Source: Vibrio pectenicida
Lineage (GTDB): Bacteria; Pseudomonadota; Gammaproteobacteria; Enterobacterales; Vibrionaceae
Direction: 5' to 3'
DNA length: 64,000 nt
Assembly (NCBI GenBank): GCA_024347015.1
Contig: AP024889.1
Span: 496,001 to 560,000 of the forward strand
Shown here: piece by piece, positions 1 through 64,000 of the stretch
Layout: each line of letters starts with the position of its first letter
Position numbering within the stretch: position 1 is the first letter of the stretch
Made by a program: the position numbers and the translations under genes
The notes under the pieces: generated by a model
What the model saw: the letters and a program-made list of their open reading frames with translations, nothing else
Database searches by the model: none
What the model was told of the DNA's origin: nothing

Positions 1-2
1 AT

Positions 3-860
3 GTTGTCGAGCTTGCTGATGTCGGTCACTACTATAATCAAAAAGTGAGTCAGCACAATCAGATTGAAATGTTGTGCCCAGCTCATGTCAAAGACATAGA
101 AAGGTTGCAAAATGAAGTTCGTATCACATTAAATAATGGCCAATTGCTAGCAGGCAAGCTTTTGGTTGCAGCCGATGGTTCAATGTCGACTTGCTGCGAT
201 CAATTGGGGGTTGAACAAGATTTGCATGATTTTAAACAGGTAGCGGTTATTGCAAACATTAAAGTGGCTCAAGCTCATCAAGGTCGAGCTTTTGAGCGTT
301 TCACTTCATCTGGTCCAATAGCACTTCTACCTATGAGTGAGCAGAGGATGTCTTTAGTTTGGTGCTTAGAACCGGAACAAGCAGAGCAGATGATGTCCTT
401 AGGCGATACTGAATTCAAAGAGGCGTTGCAAAGTGCTTTTGGTTGGCGTTTAGGTGAATTTGAGGCAGTTGGAAACAGAAGTTGTTATCCTTTACAACAA
501 AGTTATCGCCAGCAAAATACCTCTCATCGATTTGCCATTGTGGGTAATGCGGCGCAAACACTTCACCCGATCGCTGGTCAAGGCTTTAATTTAGGTATTC
601 GAGATATAGCGACACTAACTGAATCCATTTTGACTGGAATAAATGATCCCGGCGCTTACTCTGTTTTGAGTCAGTATAAACATCGCCGAGATCAGGATAG
701 GTCAATGACTACGTCATTGACGTCATCCCTGGTGCATATTTTTTCCAATGATTATCCGACGCTCAAAATTGCTCGTAATCTGGGTTTAATGGCAATGGAT
801 AATGTTTCGATGCTTAAAGTGCCTTTATTAACTAGAACACTAGGTTTGGTTACTAGATAG
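3..860 (+). CDS. ubiH: 2-octaprenyl-6-methoxyphenol hydroxylase UbiH (5' end missing)
   Basis: FAD-dependent aromatic hydroxylase of ubiquinone biosynthesis, working at the inner membrane in the Ubi complex. The frame is open from the first bases (VVELADVGHYYNQK...), so the N-terminal dinucleotide-binding motif lies outside the window. Visible family marks are the mid-protein VAADG motif and the second FAD motif around IVGNAAQTLHPIAGQGFNLG. The usual GDAAH of this motif reads GNAAQ here. The paralogue ubiI follows after a short gap, as in the E. coli pepP-ubiH-ubiI cluster. The GTG at base 45 is an internal codon, not the true start. UbiH rather than another UbiH/UbiF/UbiI member is inferred from gene order. 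Confidence 0.85.
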   Translation, partial: VVELADVGHYYNQKVSQHNQIEMLCPAHVKDIERLQNEVRITLNNGQLLAGKLLVAADGSMSTCCDQLGVEQDLHDFKQVAVIANIKVAQAHQGRAFERFTSSGPIALLPMSEQRMSLVWCLEPEQAEQMMSLGDTEFKEALQSAFGWRLGEFEAVGNRSCYPLQQSYRQQNTSHRFAIVGNAAQTLHPIAGQGFNLGIRDIATLTESILTGINDPGAYSVLSQYKHRRDQDRSMTTSLTSSLVHIFSNDYPTLKIARNLGLMAMDNVSMLKVPLLTRTLGLVTR

Positions 861-883
861 TAACCTGATTGAGGAATGATTCG

Positions 884-2110
884 ATGATGCAAAGCGTTGA
901 TATTGCAATTGTTGGCGGAGGAATGGTAGGGCTAACACTTGCTGCTGCCTTCAAAGACACTGAATTGCGAGTGGCAGTGATTGAAAGTCAGATACCAGAT
1001 TGTGAGATTAATGACCTACCAGATGTCCGTGTTTCTGCTCTTAGTCGCTCGAGTGAAATCATCTTGCGAAATTTAGGGGTATGGGAAGGGATAAAGCAAC
1101 GACGTGTAGCACCATACTCTGCGATGGAAGTCTGGGAGCAAGATAGCTTTGCTCGTATTGAATTTGATGCGAGGAAGCTTGCACAGCCGGATTTAGGACA
1201 TATTGTTGAAAATAGAGTGATTCAGTTGTCTCTACTTGATAGGGTCAAACAGCTGCCCAACGTTAGTCTTCATATGCCTGCTCAATGCCATTCTATGGCT
1301 GTTGGTGAACGCGAAGTATGGTTAAATTTAGCTAATGGACAGGGAATAACTGCAAAGCTTGTAGTCGGCGCTGATGGAGCAAATTCTTGGCTGCGTAGGC
1401 AGTTGGATATTCCTCTCACTCATTGGGATTATGGCCATAGTGCCTTGGTAGCGAATATTTGGACTGCTGAGGAACATGAAAAAGTAGCTCGTCAGATTTT
1501 TACTGCTCAAGGCCCACTTGCTTTTTTACCTATGAATCAAAGTAATATGAGCTCAATAGTTTGGTCTACTGAACCCAAACGAGCAGAAAACTTGATGGCT
1601 ATGTCTGATCAAGAATTTAATAAAGCACTGACGGCAGAATTCGATGCAAGATTGGGCTTATGTGAAGTGATTGGCAAGCGAGCCTCATTCCCACTTAAAA
1701 TGCGTTATGCTCGTGATTTTGTGGTGGATCGCGTTGCGTTAGTCGGTGATGCTGCTCACACCATTCACCCTTTGGCTGGTCAAGGTGTAAATTTGGGGCT
1801 ACTTGATGCTGCCAGTCTTGCTCAAGAAGTTCAAGCTAATTGGCGTAAAGGCCAAGACATTGGCAGTCGCCGTAGCCTCCGCAGTTATGAGCGTTGGCGT
1901 AAATCTGAAACTGCCAAGATGATCGCGTCTATGCAAGGCTTTAAGGACTTATTTTCTGGCAGTAATCCAGCCAAAAAACTTGTGCGAGGGCTAGGGATGA
2001 CTTTGGTCGGGCAACTTCCTGGTGCCAAAGATGAGATTATGAAGAGAGCCCTTGGGCTTAAAGGGAACTTACCAGTCTTAGCTAAATATCTTGAGCAAGA
2101 AATGGTTTGA
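884..2110 (+). CDS. ubiI: 2-octaprenylphenol hydroxylase UbiI (VisC family)
   Basis: FAD-dependent monooxygenase that performs the C5 hydroxylation in ubiquinone synthesis. Family motifs are an N-terminal GGGMVGLTLA FAD-binding loop (about residues 11-20), a mid VVGADGANSWLR motif and the C-terminal VGDAAHTIHPLAGQGVNLG. Length is about 408 aa, normal for the family. I chose ATG 884 because a GAGGA ribosome site sits 8 bases upstream; ATG 887 is nearly equivalent and the upstream TTG at 869 is unlikely. It follows ubiH by 23 bases and is probably cotranscribed. A hairpin follows the stop. Confidence 0.88.
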   Translation: MMQSVDIAIVGGGMVGLTLAAAFKDTELRVAVIESQIPDCEINDLPDVRVSALSRSSEIILRNLGVWEGIKQRRVAPYSAMEVWEQDSFARIEFDARKLAQPDLGHIVENRVIQLSLLDRVKQLPNVSLHMPAQCHSMAVGEREVWLNLANGQGITAKLVVGADGANSWLRRQLDIPLTHWDYGHSALVANIWTAEEHEKVARQIFTAQGPLAFLPMNQSNMSSIVWSTEPKRAENLMAMSDQEFNKALTAEFDARLGLCEVIGKRASFPLKMRYARDFVVDRVALVGDAAHTIHPLAGQGVNLGLLDAASLAQEVQANWRKGQDIGSRRSLRSYERWRKSETAKMIASMQGFKDLFSGSNPAKKLVRGLGMTLVGQLPGAKDEIMKRALGLKGNLPVLAKYLEQEMV

Positions 2111-2124
2111 TATGAAATGACAAA

Positions 2125-2144
2125 GGGCTGGTATTGACCAGCCC
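2125..2144. terminator. Hairpin between ubiI and ytfK
   Basis: Perfect 8-bp stem GGGCTGGT/ACCAGCCC with an ATTG loop, in the 45-base gap between the convergent ubiI and ytfK genes. It could serve both strands. The U-tracts are poor, so it may be a weak terminator or an RNA 3' end stabiliser. Confidence 0.6.
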
Positions 2145-2155
2145 CTCTAAAATTT

Positions 2156-2362
2156 TCAGATGTATGCGCAACGCAGCCGCATAATTTCCTGATTGACTTC
2201 CTTTACCGTTTTAAAGTGGCGCTTTTCAGCTCTTTCTGGCAAAACTAGCTTCCCGTTATCGAATTCAAACTTACCGACTCCGCAAATATAAATCCTTCCC
2301 TTAAATAGTCGACTTACGTGTTTAGCAATCATACCTGGTGTGTAACGCTTAAACAGTCTCAT
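2156..2362 (-). CDS. ytfK: DUF1107 family protein, YtfK-like
   Basis: Small protein of 68 aa, the length I recall for E. coli YtfK. The pattern also matches: MRLFKRYTPGMIAKHVSRLF, then GRIYICGVGKFEFDNGKL, then EVN-x-MRL near the C terminus. In E. coli YtfK binds SpoT and tips it toward (p)ppGpp synthesis during phosphate or fatty-acid starvation; that role here is inference from family membership. The open frame extends 17 codons upstream, but this ATG has an AAGGA site 8 bases before it and matches the family N terminus. It is a single-gene unit convergent with ubiI. No signal peptide or membrane segment is visible. Confidence 0.8.
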   Translation of the reverse strand: MRLFKRYTPGMIAKHVSRLFKGRIYICGVGKFEFDNGKLVLPERAEKRHFKTVKEVNQEIMRLRCAYI

Positions 2363-2829
2363 AGAGTGATCCTTATATGTAGCAAGCACTGCAAGTATAC
2401 AAATTTCCACCAAATATTAATATGACTTTAATGGGATTACATGCAGTGAAATTAGTTTCTTTTGGGCGCTTGTACTTCATTAAGAAAAAATATAGATAAA
2501 TGCCCGTTTCTATGTGATGTTTTCCTTAGTTATGTTCTGTCTATGGAACTCATCTCGGTTGTTCAATTAACAAATAGTAAACCCGAGATTTATGACAGTT
2601 TTAAGAATAGTTTAGTTTTTTAATTTCATGCCAATTTCTGGTAAATTTTTTGCATAAATTGGCTCACATATGGTGAGAAAAAGTTACATCTGTATGATTT
2701 AATAATAAAAAATAATCTTATTTACAGTTAAAACTCAAGATTGGGACTTGTTACTAAAGGTAACTATTGATCTAAAGATGGATTAATTTGGAATGGAATT
2801 AGCTTAGATTGAAGTCTTTATTGAGTTAT

Positions 2830-2855
2830 GAGTCGCATTTGGCGAACTCTTTTTT
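2830..2855 (+). terminator. Orphan Rho-independent terminator, plus strand
   Basis: GAGTCGC (2830-2836), loop ATTTG, GCG-A-ACTC (2842-2849) with one bulged A, followed directly by six T (2850-2855). The T-run follows the stem only on the plus strand, which gives the orientation. No plus-strand gene lies between ubiI and this site. Confidence 0.65.
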
Positions 2856-2882
2856 GTTTAGCAGTGTCGACAATCCAAATGT

Positions 2883-2910
2883 AACCCGCTGCGCGTCTAG
2901 GTAGCGGGTT
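2883..2910 (-). terminator. Hairpin downstream of ygfZ
   Basis: Perfect 8-bp inverted repeat AACCCGCT/AGCGGGTT with a 12-base loop, 15 bases beyond the ygfZ stop. No long U-tract follows on the minus strand, so the termination call is moderate. Confidence 0.5.
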
Positions 2911-2925
2911 ATCTTAGTTTCGAAG

Positions 2926-3897
2926 TTATTCGTCATCATCAAGTGAATATGGGAGTGGTTGGATTGTCCATCTTGAATTGGGTTGGTTGGCTAGGCGAAG
3001 TTGAGTGTTTGTTTCAAGATTATTAGGCAGAACAATAAGTCCGATTGCTTTACCATCATTAAATTGATAACTAGTCATTAACGCTCCAGCACTACGCCAA
3101 TTGTCACCTACTGAGCGTTCGATTTCCGCACTGAATATGACGGATTGTTCATCACAATCGCCTTCTACTATTTGCAAAGCTCGTTTATTCATCCCACGGT
3201 ATTTAGCTCTAGCGACAGTCTCTTGGCCTGTATAGCACCCTTTGGTGAAACTGATTCCTCCAAGGGCTTGAAGATTAAGTGCTTGTGGTATGTGTTCGCT
3301 TTGTATTGATGCTGAAACAGCAGGGATAGCAGCTTTAATATCTAAAAGTGTCCATATTTCTTCAGAGATTTTGGGTGCTTCAATTGTTTGGCACAGTTTT
3401 GTTGCAGTGACTTCATCAACAGCTAGTAACCACCTTTGCTCATCTATCTTGACAGCAGTGCCACCGTCTATTTGCCTGACCGAAGTGTGTTGTGGTGACA
3501 GAAGATCTACAATCTGAGTAGCTGTTTTTCCGACTAGGCCGAGTAAGACGTCTGTACTAGACAGAAATTCTATTTTGGAAAAAATGGCGTATTTTTTTAG
3601 CTCCGCGAGTTCTTGAGTTATGGCTGATTTAGGTTGCAGCATTGCATAGCCAGCTCGATGGTGAAATAAACGAAATGTGCTCCATGTTTTGCCTTTGGCA
3701 TCGCAATGAGCTCCCAAGGTACTTTCCTCAGCAGCGAGTTTTACCACATCACATGTGACTTGGCCTTGCAAATATGATTTTTTATCATCTCCTTCTGCTG
3801 TGATCATTCCCCATGACGCTAGATGAGTTAATGCAAGCTCGGGAAGAGAGTCAGTACTTGATAGAGAAAGTCGATCAAAACCGTTTTTCCAATCCAT
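2926..3897 (-). CDS. ygfZ: Folate-binding tRNA-modifying protein YgfZ
   Basis: Relative of the GcvT aminomethyltransferase that binds tetrahydrofolate and supports certain iron-sulfur enzymes such as the tRNA methylthiotransferase MiaB. The family signature K-G-C-Y-T-G-Q-E is present (GGISFTKGCYTGQETVARAKYRG region, about residue 220), including the essential Cys. Length is 323 aa. The start is ATG 3897, giving MDWKNGFDRL; the frame is open 23 codons further but without family-like sequence. It is divergent from sdhE-ygfX, the same ygfZ/sdhE/ygfX arrangement as in E. coli. Confidence 0.88.
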   Translation of the reverse strand: MDWKNGFDRLSLSSTDSLPELALTHLASWGMITAEGDDKKSYLQGQVTCDVVKLAAEESTLGAHCDAKGKTWSTFRLFHHRAGYAMLQPKSAITQELAELKKYAIFSKIEFLSSTDVLLGLVGKTATQIVDLLSPQHTSVRQIDGGTAVKIDEQRWLLAVDEVTATKLCQTIEAPKISEEIWTLLDIKAAIPAVSASIQSEHIPQALNLQALGGISFTKGCYTGQETVARAKYRGMNKRALQIVEGDCDEQSVIFSAEIERSVGDNWRSAGALMTSYQFNDGKAIGLIVLPNNLETNTQLRLANQPNSRWTIQPLPYSLDDDE

Positions 3898-4083
3898 GAT
3901 TTTTACCTGAATGCTATTTATTGCTGCTATGTTAGCGCTTAAACACCTTAATAAACAACCTTTCAAGTTGTATGGTAAGTGTGATAAATCTGTTAGCTTA
4001 CTCGGGATTGTGACTAAGTTAGTGGTCGGGTGATTTATTGATTGTTACACTCGCTACAAACAACCGAAAAGGTGGGATGTAAA

Positions 4084-4344
4084 ATGTATACTCGGGAAGA
4101 AAAAGCGCGTATTAAGTGGGCATGTCGTCGAGGCATGTTGGAACTGGATGTTGTCATTATGCCGTTTTTTGAAGAGTGCTTTGAAGAGCTTCAAGACGAT
4201 GAACAGCGAGATTTTGCGGCGCTTTTAGAGTGTGATGACCCTGATTTATTTACTTGGATTATGGGCCACGGCCGCAGTGATAACATAGAGCATGCTTCTA
4301 TGGTCGATAAAATTGTCGCTCACAACCTCAGTAAAGTACGTTAG
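4084..4344 (+). CDS. sdhE: FAD assembly factor SdhE (YgfY/CptB)
   Basis: Small acidic five-helix protein that promotes covalent flavinylation of succinate dehydrogenase and fumarate reductase. The invariant RGxxE motif is seen as RRGMLELD at about residues 14-21, and 86 aa is the usual size. The chosen start (MYTREEK) has an AGGTGGG ribosome site; a longer frame from 4042 lacks family sequence. The 3' end overlaps ygfX in another frame. Confidence 0.88.
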   Translation: MYTREEKARIKWACRRGMLELDVVIMPFFEECFEELQDDEQRDFAALLECDDPDLFTWIMGHGRSDNIEHASMVDKIVAHNLSKVR

Positions 4345-4711
4345 GTTATTTGCCTTAACGTCATTTTTTTCTTGCCAAGCCAATCTCAGTGTCGTGATTT
4401 TGGCTTGCTGCTGTTTTGTCGTTGCTGATATACCCCTGCCAATTACCATTTACCTTATAGGTTTTGTGTATAAGTATCATCTACTGTCTAGTTGGTTGAC
4501 TCAAGCTATTAAAGGTCAATTGGTGGTTTCAAGCTCTGGTCTGTGTGAGTTCAATGGCAAAATGGTTAGAATTAATAAACACATTATGAGCTTGTCAGGT
4601 TTTGGTGTTCTACTGAGGTTTGATAGTGGTGATAGATATATTTTGTGGCGTGATAGTGTTCCTGATAAGCACTATCGACAATTTCTAATGCTTTTAAGAA
4701 GGGAGCACTAA
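4292..4711 (+). CDS. ygfX: YgfX/CptA-like membrane protein
   Basis: Partner gene of sdhE. The product (up to 139 aa) has a hydrophobic N-terminal half with two likely membrane segments (around LSVVILACCCFVVADIPLP and ITIYLIGFVY) and a soluble C-terminal half with a LLRFDSGDRYILWRDS pattern, as in E. coli YgfX. That protein was described as the toxin CptA opposite SdhE/CptB, a view that has been questioned. The start is uncertain: ATG 4292 gives a 53-base overlap with sdhE, and TTG 4313 is an alternative; neither has a strong ribosome site. Translational coupling to sdhE is likely. Confidence 0.7.
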   Translation: MLLWSIKLSLTTSVKYVRLFALTSFFSCQANLSVVILACCCFVVADIPLPITIYLIGFVYKYHLLSSWLTQAIKGQLVVSSSGLCEFNGKMVRINKHIMSLSGFGVLLRFDSGDRYILWRDSVPDKHYRQFLMLLRREH

Positions 4712-4721
4712 ACTCCCTTCT
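4697..4721. terminator. Bidirectional terminator between ygfX and nadB
   Basis: Perfect 9-bp stem AGAAGGGAG/CTCCCTTCT with a 7-base loop, overlapping the last codons of ygfX and 8 bases beyond the nadB stop. The position suits both convergent transcripts. Confidence 0.65.
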
Positions 4722-4728
4722 AGCTTGT

Positions 4729-6342
4729 CTACAGTAGTTTTTCAGGATAAAGAATTGTCGGGCTACTATCTGGCTCTAATTCTGGATAATCGAGTGTATA
4801 ATGTAGTCCTCGGCTTTCTTTCCTTTCCATTGCACAGCGTACCATTAGTTCTGCTACTTGAAGCAAGTTACGCAGTTCAAGTAGGTTATTTGATACTTTG
4901 AAATTACTATAATATTCATGAGTTTCTTGTTGAAGTAACTGTATGCGCCGCAATGCCCGTTCAAGGCGCTTATCTGTGCGAACAATTCCCATGTAATCCC
5001 ACATAAATAAACGTAGTTCATGCCAATTATGCTGTATGACGACTTCTTCATCGGAGCAGCTTACTTGGCTTTCATCCCATGGAGGTAAGGTGGGCGGTAT
5101 AGCCGCTTTTGCCATTTTATCTATGATATCGTTTGCTGCAGACCAAGCATATACCACACATTCCAACAAAGAATTTGAAGCCATACGATTGGCGCCATGA
5201 AGGCCCGTATAGCTAACTTCACCAACAGCATAAAGCTGCGATAGATCTGTTTCTCCTTGCTTATTGACCATGACTCCGCCACAGGTGTAGTGAGCTGCAG
5301 GGACAATTGGAATTGGTTCTTTGGTCATATCGATACTCAAATCCATAAGACGACTGTATATGGTTGGAAAGTGTTTTTCGATAAAATCAGCTGGCTTATG
5401 GCTAATATCCAAATACATACAGTCAGCACCGAGACGTTTCATTTCAAAGTCAATAGCCCTTGCTACAACGTCTCGTGGAGCAAGTTCTTCTCTCTGATCG
5501 AACTCTGGCATGAAACGTGACCCATCTGGGCGCCTGAGATAAGCACCTTCTCCTCGCAGAGCCTCAGTAAGTAAAAAATTCCTCGCTTCTGGGTGATATA
5601 GACATGTTGGATGAAATTGATTGAATTCCATATTTGCTACTCGGCATCCAGCTCGCCAAGCAATTGCAATACCGTCACCTGAAGATACATCTGGATTAGA
5701 GGTATATTGGTAAACTTTAGATGCCCCACCAGTGGCAAGTACGACAAATTTCGCTCGTACAGTTTCGACATGTTCTTGATTACGGTTCCATATATAGGCA
5801 CCGACGACTTTAGTACCTTCACCACCAATTTTATCTGCACAGATCAAATCCAGTGCATTGTGCCGTTCCAGTACAGTAATATTAGGGTGATGGTGTGCAT
5901 TGTCTTGTAGAGATGTTTGCATCGCCATGCCTGTAGCGTCGGCAGCATGTAAGATACGCCGGTGGCTATGTCCGCCTTCTCGTGTTAAGTGGTAACGAGG
6001 ATTATCATCACTATCACCATCTTCACGATCAAATGGAACGCCACCATCAATCAGCCACTGAACACAAGCTTTTGCATTTTCAGCGATAAACTCAACAGTT
6101 TTTTGTTCACACAAGCCAGCACCGGCGATAAGAGTATCTTGAACATGGGACTCGATACTGTCAGATTCATCGAAGACTGCTGCTATACCACCTTGAGCAT
6201 AGTAAGTTGAACCCTCGCTTCTCGTTCCCTTGCTTAACACAATGACTTTGCCGTACTCGGCGACACGAAGCGCTAACGACAGGCCAGCTGCGCCACTACC
6301 CACCACTAATACATCACATTGATGTTCACGGTTTGCGTTCAT
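4729..6342 (-). CDS. nadB: L-aspartate oxidase NadB
   Basis: Flavoprotein that oxidises L-aspartate to iminoaspartate, the first step of de novo NAD synthesis; NadA then condenses it. It has the N-terminal FAD motif [13 protein letters not shown] (about residues 14-26), YAQGGIAAV, the active-site region [24 protein letters not shown], and the C-terminal three-helix domain. Length is 537 aa as in E. coli. It starts with ATG 6342, divergent from rpoE with about 400 bases between them, the conserved gammaproteobacterial arrangement. Confidence 0.96.
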
Positions 6343-6744
6343 AAACCTTTTTAATTCCTGAGTTAATTTAATTCTTAAACAAAATAGTGCCGATCCCTCG
6401 CCAACGATAGGGCATCAGTCATAGAGCATTGAAGTTTGTAAGTCGATTAAAACATCGCAATTAAGCTCTGATAAAACACAGAGTAGACCAATTATACTAG
6501 CATCGGAATGAATGCAATTCTTTGTAAATAACATTGCTTTTGGTTCCTTTGATCCCCACAATCATGGATCATAATGTAATAGAGTCATCGCTTCTAAAAT
6601 AAATACGGCAGAAAATTTGAACTTTATATTTATAGTTGAGTCACAATAGTGCTCAAGTAAGCGATGGTGTCAATACTAGGTTTTGAATAATTAATGCTCA
6701 TATCTGTAAGGTAGGGGTCGATAACAATAGGAGTATACGCTCGA
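6343..6744. other. nadB-rpoE divergent regulatory region
   Basis: About 400 bases without a gene. It must hold the nadB promoter on the minus strand and the rpoE promoters on the plus strand. The one clear element is the sigma-E promoter at 6619-6645. I cannot single out the nadB promoter. Confidence 0.6.
6619..6645 (+). promoter_or_regulatory. Sigma-E dependent promoter of rpoE
   Basis: GAACTT (6619-6624), 16-base spacer, TCACA (6641-6645). This fits the known sigma-E consensus (GGAACTT, 15-17 bases, TCnnA) and lies 100 bases before the rpoE start, where sigma-E autoregulation is established in E. coli. The first G of the -35 is T here. Confidence 0.75.
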
Positions 6745-7323
6745 ATGAACGAGCAGTTGACCGATCAGGTACTTATTGAGCGAGTTCAGAGTGGAGATAA
6801 GCAAGCCTTTAATCTATTGGTAATAAAATACCAGAATAAAGTCTGTAATCTTATTTCTCGCTATGTCAATAATCCAGGGGATATACCTGACGTAGCACAA
6901 GAAGCATTTATTAAAGCGTATCGTGCTATACCAAGTTTTCGAGGTGAAAGTGCCTTCTATACTTGGTTATATAGGATAGCTGTTAATACTGCTAAAAATC
7001 ACATCGTTGCTCAGGGGCGTAGGCCGCCAGCACAGGATGTGGACACTGAAGAAGCTGAATATTACGAAACAAGTAGTGCATTGAAAGAAATTTCGAACCC
7101 TGAGAACTTAACGTTGTCCAAAGAATTGAAACAAGTAGTTTTTAGTGCGATCGAAGCTCTACCTGATGATTTAAAAACGGCAATGACGTTACGGGAGCTT
7201 GATGGTCTGAGTTACGAAGAAATTGCTGTTGTAATGGAATGTCCTGTTGGAACGGTGCGGTCACGTATCTTCCGAGCTCGTGAAGCGGTTGAGAAAAAGA
7301 TTCAACCCCTTATAGAACACTAA
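6745..7323 (+). CDS. rpoE: Extracytoplasmic stress sigma factor RpoE
   Basis: ECF sigma factor that directs the envelope-stress response to misfolded outer-membrane proteins. Region 2 is visible around VARxAFIKAYRA...FYTWLYRIAVNTAKNH and region 4 around LREDGLSYEEIAVVMECPVGTVRSRIFRAREA (paraphrased by motif). Length is 192 aa, near the 191 aa of E. coli. It is the first gene of a long operon; its TAA stop is followed 26 bases later by rseA. Confidence 0.96.
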   Translation: MNEQLTDQVLIERVQSGDKQAFNLLVIKYQNKVCNLISRYVNNPGDIPDVAQEAFIKAYRAIPSFRGESAFYTWLYRIAVNTAKNHIVAQGRRPPAQDVDTEEAEYYETSSALKEISNPENLTLSKELKQVVFSAIEALPDDLKTAMTLRELDGLSYEEIAVVMECPVGTVRSRIFRAREAVEKKIQPLIEH

Positions 7324-7349
7324 TGCCAGTAAGGTTAATGGTGAAAAGA

Positions 7350-7970
7350 ATGGCTGACAAAGAGAAAATTTCAGCACTCATGGATGGAGAGTTGGTTGAT
7401 AAAGCTTTAATTAGTGAATTAGAGCAAGACCAATCTAGCCTAAAAACATGGAACAATTACCATTTAATTGGTGATGCGATGCGAGGTGAAGCTCCGCAAA
7501 GACAAGAGTGGAATATAGCTGATAGCGTTGCACTTGCTCTGGAAGAAGAGAAAACACACTCTAAACTCTCTCTTGAGAATGTTACACAGATTAATTCCCC
7601 TTCTGAGCAACCACTCCCACTTAGAGCTCGTCGTGAACTACCCGCGTGGTTAAACCAATTTGGTCAGGTTGCAGTAGCGGCTTGTGTTTCGTTTGTGGTC
7701 ATTCTTGGTGTGCAGCAATATGGAGGTAGTGAGCCTGGACAAGCTGATGTGGAACAGCTTCCAGTTTTGCAAACTATCCCATTTACCGGTAGTGCTGAGC
7801 CTGTGAGTTTAACTCGTAGCTCGGTTGAGCAGTCTACACCAACGAGTACAACCAATGTTCAGGAACAGCGGCGTCGCATTAATGCAATGTTGCAAGACTA
7901 CGAATTGCAGCTGCGTTTAAATAGCGAAGTCTCTGGTCATAACGATAATCCAAAAACGGTAGTTGAATGA
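7350..7970 (+). CDS. rseA: Anti-sigma-E factor RseA
   Basis: Inner-membrane anti-sigma factor that sequesters RpoE and is degraded stepwise by DegS and RseP during envelope stress. The N terminus (KEKISALMDGELVD, then TWNNYHLIGDAMRGE) matches the sigma-binding domain, and one membrane segment lies near VAVAACVSFVVILGVQQYG. I chose ATG 7350 by family alignment (about 206 aa); ATG 7338 and 7323 are in-frame alternatives and no ribosome site decides. The stop overlaps the rseB start as ATGA. Confidence 0.9.
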   Translation: MADKEKISALMDGELVDKALISELEQDQSSLKTWNNYHLIGDAMRGEAPQRQEWNIADSVALALEEEKTHSKLSLENVTQINSPSEQPLPLRARRELPAWLNQFGQVAVAACVSFVVILGVQQYGGSEPGQADVEQLPVLQTIPFTGSAEPVSLTRSSVEQSTPTSTTNVQEQRRRINAMLQDYELQLRLNSEVSGHNDNPKTVVE

Positions 7971-8932
7971 ATAAAATCCTGACCAGTGTACTAGCACTGT
8001 TCAGTTTGAGTTCGCCACTCGCCTTTGCAGAAGAAAAAACTGCAGAGGCGTTGTTGCATCAAATGAACGAGGCCAGTCAACACCTTAACTATGAGCTTTC
8101 TTATATTCTGGTTAAGAAAAATAGCATCGAGCCTCTTTTGTATCGCCATGCCCGAAATAATGGTCAGCAACTGGCCCACCTTGTTTATCTCAGTGGGCCT
8201 GCTCGAGAGGTAATAAGACGTGGTGATGAGGTTAGTTATATTGAACCTGGTGTTGAGCCGTTTACTATAGAGTCTGGTAATATTGTTGCTCCTACTATCC
8301 CTCTTTTGAATAGTAATATTGAAGATTTGAGTAAGTTTTATGATTTTATTCAGGTCGGCCGTGCTCGAGAAGCAGGAGCAGCTTGTCAAGTATTGAGGGT
8401 TGCATCAAAAGATGGCCTTCGCTATTCGTATATTTTATGGGTCGATGAGCAAACCAAGTTGCCACTTAGGGCTGATTTAGTTGACCGAGATGGTGAAGTC
8501 CTTGAGCAATATCGAACTATATCTTACAGCGTTAATGACACTATTTCTGAGGTGCTAAGTACACTTAATACGGTTAAATTGCCTGGTGTTCTGTCTTTGC
8601 CCAAAGGTGAATTAGAGAAAAGTTTTTGGACAGTTGATTGGATACCAAATGGCTTTGAATCAACAGAACTTAATCGTTACAGAATGGGAAGTAGTGACCG
8701 AATGGTCGAAACTCAGATGTTTAGTGATGGGTTATTTAGCTTTTCTGTGTATGTGTCAGAGAGTGATAATTATTCTTTAAAAGGCCAGTTAGTACGTCAA
8801 GGGCGACGAACGCTCCATAGCTATGTTAAAGGCAATAAGGAAATATCTGTAGTGGGTGATATTCCCCCAGCAACGGCGAAGCGTATTGCTCAGTCGGTGA
8901 CGATTCATAAACAAGTGAGTACTACGCAGTGA
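7967..8932 (+). CDS. rseB: Periplasmic sigma-E regulator RseB
   Basis: Periplasmic protein that binds the RseA periplasmic domain, shields it from RseP cleavage and senses mislocalised lipopolysaccharide. It has a clear signal peptide (MNKILTSVLALFSLSSPLAFA), followed by the MucB/RseB two-domain body with YRHARNNGQQLAHLVYLSGPAREVIR and VDWIPNGFE. Length is 321 aa. It starts in a 4-base overlap with rseA and ends in a 1-base overlap with rseC, so the three are translationally coupled. Confidence 0.93.
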   Translation: MNKILTSVLALFSLSSPLAFAEEKTAEALLHQMNEASQHLNYELSYILVKKNSIEPLLYRHARNNGQQLAHLVYLSGPAREVIRRGDEVSYIEPGVEPFTIESGNIVAPTIPLLNSNIEDLSKFYDFIQVGRAREAGAACQVLRVASKDGLRYSYILWVDEQTKLPLRADLVDRDGEVLEQYRTISYSVNDTISEVLSTLNTVKLPGVLSLPKGELEKSFWTVDWIPNGFESTELNRYRMGSSDRMVETQMFSDGLFSFSVYVSESDNYSLKGQLVRQGRRTLHSYVKGNKEISVVGDIPPATAKRIAQSVTIHKQVSTTQ

Positions 8933-9399
8933 TGACTGCGTTAGCAACAGTCGCTTCAGTTAAGCCAAACTCCGGTGGTTATACTGTAGATTTAAGCTGC
9001 GATCAGCAAACGAGCTGCTCTAATTGCTCATCACAAAAAGGATGTGGAACAGGGATAGTGTCTAAGGCTATAGGCAGTAAATCATTATATTGGCAACTTG
9101 ATACAATCCAGTACGTTAAAAAGGGGCAGATTGTAGAAATTGGTTTGCCAGAGAGAGATGTTTTGCAATCTGCGACCCTAGTTTATCTAGTGCCTTTATT
9201 TGCTATGATGCTTGGCGCATTGGGTGGCCAGTGGTTACTGAGCCCTATTTTCGGCCCTGGGGAGGGGGTTGTCATATTGACTTCGGCTCTTTCTACTCTA
9301 GTTGGAATATATTGCGCTAAACGGTTGGTTATTAAACTTGAATTCCGTTCATCACGAGGTGTCAAATTGCTTCGTGTGCTAGGTGAGCCAATTAGCTAG
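8932..9399 (+). CDS. rseC: SoxR-reducing system / sigma-E regulatory protein RseC
   Basis: Integral membrane protein of the RseC/MucC family, implicated in SoxR reduction and weakly in sigma-E control. An N-terminal cysteine cluster (CDQQTSCSNCSSQKGCG) is followed by two membrane helices (around LVYLVPLFAMMLGALGG and VVILTSALSTLVGIYCA). The start is ATG 8932, whose A is the last base of the rseB TGA; an in-frame GTG sits one codon earlier. About 155 aa. Confidence 0.9.
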   Translation: MTALATVASVKPNSGGYTVDLSCDQQTSCSNCSSQKGCGTGIVSKAIGSKSLYWQLDTIQYVKKGQIVEIGLPERDVLQSATLVYLVPLFAMMLGALGGQWLLSPIFGPGEGVVILTSALSTLVGIYCAKRLVIKLEFRSSRGVKLLRVLGEPIS

Positions 9400-9504
9400 T
9401 GCGTATTGTCTAGAAATTGGTTAGAATCTGCCAACTTTATTGAAGCGCTGCTGTAATGTGGCCTTTTTATGTCCCTATATTTAAGAGTTTAGTCACACCA
9501 AATC

Positions 9505-11298
9505 ATGAAGCACATTCGTAACTTTTCGATAATCGCCCACATCGACCATGGTAAGTCGACCCTATCCGACCGTTTGATCCAAGACTGTGGAGGATTGAGT
9601 GTCCGTGAAATGGCATCTCAAGTACTTGACTCAATGGATTTAGAGCGCGAACGTGGTATTACTATTAAATCCCAGAGTGTGACCCTAAATTACACAGCTA
9701 AAGATGGTGAGACTTATCAACTCAACTTTATCGATACACCGGGACATGTAGATTTTGCCTACGAGGTCTCTCGCTCACTTGCTGCTTGTGAAGGTGCATT
9801 ATTGGTTGTTGATGCAGGGCAAGGCGTTGAAGCTCAGACCTTAGCTAACTGCTACACAGCGATTGAAATGGACCTTGAAGTGGTTCCTATTTTGAACAAA
9901 ATTGATTTGCCAGCAGCAGACCCTGAGCGTGTTGCTGAGGAGATTGAAGAAATTGTCGGCATCGATGCGATGGAAGCAACCCGATGTTCTGCAAAGACTG
10001 GACTGGGTATCGAAGATGTACTTGAAAATATTGTCTCTGCAATTCCAGCGCCTGAAGGTGATGAGGATGCGCCATTACAAGCATTGATCATTGACTCTTG
10101 GTTTGATAACTATTTAGGTGTTGTTTCCTTAGTTCGCATTAAAAATGGTTCGCTGAAGAAGAACGATAAAATTAAGGTGATGAGCACAGGGCAGGTGTGG
10201 GGGGTAGATCGTTTAGGCATCTTTACACCAAAGCAAGAGGATACAACACAGCTTAATACTGGTGAAGTTGGTTGGGTAGTGTGTGGTATCAAAGATATTC
10301 TTGGTGCTCCTGTTGGAGATACGCTGACGCTTGCTAAGCATGGTTGTGAAGAGGCTTTACCAGGTTTTAAAAAAGTTAAACCACAGGTTTACGCGGGTCT
10401 TTTCCCTGTATCCTCAGATGATTACGAAAACTTTCGTGATGCTTTGGGTAAACTAAGCCTCAATGATGCTTCTTTATTTTATGAACCTGAAAGTTCAGCA
10501 GCTCTGGGTTTTGGTTTTCGCTGTGGCTTCCTTGGAATGCTGCATATGGAAATCATCCAAGAGCGACTTGAACGTGAATATGATTTAGACCTAATTACCA
10601 CAGCCCCAACGGTAGTTTATGAAGTTGAACAAACAGATGGTGAGCTACTGCACGTAGATAGCCCGGCAAAACTTCCAGCGATCAACGATATTGAAGAAAT
10701 TCGTGAACCTATTGCGCGTTGTAATATTCTTGTGCCTTCAGATTACTTGGGTAATGTAATTACTTTGTGTGTAGAGAAACGTGGAACTCAGGTAGATATG
10801 GTTTACCACGGAAATCAGGTTGCTGTAACGTATGATATTCCAATGGCTGAAGTTGTGCTTGATTTCTTTGACCGCTTGAAATCGACATCTCGTGGTTATG
10901 CTTCATTGGACTACAACTTTCAGCGTTTTGAAGCATCAGATATGGTTCGTGTCGATGTATTGCTTAATGGCGACAAAGTTGATGCTCTCGCTTTAATTAC
11001 GCACAAAGATCATTCGCAAACTCGTGGTCGTCAGTTGGTGGAGAAAATGAAAGAATTTATTCCTCGCCAGATGTTTGATATCGCTATTCAAGCAGCGATT
11101 GGTAATCATATTATTGCACGCTCTACAGTTAAACAATTGCGCAAAAACGTGATTGCAAAATGTTACGGCGGTGATGTGAGTCGTAAGAAAAAACTATTGA
11201 AGAAGCAGAAAGAAGGTAAAAAGCGTATGAAGCAGATCGGAAATGTGGAACTGCCTCAAGAAGCCTTCCTTGCTATTCTGCATGTTGGTAAAGATTAG
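9505..11298 (+). CDS. lepA: Elongation factor 4 (LepA)
   Basis: Ribosome-associated translational GTPase that back-translocates or assists ribosome assembly and initiation. The G motifs are visible: AHIDHGKST (G1), DTPGHVDF (G3), NKIDLP (G4), SAKTG (G5). The LepA-specific C-terminal domain ends in basic [19 protein letters not shown]. Length is 597 aa, normal. It precedes lepB, as in most gammaproteobacteria. Its 5' gap of 105 bases to rseC may hold an extra promoter that I could not identify. Confidence 0.97.
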
Positions 11299-11329
11299 GT
11301 TTTAGTTTCTGATAAACTAACCTATTGCT

Positions 11330-11357
11330 AAGTGAAAGAGTTACGGCTCTTTCACTT
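11330..11357 (+). terminator. Hairpin between lepA and lepB
   Basis: Perfect 11-bp stem AAGTGAAAGAG/CTCTTTCACTT with a TTACGG loop. The T-tract after it is broken (TCGTGTTT). A second imperfect stem lies just before it at about 11297-11325. It could be an attenuator or an RNase processing site rather than a full terminator, because lepB, rnc and era follow in the same direction. Confidence 0.5.
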
Positions 11358-11383
11358 TCGTGTTTATGAGATAAGGGAAGTCA

Positions 11384-12280
11384 ATGGCGAATACATTTTC
11401 ATTAATCCTAGTTATTGTCACTTTAGTAACCGGTATTGTTTGGGTGCTGGAGAAGTTGCTGTTTGCTAAAAAACGCTATGCACAGCTTGCGACTATTGAA
11501 GAACAAACTCAAGAACTTGATGCAGCAGTGACTGAAAAGGTGGTTAAACAGCCATGGTGGATCGAAAACTGTGTATCTATTTTTCCTGTTATCGCGGTAG
11601 TTCTTGTACTGCGCTCATTTATATATGAGCCATTTCAGATCCCTTCTGGTTCTATGAAGCCGACGTTGTTGGTTGGAGACTTTATCTTGGTTGAAAAATA
11701 CGCTTATGGTTTAAAAGACCCTGTATGGCGCAATCAATTAGTTGAAGTTGGAAAACCTGAACGTGGTGATGTGATGGTATTTAAATATCCGCCGCAACCA
11801 AGCATTGATTATATTAAACGTGTTGTGGGCCTACCTGGCGATCTTATTCGTTACAGTGGTGATAAACAGATATGTATTCAAAAGGCAGACACGTCAGTGT
11901 GCGAGCCTGTTAAATTGTTTAACGTCGAAGAAAGTGACTTTATTGACCGAGGTGTTCAGCAGATTCAAATGACGGAACAATTAGGAAGTATGGCACACAA
12001 TATTTTGGTCAATCCGCTAGCTCGTAATCCTGTTGAGCAGTATTACCCACGTAGTGGCACTACAGAGTGGGTGGTACCACAAGGGCAGTATTTTGTGATG
12101 GGTGATAACAGGGACAATAGTGCTGACAGTCGTTTTTGGGGCTTTGTCCCTGAAGCAAATTTGGTAGGAAAGGCCGTTGCTATATGGATAAGCTTTGAGT
12201 TTGAGCGCGATACCGATAGTATTTTGCCCTCATGGATCCCGACTGGTGTGCGTTTTAACCGCATCGGTGGTATTAACTAA
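11384..12280 (+). CDS. lepB: Signal peptidase I (LepB)
   Basis: Membrane serine protease that removes signal peptides from exported proteins. Two N-terminal membrane segments (residues about 3-22 and 62-80) are followed by the catalytic Ser motif QIPSGSMKPTL and the catalytic Lys motif with YIKRVVGLPGD. Box E appears as VMGDNRDNSADSRFWG. Length is 298 aa. It sits between lepA and rnc, 15 bases from rnc. Confidence 0.96.
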   Translation: MANTFSLILVIVTLVTGIVWVLEKLLFAKKRYAQLATIEEQTQELDAAVTEKVVKQPWWIENCVSIFPVIAVVLVLRSFIYEPFQIPSGSMKPTLLVGDFILVEKYAYGLKDPVWRNQLVEVGKPERGDVMVFKYPPQPSIDYIKRVVGLPGDLIRYSGDKQICIQKADTSVCEPVKLFNVEESDFIDRGVQQIQMTEQLGSMAHNILVNPLARNPVEQYYPRSGTTEWVVPQGQYFVMGDNRDNSADSRFWGFVPEANLVGKAVAIWISFEFERDTDSILPSWIPTGVRFNRIGGIN

Positions 12281-12295
12281 ATTTATCGAGAGAGC

Positions 12296-12973
12296 ATGAA
12301 TTCTCCCATATCTAAATTAGAGAAAAAGCTTGGTTATCATTTTAATGATGCTGAGTTTATCCATTTAGCACTGACTCATCGCAGTGCGCATGGAAAACAT
12401 AACGAGCGTCTAGAGTTTCTGGGCGATTCAATTTTAAGTTTTGTTATTGCTGATGATCTTTATCACCGTTTCCCTGACATTAATGAAGGGGATATGAGTC
12501 GCATGAGAGCAACATTAGTTCGTGGGAATACTCTGGCGGAATTAGGCAGAGAGTTTGAACTTGGAGATTACTTAAAATTAGGCCCTGGAGAGTTAAAAAG
12601 TGGTGGTTTTCGCCGCGATTCGATACTCGCTGATGTCGTTGAAGCCATTATTGGAGCCATTTATCTCGATAGTGATATTGAAGTGGCCCGTAGAATTATT
12701 CTTAGTTGGTATCTCCAGCGTCTTGAGGCTATTCAACCTGGTATCTCTCAAAAAGATCCTAAAACTCGTTTGCAGGAATTCTTGCAAGGGCGAAGAAAAC
12801 CGCTACCTGTTTATACAGTGACTAATATTAAAGGTGAAGCACATAATCAGCAGTTTACTGTATCGTGTGAAGTAGCAGGCATAGGGACGTCTGTTGTTGG
12901 TAAAGGTACCAGTCGCCGCAAGGCAGAACAAGCGGCTGCTGAAATAGCACTAGAGCAACTTAGCAATGACTGA
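12296..12973 (+). CDS. rnc: Ribonuclease III
   Basis: Double-strand-specific endoribonuclease that processes rRNA precursors and many mRNAs. The catalytic signature ERLEFLGDS is at about residues 38-46, a second acidic pair lies in [13 protein letters not shown], and a double-stranded RNA-binding domain occupies the last 70 residues ([11 protein letters not shown] ... [18 protein letters not shown]). Length is 225 aa. Its stop overlaps era by 8 bases. Confidence 0.97.
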
Positions 12974-13940
12974 TTCATCAGACAAAAATGATTTTGATAT
13001 CGATACATTTTTTTCATCGAGTGGCGAAAAAAGCGCACCAGACAACCAATATTGTGGTTTCATTGCAATAGTTGGTCGCCCTAATGTGGGTAAGTCCACT
13101 CTTTTGAACCGAATTCTCGGACAAAAAATTTCGATAACTTCTCGCAAGCCGCAAACGACACGTCATCGGATTATGGGTGTTGATACCCAAGGTGATTATC
13201 AAGCGATTTATGTTGATACACCAGGCTTGCATATCGAGGAAAAGCGTGCAATTAACCGCCTTATGAACCGAGCTGCTAACTCATCACTTAGCGATGTTAA
13301 TTTAGTGTTTTTTCTCGTCGATGGGACTCATTGGACAAAAGATGATGAGATGGTTTTGACTAAGTTACAAAAGTCGAATTTCCCGGTTGTATTGTGTATT
13401 AATAAAGTCGATAACGTCCAAGACCGAAATGATGTAATGCTCCATATGATGGAAGTATCAAAAAGGATGGACTTTGTTGATGTAGTCCCTATTTCTGCTA
13501 AACAAGGTAAGAATATTGATGTGTTACGCAATCATGTTCGTGAGCATTTACCTAAAGCCACTCATCATTTTCCAGAAGAATATGTGACGGATCGTTCGCA
13601 GAGATTTATGGCGTCTGAGATTGTTCGAGAGAAGCTAATGAGGTTTACTGGTGAAGAGTTACCTTACTCAGTCACTGTTGAGGTTGAGCGTTTTGATTAT
13701 AATCTAGCAACCGATGGTTTCCATATTAATGCTCTTATCCTAGTTGAGCGCCATGGCCAGAAAAAGATGGTGATCGGCAAAGGCGGTGAAAAAATTAAGA
13801 CAATAGGGCGTGAAGCTCGCCTAGATATGGAAGAGCTGTTTGGTCGTAAGGTGTATTTGGAAACTTGGGTTAAGGTTAAATCAGGCTGGGCTGATGATGA
13901 ACGTGCTCTGCGCTCTTTGGGGTATATTGACGACCTTTGA
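12966..13940 (+). CDS. era: GTPase Era
   Basis: Essential GTPase that binds the 3' end of 16S rRNA during 30S assembly. It has the Walker A motif [15 protein letters not shown] (G3), NKVD (G4), SAKQG (G5), and a C-terminal KH domain with [13 protein letters not shown]. Length is 324 aa with an extended acidic N terminus (about 20 residues) relative to E. coli. It overlaps rnc, so the two are coupled. Confidence 0.96.
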
Positions 13941-14014
13941 CCTTAGTAGAGTTTTATTGTTCTCGCACAACACCATAAGGGGCTGTGGCTCCTTATCTTT
14001 TTTGGGCACTAAAT

Positions 14015-14743
14015 ATGGTTGCAGAAGGCTTACAGCGCTGTTTTGTGCTTCATAGACGTCCTTATAGTGAGTCAAGTCTGATTCTCGATGTGTTTAGTGA
14101 GGAATACGGGCGATTAGCTCTGATGTCAAAAGGAGCAAGAAGTAAGCGATCTCATCTTAAAGGCGCTTTGCAGCCTTTCACTCCTTTACTGCTAAAGTGG
14201 TACGGCAAAGGTTCAATGAAGACACTTCGTCAAGCTGAGCCGATTAGTCTTGGGTTACCTCTCTCTGGGCTCACTCTATATTCAGCAATGTATGTTAATG
14301 AATTGCTTGCTAGAGTTTTGATGGCTGAAGTACCCATGCCAGCTCTGTTTCATGATTACCTTAATACCCTCACTGAACTTGCTCAATGTGATAACCCTGA
14401 ACCTGCTTTGAGGCGTTTTGAATTAGCATTGCTGTCTGCAATGGGATATGGAGTCGATTTTTTGCATTGTGCTGGAACTGGTAAGCTTATTGAAGCTGAA
14501 ATGACATATCGTTACCGAGAACAAAAAGGTTTTATAGCTTCAGTTCGAAAAGACAATCTCACCTTTTTAGGTAATGAGTTAATTGCTATCAGCGAGCGTA
14601 GGTTTATTACAAAAGAGCAACTAAACGCGGCAAAACGCTTTACACGAGTGGCATTAAAGCCGTATCTTGGGGGCAAGCCATTAAAAAGTAGGGAGTTATT
14701 TATGAAAATCTTAACTCCTCAATCACGGAGTATTGGAAAATGA
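14015..14743 (+). CDS. recO: DNA repair protein RecO
   Basis: RecF-pathway mediator that helps RecA load on SSB-coated DNA. The N-terminal OB fold includes [27 protein letters not shown]. The strongly conserved blocks [23 protein letters not shown] and [22 protein letters not shown] ([19 protein letters not shown]) are present. I chose ATG 14015 by alignment to E. coli RecO; an upstream GTG at 13985 would add ten residues. Length is 242 aa. Its stop overlaps the pdxJ start (ATGA). Confidence 0.94.
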
Positions 14744-15471
14744 GTTCTATTTATCTGGGTGTTAATATCGATCATATTGCGACGCTGCGTAACGCTCGTG
14801 GTACTAAGTATCCGGATCCTATTCATGCTGCTGAAGTTGCTGAACGTGCAGGAGCCGACGGTATTACTATCCACCTTAGAGAAGATCGTCGTCATATCAA
14901 AGATCGTGATGTGCGTATTTTACGTGAAACGATCCAGACTCGTATGAATCTTGAAATGGCAGTGACTGAAGAAATGGTTGATATTGCACTCAAAACTCAG
15001 CCAGAATATGTTTGCTTAGTGCCTGAAAAACGTGAAGAACTTACGACTGAAGGTGGGCTAGATGTCGCGGGCCATCTCGAGAAAATAAAACATACTACAA
15101 AAGCCTTGAGTGAGGCTGGGATCAAGGTATCTTTGTTCATTGATGCAGATAGAGAACAAATTGATGCAGCTAAGGCTTGTGGTGCGCCATACATAGAACT
15201 TCATACGGGGCATTACGCTGATGCCGAGAATGATGATGACCAGCAAGATGAACTGAAAAAAATTGCAGCTGGCGCAAGTTATGCTGCTGATTTGGGGATG
15301 ATCGTTAATGCAGGGCATGGTTTGACATATCATAACGTTGCTCCGATTGCTGCGATCCCAGAAATCCATGAACTTAATATTGGACACTCCATTATAGGTC
15401 GAGCTGCTTTTGATGGTCTTCACAAAGCGGTTGCTGATATGAAAGTTCTTATGGTTGAAGCGCGTAAGTAG
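14740..15471 (+). CDS. pdxJ: Pyridoxine 5'-phosphate synthase PdxJ
   Basis: Condenses 1-deoxyxylulose 5-phosphate with 3-amino-2-oxopropyl phosphate to make pyridoxine phosphate, the last step of the DXP-dependent vitamin B6 route. The TIM-barrel motifs [15 protein letters not shown] near the N terminus, [12 protein letters not shown], and [12 protein letters not shown] are present. Length is 243 aa. It is part of the recO-pdxJ-acpS block. Confidence 0.97.
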
Positions 15472-15476
15472 TTACG

Positions 15477-15860
15477 ATGGCAATTGTAGGTTTAGGGACA
15501 GATATCGCAGAAATAGAGCGAGTTGAAAAAGCACTTGTTCGATCTGGTGATAGTTTTGCGCAACGAATTCTAACAGAGCAAGAATTGGAGCGATTTCATT
15601 CTATGAAACAGCAGGCTCGATTTCTGGCTAAGCGCTTTGCTGCTAAAGAAGCAGCTTCAAAAGCTCTGGGTACAGGTATAGCTCAAGGAGTGACATTCCA
15701 CGACTTTAGTATTACTAATGATCAATACGGCGCGCCATATTTGTCGTTGTCTGGCAAAGCATCTGAAATTGCTAAAATGAAACAGGTTGAGCATATCCAC
15801 CTATCTATTTCAGATGAGCGTCATTATACCGTTGCAACTGTTATCTATGAGTCTAAATAA
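15477..15860 (+). CDS. acpS: Holo-[acyl-carrier-protein] synthase AcpS
   Basis: Transfers phosphopantetheine from CoA to acyl carrier protein. It has the family motifs [12 protein letters not shown] (metal-binding Asp) and [15 protein letters not shown] (metal-binding Glu). Length is 127 aa. It starts 5 bases after pdxJ and is the last gene of the sigma-E/lep/era run. Its 3' end overlaps the convergent barA gene by 16 bases. Confidence 0.96.
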
Positions 15861-18616
15861 GGTGTTGAGTTCTCGATAACCTTTTCCATTTCATCTTGTA
15901 GCTCAAATAATTCTGGCTCTAGTTCCAAAATACTGGAACCGGAATTAAGAGCCTTCTCTATAGTTGAACAGACTTTTTTAAGTCGAGGTACGCCACAATA
16001 AGCACTGCTACCATGTAGCTTGTGGATATAATGAAGTAACTTTTCTCTGTCATAATCTTTTCGTTCCATGGCTGTTTCAACCACCACACTCACCTCTGGG
16101 ATATAGTCAATCAGCATTTGTAACATATCTCGTGCAAGATCAGTTTTATTTGCCGATTGTTTTAACGCTACTTGCCAATCAATAATAAGGCTGTTGTTTT
16201 CCGTTGAATGTAATAAAGAGGGTACTTGCATATCTGGATCAGGCCGCTCTTTATTAAGACTGTTGGTATCTGGATTCCAGTGTGTTAATACTTGCTGAAG
16301 CACATGCTCTTCAATGGGCTTGGTTAAGTAATCGTCCATACCTGCACCAAGCAACCTGTCTCGCTCTCCGCTCATTGCATGTGCTGTGACAGCAATAACA
16401 GGAGTTTTTGCATTGTATTGTGTACTTTTGATTTTGTGGCATGCCGTCACCCCATCCATATGAGGCATCTGAATATCCATGAAGATAATATCAAATCGCC
16501 GTTCTTCGGCTTGGCTAACAGCATTTAAGCCATTGGTAGAGGTGATGACTGTCTCGACTCTTTCTTGCAGTAATGCACTGATAAGTTTTAGATTGGCTGG
16601 GTTATCATCGACAGCCATAACAATGAGAGGTAGCTTTTCACTGTATATAGGTTTGAACTCGATAATGGGGAGTGTTTCTTGGTTGGTCGCTAAAATCTGT
16701 AATAGTTTCCGACGTGAAAGTGGCTTGGTAATGCAATGAACATCATGGGTCTGGATTAGATGGTCTGATAATGCTAGAGCTGTACTGGGTATACCTACCA
16801 CTAGGTGAGATGTGCATTGCTTAGCGTATTTCACCCATTGCTCTACTTGCTCTAGCTGATTGGGTTTGTTTGGTGCTAAATTAAGTATAATGTAGTCATA
16901 GTGGCTTGAGTCATCTGGGAGCGATGCTCGGTAGGTGACGATCAAGCCTTCTTGAACAAGAACCTGCTGAATTACTGAAGCTGCCTGCATATTAGACTCT
17001 ATCAGAAGCAATGTTCGTTGTTTCAGCGATTGAGTTTCTACTAGTTCATTGACTGGCATTTCTGTTGAATGAAGTTTGAGGGTAAACCAAAAGGTTGATC
17101 CTTGGTGGAGTCTACTCGTTAGACTAATCTCTCCTCCCATCTGACCAACAAGTTTTTGTGTGATGACCAAGCCTAATCCGGTACCGCCATAACGACGAGA
17201 GATACTCGCATCCGCTTGACTAAATGCTTGAAACAGTTGAGCTTGTTGCCGTTCTGAAATGCCAATTCCGGTATCACGAACCATAAACTGTAATTCGATA
17301 ATATCATCTTTTTGTGAGCGCATTTCAACACTGATATCTATGTTACCGCGTTCGGTGAATTTGATAGAATTACCAACTAAATTAGTTAGTACTTGTTGAA
17401 TTCGCAGTGGGTCGCCTACCACGCCTGTAGGGATTTTAGAATCAACTTTAAGTGTTACTTCAAGCCCTTTTTCGTGGGCACTTGTAGCTTGTAAACTGAC
17501 CACCTCTTCTAGTGTTTCTTGAAAATCAAACGGAATATTTTCTAGAGCGAGTTTACCCGCTTCAAGTTTAGAAAAATCAAGGATATCATTAATAATGCTT
17601 AATAGATTATTGGCTGATTTTTCAATGGTTTGTAGATAGTCGGTTTGATTGTTGGTCAATTTGGTTTTGAGCATTTGGCGAGTGAAACCAATCACACCAT
17701 TGAGAGGCGTTCGAAGCTCATGTGACATGTTAGCCAAAAATTCAGATTTTACTCGAGCTGCTTCTTGAGCTCTTTTTTTGGCAATATCCAATTCAACATT
17801 CTGGATCTCTAGCTGCTCCAAGGTTTCTCTAAGATCCGAAGTGGCTTGATCTATACTATGCTGCATTTCTACATGGTATTCCGATAGGGACACTGCCATA
17901 GCATTAATACCATTTTTTAATGTGTCTAATTCACCGTGCATTTTGCCTTCAATCCTAACATCTAGGTGGCCGCGGCGAATTCGATCTACCATATTTTTCA
18001 TATGCGAAATAGGTCGAGTGGCATCGTGCATTAAGCGGTGAGCAAAGATTGCTGATAATCCAAGCCCCGAAATTAGAACTAGGAAGGCCGAGAAAACCTC
18101 TTGATATTGCTGAAGTCTTAAAGAAGACAGATCAAGTTCTATGGCAATATAACCTAATGCAGAGTTACTGTTTTGACCTTTGGCTGCAGAAAGTAGTCCT
18201 GATTCTGCGACGATGGGAGCTCGTAAAATTAGAGTGTTCCCCTGTAAGTCAGACGTTACGAGCAACGGAATTGATTCATTACGAGGGAATGTCAGAGATT
18301 CAAAGTTAGGGTGAAAGTTAGATGTTACAAACAAATCATGGTTGTAATCGAAAACGGCTATACTACGAACGAATTTAGAATTCTTACGATGAGCATAGCT
18401 AATAATTCTTCGTACAGCTTCACGACTGTTGTTTTTCAATCCCTCCTCACTGGCAATTGCAAGGGGCTCAACAATACTTAACCCCGAGTTGATAACTTGT
18501 TTTTCAAGATCATGGTAGCGATTAAAAGAGAAAAATGCGCTCAATAGCAGGCCAATGATTAAGGTAGGTGCAAGTGTGAGAGTAATAACGCGGGCGCGTA
18601 AGCCATATCTAGTCAT
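15845..18616 (-). CDS. barA: Hybrid sensor kinase BarA/VarS
   Basis: Tripartite sensor kinase that phosphorylates the UvrY/VarA response regulator and so drives Csr small RNAs. Order: membrane segment at residues 10-30, periplasmic sensor to about 170, second membrane segment about 173-190, HAMP, HisKA with phospho-His299 ([10 protein letters not shown]), HATPase (DTGIGI, GGTGLGL), a degenerate receiver, a true receiver with Asp714 ([11 protein letters not shown]), and an Hpt domain with His865 (IHKLHGSS). Length is 923 aa. It is divergent from rlmD, as in E. coli. In Vibrio the protein is usually called VarS. Confidence 0.94.
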
Positions 18617-18785
18617 TATTGTCTAAACATCGTGGTATGGATGTGGGAAAATAACTTCCAAGTAAAAAGAAGCCATCGAATACTTAAGCATAATCAACTC
18701 GTTCGGCTCCGACAATCATTCAGGTACGAAAAGGTGATACTTGGATAGTAATACAGAACAATAGCACAAGGCAAAGAACAGAGTT

Positions 18786-20105
18786 ATGGCGCGTTTCTTC
18801 CAACCGAAAAAGAAAACTCAACTGAATACGAAACATCAGTTATTGACCATTGACAAGCTTGATCATTATGGAGCAGGTATTGCGTACCAAAAAGGTAAGC
18901 CTGTTTTTGTTGAGGGGGCATTACCAGGAGAGCAAATATTAGCACAGCTTACTGAGAGCAAAAGCAAGTATTCTCGTGCATCATTAATTAAAGTGCAAAG
19001 TCCGAGCAAGCAACGTATTGAACCATTTTGCCCTCATTATAATGAATGTGGTGGCTGTAATATGCAGCATCTGAGCAATCAGGATCAACAAGAATACAAG
19101 CAACAAACCTTAAGCCAGCTAATGAGTAAATTTGCAGGGAAAAGACTTGAATTGGATGCGCCAATTGTCGGCCCAAGCCAAGGTTATCGTAGACGAACTA
19201 GATTTAGCGTGATGCAGGACAGGAAAACTCGTCAACTCAAATTTGGTTTTCGTAAAAAGCACAGTAAGGACATTGTTACTCTGACGCATTGTCCGATTCT
19301 AGTTCCTGAACTGGATGTTTTGTTACCAGACTTATACCAATTGTTGCAGACATTTTCTCATCCAGAATGTATCGGTCATGTTGAATTGGTGAAAGCTGAC
19401 AATGCTTGTATTTTGGTTTTACGCCATACCAAGTCTTTATCGCCTAAAGATCAGCAAACTTTGCTTGATTTTGTTCGAAGTAAGCAAGTGACTTTGTACC
19501 TGATGCCAAATAGTGATGATATGGTGCTTGAATATGGTAAATCAGGGATCTATCAAGAGATTGGATTGACCATTCCATTTGAACCCAATAATTTCATTCA
19601 GGTAAATCGAGATGTCAATGCCCTGATGGTTGCACAAGCACTTGATTGGCTAGATTTGTCTTCCCAAGACAGTGTATTGGATTTGTTTTGCGGGTTAGGG
19701 AATTTTAGTTTGCCGATTGCAAAGCAAGTTAAATCATTGATTGGTATCGAAGGAGTTGATGAGATGGTTGATAAAGCCATTCATAACGCTGAGGTGAACC
19801 AGATTAATAATGCGACATTTTTTCAGGAAAATTTGGAACAAGATGTGTCAGGTCAGCCCTGGGCTAGTCAGAAATTTGATAAGATATTGCTTGATCCTGC
19901 CAGAGCGGGAGCCAGTGGAATTGTAGAACAAGTCTCTTCTTTGGGAGCAACAAGGGTGGTTTATGTTTCTTGTAATCCTGCTACTCTAGCGCGAGACTCT
20001 CGCAGTCTACTTAGCCAAGGTTATGAGTTAAAACGACTTGGGATGTTAGACATGTTTCCCCATACGAGTCATCTAGAATCCATGGCCTTATTTATTAAAG
20101 AATGA
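18786..20105 (+). CDS. rlmD: 23S rRNA (uracil1939-C5)-methyltransferase RlmD
   Basis: SAM-dependent methyltransferase making m5U1939 in 23S rRNA (formerly RumA). It has an N-terminal TRAM domain (residues about 15-70) and an iron-sulfur cysteine cluster [10 protein letters not shown] (about 81-90). The methyltransferase core contains [14 protein letters not shown], and the catalytic motif is [11 protein letters not shown]. Length is 439 aa. It diverges from barA and precedes relA by 66 bases. Confidence 0.96.
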
Positions 20106-20171
20106 TAAGAACTTACCTCGTTGAGAGCAGTCTTACCCTACGAAAATAGAAAGTAAAACAGGACAAAGATA

Positions 20172-22391
20172 ATGGTTGCGGTACGAAGTGCACACTTGAA
20201 TCAAGATGAGCAGTTTGAGTTAGATACTTGGGTCTCGAGTTTAAAACAAGATACCAAAGTGGCAAAACGCCTCAAAGAGGTATACCTACACTGCGAAACT
20301 ATTTTGGCTGACAAGGAGCAAAAAGCCTTGTTATTGTGGCGTGGCCGGGAAATGATCGAGATCCTGACGACACTTTCTATGGACAAGGCCACGTTAGTTT
20401 CTGCATTGCTGTTCCCACTGGTATCAAGTGGCGCTTATGAACGTGAGGCTTTAGAAGAAGATTTTGGTAAAGAAACCATCAAGTTGATTGATGGTGTGGA
20501 AGAAATGGCAGCCCTTGGACAACTGAATGTCACGATAGAAGGGACTGCTGCTTCAGCTCAGGTTGATAATGTTCGTCGAATGTTACTTGCCATGGTTGAT
20601 GACTTCCGCTGTGTAATCATTAAATTGGCTGAGCGAATCTGTAACTTGATTGAGGTTAAAAAGGCACCTAATGAAGTTCGATGTGCGGCAGCTAAAGAAT
20701 GTACCAATATATACGCTCCTCTTGCTAATCGTTTAGGTATTGGTCAGCTTAAGTGGGAGATTGAAGATTACGCGTTTCGTTATCAGCAACCTGATACGTA
20801 TAAGCAAATCGCAAAGCAGCTCTCTGAGCGCCGCATCGTACGTGAACAGTACATCAAAGACTTTGTTGACGATTTATCCAATGAAATCAATGTGTCAGGG
20901 ATCAATGCTGAAGTAAGTGGTCGGCCCAAGCATATTTACAGTATTTGGCGCAAAATGCAGAAAAAAAGCTTGGCATTTGACGAACTTTTTGATGTTCGTG
21001 CAGTACGGATCATTGCTGATAAACTTCAAGATTGTTATGCGGCATTAGGTGTTGTTCATACTAAACACAAACATTTACCCGGCGAATTTGACGATTATGT
21101 TGCTAACCCAAAGCCTAATGGATATCAATCAATACATACTGTCATTCTAGGCCCTGAAGGCAAGACGATTGAGATTCAGATCCGCACAAAAGACATGCAT
21201 GAAGACTCAGAACTTGGTGTTGCAGCTCACTGGAAATACAAAGAAGGTGGTGGCGGACGCAGTGGTTATGATGAAAAAATCACTTGGCTACGTAAGCTGC
21301 TTGATTGGCAAGAAGAAATGTCAGATTCTGGCGAGATGCTTGATGAAGTTCGCAGCCAGGTTTTCGATGACCGTGTATATGCATTTACACCTCGTGGTGA
21401 TGTGGTTGATTTACCAATGGGAGCGACTCCGCTTGACTTTGCATACCATATTCATTCCGAAGTGGGTCATCGTTGTATTGGCGCTAAGGTTGCTGGCCGT
21501 ATAGTTCCTTTCACTCATAAACTCACCATGGGTGACCAGGTCGAGATTATTACTTCTAAGGAGCCTAACCCTTCTCGTGATTGGTTAAATCCATCAATGG
21601 GCTTTGTGACTTCTGGACGGGCTCGGGCGAAAATTAATGCTTGGTTTCGTAAACAATCGCGAGAGAAAAATTTAGAGGCAGGTAGAGAAATCCTCGAATC
21701 TGAGTTAAATAAAATAGGTGCATCGCTGAAAGACGCTGAGAAATACGCACTTAAGCGATTTAATATAAATAGTGCAGATGAGCTTTTTGTTGGTATTGGT
21801 AGCGGCGATTTGCGTATTAACCAGATTGTCAATCATATAAATGCCCTCGTTAATAAGCCTACAGCTGAAGAAGAAGATCAACAGGCGCTTGAAAAACTTA
21901 AGGAAGCGGAAAACAAATCTCCAGCTTTGAGTCGGCCTAAAAAAGATGCAGTAGTAGTGGAAGGCGTTGATAATCTTATGACGCATTTAGCACGCTGTTG
22001 TCAGCCTATTCCCGGTGATGAAATTGCAGGTTATATCACTCAAGGTCGGGGGATCTCGGTTCATCGATCAGATTGTGAGCAACTTGAAGAGCTTCGTCAT
22101 CATGCACCAGAAAGAATCATAGATACAGTATGGGGAAGTGGCCATGTTGGTTCATACATATTGACTGTACGTGTTGAGGCAATGGAGCGCGGTGGGCTGC
22201 TGAAAGATATCACCACATTATTTTCTAATGAAAAAATAAAGGTGACTAGTATGAAGAGCCGAGTTGATTACCGTAGCCAGTTGTCAATTATGGACTTTGA
22301 TCTTGAAGTGACCAATGTTGAGGTATTATCACGTTTATCCAAGCGTGTAGAACAAATCAAAGATGTCATGTCTGTTAAGAGATTAGGTTAA
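20172..22391 (+). CDS. relA: (p)ppGpp synthetase RelA
   Basis: Ribosome-associated GTP pyrophosphokinase of the stringent response, triggered by uncharged tRNA. It has an inactive HD-like hydrolase domain, a synthetase domain (about 240-370, with YQSIHTVILGPEG), a TGS domain (YAFTPRGDVVDLPMGATPLDFAYHIHS), and a C-terminal zinc-finger/ACT region (LMTHLARCCQPIPGDEIAG). The hydrolase HD residues of SpoT are not seen: the expected region reads LVSALLFPLVSSG. That supports RelA over SpoT. Length is 739 aa. Followed by a strong terminator. Confidence 0.95.
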   Translation: MVAVRSAHLNQDEQFELDTWVSSLKQDTKVAKRLKEVYLHCETILADKEQKALLLWRGREMIEILTTLSMDKATLVSALLFPLVSSGAYEREALEEDFGKETIKLIDGVEEMAALGQLNVTIEGTAASAQVDNVRRMLLAMVDDFRCVIIKLAERICNLIEVKKAPNEVRCAAAKECTNIYAPLANRLGIGQLKWEIEDYAFRYQQPDTYKQIAKQLSERRIVREQYIKDFVDDLSNEINVSGINAEVSGRPKHIYSIWRKMQKKSLAFDELFDVRAVRIIADKLQDCYAALGVVHTKHKHLPGEFDDYVANPKPNGYQSIHTVILGPEGKTIEIQIRTKDMHEDSELGVAAHWKYKEGGGGRSGYDEKITWLRKLLDWQEEMSDSGEMLDEVRSQVFDDRVYAFTPRGDVVDLPMGATPLDFAYHIHSEVGHRCIGAKVAGRIVPFTHKLTMGDQVEIITSKEPNPSRDWLNPSMGFVTSGRARAKINAWFRKQSREKNLEAGREILESELNKIGASLKDAEKYALKRFNINSADELFVGIGSGDLRINQIVNHINALVNKPTAEEEDQQALEKLKEAENKSPALSRPKKDAVVVEGVDNLMTHLARCCQPIPGDEIAGYITQGRGISVHRSDCEQLEELRHHAPERIIDTVWGSGHVGSYILTVRVEAMERGGLLKDITTLFSNEKIKVTSMKSRVDYRSQLSIMDFDLEVTNVEVLSRLSKRVEQIKDVMSVKRLG

Positions 22392-22407
22392 CCCGCCCGC
22401 GGTTAAT

Positions 22408-22440
22408 AAAAGGTGAGTGGTTAATACCACTCACCTTTTT
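22408..22440 (+). terminator. relA terminator
   Basis: Stem AAAAGGTGAGTGG/CCACTCACCTTTT with a TTAATA loop followed by T residues, 17 bases after the relA stop. A classic Rho-independent terminator. Confidence 0.85.
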
Positions 22441-22458
22441 GTTTAGAGGAATATAATA

Positions 22459-23253
22459 ATGAGTCACCCGATAGAGCAGTTAGAACAAATCATGACTATG
22501 TTGCGTGATCCTCAACAGGGATGTCCATGGGATTTGCAACAAACTTTCGATACAATTGTGCCTCACACCATAGAAGAAACTTACGAAGTTGTTGACGCTA
22601 TCCACAATCGAGATTGGGATAATCTGCAGGAAGAGTTAGGTGATTTGTTGTTTCAGGTGATTTTCTACAGTCAATTAGCTAAAGAACAGGGGTTATTTGA
22701 GTTTTCTGATGTGGTGGATGATGTAAACCAAAAACTAACTCGCCGCCATCCACATGTTTTTTCGGGCGTTGAATTTTCAAGTGAAGATGAGATTTCAGAT
22801 AATTGGGAAGCGGAAAAAGCCAAAGAAAAGGCAAAAAAAGGCAGCGCTGAACAAAGTATTCTAGATTCTGTACCAAACGCATTACCTGCGTTATCGCGAG
22901 CGAATAAAATTCAAAAGAAGTGTGCTCGTTATGGGTTTGATTGGGACTCTTTAGGGCCAGTTGTGGACAAAGTTCGTGAAGAAATTGACGAAGTGATGGA
23001 CGAAGTGCTTCAGGTATCACCGAATCAAGATAAAATAGAACTAGAGCTGGGGGATTTATTATTTGCAGTGGTGAATTTAAGTCGTCATTTAGATAAGGAT
23101 CCAGAATCTGCTTTGAGTAAAGCAAATTTAAAGTTTGTGCGACGGTTTAAGGCAATTGAGTTTGTTATTGCAGGGCAAGGTAAGCTGTTGAAAGATTTTG
23201 ATTTAGAGCAGCTTGATAACTTATGGGATTATGTTAAGCGACAAGAGTCTTAG
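22459..23253 (+). CDS. mazG: Nucleoside triphosphate pyrophosphohydrolase MazG
   Basis: Hydrolyses (d)NTPs to NMP and pyrophosphate, and in E. coli limits the effects of MazF and lowers ppGpp. Two MazG folds are seen: the N-terminal one with [17 protein letters not shown] and [10 protein letters not shown]...[12 protein letters not shown], and the C-terminal one with EEIDEV...[15 protein letters not shown]. Length is 264 aa. It lies between relA and pyrG as in E. coli; a terminator separates it from relA, so it probably has its own promoter. Confidence 0.94.
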
Positions 23254-23331
23254 CCTAAGCTAGCGAAAATTGAACCATTCGAATTTGATTTGAAACAAAA
23301 AAGAAAAAATGACAGTGTGATAGATTTCACG

Positions 23332-25056
<1,725 letters not shown>

Positions 25057-25078
25057 AAGGATACAGGTGGTCGCGTAA

Positions 25079-26431
<1,353 letters not shown>

Positions 26432-26458
26432 TTGATTGATACCTAAATGATTTTAATA

Positions 26459-26485
26459 AAATCGCCTCTTGGTTAGAGGCGATTT
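26459..26485 (+). terminator. eno terminator
   Basis: Stem AAATCGCCTC/GAGGCGATTT with a TTGGTTA loop followed by an AT-rich tract. It lies between eno and the convergent cca gene and can act on both strands. Confidence 0.8.
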
Positions 26486-26517
26486 ATTATTGTTATTATT
26501 CAGTTCGATGCATTGAT

Positions 26518-27765
26518 CTATGAGCTTAATGGGTTATCCTTAGGCCGTTTTTTACGCAGGCTTCTAATAGCCTCTATCCTTCGTTTTTCCATTTCTTCTC
26601 GAATCGCTCCGCCTTGAAACCCATCTTTAATAATTTCCTGAACATTAATAGATAAGGCAGCTTGATAGGCTTGTTCAAAAAAGATTTTCTGAGGGTAATC
26701 GACCTTTTCATATCCAGTACGTCCACGACTATCTGCCATGCAAGCAAGTAACACTTCTTCTAATCGTTCTGGCTTACGCCAAACATCAAAGCTATTAAGT
26801 ACTTTTAGTACTGTTTCTGCTCTTAACTCTTGCGCACGATGCACGTTTGAATGTTGTTTACAGACAATTAAAGCTAAATCTCGATATTCATTAGGTACTC
26901 GAATCCGGTCACATAATCGCTTGATAATGTCTTGGCCAGTATGACAGTGCTTTTTATGACTAGGCCACTCAGTTATTGGAGTGATTCCCTTACCTAGATC
27001 ATGCATTTGTGCGGCGAAGCGAACTTTGGTTGATTGCGTCAAAAGTGCGATTTGTTTGGCAACTAATATATTATGGATACCCGTGTCTATTTCAGGGTGC
27101 CATTTTTCTGGTTGAGGGACCCCAAACAAGCAGTCGAGTTCTGGAAGAATGATTTTTAGTGCTCCACAGTCACGAAGTGATGATAAGAAAACTTGTGGAT
27201 CTTGAGTAGAAAGAGATTTATGCCACTCTTGCCATACACGCTCAGCGGTTAAATGCTCAAGCTCTTTGGACATGACAATCTGCTTCATTAAATCTTGGGT
27301 TTCATCAGCAATGTTAAAGCCGAGATGATGAAGTTTGGCAGCAAAACGAGCGACTCTAAGGACACGCAGAGGATCTTCGATAAAGGCGCTAGAGACATGC
27401 CTTAGAGTGCGATTGTTGAGATCTGCTTGACCTCCATAGGGGTCGATTAGCCTACCTTTACTGTCTTGCGCCATAGCATTGATGGTGAGATCGCGACGCA
27501 GAAGATCTTCTTCGATAGTGACGTCAGGTGCGAAATAACAATTAAACCCTTTATACCCAGACCCTGTCTTTCTTTCTGTTCTTGCCAGGGCATATTCTTG
27601 TTTGGTCTTGGGGTGTAAAAAAACAGGGAAATCTTTGCCGACAGCTACAAATCCCTTTTTGACTAAAATGTCAGGAGTAGCACCAACAACAACCCAATCT
27701 TGGTCATGGACTTCAATGTTGAGTAATCTATCGCGCACCGCGCCACCAACTAGAAATATTTGCAC
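26518..27765 (-). CDS. cca: CCA-adding tRNA nucleotidyltransferase
   Basis: Adds or repairs the 3' CCA end of tRNAs. The N-terminal nucleotidyltransferase domain (class II) shows FLVGGAVRD, HDQDWVVVG and RRDLTINAMAQD; a C-terminal HD domain contains MHDLGKG, so this is the long multifunctional type with phosphatase/phosphodiesterase potential. The start is GTG 27765, with a GAGGGA site five bases upstream; an ATG 105 bases further upstream would give a non-family N terminus. 415 aa. Divergent from gspA. Confidence 0.93.
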   Translation of the reverse strand: MQIFLVGGAVRDRLLNIEVHDQDWVVVGATPDILVKKGFVAVGKDFPVFLHPKTKQEYALARTERKTGSGYKGFNCYFAPDVTIEEDLLRRDLTINAMAQDSKGRLIDPYGGQADLNNRTLRHVSSAFIEDPLRVLRVARFAAKLHHLGFNIADETQDLMKQIVMSKELEHLTAERVWQEWHKSLSTQDPQVFLSSLRDCGALKIILPELDCLFGVPQPEKWHPEIDTGIHNILVAKQIALLTQSTKVRFAAQMHDLGKGITPITEWPSHKKHCHTGQDIIKRLCDRIRVPNEYRDLALIVCKQHSNVHRAQELRAETVLKVLNSFDVWRKPERLEEVLLACMADSRGRTGYEKVDYPQKIFFEQAYQAALSINVQEIIKDGFQGGAIREEMEKRRIEAIRSLRKKRPKDNPLSS

Positions 27766-27855
27766 AGGTATCCCTCTTATATTCGGATATTTGCATTGGC
27801 TATTAGTGCTAGCAATGTTACTTTTCTTATCAGCAAATTCCCAGAGATGAGAGAC

Positions 27856-29460
27856 ATGTATAAGAAACATTTTGGATTTACAGAGCTGCCTTTTTCGATA
27901 GTGCCAAGCTCTCGTTTTCTATTCCAAAGCCAACGACATAAAGAAGCCTTGTTTCGTTTGCAAGCGGGTCTTGGAGAAGGTGGAGGATTTGCTATGCTGT
28001 CTGGTGAAGTTGGCACAGGGAAAACCACTTTAGTCAGAACTTTACTCAAATCTCTGGATAGTGATACTCAGACTGGCCTTATCCTTAATCCTACCTTTTC
28101 AAGCATAGAGCTGCTTGAAGCGATCTGCGATGAGTTTTCAATTGATTACCACTCGGGTGCCACACTTAAACAATTTAACCAACAGATTCATGAATTTCTA
28201 CTCAATAGTTACTCTAATGGTATGCAAACTTTATTGGTGATTGATGAGGCTCAGCATCTTTCTGCCGAAGTGCTTGAGCAATTGAGGTTATTAACTAACT
28301 TAGAAACGGATAATCAGAAACTATTACAAGTATTGCTTGTTGGACAACCTGAACTTCAGCAGAGACTAAAAATGCCTCAGTTGCGTCAACTAGCACAACG
28401 TATTACGGGTCGGTACCATTTATTACCTTTAGATGTTAAAGAAGCAACGCTTTATATTCGTTATCGTTTAGAGTTGGCTGGTGGAGATAGCGGTTTATTT
28501 TCGTCTAAGTCATTAAAACTTATCTCACAACACTCTTTTGGTATTCCGCGCTTAATTAATCTAATTTGTGATGCAGCCTTAAAGCAAGCCTATAGGATTG
28601 GGGAAGCTCTTCCAAGTCATTCCAGTGTTGAAGTTGCTTGCCAGGACATTATGAGTTTTCAAACATCATATCTGCCTGTTGAGTCAGTTCCTCTAATCTC
28701 AAGCAGGCTAAAAGCCAGTGCTGTGGGAGTAATATTAACAGTGGTAAGTTATTGGGCTGCGCCTCAGTTGGCAGATAGCTTGATTCATCAGCATATTGTT
28801 GAAAAGTATCCTCCTCAGACAGTCACCATGGTTGAAGAGAAAGTCTTCCCATCTCAATTAAGGTACACACTATCGCAGTCTGAGAATTTTCAGCAGGCAA
28901 TGGAAGTGCTTTATCGTGTATGGGGGATTAAGGCATCTGTCGTTGAACGATTGTGCCGGCAAGGAGATCAAGGTGCCTTTCGATGTGTTCAGTCACATGG
29001 CATGCTTTCCGCATTGAGGGAAGCAAATGTACCAGTACTATTGGCTCTAAATAGTGATGGGCGGAAGAGTTATGCAGTCTTGTATAAGTTAGATGATGAA
29101 ATGGCTCAATTATTGTTGGCTGAGCAGAGAGTTGAGCTGCCGATTGATGAACTAATAAGTTTATGGGGAGGGGAGTATTATCAAATTTGGCAAGGTTATT
29201 GGCATCAGACGTTTAAGCCTAAAATGTCTGGGCCTGCGATTTATGAATTGAATAGGCGGTTGTCAAAAACATTAGGCGAGCCAGAAGCAGATAATGATTT
29301 TTACGGTAATGAATTGATACGTAAAATTAAATTATTTCAACAATGGCAAGGTTTAAATGTTGACGGTATCGCTGGGAAAAAAACGTTGCAGCGTTTAGAA
29401 AAACTCTCTCAGGATAAAGCACCTTCACTTAGTAAGTTAGAGTCAGAGGGAGAGGTATAA
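27856..29460 (+). CDS. gspA: General secretion pathway ATPase GspA (ExeA-like)
   Basis: Inner-membrane ATPase that, with GspB, helps the type II secretion secretin assemble through the peptidoglycan. It has an N-terminal AAA domain with Walker A GEVGTGKTT (about residue 50) and Walker B LLVIDEAQHL, then one membrane segment (around ASAVGVILTVVSYWA). The periplasmic part ends in a peptidoglycan-binding domain (IKLFQQWQGLNVDGIAGKKTLQRL). The start MYKKHFGFTELPFS matches the family; the frame is open 32 codons upstream across the cca start. 534 aa. It ends in a TAATG overlap with gspB. Confidence 0.9.
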   Translation: MYKKHFGFTELPFSIVPSSRFLFQSQRHKEALFRLQAGLGEGGGFAMLSGEVGTGKTTLVRTLLKSLDSDTQTGLILNPTFSSIELLEAICDEFSIDYHSGATLKQFNQQIHEFLLNSYSNGMQTLLVIDEAQHLSAEVLEQLRLLTNLETDNQKLLQVLLVGQPELQQRLKMPQLRQLAQRITGRYHLLPLDVKEATLYIRYRLELAGGDSGLFSSKSLKLISQHSFGIPRLINLICDAALKQAYRIGEALPSHSSVEVACQDIMSFQTSYLPVESVPLISSRLKASAVGVILTVVSYWAAPQLADSLIHQHIVEKYPPQTVTMVEEKVFPSQLRYTLSQSENFQQAMEVLYRVWGIKASVVERLCRQGDQGAFRCVQSHGMLSALREANVPVLLALNSDGRKSYAVLYKLDDEMAQLLLAEQRVELPIDELISLWGGEYYQIWQGYWHQTFKPKMSGPAIYELNRRLSKTLGEPEADNDFYGNELIRKIKLFQQWQGLNVDGIAGKKTLQRLEKLSQDKAPSLSKLESEGEV

Positions 29461-30212
29461 TGTCGAAAGTATTACAAGCGTTAGATCATTCAGAGCAGCA
29501 TCATCAGACATTCAAGATATTGGAATATGGGCAACCAACGATAAGTAAATCAGTGCAGCGTAAAGTTCCGAATTGGCTACTTTTAACCTTCGTTTGTACT
29601 CCAGCATTTTTCGGGGGAGTAGCGGGTATTTATCATAGCTACAATGAGCAATTGGCCGCATGGAAAATATCTAATCAGCCTCCATCACAAGTGCAGCAAG
29701 TTTCATTTCAATACTATACTCTAAATTATCCATCATTTGGCACTCTTCGAGAGACCTATGATTTTGCGCCACCAGAAAATATTAGACTTGAGCCGTCCGC
29801 ACTGATATCTAATACCATTTCTCCTCAGCAAGAAGAAAAGGCAATAGTCCCTATAGAAAATGATAGTTTGATTGAAAACTTAGACTTGTCTGGGTTATCT
29901 CCTGAGCTTGCGCTGCGCGTTGAATCTGTACTCGACAATCGGGAAGCATCTAGCCAAAGCAACAGCGATGCGTCTGATCTGGTACTTAATAGCCGTGAAT
30001 GGGAGGGTAAGCTTCCGCCTCTTAACTTTCAGACTCATGTTTATTCAAGCAACCCAGACAAACGTTGGGCTAAGATAAATGGCACTGAATATCGGGAGGG
30101 GGATTGGATAGGTGATGATATTCAGCTACAGAATATAGAGTCACAGTATAGTGTTATATCCTTCAATGGCTCAGAAATTCAGGTTCCGGCATTATATGAT
30201 TGGCAGGGATAA
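29460..30212 (+). CDS. gspB: General secretion pathway protein GspB (ExeB-like)
   Basis: Partner of GspA in secretin assembly. It has a short cytoplasmic N terminus (MSKVLQALDHSEQ), one membrane segment (about residues 40-58, LLLTFVCTPAFFGGVAG), a long low-complexity periplasmic linker, and a C-terminal GspB domain (INGTEYREGDWIGDDIQLQNI ... VPALYDW). 250 aa. Its start codon overlaps the gspA stop by one base. In Vibrio this pair sits apart from the main eps/gsp operon. Confidence 0.87.
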   Translation: MSKVLQALDHSEQHHQTFKILEYGQPTISKSVQRKVPNWLLLTFVCTPAFFGGVAGIYHSYNEQLAAWKISNQPPSQVQQVSFQYYTLNYPSFGTLRETYDFAPPENIRLEPSALISNTISPQQEEKAIVPIENDSLIENLDLSGLSPELALRVESVLDNREASSQSNSDASDLVLNSREWEGKLPPLNFQTHVYSSNPDKRWAKINGTEYREGDWIGDDIQLQNIESQYSVISFNGSEIQVPALYDWQG

Positions 30213-30236
30213 AAAAGGTCGCGTATGCGACCTTTT
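30213..30236 (+). terminator. gspB terminator
   Basis: Perfect 10-bp stem AAAAGGTCGC/GCGACCTTTT with a GTAT loop directly after the gspB stop, and 32 bases past the stop of convergent ygiM. Confidence 0.85.
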
Positions 30237-30268
30237 CAAATCCTAATCAACTCAGAGCACAGAGAATT

Positions 30269-30880
30269 TTATGCCCAACCTGAGGGCGAACGTTTTCTAC
30301 GTGGAATAATGTGAGGTAGGATAAGGCCAAACAACAAGCCGATACCAGCGACGCCCCCTCCGTACATAAAGTACTTAAGCAATAAGTCGTCTTTTTGCGT
30401 ATCTAATTTAGCTCTTAGGTTTCGTACTTCTTCCTGTGATGCCGTTAATTGCTGGCTAATTTCGCCATGGCTTTTTTCTAGATCAGCGATTTGACGGTTT
30501 CGATTCTCTAAAGACCCGGCTAAGCCCGCTTTTTCTTGATCGGCATTAGAACGTGCGTTGGCGAGTTTCGCTTTCACATCAGACAATTCTTTTTCAATTT
30601 TAGGCAAGCGTAGCGCCATGCTCTCACGAGTGGTGACAAAGCGGCTTTCAACCCAACCTTTACGGCCTTTACTGTCTTGAACTTGGGTATACCCAGTCTC
30701 TTTATCTGCGGCTAGGTAAGTAACCCTATCACCCGCATCGACACTGCCGATAATTCGGAATTGGTTACTCGGACCTGCATGCATGTAGGTAAATAAGTTA
30801 TCTGCGATATAACGGTTTTTAGCTAAGGCGGCGGGTACAACCAATATTGAAGCTAAAACCAAGCAAACCAGTTTTTTCAC
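30269..30880 (-). CDS. ygiM: SH3-domain membrane protein, YgiM/TIGR04211 family
   Basis: Periplasmic, membrane-anchored protein of unknown function. Order: signal peptide (LVCLVLASILVVPAALA), bacterial SH3 domain (about residues 22-85, with MHAGPSNQFRIIGSVDAGDRVTYL), a coiled coil (about 95-165), and one C-terminal membrane segment (YGGGVAGIGLLFGLILPHIIP) with a basic tail. E. coli YgiM has the same layout. The start is GTG 30880 with an AAAGGA site 6 bases upstream; the frame is open 14 codons further. 203 aa. Confidence 0.85.
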   Translation of the reverse strand: MKKLVCLVLASILVVPAALAKNRYIADNLFTYMHAGPSNQFRIIGSVDAGDRVTYLAADKETGYTQVQDSKGRKGWVESRFVTTRESMALRLPKIEKELSDVKAKLANARSNADQEKAGLAGSLENRNRQIADLEKSHGEISQQLTASQEEVRNLRAKLDTQKDDLLLKYFMYGGGVAGIGLLFGLILPHIIPRRKRSPSGWA

Positions 30881-30972
30881 GATCAATCCTTTAACAGTTT
30901 TTTCTATCACTTTCTGGGTCAACAGCCCCTAATACCAAATAGTAAGTAGTTTCAGACGCTACTGCAACCAAG

Positions 30973-30993
30973 AAGGGAAGCTAAGCCTCCCTT
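30973..30993 (-). terminator. Hairpin after pit
   Basis: Nine-base stem with one wobble, AAGGGAAGC (30973-30981) / GCCTCCCTT (30985-30993), 55 bases past the pit stop in the pit-ygiM gap. The U-tract on the minus strand is short. Confidence 0.5.
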
Positions 30994-31048
30994 TCTGTGG
31001 ATTTGAGTCAATAATGACCGTGAGTTAACACATCATTGACCTTATTGA

Positions 31049-32308
31049 TTAAGTAAACACTGCTTGAATTATATAGAAGAATATAACTGCAAGTAGTGCG
31101 CCTGCGGGAAGAGTAACTATCCATGAAGCTACGATGTTTCGCACCACACCTAGGTTTAATGCCGCAATACCACGCGCAAAACCAACACCTAATACAGCAC
31201 CGACAAGTGTTTGAGTAGTGGAAATAGGAAGTCCTGTACCAGAAGCAAGAACTACGGTACATGCAGTGGCAAGCTGGGCGGCAAAACCACGGCTTGGTGT
31301 TAGCTCAGTGATGCCAGTACCAACAGTGGCCATCACTTTGTGCCCTAGGGTTGCTAAGCCAACAATTATACCTAAACCTCCAAGAGGCAAAATCCACCAT
31401 GCAATTGTACTTTTATCTGTAATTTCGCCCATATGTTCAATTGTAGAGGCTACTGCTGAAAGGGGACCAATTGCGTTTGCCACATCATTTGAACCATGGG
31501 CAAATGCCATCGCACAGGCTGTGATAACCATGAGAACGCTGAATATACCTTCCACGCCAGCAAATCCATGATCATCTTCACGGCTGGAGAATTTTTTCTG
31601 AATATAAAGGTATCCACCCACCATGACTATGGTAGAAATTATTGCCGCACATACCCAAGCTTCACTATTAGAAAGGTGAAGCCCGACATGTTTTAAACCT
31701 TTTTTAATTGTAACTAGTGCAATCACCATGGTGGTGATGAACATGTATACGGGGACAAAACGTTTGGCGTTAAATAGTGGCTTCTCAGTATCAAAAATCA
31801 GCCGCTGTGCACTAACAAAAATAACGTAAGCGAAGAAACCAGAGATAATTGGCGTAATAATCCAGCTACCTACGATTCCCTTGACCGAAGCCCAATCAAC
31901 GGCTTCTGTACCCACTGAAACACAGGCAAAACCGATAATGGCGCCTATTATGGAGTGAGTTGTGGAAACGGGCCATCCCATATAAGAAGCAAGCAGTAGC
32001 CAAGAGCCTGCAGCAAGTAGTGCCGACATCATGCCAAAGACAAGGACATCTGGCTGACTGGCAAAGAGTGATGTTTCAATTACACCTTTACGAATGGTGT
32101 CTGTAACTTCACCACCAGCAAGGTAAGCTCCCGCAAATTCAAAAATCATTGCGATAATGATCGCTTGTTTTACGGTTAATGCTTTAGAACCTACTGATGT
32201 TCCCATCGCATTGGCAACATCATTTGCACCAATACCAATCGCCATCATAAAGCCAAAAATGGCCGCAATAATAATCAGGACAGTGCCGTAATTCGCAAGG
32301 ATATCCAT
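31049..32308 (-). CDS. pit: Inorganic phosphate transporter, PiT (PHO4) family
   Basis: Low-affinity phosphate carrier driven by a cation gradient. The two family repeats are visible as IGANDVANAMGTSVGSKALT (N-terminal) and FAHGSNDVANAIGPLSA (C-terminal), with about ten membrane helices. The start is ATG 32308 (MDILANYGTVL) with an AGGT site; the longer frame to 32356 lacks family sequence. 419 aa. It lies 124 bases downstream of a DUF47 gene on the same strand, a standard pairing. Confidence 0.92.
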   Translation of the reverse strand: MDILANYGTVLIIIAAIFGFMMAIGIGANDVANAMGTSVGSKALTVKQAIIIAMIFEFAGAYLAGGEVTDTIRKGVIETSLFASQPDVLVFGMMSALLAAGSWLLLASYMGWPVSTTHSIIGAIIGFACVSVGTEAVDWASVKGIVGSWIITPIISGFFAYVIFVSAQRLIFDTEKPLFNAKRFVPVYMFITTMVIALVTIKKGLKHVGLHLSNSEAWVCAAIISTIVMVGGYLYIQKKFSSREDDHGFAGVEGIFSVLMVITACAMAFAHGSNDVANAIGPLSAVASTIEHMGEITDKSTIAWWILPLGGLGIIVGLATLGHKVMATVGTGITELTPSRGFAAQLATACTVVLASGTGLPISTTQTLVGAVLGVGFARGIAALNLGVVRNIVASWIVTLPAGALLAVIFFYIIQAVFT

Positions 32309-32432
32309 CGTAATACCTAGTTGTTGATAACAAGCGGAGCAAATTAGACACGACAAAGCCCCTCAGCGTCAAATTATGTGTCGCTTATTGGGGAGTGTTT
32401 AAAATGCTCTTCGTTATTTAGTTACTTAATGT

Positions 32433-33113
32433 TTATGAACGGGACAGCATGAGTTCAAGGCGTGCACCAACGCGTTGCGCCTGATCTGCTATGCCACCTA
32501 CCCATTCAAGAATTTTGTATAGAAACATCACATCGATTGGATTAAGACTGTCTTCGACTGCCATTAGCTGCTGGCGAAGAACTATCTGCATTGCATCGGT
32601 GTCATCTTCAATTTCATCTAGCTGGTGGATCATCTCTGCCACAAGCGTCACTTCGCGGCCTTTGAATCCAGTTTCCAACAATTCATCGAGTTCGTTGATT
32701 ACTTTTTGCGCTTGATTAGCTGCGTCAAGGCAACGTTTTACATACGCAATAAAGTTTTCTTGGAGAGGTTCGGGGATAATTAATTGTCGGCCATATACAC
32801 GGCCAGCAATGTCTTTGGCTAGGTTTGCCAGCTTGTCTTGCTGTGTGAGAAGTTCGAGCATATCGCTACGATCAACAGGCATAAACAAACCGCGAGGTAG
32901 TTTTAGACGAATTTCACGTTTTAAAACATCGGCTTCTTTCTCTAAATGCGAGATTTGTGCGCGAATTTCTGATGCTTTTTCCCAGTCTCCTTTTGAACAG
33001 ACTTCAAAGAAGTTGACTAGGTGTGAGCAACATTCGTTTACACACACGACGTGGCGTTGCAAAGGCTTGATTGGGGACTTTGCAAATAACCCCATAATTG
33101 TATTTACTGGCAT
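32433..33113 (-). CDS. DUF47 (TIGR00153) PhoU-like phosphate-transport regulator
   Basis: Helical, PhoU-like cytoplasmic protein typically encoded next to pit and thought to regulate it. Family sequence includes NTIMGLFAKSPIKPLQRHV at the N terminus and LPRGLFMPVDRSDMLELLTQQDKLAN, then DEIEDDTDAMQ. Start is either ATG 33113 or ATG 33119; an AGG element upstream could serve either, and I chose the family-like MPVNTIMG. About 226 aa. It is transcribed away from the CYTH/CHAD gene. Confidence 0.87.
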   Translation of the reverse strand: MPVNTIMGLFAKSPIKPLQRHVVCVNECCSHLVNFFEVCSKGDWEKASEIRAQISHLEKEADVLKREIRLKLPRGLFMPVDRSDMLELLTQQDKLANLAKDIAGRVYGRQLIIPEPLQENFIAYVKRCLDAANQAQKVINELDELLETGFKGREVTLVAEMIHQLDEIEDDTDAMQIVLRQQLMAVEDSLNPIDVMFLYKILEWVGGIADQAQRVGARLELMLSRS

Positions 33114-33316
33114 GGTCATTCAACCTATTAATATAACCTAAAAATAACATATACCATTCATGGCGAAATGTTGAACGATGGCTATAAAGGCGCGCATGTT
33201 AACGCATTAAATCCATCATTAAAACTGTTTTAGGTCATCATTGCAGTGATATTTCTTTCTTGCTCAGTTTGAAAATTGGCAATATTCTGTTTATATCTGC
33301 TTTTAAAGGGCTAGCT

Positions 33317-34834
33317 ATGGAAAACGAGATTGAGCTGAAATTTTTTGTTTCTCCCGAATTTTCAAATACTTTGCAAGAGATGATTACGCAAGAAACAATA
33401 CTCCAGCATAGCCGTCGTGAGCTGGGTAATATTTACTTTGACACACCGGATAATTGGCTACGTGTTCATGATATTGGTCTTCGTATTCGTCGCTTTGACG
33501 ATGTGTATGTTCAAACCGTCAAAACGTCTGGTCGCGTTGTGGCTGGTTTACATCAGAGACCCGAGTACAATGCAGAGCATAGCAGTAATGAGCCCCTGTT
33601 GAGTCTTCACCCGTCAGATATATGGCCACTAGACAAAGATATTGCATTATTACAGTCAGAAATCGTACCCATTTTTACTACTGATTTTATTCGTGAGCAG
33701 TGGTTGATTGCGATGCAAGATGGCAGCCAAATCGAAGTAGCTTTTGACCAAGGGACAGTAGAAGCAGGTAAAAAACAGGAGCCTATTTGCGAAATTGAGT
33801 TGGAGTTAAAGTCAGGGCAAACTGATGCTTTGTTTACTCTAGCTCGCCGTTTGTCTGCACATGGGGGCCTTCGCCTTGGAAATTTGAGTAAAGCGGCTAA
33901 AGGTTATCGGCTTGCAAGTGATTATCAAGGTGATGAGGCTAAACCATTAGCTTTGGTTAATACAGATAAACACGATACGGTGGAATATTGCTTTATCCAT
34001 TCTCTTGAACATGGTTTGTCACATTGGCTTTATCATGAACAAATCTATGCTGAACGAGTATCAATAGAATCATTACACCAAATACAAAGCGCTATTAGCT
34101 TTATTCGTCAAGTGTTTACCGTTTACGGTGGTGCTGTTCCGCGTCGGGCAAGTGCTTTGATCCGTCAAGAGTTGAAATGGCTAGAGCAATCATTGGAATG
34201 GCTTAATGACTTTGATTACATTGAGGCTTTACTTGATGATAAGGGGCACGTTTTGCGTAAACTTGACGCCCGTAAATTTCTGGTTGGTGAGCTAAGACTA
34301 ACCCAAGAATCTTTGCCAAGTCGGGAGGATATGCTAACCCTATTTAATTCCGCGAGATATATTGGATTGCTGCTTGATCTTAGCCGTTGGATTTTAACTC
34401 GGGGTTGGCGGCCTTTTCTTGATGATAAATTAGAGGATAAAATTGCCCTGACTATTGAACCTTTCTCTTTTAAACAACTCGATCGTACTTGGGCTGAATT
34501 GATGGAAGCATTTCCTCCGGAGCATTCTCTGTGCAGTCAGGATTATATCGATCAACGCTATCGCCTGATGCGTAATTTATACACAGGGTTGAGCTTTGCC
34601 AGTTTGTTTGATGCTGAAGAGCGTAATCGTTTTAGGCTACCATGGCGTGATTTACTGCATGGTATTGATGATCTACTTAAACTCAGAACGTTAGATAAAC
34701 TAGTCGATAAGTTAGAGGGAGAAGAGCAAGAACAGCTTCAACGCTGGCTCTCTCGTCAAGAGAGGTCTATTTTACACGCAATGGAACAAACTCGAGTGAT
34801 TTGTATCGAAGCGCAGCCATATTGGCAAGACTAG
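33317..34834 (+). CDS. ygiF: Inorganic triphosphatase, CYTH and CHAD domains (YgiF)
   Basis: CYTH-domain tripolyphosphatase. The N-terminal CYTH domain (residues about 1-200) starts with the signature MENEIELKF, with LRIRRFDD and QTVKTSG basic strands. The C-terminal CHAD helical domain (about 215-500) has paired basic helices for polyphosphate binding. 505 aa. E. coli has the same gene order ygiF-glnE-hldE; here a potassium-channel gene on the other strand intervenes. The start is ATG 33317; the frame is open 19 codons further. Confidence 0.88.
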   Translation: MENEIELKFFVSPEFSNTLQEMITQETILQHSRRELGNIYFDTPDNWLRVHDIGLRIRRFDDVYVQTVKTSGRVVAGLHQRPEYNAEHSSNEPLLSLHPSDIWPLDKDIALLQSEIVPIFTTDFIREQWLIAMQDGSQIEVAFDQGTVEAGKKQEPICEIELELKSGQTDALFTLARRLSAHGGLRLGNLSKAAKGYRLASDYQGDEAKPLALVNTDKHDTVEYCFIHSLEHGLSHWLYHEQIYAERVSIESLHQIQSAISFIRQVFTVYGGAVPRRASALIRQELKWLEQSLEWLNDFDYIEALLDDKGHVLRKLDARKFLVGELRLTQESLPSREDMLTLFNSARYIGLLLDLSRWILTRGWRPFLDDKLEDKIALTIEPFSFKQLDRTWAELMEAFPPEHSLCSQDYIDQRYRLMRNLYTGLSFASLFDAEERNRFRLPWRDLLHGIDDLLKLRTLDKLVDKLEGEEQEQLQRWLSRQERSILHAMEQTRVICIEAQPYWQD

Positions 34835-34851
34835 ACTCGTACACTCTAGTC

Positions 34852-34886
34852 ATAGGGAGCCGATGGTTCCCTATCTCATTTTTTTT
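34852..34886 (+). terminator. ygiF terminator
   Basis: Stem ATAGGGAGCC/GGTTCCCTAT with one G-T wobble and a 3-base loop (34852-34874), then a T8 tract at 34879-34886. It overlaps the end of the convergent channel gene. Confidence 0.8.
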
Positions 34887-35625
34887 GTTTTTCAAGACTC
34901 TCTAGACGTTTAAGTATCTCTTGCTGTTGTTCGAGTACTTCAAGTAATAGCCGTTCTTTGTTTTCTGAGCGCTGCGCCTGAACCTCTGTCGGTGATGTGA
35001 TAAGCGAAGTAATAAGGCCAGAAATCATACCAAAAATCCCTACTCCACAGATAATTAGCCCTGAAGCGAGAATCTTGCCTGCATTAGTTACAGGGAAATG
35101 GTCTCCATAACCTACCGTTGAAATTGTTACTAGTGCCCACCATATGGCATCCCCACCTGTTTGAATGTTTGCGTCGGGCGACTTACTTTCCAAAAACAAC
35201 ATTATGCTTGATCCTATGGTGAGTAATATCACCATCAGCAGTAATATAGAAGCAAGAGTAGTTTCACGGCGATTTATCATCAACTGCTTGACTAAAGATC
35301 GGCTCGATCTGATGACCAAAATGACGCGTAAGATGTGAAATAGGCGCGCAAAGCGCAGCGGTTCAACCATTGGAATACTGGCAATAAAATCTATCCAGTG
35401 GCGTTTGATATATTGCAGTCGATTTGCAGATCGGATCCAATCAATTGTGAGTTGAAGAAGGAAAATACTGCAGATAACAAAGTCTAAGCTGATAAGAACT
35501 TGGCGTGTAGGTTCTTTAAGTGGGAAAAACAGTAATGCGGAAATCACAAATAGTGCCATAAATGACAGTACTAGCGATAATAAGCTCATTGGTTTTACAT
35601 CGTCTTTGATATCATTATTCTCCAT
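34876..35625 (-). CDS. Voltage-sensor-type potassium channel
   Basis: Six-membrane-segment ion transport protein. The pore carries the potassium selectivity filter (WWALVTISTVGYGDHFP, about residue 165-180). An S4-like segment with regularly spaced Arg (LFHILRVILVIRSSRSL) suggests a voltage sensor. A cytoplasmic C-terminal coiled coil (LLEVLEQQQEILKRLESLEKQ) could tetramerise it. I took ATG 35625; an in-frame TTG lies four codons upstream. 249 aa. It is convergent with ygiF; the physiological role is not shown by context. Confidence 0.85.
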   Translation of the reverse strand: MENNDIKDDVKPMSLLSLVLSFMALFVISALLFFPLKEPTRQVLISLDFVICSIFLLQLTIDWIRSANRLQYIKRHWIDFIASIPMVEPLRFARLFHILRVILVIRSSRSLVKQLMINRRETTLASILLLMVILLTIGSSIMLFLESKSPDANIQTGGDAIWWALVTISTVGYGDHFPVTNAGKILASGLIICGVGIFGMISGLITSLITSPTEVQAQRSENKERLLLEVLEQQQEILKRLESLEKQKK

Positions 35626-35695
35626 GTTTTGACTCAATTTGATATTACTTTTTCGATTTAACGTTCACAATCAACGGCAGTATTATAGGTTCTGA

Positions 35696-35724
35696 TTGTG
35701 TACAAGGCTGCTGGTCACTATATA
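35696..35724 (+). promoter_or_regulatory. Sigma-70-like promoter before the glnE leader
   Basis: TTGTGT (35696-35701), 17-base spacer, TATATA (35719-35724). A transcript would start near 35731, about 325 bases before glnE. Confidence 0.45.
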
Positions 35725-35818
35725 AGAACTAGCGAAGAACTAACAATGACAAACATAGCATGTAAGTCATCAACTATATTCAAATGCTGCTAGATAGCAG
35801 AGCAGTATTGCTGAAGAG

Positions 35819-35890
35819 ATGAACAAGAACTTAACCAATATGATGCATGAGTTGGTTGAAAATGTCTTATCGTTGCTTTGGCGCGATTAG
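35819..35890 (+). CDS. Possible 23-aa small ORF upstream of glnE
   Basis: Encodes MNKNLTNMMHELVENVLSLL-WRD, then TAG. A GAAGAG sequence sits directly before the ATG, so spacing is too tight for a good ribosome site. No family recognised. Reported only because it lies with a second mini-ORF between a promoter and a terminator. Confidence 0.22.
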   Translation: MNKNLTNMMHELVENVLSLLWRD

Positions 35891-35912
35891 ACAGGTCAAA
35901 GGAGATGCAAAA

Positions 35913-35963
35913 ATGAGTAGTCTCTTGATGCTAAGATCGCATCTTTCACTGTTTGATTGTTAA
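35913..35963 (+). CDS. Possible 16-aa leader ORF upstream of glnE
   Basis: Encodes MSSLLMLRSHLSLFDC, then TAA. It has a good AAGGAG ribosome site 8 bases upstream and is rich in Leu and Ser. The terminator hairpin starts 18 bases after its stop, the geometry of a leader peptide. No regulation is shown. Confidence 0.3.
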   Translation: MSSLLMLRSHLSLFDC

Positions 35964-35981
35964 AATATCTTTAATATGCTT

Positions 35982-36007
35982 CCACTGATTGTTAGTGGGT
36001 ATTTTTT
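35982..36007 (+). terminator. Terminator-like hairpin 50 bases before glnE
   Basis: CCACT (35982-35986), loop GATTGTT, AGTGG (35994-35998), then GTATTTTTT (T6 at 36002-36007). The stem is short (5 bp), so it may be partial. Confidence 0.5.
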
Positions 36008-36055
36008 ATTGGTATAACACCGTTATAAATCTTTTCACTAACCCAAGGAAGAACC

Positions 36056-38896
36056 ATGCAATTGCCCGACAATCTTGTTTGTGTGTCCCAAAATGCGCTA
36101 GAGCCCCTAGTTCAACTTGATGCCATCCAACATTGGTCCAAGGCTCTGCGTGAACAACTGAGCTATGTTGCAGGCTTGAGTCAGTTTGTCGTAGATTCGT
36201 TACAAAAAGATCATGACCTACAAGAGAGTTTGCCCGAAATGTTAGAGCAGCCGTCTCGATATAAAAACTATCGCTCTTGCCTTGCTAAATATCTGGCTAA
36301 TTGTAACGATGAGGCGCAAGGGCATAGAATTTTAAGGCAATTTCGTCGTCGAGAAATGGTTTACATTGCATGGAGAGACTTTCTTGGTAATTGGGATTTA
36401 GAGCAAAGCCTCGAACACTTATCTAAGTTAGCTGAAGCCATGCTTTTTGAAACCTATCATTGGCAATATGATGCTTATTGTAAACTGTGGGGAACCCCTT
36501 GCAGTGCAGACGGTAAAGCTCAGCCTATGTTGATTATTGGTATGGGTAAACTTGGAGGTGGTGAACTCAATTTTTCATCTGATATTGATCTGATTTTTAC
36601 CTACCCAGAGAATGGAGATACACAGGGCGCTGCTCGGAGTTTATCGAATGCTCAGTTTTTTACTCGCTTAGCTCAACGAATTATCAAAGCGCTAGATCAG
36701 CAAACTTTTGATGGTTTTTGTTACCGTGTCGATATGCGCTTACGTCCTTTCGGTGAAAGCGGACCTTTGGTCATGAGCTATGTGGCTTTGGAAGACTACT
36801 ACCAAGAACAAGGTAGAGATTGGGAACGCTATGCAATGATCAAAGGCCGAGTCATGGGTAAGGAGATGTACTCGGAGTATCGGGTATTACGTCAAATGTT
36901 AAGGCCTTTTGTTTTTCGGCGTTATATTGATTTTAGTGCTATACAATCATTGCGCAGAATGAAGTCAATGATAAGTAGTGAGGTTCGGCGGCGTGGTTTA
37001 AAAAATAACATCAAGTTAGGAGCAGGGGGAATTCGTGAAATAGAATTTGTCGCTCAGGTGTTTCAACTTATTCGCGGTGGTAGGGAACCCAGCTTACGTC
37101 ATCGAGGGCTCTTAAAAACCCTAGTTGCGGTTGAAACACTAGAGCTGTTATCTCGCGATAAAGTGGTACATCTTCGGCATGCATACCAATTTTTACGGCG
37201 TGTAGAGAATCTACTGCAAGCAATGACAGATCAACAGACTCAAACGCTACCAGAAAATGGGCAAGAACAATTGCAACTAGCAGTCGCAATGGGCTACGCA
37301 GGCTGGCCTCCTTTGTTTAAAGAAATACAAGCGCATATGCATAATGTACATCAGGTCTTTACTTGCTTGATAGGTGATGATGAAGAGGAATCATTAGAGG
37401 TTGCTAAGCACTACCATGAATTATGGGATATGGTGGAAAAGCTGGATGTTATAGAGGGGATTCTTGCTCAAGATATCGGCAGCCAAGAATGGGCAGATAT
37501 GGCACAAACTATTATCAGCTTCAAGCGAGAACTGGCCAAAAAGACCCTTGGGCCCAGAGGTCGGGAAGTCCTAAATCGTTTAATGCCAAAGGTTTTTTGT
37601 GCAATCTATTCTCATCGTGATGCTAAGTATGGATTACCACGAGTCCTTCATCTATTACACAAGATTGTTACTCGTACTACCTACTTAGAGTTATTGGATG
37701 AATATCCAGCGGCTCTAACTCAATTAGTACGTCTGTGCACAGAAAGCCCAATGATCTCGGAGCAACTTGGCCGTTATCCCATTTTGCTTGATGAGTTGAT
37801 TGATCCACAACATCTTTATAACCCAATTCCGTTCGAAAGTTATCGTTCAGAATTACGTGATTTTCTAGCTCGTATTCCAGAAAATGATATGGAGCAGCAA
37901 ATGGAGGCGTTGCGCCAGTTCAAGCAAATCTGTATTTTGCGTATTGCTGCGGCAGATATTGCCGGCGCTTTACCTGTGATGAAAGTCAGCGATCACCTGA
38001 CTTATCTTGCAGAAGCCATTGTCGACTCCGCAGTCAATCAAGCTTGGCTGCAAATGGTTGAAAAATATGGAGAGCCTACTCACCTTAAAGATCGAGAGGG
38101 TCGAGGTTTTGCTGTGATTGGGTATGGCAAAGTTGGAGGCTGGGAGCTTGGATATAATTCAGACTTGGATATTGTTTTCATTCATGACTGCCCCGCAGAT
38201 ATTTATACTGATGGGAAAAAAGAGCTTGATGGTCGGCAGTTTTATCTCCGTTTAGCCCAGCGTATCATACATATATTCTCGACTCGGACCGCTTCCGGCA
38301 CATTGTATGAGGTAGATACACGTTTGCGTCCATCAGGTGCATCTGGGCTTTTAGTGACTACTGCTCAAGCTTTTGACGAATATCAGCAAAATGAAGCGTG
38401 GATATGGGAGCACCAAGCATTAGTGCGTGCTCGTATGATTTATGGTGATTCAGCTCTTGATAATGCTTTTTCACACATCAGGCACCATATTCTCAGCAGA
38501 ATGCGTGAAGAGGCTCCCCTCAAAAAAGCAGTAGGTGAAATGCGTACTAAAATGCGCGAGCACCTCGGCGGTAAGAAATCAGGACGCTTTTTGCTTAAGC
38601 AAGATCCTGGAGGTATCACAGATGTGGAGTTTCTCGCTCAATATTTGGTCTTAAGATACAGCCATGAAAACCCTAAGTTAACGCGTTGGAGTGACAACGT
38701 GAGAATTTTCGAGTCCTTGATAGCTCAGGGGGTGATGGAAGAAGCTCCCGCAATAGCTTTAACCCATGCGTATACCACGATGCGCAATCATATTCATTAT
38801 CGTAATTTGCTCAACTTAGATGCAGATGTGGACGAGGAAAAATTGTTTAAAGAGCGAGAGATTGTTAAGTCTCTCTGGCATGAGTGGTTAGAATAA
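36056..38896 (+). CDS. glnE: Bifunctional glutamine synthetase adenylyltransferase/adenylyl-removing enzyme
   Basis: Adds AMP to and removes it from glutamine synthetase in response to PII and glutamine. Two nucleotidyltransferase domains are seen: GGGELNFSSDIDLIFTY (about residue 168-184, adenylyl removal) and GGWELGYNSDLDIVFIHD (about 690-707, adenylylation). Each is followed by its helical GlnE domain. 946 aa, the E. coli length. ATG 36056 has an AAGGAAG site. It is followed by hldE 60 bases downstream, as in E. coli. Confidence 0.96.
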   Translation: MQLPDNLVCVSQNALEPLVQLDAIQHWSKALREQLSYVAGLSQFVVDSLQKDHDLQESLPEMLEQPSRYKNYRSCLAKYLANCNDEAQGHRILRQFRRREMVYIAWRDFLGNWDLEQSLEHLSKLAEAMLFETYHWQYDAYCKLWGTPCSADGKAQPMLIIGMGKLGGGELNFSSDIDLIFTYPENGDTQGAARSLSNAQFFTRLAQRIIKALDQQTFDGFCYRVDMRLRPFGESGPLVMSYVALEDYYQEQGRDWERYAMIKGRVMGKEMYSEYRVLRQMLRPFVFRRYIDFSAIQSLRRMKSMISSEVRRRGLKNNIKLGAGGIREIEFVAQVFQLIRGGREPSLRHRGLLKTLVAVETLELLSRDKVVHLRHAYQFLRRVENLLQAMTDQQTQTLPENGQEQLQLAVAMGYAGWPPLFKEIQAHMHNVHQVFTCLIGDDEEESLEVAKHYHELWDMVEKLDVIEGILAQDIGSQEWADMAQTIISFKRELAKKTLGPRGREVLNRLMPKVFCAIYSHRDAKYGLPRVLHLLHKIVTRTTYLELLDEYPAALTQLVRLCTESPMISEQLGRYPILLDELIDPQHLYNPIPFESYRSELRDFLARIPENDMEQQMEALRQFKQICILRIAAADIAGALPVMKVSDHLTYLAEAIVDSAVNQAWLQMVEKYGEPTHLKDREGRGFAVIGYGKVGGWELGYNSDLDIVFIHDCPADIYTDGKKELDGRQFYLRLAQRIIHIFSTRTASGTLYEVDTRLRPSGASGLLVTTAQAFDEYQQNEAWIWEHQALVRARMIYGDSALDNAFSHIRHHILSRMREEAPLKKAVGEMRTKMREHLGGKKSGRFLLKQDPGGITDVEFLAQYLVLRYSHENPKLTRWSDNVRIFESLIAQGVMEEAPAIALTHAYTTMRNHIHYRNLLNLDADVDEEKLFKEREIVKSLWHEWLE

Positions 38897-38956
38897 GTTT
38901 AGCGCTTTATCTGCCTGTGTTAGACTTTTGCCCGAATTAGAACTTGGAGACCCACA

Positions 38957-40387
38957 ATGAAACCAATCCTACCAAACTATAGTGATTCAGGCGTATTGAT
39001 TATTGGTGACGTAATGTTAGATCGTTACTGGTATGGCCCGACTGGGCGTATTTCTCCAGAAGCGCCAGTCCCTGTAGTAAAAGTAGAAAATAATGAAGAG
39101 CGCCCAGGTGGGGCCGCTAACGTAGCAATGAATATTGCTTCTCTCGGTGGGCATGCTCATATTGTTGGTTTGACGGGGATTGATGAACCAGCCAAAGTCC
39201 TCAATGAGACTTTGTCAGCTCTCAAAGTAAAGTGTGATTTTGTGGCTTTACCCAGTTATCCGACCATCACAAAATTGCGAATATTGAGTCGTGGTCAACA
39301 ACTAATTCGTTTGGACTTTGAAGATAAATTTGAAAATACTGAAGCAGAGCTTATTTTGGATAGGATGGAACAGGCTCTCCCTAAAGTTAAGTCAGTAGTT
39401 CTGTCTGACTATGATAAAGGGGCTCTAGAACATGTTCAGCTATTCATTCAAAAAGCACGAGCAGCCAAAGTGCCAGTTTTCATTGACCCCAAAGGTGCTG
39501 ACTTTGAACGTTATCGCGGTGCGACTTTATTGACTCCCAATTTAACTGAATTTGAACTTGTTGCTGGTAAGGTTAAAACAGATCAAGAGTTAGTAGATAA
39601 AGGTTTAGCTCTTATCGATAAATATGATTTTGAAGCACTTCTTGTAACGCGAAGCGAGCATGGAATGACGTTATTACGTCGTGGTCAAGAGCCATTCCAC
39701 TTGCCTACTTTAGCAAAAGAAGTATTTGACGTGACAGGTGCTGGAGATACGGTTATTTCAGTTCTTGCCGCTTCAGTTGCTTCTGGTAAGCCGCTTGATG
39801 AAGCCTGTGCTCTGGCTAATGCTGCAGCTGGTGTTGTGGTCGGTAAACTTGGTACATCAACGGTATCAACAATAGAGCTCGCAGAAGCGGTCCATGGAAG
39901 TCAAGATACAGACTTTGGTGTGGTCACTGAGCCATCACTAATTGATGCTGTAAAAAAAGCGCAGTCTAAGGGAGAGAAAGTAGTGATGACTAACGGTTGT
40001 TTCGACATTCTCCATGCAGGACACGTTTCTTATCTTAACCATGCGGCAAAACTTGGAGATCGTCTTATTGTTGCTGTCAACACAGATGAATCGGTAAAAA
40101 ACTTGAAAGGACCTGGACGTCCGGTTAACCCAACGGATCGTAGAATGGCCGTTCTTGCAGGTTTAGGAGCAGTTGACTGGGTTGTACCTTTTGAAGAAGA
40201 AACGCCACAGCGCCTTATTGCAGAAGTATTACCTGATTTGCTGGTCAAAGGTGGAGATTACAAGCCTGAAGATATTGCTGGTGGTAAAGAAGTGATTGTT
40301 AACGGTGGGGAGGTCAAGGTTCTCAACTTTGAAGAAGGATGTTCAACTACCGAAATTATCGATGCAATCAAAGGTGAAAGAGGGTAA
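38957..40387 (+). CDS. hldE: Bifunctional heptose kinase/adenylyltransferase HldE
   Basis: Makes ADP-D-glycero-D-manno-heptose for the lipopolysaccharide inner core. The N-terminal ribokinase-like domain shows [22 protein letters not shown] and the catalytic DVTGAGDTV (about residue 263). The C-terminal cytidylyltransferase-like domain shows [17 protein letters not shown] (about 345) and a [12 protein letters not shown] motif. 476 aa. Followed by a strong terminator. Confidence 0.96.
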
Positions 40388-40395
40388 ATCCCATC

Positions 40396-40433
40396 GTAAT
40401 AAAAATGGAGCCAAGGAGCTCCATTTTTATTAC
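40396..40433. terminator. Bidirectional terminator between hldE and arcA
   Basis: Perfect 16-bp stem GTAATAAAAATGGAGC/GCTCCATTTTTATTAC with a 6-base loop. It lies 9 bases past the hldE stop and 16 bases past the arcA stop, with T-rich arms on both strands. Confidence 0.85.
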
Positions 40434-40448
40434 AGTATATAGGATTAG

Positions 40449-41165
40449 TTACTCGTCTAAGTCACCACAAAAACGGTAACCTTCTCCGTGAATGGTTGCA
40501 ATGATCTCTGGAGTTCCAGATACAGATTCAAAGTGTTTACGTATTCTTCGAATCGTGACATCAACCGTCCTGTCATGAGGTTTTAGTTCTCGGCCTGTCA
40601 TCTTTTTCAGCAGATCTGCTCGTGTCTGGATCTTGCCTGGATTTTCACAGAAGTGAAGTAAGGCTCTAAACTCGGAACGAGGAAGCTTGTAATCTTCACC
40701 GCTTGGGCTTACTAGTGAGCGACTATTAATATCTAAAACCCAGCCATTAAATTCATATTTTTCTACACTACGTTTATCTTCACTCAAAGTGCTGGAACTC
40801 ATTGAGCGATTGAGTAGGTTACGAGCTCGAATGGTCAATTCTCTTGGGTTGAATGGCTTGGTGATGTAGTCATCGGCACCTATTTCAAGGCCTAAGATTT
40901 TGTCAACCTCATTGTCACGTCCAGTCAAGAACATTAACGCCACATTAGCTTGCTCACGAAGCTCGCGTGCAAGTAGAAGACCATTCTTTCCAGGTAAATT
41001 AATATCCATAATCACCAGATTAACCTGATTGTCAGACAGCACTTGGTGCATCTCTTCACCGTCACTGGCCTCAAAAACAGCGTATCCCTCTGCTTCAAAA
41101 ATACTCTTTAGAGTGTTACGAGTTACTTGCTCATCTTCGACAATAAGAATGTGCGGGGTTTGCAT
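40449..41165 (-). CDS. arcA: Aerobic respiration response regulator ArcA
   Basis: OmpR-type response regulator of the ArcBA redox system that represses aerobic metabolism under low oxygen. The N terminus [12 protein letters not shown] and the receiver (phospho-Asp in [12 protein letters not shown], Lys in [13 protein letters not shown]) are almost those of E. coli ArcA. The C-terminal winged helix (about 135-235) contains [24 protein letters not shown] sequence and [15 protein letters not shown]. 238 aa. A single transcription unit, convergent with hldE. Confidence 0.97.
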
Positions 41166-41488
41166 TGGCGGTACCTAAACTTGTGAAAAAATTGTGCTAA
41201 TAGAATAAATTCTAGGCAAAAACCTAACATACAGTTAATGTGATGTTGATAATAAACCAAAGATTTTAAAAGTACATCGTTTCTTTGATTGCCCGCCTTC
41301 CTTGGATTCAATACATTCTTGAGATCCTTTATCCTCACGCTTCCTATCAGTCTTTGAAGCGAATTCTATAATGTTAACAGCATGCTAACAATGTCAGAAT
41401 GTTAATTCCATTCACTTTGTTGATTTATATCAAGAGTTAGAATGTAACAAAAATTAATAGTCGATAACATATATGAAGCTTGGATGAT
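41166..41488. other. arcA upstream region
   Basis: About 320 bases without a gene, between divergent arcA and the DUF3293 remnant. AT-rich. Several TGTTA/TAACA half-sites occur at 41372-41405, and such repeats resemble ArcA boxes, so autoregulation is possible. I could not fix a promoter. Confidence 0.35.
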
Positions 41489-41878
41489 ATGGTGATAGAT
41501 GAACTCCTTTGGCAACAATATTCAGAACCTTACTTTAAGTTTACTCACTCACTAGAGTTTGAAGAGTTTGCTATTATCACTGCGTGGAACCCAAATAGTC
41601 AGTGGCAACCTAAAGTAGAAAATGATCGTAGCAATCACAGTCTAGTTGAAGAATTTGGTCATACTTACTTTAGTGAGGTTTATGTGGGTGATAGGAACTT
41701 CAATTGGGTTGAAACTAGCTTTGCAGTCGTCATATCGGAGTAACAAGCTTTATATTTAGGACAAAAATATCAGCAGAATGCTATTTACTATGTGATGAAT
41801 GATGAGTTGTTTTTGTTATCTTGTTTAGCTGATCAAACAAAAGTTAGTCTTGGTAGTTGTTTACAACGATGCAGGTAA
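41489..41878 (+). pseudogene. DUF3293-family gene interrupted by an in-frame TAA
   Basis: ATG 41489 opens an 84-codon frame (VIDELLWQQYSEP, then FAIITAWNPNSQWQP) that resembles the N-terminal two thirds of DUF3293 proteins. It ends at TAA 41741-41743. The same frame then continues without a break for 44 more codons (QALYLGQKYQQNAIYYVMND, ELFLLSC...) to TAA 41876-41878, and this part matches the normal DUF3293 C terminus. Total length would be about 129 residues, near the family norm. So one base change (for example GAA or CAA to TAA) splits the gene. DUF3293 function is unknown. Confidence 0.72.
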
Positions 41879-41906
41879 GACTTAAGAGCATTTTCATGGA
41901 GGAGTA

Positions 41907-42392
41907 ATGAAAGATATAACACCGGATATATGTGATAAACATGAAGATAAAGTAACCTCATTGAATATACCTCTGCACACTTTTGGTAATAAATATGCGT
42001 TCTGGGGAGAAATTGTTACCGTACGTTGCTACCACGACAACTCGAAAGTCAGGGAGATGTTAAGTCAGGACGGTAAAGGAAAAGTGTTGATCGTTGATGG
42101 TCATGGTTCTTGCCAAGAAGCATTACTTGGCGGTCAACTAGCGATTTTGGCCATCGATAATGACTGGGAGGGGGTGATAGTCTATGGAGCTATTCGTGAT
42201 GCTGGAGCGATGGCTGAAATGGAGTTTGGAATAAAAGCGTTAGGAACCTGCCCTTTTAAGGCCGAGAAAAATGGGGCAGGTGAGACGAATGTGACTTTGA
42301 CGATCCATAACCAGATGATTCAGCCAGGTGATTATGTCTATGCAGATTGGAATGGTGTACTTATGTCCACAGAGTTGCTTGATTGGAGTTAG
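41907..42392 (+). CDS. RraA-family protein (RNase E regulator-like or class II aldolase)
   Basis: RraA fold protein. In E. coli RraA inhibits RNase E; relatives are HMG/CHA pyruvate aldolases. Family blocks: [58 protein letters not shown]. The Arg-Asp pair (GAIRD), used for metal and substrate binding in aldolases, is kept, whereas the equivalent in E. coli RraA, as I recall, reads RQ. This looks like a paralogue of the main RraA (V. vulnificus has two, RraAV1 and RraAV2). 161 aa, with a GGAGG ribosome site. Confidence 0.75.
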
Positions 42393-42418
42393 TAAGTGTT
42401 GTTGGGTGTGTTGTAGTT

Positions 42419-42880
42419 TTAAAAGCGAAAGCCAATACCAACTTCAACCCCTTGCTGCCATTCTTGGTGTTCGAGAGTGGCATGAATATCGAGATTTTCA
42501 GTCAATCTCATTCGGCTAGAAACTTCAGCAGAAATCATAGTTTCACTACCTAAAGTCGAATTTTCTTCTTGATAAGAATGTAGAGAACTTTGTACCGACA
42601 CTCTGGGAGTAAGTTGATAACTGACACCGCTCAAAAAGCCACTTTCATTTACGGTCGTACTTTGATTTATGCGAGCACCGACGTAGACATCAATTTTATT
42701 AAATAGGTTATATGAATAACCGCCATCAATTTTCCACGTATCAAAATCATGTTGATCAGCTTCGCTTAGTAGAAAAAGTTTGTGTGGGGAGACTTTTTTT
42801 TGTGATGGTAGTGCAGGTAGCTCAGCTGCTATTGATGAACAGGCTGTAAGAGCAAGCAAAAGGTTTAGTTGTTTTTTCAT
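42419..42880 (-). CDS. Small exported barrel-like protein, function unknown
   Basis: 153 aa. It has a signal peptide (MKKQLNLLLALTACSSIAA). The mature part alternates polar and hydrophobic residues in strand-like stretches (IDGGYSYNLFNKIDVYVGARINQ, SGFLSGVSYQLTPRVSVQSSL, EVGIGFRF) and ends in Phe, the usual C-terminal mark of outer-membrane barrel proteins. That suggests an outer-membrane protein of perhaps six to eight strands. I recognise no specific family. It is convergent with the RraA paralogue, with a good ribosome site (AAGGAG). Confidence 0.65.
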   Translation of the reverse strand: MKKQLNLLLALTACSSIAAELPALPSQKKVSPHKLFLLSEADQHDFDTWKIDGGYSYNLFNKIDVYVGARINQSTTVNESGFLSGVSYQLTPRVSVQSSLHSYQEENSTLGSETMISAEVSSRMRLTENLDIHATLEHQEWQQGVEVGIGFRF

Positions 42881-43172
42881 TTGCTACTCCTTGTTTAAAT
42901 TTCTCCACCGCACGATCAAGTAAAGCATAAAATGCAATCATCGCTAGCTATATTTAAGATAAAACTATCAATTAAATTATATGAAACCGAGCTCTTATTG
43001 TTTTTATCTAGTGTAACCTGTTGAAGTGTTTGGAAGAAGAGTGACAAGCGAGTAAAAATAAAAAAGTAAAAAAAAACCATTGACTCATGCTTAGTAAATA
43101 GGTTAAACGTATGGGTAAGAAAATACACTATCATCATAAATATCGCATATGCATCATTTAAGCCTATCAGTA
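42881..43172. other. Region between the barrel-like gene and the threonine leader
   Basis: About 290 bases, very AT-rich with A-runs near 43060-43077. It should contain the thr promoter. A TTGACT at 43080-43085 is a possible -35, but no good -10 lies at the right distance. Confidence 0.35.
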
Positions 43173-43226
43173 ATGACCACAACCATTATGATTACCGACA
43201 TCAAAAATGTTGGAGCAGGCTGCTAA
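43173..43226 (+). CDS. thrL: Threonine operon leader peptide ThrL
   Basis: A 17-codon ORF encoding MTTTIMITDIKNVGAGC. Four of 17 codons are Thr and three are Ile, the two amino acids that control the thr operon in E. coli, whose leader is also Thr/Ile-rich and ends GNGAG. It lies 14 bases before a perfect terminator and 84 bases before thrA. Ribosome stalling at scarce Thr- or Ile-tRNA would favour antitermination. Confidence 0.88.
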   Translation: MTTTIMITDIKNVGAGC

Positions 43227-43240
43227 GCGAAATAAATTCA

Positions 43241-43280
43241 AAAAAAAGGCCTGTATCCAATGAGATACAGGCCTTTTTTT
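43241..43280 (+). terminator. Threonine operon attenuator
   Basis: Perfect 17-bp stem: AAAAAAAGGCCTGTATC (43241-43257), loop CAATGA, GATACAGGCCTTTTTTT (43264-43280). The T7 end gives an intrinsic terminator. Between thrL and thrA, so it is the regulated attenuator. Confidence 0.9.
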
Positions 43281-43310
43281 ATACCCATTTACAAGCATTT
43301 GGAGGAAGAA

Positions 43311-45770
43311 ATGCGTGTTTTAAAGTTTGGTGGCTCATCATTAGCTAATGCAGATAGGTTTCTGCGAGCGGCAGATATTATTGCTAATAATGCCCAACAA
43401 GAAGAAGTTGCTGTTGTGCTTTCTGCACCAGGAAAAACAACCAATAAGTTAGTTGCTGTTATTGATGGAGCACTAAAAAACGGTGAGGCTGAGTTACAGT
43501 TAGCAGATCTGGAAGCTTCCCTACGAGAATTGTACCAAGAGATAAAACAAGCTTTACCCAATCTTAATAGCACTGGATATGACAACCAAGTTAAAACCTC
43601 TTTAGGTCAGCTGCGTCAATTTGTGCATGGGATAAACCTATTAGGTATGTGTCCAAGTAATGTTAACGCTCGTATCATAAGTAAAGGTGAACGCGTTTCC
43701 ATTCAACTGATGAAAGCGGTCTTGGAAGCTAAAGGTCAATCAGCCAGTCTAATTGACCCTGTTAAGTACCTCTATGCTCAGGGAGATCCCCTAGAGGCAA
43801 TGGTTGATGTTGAAGTATCCACCCAAAACTTCCGTCAAAACCCATTGCCACAAGGAACTGTCAATATCATGCCCGGTTTTACAGCAGGAAATGAAGAAGG
43901 CGAGCTAGTGACTTTGGGCCGTAATGGTTCAGATTATTCCGCGGCGGTTTTAGCGGCCTGTTTACGTGCTGAGTGTTGTGAGATCTGGACAGATGTGGAC
44001 GGTGTTTATAATTGTGACCCTCGTTTAGTTGCTGACGCTCGCTTATTGAAATCTTTAAGCTATCAAGAAGCGATGGAGCTCTCTTACTTTGGTGCCTCGG
44101 TACTTCATCCCAAAACTATTGCTCCTATTGCCCAGTTCCATATTCCTTGCTTAATAAAAAATAGTTTCAACCCACAAGGAGCGGGGACACTGATTAGCCA
44201 AGATACTGGTGAAGATAAGTTATCCATTAAGGGCATTACCACACTCAGTGACCTGACAATGGTCAATGTTTCTGGCCCAGGTATGAAAGGCATGGTGGGA
44301 ATGGCAAGCCGAGTCTTTGGCGCTATGTCCTCAACGGGTGTTTCAATTGTTTTGATTACTCAATCTTCTTCAGAGTACAGCATTAGTTTTTGCATTGAAG
44401 CTAAAGATAGAGTTACTGCTCAGCAAGCACTCAACAACTCGTTTGAACTTGAGCTAAAAGAGGGTTTATTAGAGCCTGTTGACTTTATAGATGATGTCGC
44501 AATTGTGACCTTAGTTGGTGATGGAATGCGTACTTCAAGAGGCGTTGCTTCACAGTTCTTCTCTTCATTGGCTGAAGTTAATGTGAACATTGTTGCTATT
44601 GCTCAAGGTTCATCAGAACGTGCGATTTCTGCTGTAATACCAGAAGATAAAATTTCAGAAGCGATCAAAGCTTGTCATGAAAACTTATTTAACTCAAAGC
44701 ACTTCCTCGATGTTTTTGTGGTTGGAATTGGTGGAGTTGGTGGTGAACTCGTTGATCAAATTCAGCGCCAGCAAGTGAAGCTAGCGGATAAAGGCATCGT
44801 TCTTAGAGTTTGTGGGCTTGCCAATAGTAAAGGCTTGTTGCTAGACAGTGAAGGTCTACCTTTGGAGCATTGGCGCGACCGTATGAATGATTCAACTGAA
44901 GAGTTTAGCCTTGCTCGGCTTATTGCTTTGGTTCAGCGTAATCACATTATCAATCCGGTATTGGTTGATTGTACTTCTTCTGAATCAATTGCCAATCAAT
45001 ATACTGATTTTCTAGCAGCAGGGTTTCATGTAGTGACACCAAACAAAAAAGCCAATACTGCTAGTATGGCTTATTATCATCAGCTTAGGGATATTGCACG
45101 TAGCTCTCGCCGTAAACTTATGTACGAAACAACAGTAGGTGCAGGCTTACCTGTGATTGAAAACTTGCAAAATCTGATTTCGGCAGGCGATGAACTAGAA
45201 CGGTTTAGCGGTATTCTTTCCGGTTCACTTTCCTATATTTTCGGTAAGCTTGATGAAGGTATGACATTAAGTCAGGCAACTAATATAGCCAAAGAAAATA
45301 GCTTTACTGAGCCAGATCCTAGAGATGATCTATCTGGCATGGATGTCGCACGTAAATTATTGATCCTTGCTCGTGAGGCTGGAATGAATCTAGAGCTAGA
45401 AGACGTGATTGTTGAAAAGGCATTGCCACCTGGTTTTGATGACTCGGGCAGTGTCGAGGAATTTATGGTTAGGCTTCCTGAAGCTGATGCATATTTCCAA
45501 AAGCTCTCTAGTGAAGCGGCAGATGAAGGAAAGGTGTTGCGTTATGTTGGAGAAATTCTTGATGGTCAGTGCCGTGTCAGTATTTCTGCAGTTAATGATA
45601 GTGACCCAATGTTCAAAATAAAAGATGGCGAAAATGCTTTGGCTTTCTACAGTCGATATTACCAACCAATTCCGCTTGTATTACGTGGTTATGGTGCGGG
45701 TACAGAAGTGACAGCAGCTGGTGTATTCTCCGATGTTATGCGTACGTTAGGATGGAAACTAGGGGTTTAA
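43311..45770 (+). CDS. thrA: Bifunctional aspartokinase I/homoserine dehydrogenase I
   Basis: First and third steps of the aspartate-to-threonine branch, feedback-inhibited by threonine in the family. The N-terminal aspartokinase starts [17 protein letters not shown] and has [11 protein letters not shown]. Two ACT domains lie in the middle (about 315-460). The C-terminal homoserine dehydrogenase shows [11 protein letters not shown] (NAD(P) loop, about 467) and [12 protein letters not shown]. 819 aa. ATG 43311 follows a GGAGGAAG site. Controlled by the thrL attenuator. Confidence 0.97.
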
Positions 45771-45775
45771 AACGA

Positions 45776-46744
45776 ATGAGTATTGGTATGGATGTCGTGG
45801 TCTACGCACCAGCGTCGATAGGTAATGTCAGTGTGGGTTTTGATGTCCTTGGTGCTGCCGTGTCTCCAGTTGATGGGTCATTGCTAGGTGATCGAGTGAT
45901 GGTAAAGGCAGGTAATGAACCTTTTCGCTTAAAAACAGCTGGAAATTTTGTTTCTAAGTTGCCACAAAACCCTAAAGAAAATATTGTTTATGATTGTTGG
46001 CGAGTGTTTGCAAGAGAATTGGATAAAGAAGGTATCGACTTACTGTCTTTAGAGATGACCCTTGAGAAAAATATGCCTATTGGATCTGGTTTAGGCTCCA
46101 GCGCGTGTTCGATAGTCGCTGCCTTAGATGCGTTAAATCAATTTCACGGTAATCCACTTGAGCAAACGCAGCTTCTTGCACTTATGGGTGAAATGGAAGG
46201 GCAGATCTCTGGCGGTGTTCACTATGATAATGTTGCTCCATGCTTCCTCGGTGGCGTGCAGTTAATATTAGAAGAACTAGATATTATTAGTCAGGAAGTC
46301 CCTTGTTTTGATGACTGGTTTTGGGTTATGGCCTATCCGGGAATAAAAGTATCCACAGCAGAGGCTCGAGAGATCCTCCCTTCTCAATATCGTCGCCAGG
46401 ATATTATTGCGCATGGGCGACATTTAGCTGGTTTTATTCATGCTTGTCATTCTAACCAGCCAGAATTAGCAGCTCAAATGATCAAAGATGTGATAGCTGA
46501 GCCGTACCGAGAAAAGCTATTGCCGAGATTTTCCGATGCTCGAAAGTATGCAGAGACAGCTGGCGCATTAACCACGGGGATTTCAGGTAGTGGGCCAACA
46601 CTATTTAGTATATGTAAAGAGAAAGACGTCGCTGAGCAAATTGCTCGTTGGCTAGAACAGAACTACATACAAAATCAAGCAGGATTCGTCCATATTTGTC
46701 AGTTAGACAAGCAGGGATCCAAAGTAACAGGAAGTGAGCTATGA
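45776..46744 (+). CDS. thrB: Homoserine kinase
   Basis: GHMP kinase that phosphorylates homoserine. The ATP loop is [17 protein letters not shown] (about residues 101-117). Early [18 protein letters not shown] and late [11 protein letters not shown] motifs fit. Start is ATG 45776 or 45788; the second gives the family-like [10 protein letters not shown], and no ribosome site decides. 322 or 318 aa. It begins 5 bases after thrA and ends in an ATGA overlap with thrC. Confidence 0.95.
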
Positions 46745-48024
46745 AGCTTTACAACATAAAAGAAAATGATCAACAAGTGTCTTTTGCTCAAGCTGTACGT
46801 CAAGGGTTAGGCCGTAACCAAGGTTTATTCTTTCCGTCAGAGTTGCCAAATTTTGAGGATATTGATGCGTTATTAGCCGAAGACTTTATTTCTCGTAGCA
46901 CAAAAATCCTTTCAACTTTGATTGGTGATGAATTATCAGAAGAAGCAGTTAATGCGATAGTCGACGCAGCTTTTCAGTTTCCAGCACCGATTAAGCCAGT
47001 AACAGATAACATCTATGCATTAGAATTATTCCACGGTCCTACACTTGCATTTAAAGACTTTGGTGGCCGTTTTATGGCTCAGTCATTAGCAGTGGTTTCT
47101 GATGTTGGAAAAATTACAATTTTAACCGCTACGTCAGGTGATACTGGTGCTGCTGTTGCTCATGCTTTCTATGGTATGGAGGACATTAATGTCGTCATTC
47201 TATATCCAAAGGGAAAAATTAGCCCATTACAAGAGAAGCTATTTTGTACCTTAGGTAACAATATCCACACAGTCGCAATTGATGGTGATTTTGATGCCTG
47301 TCAGGCTCTTGTTAAACAAGCGTTCGATGATTCAAAACTGCGAGATGATATAGGGCTGAACTCAGCCAATTCAATTAATATCAGTCGCTTAATGGCGCAG
47401 GTTTGTTATTACTTTGAAGCTGCAGCGCAAATGAGTAAAGAGCAGCGTAATAACTTAGTTATTTCAGTGCCAAGTGGTAATTTTGGTAACTTGACTGCCG
47501 GGCTTTTAGCAAAAGCGCTGGGGCTTCCTATCAAGCGCTTTATTGCAGCGACCAATGTTAATGATACAGTACCGCGTTACTTGGATTCGGGTAATTGGGA
47601 GCCTAAACCTACAATAGCAACAACTTCAAATGCAATGGATGTAAGTCAGCCAAATAACTGGCCGCGTATTGAAGAGCTATGCCGTATTAAAGAGTGGGGG
47701 TTAGAAACGCTTGGTAAAGGTGCTGTTACTGATGAGCAGAGTGCTCAGTCTGTACAAGTGCTTTTTGATAAGGGTTATTTATGTGAACCTCATGGAGCGA
47801 TAGCTTATCGGGTATTAGATGAACAACTGAAAGAGGGTGAAACGGGGTTGTTTTTATGTACTGCCCACCCTGCTAAATTTAAGGAAGTTGTTGATGATAT
47901 CCTCGATTCTAATATTGACCTTCCGGGGCCGCTCGCCAAGCACGCTGCAATGGATCTGCTTTCAGAAGATTTAGCCAATGATTTTGAGTTACTAAAAGAA
48001 GTGCTTTATCGAGTACAAGGGTAA
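46741..48024 (+). CDS. thrC: Threonine synthase
   Basis: PLP enzyme converting O-phosphohomoserine to threonine. The PLP-binding Lys motif [17 protein letters not shown] (Lys about residue 107), [15 protein letters not shown] and [16 protein letters not shown] are present. 427 aa. Last gene of thrLABC, followed by a terminator. Confidence 0.97.
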
Positions 48025-48032
48025 AAGTAATA

Positions 48033-48066
48033 ATGTAAAAAGATCACTTTGGTGATCTTTTTACAT
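48033..48066 (+). terminator. thrC terminator
   Basis: Perfect 15-bp stem ATGTAAAAAGATCAC/GTGATCTTTTTACAT with a TTTG loop, 8 bases past the thrC stop. It sits 33 bases from the stop of convergent btuF and may act on both strands. Confidence 0.82.
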
Positions 48067-48098
48067 ATGTGAATCCATAGGCTCTAGTTCGAGAGATG

Positions 48099-48920
48099 TT
48101 AGCTTTGTTTTCTTACCGTTTCAAAGTATGTACACACTTCTTTTAGAGCATTGATTGTTCTCGGAGTCGGTCTGTTTAGCCAGTCAGAGTTAAGAGGCCA
48201 AATGTAATTTTTTTGGCTGGCTGTCATTTGTTGTTTCCAACCTGACCATAAAGAAATAGCTGAAGAATGTTGTGATGAGAAAATAACATCGGGATTTTTC
48301 AAAATGACCTGTTCTTTTCCAACCTGAGGATAAGGAACTGGGCTATTTTTAAACACATTAACCCCACCGCAAAATGAAAATACTTCACTTGGCCAATGAT
48401 TTTTTGCCACCGTCATCAATGGTTGATCGCTGAGCTGATAAAAGTAACTTACCGGAAAATCGACTTTATAATCTTGTCTGAGTTTTATCAGTTGTTCTCT
48501 GAAGTTTTTTGCAGCTTTTTGGCCAATAGTGGGGTCTTGTGCATACTGACTTAACGCTTCAATATGCATAGCAATGTCTTCTAGTGATTTGGTATTTACA
48601 GAGTACAGATTGATGTTAAATGCTTTGAGTTTATCTAGTTCTTTAACTGGGTTTCCTCCTGGCCAAGCAATAACAAGATCAGGTTGTAGGGCAATGATAC
48701 GTTCAATCTTTATCCCCTGATGATTCGATACTTTCTCAAGTGATTTCGCTTGTGGTGGATAATCACTGTATTCACTAACAGCAATAAGTTTATCGCCCAG
48801 ACCAGCGGCATAGGCCAGTTCGGTGATATGAGGGGCTAGACTTATAACTCGCTCTGCAGGCGCTGCGATTAGGTAGGTAGGTAGTAGAATTAAGAGTAAA
48901 ATAAGCCGCTGAAAAAGCAT
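48099..48920 (-). CDS. btuF: Vitamin B12 ABC transporter substrate-binding protein BtuF
   Basis: Periplasmic cobalamin-binding protein that delivers B12 to BtuCD. Signal peptide (MLFQRLILLLILLPTYLIAA), then RVISLAPHITELAYAAGLGDKLIAVSEYSDYP and the lobes typical of the family (LQPDLVIAWPGGNP, NPDVIFSS). 273 aa. Its ATG follows the stop of the CbiB-like gene with no gap. E. coli also places btuF after mtnN. Confidence 0.9.
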   Translation of the reverse strand: MLFQRLILLLILLPTYLIAAPAERVISLAPHITELAYAAGLGDKLIAVSEYSDYPPQAKSLEKVSNHQGIKIERIIALQPDLVIAWPGGNPVKELDKLKAFNINLYSVNTKSLEDIAMHIEALSQYAQDPTIGQKAAKNFREQLIKLRQDYKVDFPVSYFYQLSDQPLMTVAKNHWPSEVFSFCGGVNVFKNSPVPYPQVGKEQVILKNPDVIFSSQHSSAISLWSGWKQQMTASQKNYIWPLNSDWLNRPTPRTINALKEVCTYFETVRKQS

Positions 48921-49886
48921 TTAAATTCCCTGATAGATAAGTCCCATGATGGCACTTTGCAGCATTATCCAGGCAAACATTCTCCATGCAAGTAAACGTT
49001 GTACCTGAGCAATATGAATGGCTGAAGGGGCGATTCTTCCTCCGAGTTTACTCCGAACCGCTTTTCTTCCATCGTATATAGCAGGGCCACCAAGAGAAAG
49101 CTGTTGCTTTGCACCTACTGATATAATCAACCACGCAGGTCCTGGCAATGGCCAAGTACTTGCTTGTAATTTTAGGAGTGCAAAGACTTCACGTGTCCTC
49201 CCCCCCATTGCAATTATTAGAGCGAATAGACGCAGTGGAATGTAGTCTAGTATCGCGACTAATCGTATGACAGGAATACCAAAAGGTGAAAATCGCTTTC
49301 GGGAAGGAGACCATGCTCTGGCAAGCTCAACTGTCATACGATAGAGAAAAGCACCAACTCCACCCGCTAAGGCATACCAGAATAATACTGCTACCACATT
49401 TCGGCCATAGGACATGATAAGGGTTTCGGTTCCAGCTTTACCTAATCCAAGTAACGACAATGAGTGGGTTGAACGATTAACAATAGGCTTAAGAAGCATT
49501 TTTGCATGCTCTTTATCTTCTCTTGCTATTGCTAAAACAAAGTGGCTAGTAAATTTATCGGTGTTGCGCCAATCAATGGCAAGCAGCAGTAGAGCGAGAT
49601 CAAATAATTGCACCTGCCAAACGAGAGGTTTTAATGCTAGGAGAATAGCAAGCATGGGTATGGTCATTAGCAGCATTGCTAAGATGCCAGAAATTATGCT
49701 TTGAGAGTAATTGGTGTTGGTATTAACTTTGTCTGCTAACTGTTCTGCAAATTTATGCCACAGAATGGCAGGGTGCGCCTCACGTGGAAATGGCAGTATC
49801 AGATGACACAACAAAGCGCCCCACAACACCAGCAGGGCACCATTTGAATACAACTGATTAAAGATAGTTTCCACGACTATCAGCAA
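48921..49886 (-). CDS. CbiB/CobD-type cobalamin biosynthesis membrane protein
   Basis: Membrane protein of the adenosylcobinamide-phosphate synthase family, which attaches the aminopropanol arm to the corrin ring. Family blocks: FPREAHPAILWHKFAEQL, DWRNTDKF, NRSTHSLSLLGLGKAGTETLIMSYGRNVVAVLFWYALAGG (in parts), RLVAILDYIPLRL. Four to five membrane segments. Codons begin with TTG 49886, and GTG 49874 is an alternative; neither has a clear ribosome site, so the start is open. Between mtnN and btuF, it suggests cobinamide salvage. About 321 aa. Confidence 0.8.
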   Translation of the reverse strand: MLIVVETIFNQLYSNGALLVLWGALLCHLILPFPREAHPAILWHKFAEQLADKVNTNTNYSQSIISGILAMLLMTIPMLAILLALKPLVWQVQLFDLALLLLAIDWRNTDKFTSHFVLAIAREDKEHAKMLLKPIVNRSTHSLSLLGLGKAGTETLIMSYGRNVVAVLFWYALAGGVGAFLYRMTVELARAWSPSRKRFSPFGIPVIRLVAILDYIPLRLFALIIAMGGRTREVFALLKLQASTWPLPGPAWLIISVGAKQQLSLGGPAIYDGRKAVRSKLGGRIAPSAIHIAQVQRLLAWRMFAWIMLQSAIMGLIYQGI

Positions 49887-49898
49887 CCAATATGATGA

Positions 49899-50597
49899 TT
49901 AAGATTTGAGTAACTTGATCATATTTGACACCATTTCAGAAGAGCTTTGAGCCGCTAAAGGCAGGAACTCTTCAAAACTCATTGGCGATTCTTTATCTGC
50001 TACATCGGAAATCGCTCTTACGACTACGAAAGGTACCTTGAATTGGTGGCAAACTTGAGCGATTGCTGACGCTTCCATTTCGACTGCTACCACAGATGGG
50101 AAGTGCTGGCGGATAAATGTTTGACGTTCATTTGAGCAGACAAATGCATCTCCTGTACAAATCAGACCGCGTACTGCATGTTTGCCTTCCATTTGAGACA
50201 AAGCTTTTTCTGCTGTATTCATTAACTTTGAATCAGCAATAAATGATGCGGGCTGGCCAGCCATCTGTCCAATCTCGTAACCGAAGGCGGTTACATCAGC
50301 ATCATGGTGACGAACTTCAGTAGAAATAACCACATCGCCTAAATTCAAGGTTGAATCAAACCCTCCCGCAGAGCCAGTGTTGATAACTACATCAGGTTGA
50401 TATTCATCTAAGAGAATAGTGGTGCCTACGGCGGCGGCGACTTTACCAATGCCTGATTGGAGGAGAATAACGTCAACTCCATAGAGCTGTCCCGAGTAGA
50501 AAGTACAGCCGGCTTTAGATGCTTGTTTTATGTCTGTGATTGCTTGCTTTAGAAGAGTAACTTCTTGCTCCATTGCACCTATGATGCCAATTTTCAT
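49899..50597 (-). CDS. mtnN: 5'-methylthioadenosine/S-adenosylhomocysteine nucleosidase
   Basis: Cleaves MTA and SAH (gene also called pfs), feeding methionine salvage and, with LuxS, autoinducer-2. The N terminus [13 protein letters not shown], the [11 protein letters not shown] block, and [11 protein letters not shown] with catalytic AISDVAD are present. 232 aa. First gene of the mtnN-cbiB-btuF minus-strand operon. Confidence 0.96.
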
Positions 50598-50764
50598 AAG
50601 GATTCCTGTTATTTCGGGAAGGTAGGTTGTAATGAGCTAAGTGTAACAGAAATGCCCAAGATAGGAATGATATGTCAGAAAGGGGGAACAGTCGTAATAA
50701 AGCTAGGGTTTGGATTTATTTATATGGGGGCAGCAGGTGTATTAATGAGCTTATAAAATTCCTA

Positions 50765-50793
50765 TTGCTTAAGCATTCGCTATCCCATATAAT
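50765..50793 (+). promoter_or_regulatory. rpsO promoter
   Basis: TTGCTT (50765-50770), 17-base spacer, TATAAT (50788-50793). A GC-rich discriminator (TCGCGC) follows, as at many stringently controlled ribosomal promoters. The start site near 50800 leaves a leader of about 68 bases, enough for S15 autoregulation. Confidence 0.75.
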
Positions 50794-50867
50794 TCGCGCT
50801 TCTCGTGTCGGCTGAATCAGAGATTGGCTGGCGCAATGTTTAATTTACTCTTATGTTAGGAGAGAAT

Positions 50868-51137
50868 ATGTCTCTGAATGCAGAAACTAAAGCATCGATC
50901 GTTGCTGACTACGCACGTGGTGAAGGCGACACAGGTTCACCAGAAGTTCAAGTAGCTTTACTTACAGCTTCTATCAACCACCTACAAGGTCACTTCAAAG
51001 CACACAAAGGTGATCATCACAGTCGCCGTGGTTTGTTACGTATGGTTTCTAGTCGTCGTAAACTTCTAGATTACCTAAAAGGTAAAGATCTAGATCGTTA
51101 CCATGACCTAATCAAGCGTCTAGGCCTACGTCGCTAA
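50868..51137 (+). CDS. rpsO: 30S ribosomal protein S15
   Basis: Primary 16S rRNA-binding protein. Family sequence: [37 protein letters not shown], then [12 protein letters not shown]. 89 aa. Strong codon bias. AGGAG ribosome site. In E. coli S15 represses its own translation through a pseudoknot in the leader; I have not folded this leader. Followed by pnp, the conserved pair. Confidence 0.98.
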
Positions 51138-51164
51138 TAAGCGATTGCATAGAACAGTTTGTTG

Positions 51165-51189
51165 AAAAGGGGCTTTTTGCCCCTTTTTT
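51165..51189 (+). terminator. rpsO terminator
   Basis: Perfect 9-bp stem AAAAGGGGC/GCCCCTTTT with a T5 loop, then TT (T6 run 51184-51189). Partial readthrough into pnp is the rule in E. coli. Confidence 0.85.
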
Positions 51190-51190
51190 G

Positions 51191-51208
51191 TTGGCTAAAT
51201 TTAGCCAA
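51191..51208. promoter_or_regulatory. 18-bp perfect palindrome upstream of pnp
   Basis: TTGGCTAAATTTAGCCAA, perfectly symmetric, 3 bases after the rpsO terminator and overlapping the -35 of the likely pnp promoter (TAGCCA 51202-51207, 17-base spacer, TATACT 51225-51230). The position fits an operator for a dimeric regulator. Confidence 0.45.
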
Positions 51209-51224
51209 ATCAAATTTATCTCGT

Positions 51225-51455
51225 TATACTACGCACGCGCGTGCTCATATTGTTATTTGAGTGCGCTAAAGTATAGCTCATAGCATTACAGTCAACCTCG
51301 TCGACCAAAAGGTCGCGGCTATTATAAATGACATTGTCCTTGAAGTTATTTCATACTGGTGCAGTGCATTTTTACTAGTCGCGATTTGTAGTGCCTTGAG
51401 TGTCATTTAACACACTCTGAGAACTTTTTTAATTACTCAGAAGCAAGGAATAACA
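51225..51455 (+). promoter_or_regulatory. pnp promoter -10 and leader
   Basis: TATACT at 51225-51230 starts a leader of about 220 bases. Paired arms AAATGACA (51327-51334) / TGTCATTT (51402-51409) and a small hairpin GAGTGT/ACACTC (about 51399-51418) lie before pnp. In E. coli RNase III and PNPase act on a pnp leader stem-loop for autoregulation; a similar role here is inferred. Confidence 0.45.
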
Positions 51456-53591
51456 ATGTTTGAAAAACCAGTTGTTAAAACGTTTCAATACGGTAATCAT
51501 ACCGTTACTCTAGAAACTGGCGTCATTGCTCGTCAAGCTACTGCAGCAGTGATGGTAACGATGGATGATACAGCAGTATTTGTCTCTGTCGTTGGTAAAA
51601 AAGAAGCGGTTGAAGGTCAAGACTTCTTTCCGCTAACAGTAAATTACCAAGAGCGCACATACGCTGCTGGTAAAATCCCGGGTGGTTTCTTCAAACGTGA
51701 AGGCCGTCCTTCAGAGGGTGAAACTCTAACGGCTCGCTTAATCGACCGTCCTATTCGTCCACTTTTCCCAGGTACGTTTAAAAATGAGGTTCAGGTAATT
51801 GCTACTGTAGTTTCTGTTAATCCTGATGTTCAACCAGACATGGTCACAATGATCGGTACATCTGCCGCTCTTGCTATTTCTGGTATCCCATTTAACGGTC
51901 CTATCGGTGCAGCACGTGTTGGTCATATCGATGGTAAACTAGTACTGAACCCAAGCAATACTGAGCTAGCTGCTTCTAAGCTTGATCTTGTGGTTGCAGG
52001 TACTGAAGGCGCTGTTCTTATGGTTGAATCTGAAGCAGATAACCTAACAGAAGAAGAGATGCTTTCTGCTGTTGTATTTGGTCATGACCAGCAACAAGTT
52101 GTTATTAATGCGATCAACGAGTTTGCAGCAGAAGTAGCAACTCCAGCTTGGGATTGGGTTGCTCCTGAAGAGAATACAGTACTAAACTCTAAGATTGCTG
52201 AACTTGCGGAAGCTAAGCTTATTGAAGCTTACCAAATCACCGAGAAAATGGCTCGTTACGACCGCATCCACGCGATTGCTGCAGAAGTAAACGATGTACT
52301 ACTTGCTGAAAATCCGGAAGCAAACACCAAAGAAATTCACACTATCTTCCACGATCTAGAGAAGAAAGTTGTACGTCGTAGCATCATCGCGGGTAACCCT
52401 CGTATCGATGGTCGTGAGAAAGACATGGTTCGTGCATTAGATGTACGTACTGGCGTTCTTCCACGTACACACGGTTCATCATTATTTACTCGTGGTGAAA
52501 CTCAGGCAATCGTAACTGCGACTTTAGGTACGCAGCGCGATGCTCAAATCATTGATGAATTAACGGGTGAACGTAAAGATCACTTCCTATTACACTATAA
52601 CTTCCCTCCATACTGTGTTGGTGAAACTGGTTTTGTAGGCTCTCCTAAGCGTCGTGAAATCGGCCATGGTAAACTTGCTAAGCGCGGTATCGCAGCAGTA
52701 ATGCCTTCTGTTGATGAGTTCCCATACACAGTGCGTGTTGTATCGGAAATCACTGAATCTAACGGTTCATCTTCAATGGCATCAGTATGTGGTACGTCTC
52801 TAGCACTTATGGATGCTGGTGTACCAATTAAGTCTTCTGTTGCGGGTATCGCAATGGGTCTTGTTAAAGAAGGCGATGATTTCGTTGTTCTTTCTGACAT
52901 CCTTGGTGATGAAGATCATTTAGGTGATATGGACTTTAAAGTAGCAGGTACTAACACTGGTATCACTGCACTACAAATGGATATCAAGATCGAAGGTATC
53001 ACTAAAGAGATCATGCAAATTGCGCTTAACCAAGCTCAAGGTGCACGTAAGCACATCCTTTCTGTAATGGATGAAGCGATTTCTGGTGCTCGTGAAGATA
53101 TCTCTGAGTTTGCTCCGCGTATCCACACCATGAAGATCAGTTCAGAGAAGATCAAAGACGTTATCGGTAAAGGTGGTGCAGTTATCCGCGCTCTAACTGA
53201 AGAGACTGGTACAACTATCGAAATCGAAGACGACGGTACTATCAAAATTGCTGCGACGGAAGGTGAGGCTGCTAAAGAAGCAATCCGCCGTATTGAAGAA
53301 ATCACAGCAGAGGTTGAAGTCGGACGTATCTACTTAGGTAAAGTGGCTCGTCTTGCAGACTTTGGTGCATTTGTCACTATTCTTCCTGGTAAAGATGGTC
53401 TAGTACATATTTCTCAAATCGCAGAGAAGCGTGTTGAGAAAGTGTCAGATTACCTTGCTGAAGGCCAAGAAGTTCAAGTTAAAGTACTTGAGATTGACCG
53501 TCAAGGTCGTGTGCGCCTGAGTATGAAAGAAGCAGTTGAAAAACCGGCTGAAGAAGCTATGACAGAGCAACCACCTGTTGATGCTGAGTAA
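51456..53591 (+). CDS. pnp: Polyribonucleotide nucleotidyltransferase
   Basis: Phosphorolytic 3'-5' exoribonuclease and degradosome member. Two RNase PH domains (about 1-220 and 310-540), with [12 protein letters not shown] and, in the second, [23 protein letters not shown] domain ([20 protein letters not shown]) and an S1 domain ([27 protein letters not shown]) follow. 711 aa. Highly biased codon use. Starts after AAGGAAT. Confidence 0.98.
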
Positions 53592-53619
53592 TTGGCTTAT
53601 CTAGCTAAAAGCATGTTAT

Positions 53620-53645
53620 AAAGGGAGCATTAAGCTCCCTTTTTT
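53620..53645 (+). terminator. pnp terminator
   Basis: Stem AAAGGGAGC (53620-53628) / GCTCCCTTT (53634-53642) with loop ATTAA and a run of T to 53645, 29 bases after the pnp stop. Confidence 0.82.
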
Positions 53646-53693
53646 AATATGTACAATGTTGAAATAGGGTTTTAGCGACAGGAGTATTTATTT

Positions 53694-54614
53694 GTGAAAT
53701 GGTTTCAAGCTGCCGCACTAAGCATTGCTTTATTAGGTAATGTGGGCTGTTCAACTTTGATTGATAGTCAACCAGAGTGGGTATTTCCACCTATGGTGGA
53801 AGCACTGCAACCGACGTTACAACAAGAAGTGCAGATTGCCAGGTTAAGTCAGTTACTTCAAAGAGATGACTTACCTAATGAAACCCGAGCAAAAATGTAC
53901 TTTGAAAGAGGGAGTTATTACGATAGCGTAGGACTACGTAATCTAGCTAGGTTAGATTACGAACAATCCTTAGCGATTTTCCCAGCTCAAGCGGATCTCT
54001 TTAACTTGTTAGGTGTTTATTTCACCGAAAATAGAAATTTTGATGCCGCTTACGATGCGTTTGATTCAGCATTAGAGCTTGCTCCTGAAAATGCTTATGC
54101 TGCGCGAAACAGAGCCATTGCTTTATATTACGGCGATAGATTTGAACTAGCCCTCGAAGATATGCAGAAGCACTACGATCAAGAGCCAAGTGATCCTTTT
54201 AGAGCTTTGTGGTTATATATAGTGAAGTCTAAGGTCTCTCCTGATACTGCTAAACAAGAACTTGAGGGGCGTTATAAGAATGGTGATAGACAGTGGGGAT
54301 GGTTTCTTGTAGCACTCATGCTAGGTGAAGTATCTGAAAAAGATGCATTTACAGCAATATATCGTACCAGCAAAGATAGAACTGTTCGAGCCCAGCGTTT
54401 GACGGAAGCTTACTTTTATCTAGGGAAGCGTTATCAAGCAATGGGGACAGATCGGGATTTGGCTAAAGCGGTTTCTTTCTATAAATTAGCTATCTCATTT
54501 AATGTATTTGATTATGTGGAGCATCGCTATGCATTTCTTGAGCTTCAGGGAATTTACGATCAGGTGCAGAAGAAAGAATTAGCAGAATCAACTAAAAAAC
54601 AAGCTGTTCTTTAG
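53694..54614 (+). CDS. nlpI: Lipoprotein NlpI
   Basis: TPR outer-membrane lipoprotein that in E. coli scaffolds peptidoglycan hydrolases and the Prc protease. A signal sequence with a lipid Cys ends at GNVGCS; the -3 residue is Asn, not the usual Leu. Mature sequence has LQPTLQQEVQIARLSQLL, then TPR repeats (NLLGVYFTENRNFDAAYDAFDSALELAPENAYAARNRAIALYYG in parts). Starts with GTG 53694 behind GGAG. 306 aa. It follows pnp, as in E. coli. Confidence 0.92.
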   Translation: MKWFQAAALSIALLGNVGCSTLIDSQPEWVFPPMVEALQPTLQQEVQIARLSQLLQRDDLPNETRAKMYFERGSYYDSVGLRNLARLDYEQSLAIFPAQADLFNLLGVYFTENRNFDAAYDAFDSALELAPENAYAARNRAIALYYGDRFELALEDMQKHYDQEPSDPFRALWLYIVKSKVSPDTAKQELEGRYKNGDRQWGWFLVALMLGEVSEKDAFTAIYRTSKDRTVRAQRLTEAYFYLGKRYQAMGTDRDLAKAVSFYKLAISFNVFDYVEHRYAFLELQGIYDQVQKKELAESTKKQAVL

Positions 54615-54634
54615 CCTAGAGATTTGAAAGATAG

Positions 54635-54665
54635 AACCGTAGCTAAACCCAAGCTGCGGTTTTTT
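54635..54665 (+). terminator. nlpI terminator
   Basis: Stem AACCGTAGCT (54635-54644) / AGCTGCGGTT (54652-54661) with one wobble pair, then a T run to 54665. Confidence 0.8.
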
Positions 54666-54801
54666 ATTGTGATAAAAAAACGAATAAATCAATAATCTTG
54701 GCTTGGTCAACTGCCAGATTTTGAATCTTGAAAAATGTTTATTAAATAAAGCGCTGAAAACGAAATAGCATCAATTTTAAAGTCACCATCCCTATCTAAA
54801 A

Positions 54802-56151
54802 ATGGTTATTAGTATGCAAACCTCAATCTATCGCCAATTTTTGAAATATACCATCCCTACTGTTGTAGCAATGTTAGTTAATGGGCTTTATCAAGTTGTG
54901 GATGGTATTTTTATAGGACGCTACGTAGGTGCAGATGGATTGGCTGGCATTAATATCGCGTGGCCAATCATTGGCTCTATTTTAGCTGTAGGCATGATGA
55001 TTGGTGTTGGTACTGGAGCGTTGATTTCAATTCATCAGGGGCAGAAAGATAGTATTGGAGCGAAGCAGGTTCTGGCAACTGGACTCTTGTTATTGATAAT
55101 ATCAGTACCGATAGTGTCAGGGGTATTATACTTTTTTTCTGACGATCTTTTACGTTGGCAAGGTGCTCAGGGAAGAGTATTTGAATTGGGACAGCAATAT
55201 CTTAACGTTCTTATTGGAGCTTGTATTTTTTCCTTGGGTTCAATCTCGATGCCATTTCTATTGCGCAATGATCATAGCCCCAAGCTCGCTACCTATTTAA
55301 TGGTCTTAGGTGCAATACTCAACATAGTATTTGACTACGTATTTATCGTCTTCCTTGGGTGGGAGTTGACTGGCGCTGCTATTGCAACAGGTGGAGCTCA
55401 AATGGTAGTGACTGTCTTGGGAGCTGGTTATTTTTTCTCCCAAAAGGCAACATTGAGCTTATGTGTATCCGACCTCAAAATTAAGTTATTTCTAGTACCT
55501 AAGATTATTAATACCGGAATTGCGAGTTTTTTTATGTATGCCTACGGTGCAATTATGGTTGCTGTTCATAATGGTTTATTTGCTCATTATGGTGACCAAA
55601 TGATAATCGGTGCTTATGCAATTCTTGGGTATATTGTAACAGTGTATTATCTCATTGCTGAAGGTACTGCAAACGGTATGCAGCCATTAGTGAGCTTCAA
55701 TCATGGCGCTTGCCATCAGTATAACGTTAGAAAATTACTCAAAATGGCAACAGTAAGCGCAGTATTAATAGGGCTTGTATTTGTGTGCTTATTGAATCTA
55801 TTTCCCAAAGAGTTTGTTTCTGTGTTTAATGACTCTGACGAACAACTGATTAAAAATACTATTTTAGGTATACGAATACACCTTATTGCACTTGCGCTTG
55901 ATGGTTTTCTTGTTGTAGCTGCGGCTTATTATCAGGCGATAAATAAAGGTGGGAAAGCTATGTTTGTGATAGTTGGTAATATATTGATTCAGTTGCCTTT
56001 TCTATATCTAATGCCCAAGCTGATGGGGGTTATAGGAATATGGATTGCTTATCCAATGTCGAATGTAGTCTTAAGTATTGTTGTCATTTTTATGTTAATT
56101 AAAGATGTTCGTCGATATCAAATTGAAAAGCCACAGCAGGTTTTTGTCTAA
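54802..56151 (+). CDS. MATE family efflux transporter
   Basis: Multidrug and toxin extrusion-type transporter with about 12 membrane helices. N-terminal TIPTVVAMLVNGLYQVVDGIFIGRYVGADGLAGINIAWP (in parts) and the matching second half (EGTANGMQPLVSFNHGA) are typical of the DinF/NorM-like MATE superfamily. The substrate cannot be read from the sequence. ATG 54802 or ATG 54814 (MQTSIYRQF) could be the start; neither has a clear ribosome site. 449 or 445 aa. A lone gene. Confidence 0.82.
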   Translation: MVISMQTSIYRQFLKYTIPTVVAMLVNGLYQVVDGIFIGRYVGADGLAGINIAWPIIGSILAVGMMIGVGTGALISIHQGQKDSIGAKQVLATGLLLLIISVPIVSGVLYFFSDDLLRWQGAQGRVFELGQQYLNVLIGACIFSLGSISMPFLLRNDHSPKLATYLMVLGAILNIVFDYVFIVFLGWELTGAAIATGGAQMVVTVLGAGYFFSQKATLSLCVSDLKIKLFLVPKIINTGIASFFMYAYGAIMVAVHNGLFAHYGDQMIIGAYAILGYIVTVYYLIAEGTANGMQPLVSFNHGACHQYNVRKLLKMATVSAVLIGLVFVCLLNLFPKEFVSVFNDSDEQLIKNTILGIRIHLIALALDGFLVVAAAYYQAINKGGKAMFVIVGNILIQLPFLYLMPKLMGVIGIWIAYPMSNVVLSIVVIFMLIKDVRRYQIEKPQQVFV

Positions 56152-56544
56152 GGTTTTTAGTTGTTTTTCAGAGATATTAGCGCTTTAATTTCAGTAACCC
56201 CAAAGAGAATTTATCTATATTTTATGAATTTATATTCATTTTGATTGGTTTTTTAATTCTAGTTTGTATATTTCAATTTAAACCTTGAAGATGTTGGCGA
56301 TTAAACCTTATATCATTCAGTTACTTATGGTCATTTTTTATTTGAAGCAACATCGCATTTTGCGTTACCATATTGATGATTGTGTTAAATGTAAGGTGGA
56401 AGTTTTTTGTAATTTATATAATTCACTCACTAGTCTTAGTATTGAGACAGATTATCGGGGTGAGTCCCTATAATGTAACGTTTGCGTTAGTGTGTTTCCA
56501 AGACACAGCATTAGAATCTAAAAAAAACGAAAGGGATATATTGC
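56152..56544. other. Region upstream of vpsR
   Basis: About 390 bases, AT-rich, no credible gene. It contains the palindrome ATGAAT-TTAT-ATTCAT near 56225-56240 and a TATAAT at 56469-56474, a possible -10 about 70 bases before vpsR without a strong -35. Confidence 0.4.
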
Positions 56545-57879
56545 ATGGCTAGTCAGTTCCGAATGGACTCTATTCCTGGTTCACTTATCGTTGTCGGTGG
56601 TACGAATGAACCATGGTTGTCAGTACTAGAGCAGGTCGGTTGGCGTTGTACTCAATGTGCAGATTTGCGTAAAGCAGACTCATTATTTAATGAGACCGGA
56701 CCCTGTATTGGTATTGTTGATTTGAGTCATGATGAGTTTAGTCTTAATGGTATTGCTAATTTGGTCAGTAACCATAAACAAGTTCGTTGGTTAGCATTTA
56801 TACGAGAGTCACAGCTAAGTTCTGACACCATCTGTCAGTTTATAGTCAACTTTTGTATTGATTTTTTCACCGCGCCAATCCCAGATGCTCAATTGCTGAG
56901 TACTATTGGACACCAGCTTGGTATGTTAAAGCTGGAGAAAAAAGTATGGCCCAATTATGGTAGTAATAACAATATTGGTTTGATTGGTAACTCGATACCA
57001 ATCAAACGCTTGGGAGATCAAATTAAGCGTATTGGTCCAACAGATGTTAGTATTTTGATTTATGGAGAGAGTGGCACGGGCAAAGAGACCGTGGCTCGAG
57101 CTGTGCATAACACATCATCACGCTCGCAGAAAGAATTTATTTCAGTTAATTGTCGAGCGATGTCAGAGAGACGTTTAGAAAGTGATTTATTTGGTATCAA
57201 CCGCGATGATCCATCAGAACCATCAATTTTAGAGAAAGCAGATGGTGGTACGATTTTACTCAATGATATTTTGACGTTACCTCATTCTCAGCAACTTAAT
57301 TTATTACGTTTTTTACAGGAAGGTACAATAGATACTGAAGAAGGTAGACGGGAAATAGATGTTCGTATTCTCACTGCCAATTCTGGTGATATTGAAAAGG
57401 CGTTAATGGATGGTAATTTTAACGATGAGCTTTATCACTATATCAACGTTCTACGAATTAACGTCCCAAGCTTGAAAGAACGTGTAGGAGATATTGCCAT
57501 CTTAGCTCGTCACTTTCTTCAAGAATATTCAAAGGAATATAATGCTCAAGCGAGAAGTTTCACTGAGGAGGCTACACGTGAGTTAACTCGCTATCATTGG
57601 CCTGGAAATGTTCGTGAATTAATGAACCAAATTAAGCGTATTGTATTGATGTCTGATACTGTGATGTTAGATGAGCAGCATTTGGATTTACCTAAACGAA
57701 GTGAAGGCAAGAGGAGTTTAAAGAGCATTCGTGAAAGCAGTGAACGTGATGCATTACTAGTTGTTTTGGAATCACATTGCGGACAAGTTGCGATGGCAGC
57801 TAAAGAGCTTGGGGTCTCTCGTGCAACCATGTACCGGTTACTCAATAAACATAATTTAATTACTGATATAGTAACCTAA
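56545..57879 (+). CDS. vpsR: Cyclic-di-GMP-responsive exopolysaccharide regulator VpsR
   Basis: NtrC-like activator of Vibrio polysaccharide and biofilm genes. The receiver-like domain keeps Asp59 (GIVDL), the residue known in V. cholerae VpsR. The AAA domain has Walker A GESGTGKE (about 172), but the sigma-54 GAFTGA loop is absent (after DLFG the sequence reads INRDDPSEPS) and Walker B reads GGTILLNDI. The C-terminal Fis-type helix-turn-helix is AAKELGVSRATMYRLLNKH. VpsR acts with sigma-70 and c-di-GMP. 444 aa. Ribosome site AAAGGGA. Confidence 0.93.
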   Translation: MASQFRMDSIPGSLIVVGGTNEPWLSVLEQVGWRCTQCADLRKADSLFNETGPCIGIVDLSHDEFSLNGIANLVSNHKQVRWLAFIRESQLSSDTICQFIVNFCIDFFTAPIPDAQLLSTIGHQLGMLKLEKKVWPNYGSNNNIGLIGNSIPIKRLGDQIKRIGPTDVSILIYGESGTGKETVARAVHNTSSRSQKEFISVNCRAMSERRLESDLFGINRDDPSEPSILEKADGGTILLNDILTLPHSQQLNLLRFLQEGTIDTEEGRREIDVRILTANSGDIEKALMDGNFNDELYHYINVLRINVPSLKERVGDIAILARHFLQEYSKEYNAQARSFTEEATRELTRYHWPGNVRELMNQIKRIVLMSDTVMLDEQHLDLPKRSEGKRSLKSIRESSERDALLVVLESHCGQVAMAAKELGVSRATMYRLLNKHNLITDIVT

Positions 57880-57881
57880 AT

Positions 57882-57914
57882 AGGTGTGGTCACACTTTTT
57901 TGTGTGGCGCACCT
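57882..57914 (+). terminator. vpsR terminator
   Basis: AGGTGTGGTCACAC (57882-57895), T6 loop, GTGTGGCGCACCT (57902-57914); 13 pairs with one bulge. The tail is only TTTA, so termination strength is uncertain. Confidence 0.65.
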
Positions 57915-58050
57915 TTATCCTAGTCTGATTATATAAATGGTTAATAACTCTATAAATTTGCCTAACTTTAGTTAAATATTATATTTTTATAAACTAGTGT
58001 CAATTATAAGAGTGGGAAATGCTTTATTATATCTTACTGATAAAAATGCA

Positions 58051-58101
58051 TTGAAATATTAGTCAATATGCATAAAATTGTGTTGTGAGTTTATACTCAC
58101 A
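58051..58101 (+). promoter_or_regulatory. Promoter with palindromic start-site operator
   Basis: TTGAAA (58051-58056), 16-base spacer, TAAAAT (58073-58078). Transcription would start near 58085, inside an 18-bp perfect palindrome TGTGAGTTTATACTCACA (58084-58101). The palindrome could be a repressor site or a 5' RNA hairpin. It resembles a CRP site but with 8 rather than 6 central bases. Confidence 0.5.
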
Positions 58102-58143
58102 TCCCTACATTTATTTGGATTAATTATTTACTAGGAGGCGGAA

Positions 58144-58260
58144 ATGAAACATATCAACATTACATCATTTATCGATGCCTCTAATTTTCGTGCTTCTATT
58201 TTCGCGGGATACAGAACTGTAACTTGTACCTGTGATTTTAGAGCGGCAAAAGTAATGTAA
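58144..58260 (+). CDS. 38-aa small protein, unknown
   Basis: Too short for most gene finders. ATG 58144 has a perfect AGGAGG (58133-58138) five bases upstream. The product starts MKHINITSFIDASNFRASIF and ends CTCDFRAAKVM; it holds two Cys, is slightly basic, and has no membrane segment. It follows a good promoter and precedes a DUF1127-like gene by 112 bases, with a hairpin at 58281-58310 between them. No family recognised. It may act as a leader or a protein. Confidence 0.5.
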   Translation: MKHINITSFIDASNFRASIFAGYRTVTCTCDFRAAKVM

Positions 58261-58280
58261 TTAGTCCGTAACCATTTATT

Positions 58281-58310
58281 TTAATTGGCTGCGGAAAAGC
58301 AGCGAATTAA
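58281..58310 (+). other. Hairpin between the 38-aa ORF and the DUF1127-like gene
   Basis: TTAATTGGCTGC / GCAGCGAATTAA with loop GGAAAA; 11 pairs and one G-G mismatch. No T-tract, so probably an RNA processing or stability element. Confidence 0.5.
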
Positions 58311-58372
58311 AAGAGATCCTACTTTCGACTTATTCGTTGATTTTTCTCGGCCATATTGATTGGAGAATTATC

Positions 58373-58624
58373 ATGAGTCAATCTGTTTATTTAAAACTTG
58401 CCACCTTTTTAGTTAAAGCTGATCTACGCCTTGAAAATAGGAAATGGAAGCGTCGTGTTCGCCGTGCTGCTTTCCATGCTCCAGTGAACAATTCTCACCT
58501 TATGCATGATATCGGTTTAGAAGCAGATGGTCGTTTTATCGCAGATACTGTTCCTGACAATGTAAAAACTGAACGCCGTATTCGCCATCTTCGGCGAGTC
58601 CTAAGTTTGCGAATATCGACGTAA
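58373..58624 (+). CDS. DUF1127-like small basic protein
   Basis: 83 aa and very basic (KWKRRVRRAAF, ERRIRHLRRVLSLR). The block SHLMHDIGLEADGR resembles the DUF1127 core (L-x-D-I-G-L-x-R). DUF1127 proteins are small, often stress- or stationary-phase-induced, and in some bacteria affect RNA or phosphate metabolism. ATG 58373 with a GGAG site is preferred over a start 12 codons upstream. Likely cotranscribed with the 38-aa ORF. Confidence 0.6.
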   Translation: MSQSVYLKLATFLVKADLRLENRKWKRRVRRAAFHAPVNNSHLMHDIGLEADGRFIADTVPDNVKTERRIRHLRRVLSLRIST

Positions 58625-58630
58625 CAGTCT

Positions 58631-58694
58631 GGCCAGCTAAGTCTTTTTTTAGGTGGCCTTAAATGTGTCTGCCAGTCAGTATAATCTGGCTGGC
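58631..58694. terminator. Two inverted repeats between the DUF1127-like gene and tas
   Basis: GGCCAGCTA (58631-58639) / TAGGTGGCC (about 58650-58658) with one mismatch and a T7 tract in the loop, then GCCAG/CTGGC at about 58671-58694. They lie between convergent genes and probably end transcription on both strands. Confidence 0.5.
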
Positions 58695-58704
58695 GTCCTT
58701 AATT

Positions 58705-59739
58705 TTAAGGGCATGGATTTGAGTAGGTAGTACCAATTTCTTGTAACCCAAGCAGTAACTCTTCACTGAGCTCAATATCTAAACTATCAATGTTAGATTT
58801 TAACTGCTGTAAGTTTGTTGCACCTATAATGTTTGAAGAAACAAAAGGTCTTTGATTAACAAAGGCTAGTGCCATTTGGGCAGGTTCTAAGTCATGCTCT
58901 TTTGCCAATTTTACGTAAGCTTCAGTTGCTTGAATTCCTTGAGGTGTAAAATAACGTACGAAGCGTTCAAATAAAGAACATCTAGCTCCGTTAGGGCGAA
59001 CATTATTCAGGTATTTACCACTCAAACATCCAAAAGCAAGAGGTGAATAAGCTAATAGTTGAACCCCTTCATAATGGCTTATTTCAGACAAACCAATCTC
59101 AAAACTCCGATTAAGCAGATTGTAAGGATTTTGAATTGAAACAATACGTGGTAGTTCGTGCTTTTCGGCTAAACGAAGTAATGTCATAACACCCCATGGT
59201 GTCTCATTAGATACTCCTAAATAGCGTATTTTTCCTGCTTGAATAAGACCAGCTAGACTTTCGAGGGTTTCGATCAGAGTCACTTCTTCCTGTTGGTCAG
59301 GGTATGGATAGTTTAGTTGACCAAAGCAATTTGTCCGACGTTGAGGCCAATGGAGTTGGTAGAGGTCGATATGATCCGTTTGTAATCGCTTTAAACTACC
59401 GTCTATTGCTTGATGAATATTACGTCTATCAAGACTCATATTATCTCGAATATAAGGTATGTTTCTTGGGCCTGATACTTTAGTGGCTAGCACCACTTTT
59501 TCTCTTTTTCCGGATTTTTTCAACCAGTTGCCAATATATGTTTCAGTTAAACCTTGAGTATCTGCTTTGGGAGGAACAGGATACATTTCTGCTGTATCAA
59601 TAAAGTTTACTCCGCGTTCAAGAGCATAATCTAGTTGTTCAAACGCATCTCGTTCGGAGTTTTGCTCACCATACGTCATAGTGCCGAGGCATATTTGGCT
59701 TATTTCAAGAGTGGAATGAGGTAACTTGTTGTATTGCAT
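58705..59739 (-). CDS. tas: Aldo/keto reductase Tas
   Basis: NADPH-dependent aldo/keto reductase. Closest pattern is E. coli Tas: MQYNKLPHSTLEISQICLGTMTYGEQNSE, IDTAEMYPVPP with catalytic Asp/Tyr, and LYQLHWPQR with the catalytic His. The cofactor site NxxSNIIGAT and RYLGVSNETPWG are present. 344 aa. In E. coli tas is also close to mutH, and the natural substrate is unknown. Confidence 0.9.
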   Translation of the reverse strand: MQYNKLPHSTLEISQICLGTMTYGEQNSERDAFEQLDYALERGVNFIDTAEMYPVPPKADTQGLTETYIGNWLKKSGKREKVVLATKVSGPRNIPYIRDNMSLDRRNIHQAIDGSLKRLQTDHIDLYQLHWPQRRTNCFGQLNYPYPDQQEEVTLIETLESLAGLIQAGKIRYLGVSNETPWGVMTLLRLAEKHELPRIVSIQNPYNLLNRSFEIGLSEISHYEGVQLLAYSPLAFGCLSGKYLNNVRPNGARCSLFERFVRYFTPQGIQATEAYVKLAKEHDLEPAQMALAFVNQRPFVSSNIIGATNLQQLKSNIDSLDIELSEELLLGLQEIGTTYSNPCP

Positions 59740-59864
59740 TGAACTTCCTTACTCTATTAGCTTTTCCTACCAATATAGGGTATAGCAACGCAAGATTAAA
59801 TGTATGTTAGTAACAATTTCGCAAAACTTTCAATGTTAACTAAAGTTTAACATGGAGGTAAAGT

Positions 59865-60176
59865 ATGCAGAAAAGTCAGTTAGATAAGTGGATTCATGGT
59901 CATCATAAGGATAATTACCAGCCACCAAAGGTATTTGTGATTGGTTGTTCAGACCTGTCCCATTACCTGCTTGCAGTAGAATACAAACACAAATTAGAGC
60001 CGATCAAAGAAAAAGATCAACCAATACATTTTGAGTCTCTAGATTTGGTTAAAGAGGTTTTATTAAAACTGGGCGTTGAAAAGGCTTATTTGCGTCTGCA
60101 CAATACCTATGATGAATGTGGTGCAGGTGATGGTCCATTTTATTATGATATTGAACTATCTTTAACCACTCACTAG
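59865..60176 (+). CDS. DUF6482-like protein
   Basis: 103 aa, soluble, no signal peptide. Blocks: [28 protein letters not shown] and [16 protein letters not shown] recall these from a small conserved family of Vibrio and Shewanella (DUF6482), function unknown. ATG has a GGAGG site. Its TAG stop lies in the CTAG (60173-60176) that also supplies the stop of the convergent mutH. Confidence 0.65.
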
Positions 60177-60838
60177 CAGAAGTTTTGAGCCAAAATGCGT
60201 GAGGTAAATTGTGTGCGAAGATAAAAACCGCGAGGTAATGTCATGATAGGTTTGCCAGCAGATCCATAAGCTTCAGTTAAAATGCGACTATGCGCAGCTT
60301 TTGGTCTTAACTGTAGTACTTGACCGTGGTGAGCTGTGATTTCTTCAACATGACCTAGGACGATCATTTCCATCAATTCTTCCCAGTCTGCTTTAAGTTG
60401 TGAGTTTTCTTCTCTGCTTGGAGACCAGATCAAGGGGGTTCCAACTCGGCGTTGAGCTAAAGGTATCTCTCGTTCTCCCTCGACTGGGATCCAGAGTACT
60501 CGAGAAAGCTTGTTACGCACATGACTGGTTTCCCAGGTCAGTCCTTGTGTACCAATTAATGGAGCCACACAGACGAATGTGGTTTCTAGAGGTTTTCCTA
60601 CGTAACTGATGGGGATAGTTTTTAATTCGATGCCTAAATGTGCGAAGTCTTGTTGAGCTTTACTCCCAGAATGGGCGCCTAGATGCCATTCTAGAAGTTG
60701 TCCAACCCAACCTTTATTCCTTTTTAGGTTTGGTGGGACAGTGACGTTAGCCTCTTTAGCTAATTCTCTAAAGCTGATACCAGCAATATTAATCGCTCGA
60801 TTGAGCAGTTCTTGTTCTGATTTTGGTTCAGTCTTCAT
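60173..60838 (-). CDS. mutH: DNA mismatch repair endonuclease MutH
   Basis: Nicks the unmethylated GATC strand in methyl-directed mismatch repair, activated by MutL. Family blocks: [32 protein letters not shown] with catalytic Asp/Glu/Lys (D-x...E-x-K), [10 protein letters not shown], and [11 protein letters not shown]. 221 aa. I chose ATG 60838 by family length; the frame is open 62 more codons into the DnaA-box region, without family sequence. Its presence implies Dam methylation. Confidence 0.93.
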
Positions 60839-61452
60839 GAAAATGTCTTGGATCTTAAATACAAGCTCTAGTGTATCGGATTTATGCCCAAAGTGTCGAA
60901 GCTTGATCCTACTTGATAAAAGATCTGGATAACTATAGTTATCCACAGTATACAGCATTAGAGGAGAGTCATAGCTAAGAATGTATGAATAAACAGTGGT
61001 TTTTCTGGTACTTATAACTTGCACTTTAGGAATTTCCTTTGTTTTACAAGATCCTTATGTGGATAAAATGAACTATGATGGATCTTTAACCGATCTAACT
61101 CCGAGGGTAGGTAGTTAATTTTTATTATCGGTACTAATGACATGATGTTCTTACTAAATTTATGATTTTTAGTATTTTTTTTTTATTCTCTATTTTTATG
61201 TGAAATTCTTCCTCACAATGAAATCTAATTTAGATTGCTTTTTATGGAACTTTTCACATAGTTATGCACAGAAAAGGTGAATAAATGTGGAGTGTGTCTC
61301 ACCGTATTGTGAATAACTACTTGTTTAGACGAAAAGTATTCATAAATTGCTCTTCGTAGCATATTTTATGTGTGAATTATGAGAGTAAGTTTGCTACATC
61401 TGGGTATATGTGGAAAAATCACAGTAATTAAGAATTTATTAGAGGTTGGCCA
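60839..61452. promoter_or_regulatory. DnaA-box cluster, DARS2-like, between mutH and rppH
   Basis: 614-base AT-rich gap. Exact TTATNCACA boxes: 60939-60947 (+), 61058-61066 (-), 61262-61270 (+), 61308-61316 (-). One-mismatch boxes: 60924-60932 (-), 61276-61284 (-), 61371-61379 (-), 61409-61417 (-). The first pair forms part of a 20-bp palindrome at 60926-60945. With eight fixed bases, fewer than one box is expected by chance. In E. coli the DnaA-reactivating sequence DARS2 lies between mutH and ygdP (rppH), so the locus matches. I did not assign IHF or Fis sites. Confidence 0.72.
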
Positions 61453-61971
61453 GTGATAGATGGCGATGGTTACCGATTAAATGTGGGAATAGTAATTTGT
61501 AACAACCATGGTCAGGTCTTCTGGGCTAAACGATACGGACAACATTCATGGCAGTTTCCTCAAGGGGGAATTGATGATGGAGAAACTCCTGAGCAGGCAA
61601 TGTTCAGGGAGTTGTATGAAGAGGTTGGTCTTACTGATAAAGATGTAAAAATCGTAGCAACGAGTCGGCATTGGTTAAGATATAAGCTACCCAAGAGATT
61701 AGTTCGTTGGGATTCAAAGCCTGTCTGTATTGGACAAAAACAGAAATGGTTTCTTCTTCGTCTAGATTGTGATGAATCACAGGTTAACATGCAGCGAGGA
61801 AATGCCCCTGAATTTGATGGTTGGCGCTGGGTAAGTTATTGGTATCCTGTTAGACAAGTGGTGTCTTTTAAGCGTGATGTTTACCGCAGAGCAATGAAAG
61901 AGTTCTCTGCGGTTGCTATGCCATTTAAAGAGCGTAAAGCGAAAGGTAAGCGTAAGAACAGAAGAGGGTAG
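61453..61971 (+). CDS. rppH: RNA pyrophosphohydrolase RppH
   Basis: Nudix enzyme that removes pyrophosphate from 5'-triphosphate mRNA and so starts RNase E decay. The Nudix box [23 protein letters not shown] in parts (GX5EX7REUXEEXGU) is at about residues 38-60. N terminus [15 protein letters not shown]; basic C-terminal tail [14 protein letters not shown]. Starts with GTG 61453 behind GAGG. 172 aa. ptsP follows 2 bases after its stop. Confidence 0.94.
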
Positions 61972-61973
61972 AC

Positions 61974-64000
61974 ATGCTTTCTCAACTAAGGGACATTGTT
62001 GAACAGGTATCCAAACTAGATGATGTTCACCAAGCTTTAAAAGTTCTAGTTAAGCAAACGTGTAGTGCAATGAATACTGAGTGCTGTACGGTTTACCTTG
62101 CTAATGAAGACATGCAACGCTTGGAACTGATGGCTACTCAGGGGCTTAAATTTAAGGGAAAAAAAATCCATGTTAACTTTAGCGAAGGGCTGGTTGGTTT
62201 GGTCAAGCGTAGCGCTGAACCTCTTAACCTTGCTGAAGCATCAAAACATCCCAATTTTAAATACTTTTCTCAACTTGGGGAAAAGGTCTACCAAAGTTTT
62301 CTTGGCATACCGATCATTTACCGTAGACAAGTGCTCGGTGTATTGGTGGTACAGCAAAAACAGCCGCGTCAATTTAATGAAATCGAAGAATCTTTTTTAG
62401 TCACACTAGCGGCTCAGTTAGCTGTGATTATTGCTCATGCCCAGACCCAAGGACAATGGCGCCTTGAAAAAGAGCAAGATGAAATTAGAGGAATAGCGGC
62501 GTCTCCCGGCGTTGCTATCGGTGAATTTCGATGGGACGATACACAGCTTGATTTATCAGAAGTGTACCCAGCATCTACGCTGGATGTTGAGCGTGAACAA
62601 GAGTGGTTATTGTTAGCCATTGAAGAAGCACTTAGTGATTTTCGTAGGATGCGAAAAAAGTTAGATGGTGAAATCAATAAGGACGCTCTGGCCATATTTG
62701 ATCTTTTTACTCACTTACTTAATGATCCCATGCTGCGCAAAGATCTTAAGACTCAGGTTGAAAAAGGAGACCGAGCTGACTGGGCATTGAGGCAAGTGGT
62801 TGAGAACTACTCCAATCGATTTGCAAAAATGTCAGATGTATATATGCGTGAGAGAGCTCAGGATGTTAAAGAGCTCGGTCAACGTTTGCTTTTGTTTTTG
62901 CACAATAAAGAGAAGAGTCAGCCTGAGTTTGAAAAACCTATTATCTTAGTTGTTCGAGAACTAACTGCGACCCTTTTAGCGTCTGTCCCCAAGGATAAAT
63001 TACTCGCCGTTGTTGCACTAGAAGGTGCAGTAAATTCCCATGCTGCGATACTGTCTCGTGCTTTTGGAATTCCTACTGTGATGGGAGTTACGCTCAACTT
63101 GAAAGCGATTAATGGTAAAGTCGGTATTGTTGATGGTTATAGTGGAAAGTTGTTTATTTCACCTAATAAGCAACTGCTGAGAGAGTACCATGAGCTGGTT
63201 GATGAAGAGAGTGAACTTGCTACTATGGTCAACCAGACGGTTTTGGAACCGGCACGTACCAAAGACGATATACGTATTGAAGTTATGCTTAATTCAGGGT
63301 TGAGCGCTGATGCCAATATAGCGTTAAATCAAGGTGTCGATGGTGTAGGTTTATACAGGACGGAAATTTCATTCTTGCTTCATCATCGCTTCCCATCTGA
63401 AGAAGAGCAGGTTAGTCAGTATAAATCAGTTCTTAGCGCTTACCCGGACAAACGTGTTGTAATGCGCACGTTAGATATAGGTGGAGATAAAGCCTTACCT
63501 TATTTACCAATAGAAGAGGATAACCCTTTTCTTGGCTGGCGTGGAATTCGTTTTACACTCGATCATCCAGATATTTTTCTTATGCAGATAAGAGCGATGA
63601 TGAGAGCAAGTGTGGATCATCATAATCTTAGTATTTTACTTCCTATGGTATCTGGTGCTCAGGAGCTTGATAGTGCACTGGAATTGATTGAACGCGCTCA
63701 TCTGGAGTTGGTTAAGCTGGATAATCGAATTACTATGCCTGCCATTGGTGTAATGATTGAGGTTCCATCTATGATATATTTGTTACCTCTCGTCGCAGAA
63801 AAAGTGGACTTTGTTTCAATAGGAACCAATGACTTAACTCAATATTTATTGGCTGTTGATCGAAATAATGCTCGAGTTGCAAATGTTTATGAGTCGATGC
63901 ACCCTTCAGTCGTGATGGCTCTTGAACATATCCACCGAACTTGCGAACAACTCAAGTTACCTGTGTGTATCTGTGGGGAGTTAGCAGGCGATCCTATTGG
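61974..64000 (+). CDS. ptsP: Phosphoenolpyruvate-protein phosphotransferase PtsP (3' end missing)
   Basis: First enzyme (EI-Ntr) of the nitrogen phosphotransferase system, passing phosphate to NPr and EIIA-Ntr. The N-terminal GAF domain (about 1-165) senses glutamine or alpha-ketoglutarate in E. coli. Then come the EI domain with the phospho-His loop GAVNSHAAILSRAFGIP (about residue 355) and the PEP-utilising barrel (GVGLYRTE, GGDKALPYLP, GTNDLTQYLLAVDR). The frame runs to the window edge at about 675 codons; the end is outside. Starts 2 bases after rppH. Confidence 0.94.
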   Translation, partial: MLSQLRDIVEQVSKLDDVHQALKVLVKQTCSAMNTECCTVYLANEDMQRLELMATQGLKFKGKKIHVNFSEGLVGLVKRSAEPLNLAEASKHPNFKYFSQLGEKVYQSFLGIPIIYRRQVLGVLVVQQKQPRQFNEIEESFLVTLAAQLAVIIAHAQTQGQWRLEKEQDEIRGIAASPGVAIGEFRWDDTQLDLSEVYPASTLDVEREQEWLLLAIEEALSDFRRMRKKLDGEINKDALAIFDLFTHLLNDPMLRKDLKTQVEKGDRADWALRQVVENYSNRFAKMSDVYMRERAQDVKELGQRLLLFLHNKEKSQPEFEKPIILVVRELTATLLASVPKDKLLAVVALEGAVNSHAAILSRAFGIPTVMGVTLNLKAINGKVGIVDGYSGKLFISPNKQLLREYHELVDEESELATMVNQTVLEPARTKDDIRIEVMLNSGLSADANIALNQGVDGVGLYRTEISFLLHHRFPSEEEQVSQYKSVLSAYPDKRVVMRTLDIGGDKALPYLPIEEDNPFLGWRGIRFTLDHPDIFLMQIRAMMRASVDHHNLSILLPMVSGAQELDSALELIERAHLELVKLDNRITMPAIGVMIEVPSMIYLLPLVAEKVDFVSIGTNDLTQYLLAVDRNNARVANVYESMHPSVVMALEHIHRTCEQLKLPVCICGELAGDPI

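What the first reader, a model, noticed from the sequence alone, without database searches (positions are those of the whole stretch)
60839..61452. DARS2-like DnaA-box cluster between mutH and rppH
Four exact TTATNCACA boxes and four one-mismatch boxes lie in 614 bases, including a head-to-head pair inside a 20-bp palindrome (60926-60945). By chance about 0.02-0.05 exact boxes are expected. E. coli carries DARS2, which recharges ADP-DnaA to ATP-DnaA, in exactly the mutH-ygdP(rppH) gap. The box arrangement differs from my memory of the compact E. coli core, with boxes spread over 490 bases, so this may be an expanded Vibrio version linked to control of two chromosomes.
Basis: partly seen in the sequence, partly recalled or inferred. 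Interest (0 to 1): 0.75.

Follow-up and report, generated by a model that had tools for sequence, protein, structure and literature searches.

The report
Vibrio DARS2, a DnaA-recharging site
The gap between mutH and rppH holds the Vibrio counterpart of DARS2, a DNA site that in E. coli recharges the replication-starting protein DnaA and likely does so here; its box layout matches E. coli's rather than being a new expanded type, and following it up turned up a third site with the same three-box core in most Vibrio genomes examined, apparently on the second chromosome, which is predicted to tie that chromosome into the same cycle.

Summary
DARS2 is the right name, but the anatomy was misread. 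The core is not the 60926-60945 palindrome, whose second box is kept in 2 of 59 Vibrio gaps; it is boxes III/II/I at 61250-61284, spaced as in E. coli to the base. Outer boxes also keep E. coli distances (119, 58, and 192 against 185 bp). So this is an ordinary Vibrio DARS2, a kind already reported for V. cholerae, with a matching core in 224 of 227 genomes (E<=1.1e-9), not an expanded version. Two 1-Mb reduced genomes have lost it. A link to two chromosomes may lie elsewhere: the same genome has DARS1 upstream of uvrB and a third DARS-like core on a 1.2-Mb replicon. That third core is in 206 of 223 Vibrio genomes (E<1e-7), on a different contig from DARS2 in 56 of 58 near-complete assemblies, and has a counterpart beside rplT in both reduced genomes. 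I saw no report of it. Whether it recharges DnaA is untested.

The parts
60176..60838 (-). mutH
   Evidence: NCBIfam NF003458 E 2.9e-112
60924..60947 (.). palindrome with boxes TTATCCAGA (-) and TTATCCACA (+), their TT ends facing each other; the left box is hardly kept elsewhere
   Evidence: left box at >=8/9 in 2 of 59 gaps
60939..60947 (+). conserved outer DnaA box TTATCCACA, 119 bp from the box V equivalent, as in E. coli
   Evidence: exact in 58 of 59 Vibrio gaps; spacing
61058..61066 (-). DnaA box V equivalent TTATCCACA (equivalence inferred from position)
   Evidence: exact in 51 of 59, >=8/9 in 54 of 59
61076..61095 (.). conserved block TGATGGATCTTTAACCGATC, at the same offset from box V as E. 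coli TTGGTTGATCTTTCGCCAACC; probable equivalent of the Fis / low-affinity DnaA region
   Evidence: Fis assignment inferred
61155..61167 (+). candidate IHF site TAAATTTATGATT (8 of 9)
   Evidence: weak on its own
61250..61258 (+). DARS2 core box III CTTTTCACA
   Evidence: >=8/9 in 57 of 59
61262..61270 (+). DARS2 core box II TTATGCACA
   Evidence: exact in 52 of 59, >=8/9 in 59 of 59
61276..61284 (-). DARS2 core box I TTATTCACC, opposed to II and III
   Evidence: 8/9 in 59 of 59; E. coli has the same 9-mer
61308..61316 (-). downstream box TTATTCACA, core+58 bp, as E. coli TTATAAACA
   Evidence: >=8/9 in 57 of 59
61409..61417 (-). DnaA box TTTTCCACA 36-44 bp before the rppH start codon, overlapping a putative -10; not at that place in E. 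coli
   Evidence: exact in 54 of 59, >=8/9 in 59 of 59; promoter inferred by eye, not found by the consensus scan
61453..61971 (+). rppH
   Evidence: NCBIfam NF001934 E 1.7e-100

Best explanation
The mutH-rppH gap carries the counterpart of E. coli DARS2, with the same three-box core in the same place and spacing, and it likely recharges inactive ADP-DnaA to ATP-DnaA before each round of replication. Shown here: position, core geometry, conserved outer boxes, conservation across the genus, loss in two reduced genomes. Inferred from E. coli work: ADP-DnaA bound at boxes I and II would meet head to head, IHF and Fis bound between the core and box V would bend the DNA and loosen ADP, apo-DnaA would leave and take up ATP; ATP-DnaA building up at box V and the neighbouring weak boxes would shut the site off. 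The locus appears to be one of three cores with this geometry in the genome: DARS2, DARS1 upstream of uvrB, and a third on the second replicon.
For: Core III(+)-3 bp-II(+)-5 bp-I(-) at 61250-61284 is the best core in the 64-kb window (25 of 27; next 22); none at 23 or more in 40 x 64 kb of Markov sequence. MG1655 gap: same spacing, same box I. The same scorer ranks the E. coli DARS1 and DARS2 cores first in their 5-kb regions. Core in 39 of 40 first sampled Vibrio gaps; genus scan 224 of 227 at E<=1.1e-9 (gene neighbours not checked for each). Box-by-box conservation in 59 gaps against a background mean of 0.003. Outer box to V 118-121 bp in 49 of 52 measurable gaps (E. coli 119), V to III 190-195 in 52 of 52 (E. 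coli 185), 7 of 59 not measurable. PMC8682772, PMC4245941 and PMC5742627 (passages) give the E. coli mechanism; the first lists V. cholerae DARS2.
Against: No binding or exchange assay is known to me for this sequence. IHF and Fis matches are only modestly better than shuffles: IHF >=8/9 in 38 of 59 against 403 of 1180; Fis >=5/6 in 44 of 59 against 467 of 1180. Box III departs from the consensus in 49 of 59 and box I in 59 of 59, each mostly by one base. Fis, IHF and DiaA genes were not looked up in this genome.
Confidence: 0.9

Rival explanations
1. The cluster is mainly a DnaA-controlled promoter region for rppH (and mutH): DnaA bound at 61409-61417 would cover the rppH -10 element.
For: TTTTCCACA at 61409 is exact in 54 of 59 and >=8/9 in 59 of 59 gaps and absent at the E. 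coli position.
Against: It explains one box, not the core geometry or the E. coli-like distances 119, 192 and 58 bp. The promoter was not found by the consensus scan. It may coexist with DARS2.
Confidence: 0.2
2. A DnaA titration or ATP-hydrolysis site of datA type rather than a reactivating site.
For: Several high-affinity boxes and a candidate IHF site in a non-coding gap.
Against: Position is that of DARS2, while datA lies upstream of yjeV in E. coli (PMC11317965, passage); the opposed II/I pair with III is the DARS core.
Confidence: 0.05
3. Chance cluster in AT-rich DNA.
For: Four of the ten boxes (60882, 60924, 60984, 61371) are kept at >=8/9 in only 0, 2, 14 and 3 of 59 gaps and may be chance.
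Against: 0 of 20000 Markov sequences reach four exact boxes; seven boxes hold in at least 54 of 59 gaps at >=8/9.
Confidence: 0.01

Closest known systems
E. coli DARS2 (mutH-ygdP/rppH)
   Same: Gene neighbours, core boxes and spacing, box V, outer box at 119 bp, box at core+58
   Different: V-core 192 against 185 bp; an extra conserved box in front of rppH; E. coli boxes at gap positions 62 and 213 have no listed counterpart in the window
V. cholerae DARS2 (PMC8682772 Fig. 8 legend; PMC6090056 citing Fujimitsu 2009)
   Same: Same genus and, by those passages, the same locus; already listed as a DARS2 homologue
   Different: The figure's sequences are not held, so no base-level comparison was made
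DARS1 (uvrB)
   Same: Same three-box core; its counterpart is at G000:C1:1008746-1008780 and upstream of uvrB in 30 of 30 Vibrio loci looked at
   Different: Another locus; DARS2-type outer boxes were not searched for there
crtS
   Same: A chromosome-1 site that acts on an initiator; PMC6139311 itself likens it to DARS2 (passage)
   Different: Acts on RctB; RctB sites were not searched for in this gap

Membership tests
DARS2 | Lies between mutH and rppH | tested here: met
DARS2 | Core of boxes I-III, I opposed to II and III, DARS spacing | tested here: met
DARS2 | DnaA box V upstream of the core | tested here: met
   61058-61066, exact in 51 of 59
DARS2 | IHF sites between box V and core | tested here: inconclusive
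   >=8/9 in 38 of 59 against 403 of 1180 shuffles; 27 of 59 best matches at -95 to -97 from the core
DARS2 | Fis sites FBS2-3 beside box V | tested here: inconclusive
   block TGGTGGATCTTT at the E. coli offset, but the Fis consensus score is only modestly above shuffles
DARS2 | Stimulates ADP release from DnaA | not testable with these tools
   needs purified proteins
DARS (third site, G000:C2:970603-970637) | Three-box core with DARS spacing | tested here: met
   score 24 of 27; conservation centred on the boxes and the II-I spacer
DARS (third site) | Boxes I and II close to consensus | tested here: met
   I 9/9 and II 8/9 in 30 of 30 loci; box III only 7/9 or 8/9
DARS (third site) | ADP release from DnaA | not testable with these tools
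   no assay
datA | Located upstream of yjeV | tested here: not met
   gap is mutH-rppH

The most novel reading that the evidence does not exclude
Vibrio run a three-site DARS network that spans both chromosomes. A third DARS core on the second chromosome recharges DnaA when that chromosome is present and duplicated, so chromosome 2 reports back to the chromosome 1 origin: the return leg of the crtS signal that goes from chromosome 1 to chromosome 2. It is more durable than DARS2, since two 1-Mb reduced genomes dropped the DARS2 core and kept a core of this kind.
Probability: 0.4. Interest if true: 0.85.

Novelty: new member of a known kind. Interest (0 to 1): 0.5.

Why it matters
It shows that DARS2 in this genus is laid out like E. 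coli's, so E. coli results should largely carry over. It gives a short list of candidate recharging sites in a two-chromosome genome. The third site makes an open question testable: does chromosome 2 feed information back to chromosome 1 initiation? PMC4585315 mentions a 'speculated DARS3' in E. coli; here is a concrete, conserved candidate in another genus.

Tried and rejected
Head-to-head palindrome as the DARS core: rejected, opposite polarity and second box kept in 2 of 59. 'Expanded Vibrio DARS2': rejected. Rfam on the gap: no match. Rfam on three third-site loci: one chance-level match, E 0.94. RNA reading of the third site: RNAalifold predicts only the invariant box hairpin, no covariation. 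An outer stem that I named does show compensatory changes: in the whole named structure 4 pairs with changes on both sides (42 of 500 shuffles reach this), 26 such cells (0 of 500), 7 further pair types (215 of 500), covariation score 0 of 500. Many more distant Vibrio match the model only over about columns 12-57, so I read the outer arms as a clade feature; this is not settled. Perfect box pair at C1:1209730 set aside: box III 4/9, IS3-family transposase ORF within about 2 kb. Position of ori2 relative to the third site: I read only the first and last 20 kb of C2 by eye and could not place it. RctB sites in the gap: not searched.

Full report
Observation. The gap between mutH (60176-60838, -) and rppH (61453-61971, +) holds four exact and six one-mismatch TTATNCACA boxes (genes). 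First-order Markov sequences made from the gap average 0.047 exact boxes and none of 20000 reaches four.

What it is. E. coli MG1655 was fetched by accession. In its 684-bp gap the core is TTCTTCACA, 3 bp, CTATCCACA, 5 bp, opposed TTATTCACC, as the literature says: box I opposed to II and III, same spacing in DARS1 and DARS2 (PMC5742627, passages). The window has CTTTTCACA / TTATGCACA / TTATTCACC at 61250-61284 with exactly this spacing. The core scorer gives it 25 of 27, the next best in 64 kb is 22, and 40 x 64 kb of Markov sequence give none at 23 or more. The same scorer ranks the known DARS1 and DARS2 cores first in the E. coli stretches fetched. In E. coli ChIP-seq the DARS2 III/II pair lies under one of the strongest DnaA peaks (PMC11317965, passages with Table 1).

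Layout against E. coli. Outer box to box V: 119 bp in both. Box V to core: 192 against 185. Core to the next downstream box: 58 in both. The block after box V (TGATGGATCTTT against TTGGTTGATCTTT) sits at the same offset. So the 490-bp spread is close to the normal DARS2 layout (455 bp in the E. coli papers), not an expansion.

Conservation. Of 60 Vibrio loci examined, 59 held both genes; they are the 29 best-scoring non-self loci plus 31 that I picked lower down its list for diversity; the two reduced genomes are told apart below. Gaps are 591-678 bp. Boxes kept (of 59): 60939 exact 58; 61058 exact 51, >=8/9 54; III >=8/9 57; II exact 52, >=8/9 59; I 8/9 in 59; 61308 >=8/9 57; 61409 exact 54, >=8/9 59. 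Hardly kept at >=8/9: 60882 0, 60924 2, 60984 14, 61371 3. Over 734 other positions the mean is 0.003 and the highest 0.32. A sequence-only model of the core region (R1, built from 40 Vibrio sequences and E. coli) matches 225 of 227 Vibrio genomes at E<=0.01 and 224 at E<=1.1e-9; the misses are G117 (1370 contigs) and G124, and G026 has only E 9e-4. In the order it matches 175 of 295 genomes at E<=1e-3; weak matches there may be DARS1 or chance. R1 matches were not each checked for gene neighbours. IHF and Fis matches are better than shuffles but not decisive.

Natural deletions. G124 (its contig of 20,070 bases matches Candidatus Photodesmus blepharus) and G026 are about 1 Mb. Both keep mutH next to rppH, but the gap is 171 and 128 bp and has no core.

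Other cores in the same genome. A scan of G000 for opposed box pairs at core spacing gives nine sites at <=2 mismatches against four for the reversed-pattern control, and four sites at <=1 mismatch: DARS2; one upstream of uvrB (L099) that I read as DARS1; a perfect pair with a poor box III near an IS3-family transposase ORF; and one on C2, a 1.195-Mb replicon, at 970603-970637 (TTATCCCAA / TTATCCACT / opposed TTATCCACA). A core scoring 23-25 lies upstream of uvrB in 30 of 30 loci looked at (the 30 best of the 60 genomes of 61 with a uvrB match).

The third site. It lies upstream of a FAD-dependent oxidoreductase gene (PF01266) with matches in 215 of 223 Vibrio genomes. All 30 loci returned by that call carry the core. 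Model R2, built from these 30, matches 217 of 223 genomes at E<=1e-4; 11 of these (G015, G066, G078, G083, G101, G106, G127, G157, G170, G180, G226) lie between 1e-7 and 1e-4, where some may be DARS1 cross-matches, which leaves 206 of 223 below 1e-7. Six have none (G026, G053, G064, G073, G143, G220). In the order draw of 295 genomes 21 of 21 Vibrio match at E<=2.1e-7, all others at 1.3e-6 or weaker. A shorter model (R3) matches 210 of 217 genomes of the family at E<=1e-4, but outside Vibrio the matches are mostly 1e-5 to 1e-9 (two near 1e-12) and their places were not checked. In 58 assemblies of 2-5 contigs that I compared by hand from the listed rows, it is on a different contig from DARS2 in 56 and on the same in 2 (G131, whose contig is 4.07 Mb, and G097); with more than two contigs this does not prove a different replicon. 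Four of four named Vibrio secondary-replicon records that I read have it (filed as plasmids of 0.6-2.06 Mb; six Vibrio hits in all); two Photobacterium records and one Catenovulum record do not have it near this gene. Two genomes of another genus of the family have a core upstream of a homologous gene (L106, L107; 47% identity for L106). Conservation in 31 picked rows, centred with the scorer, which itself favours boxes: III 0.95, II 0.94, II-I spacer 0.90, I 0.99, III-II spacer 0.68, edges 0.70-0.73, flanks 0.47-0.56. An exact pattern read off the alignment hits 99 stretches in the collection of 84,980 species genomes; of the 80 listed, 78 are titled Vibrio, one Aliivibrio (MAG), one Photodesmus. 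In 90 of the 99 stretches the oxidoreductase follows in the same relative orientation, 88 of them at 170-366 bp (two at 576 and 1579); seven of the other nine lie within 400 bp of a stretch edge, two do not (V. hannami and Photodesmus).

Why a DnaA site and not just a promoter of that gene. In G124 the gene has no match but the core is kept at C32:9254-9292, 101 bp from rplT. All of G026 was scanned in stretches: only two cores score 25 or more, one 91 bp from rplT, as in G124, and one upstream of rsxA. In 13 of 30 Vibrio uvrB loci rsxA lies within reach and, by strand, is the divergent neighbour across the DARS1 region; so the second core looks like DARS1 kept after uvrB was lost (no uvrB match in G026). 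Twenty Markov genomes of the same size give none at 25 or more, 1 at 24 and 22 at 23. That the rplT-side core is the third site moved, not a new one, is inferred. In G026 both cores share a contig, so it says nothing on chromosome 2. rplT is annotated on the secondary replicon of Vibrio sp. HDW18.

Against. Box III of the third site is weak (7/9 or 8/9), no IHF/Fis framework was sought or seen around it, in one clade an outer inverted repeat with compensatory changes surrounds it, 6 to 17 of 223 Vibrio genomes may lack it, and nothing was tested in the laboratory. Regulation of the oxidoreductase remains possible where the gene is present.

Literature. V. cholerae DARS2 is in the Fig. 8 legend of PMC8682772 (passages read); PMC6090056 (passages) says DARS-like sequences are at the same places in V. 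cholerae. 'DARS3' occurs once, as a speculation for E. coli, in PMC4585315 (passage). The searches showed no chromosome-2 DARS in the titles, abstract starts and passages that I saw; I did not read every paper listed, and most subscription papers are not held, so this is not proof of novelty.

Noticed in passing
L101 (G000:C2:970603-970637): Third DARS-like three-box core on the 1.195-Mb replicon, upstream of a FAD-dependent oxidoreductase, conserved across most Vibrio examined, with a counterpart beside rplT in two 1-Mb reduced genomes.
   Followed up: yes
L099 2247-2281 (G000:C1:1008746-1008780): DARS1 counterpart upstream of uvrB; in 13 of 30 Vibrio loci rsxA lies across from uvrB, and in reduced genome G026 a core sits beside rsxA although no uvrB match is left.
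   Followed up: yes
61409-61417: DnaA box TTTTCCACA close to the rppH start in 59 of 59 Vibrio gaps at >=8/9, over a putative -10; a possible DnaA control of RNA pyrophosphohydrolase.
   Followed up: partly
L113-L142 (alignment A2), columns 9-15 and 59-65: Outer inverted repeat around the third site with compensatory changes, apparently in one Vibrio clade only; hairpin, cruciform or protein palindrome unexplained.
   Followed up: partly
G000:C1:1209730-1209752 (L100): Perfect opposed DnaA box pair at core spacing without a good box III, near an IS3-family transposase ORF.
   Followed up: no
G015, G066, G083, G101, G106, G127, G143, G157, G220: Vibrio genomes where the third-site model has only weak or no matches, although several keep the oxidoreductase gene; a natural contrast group.
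   Followed up: no
L080 and L081: Two reduced genomes keep mutH-rppH adjacency but have gaps of only 128 and 171 bp without the DARS2 core.
   Followed up: yes
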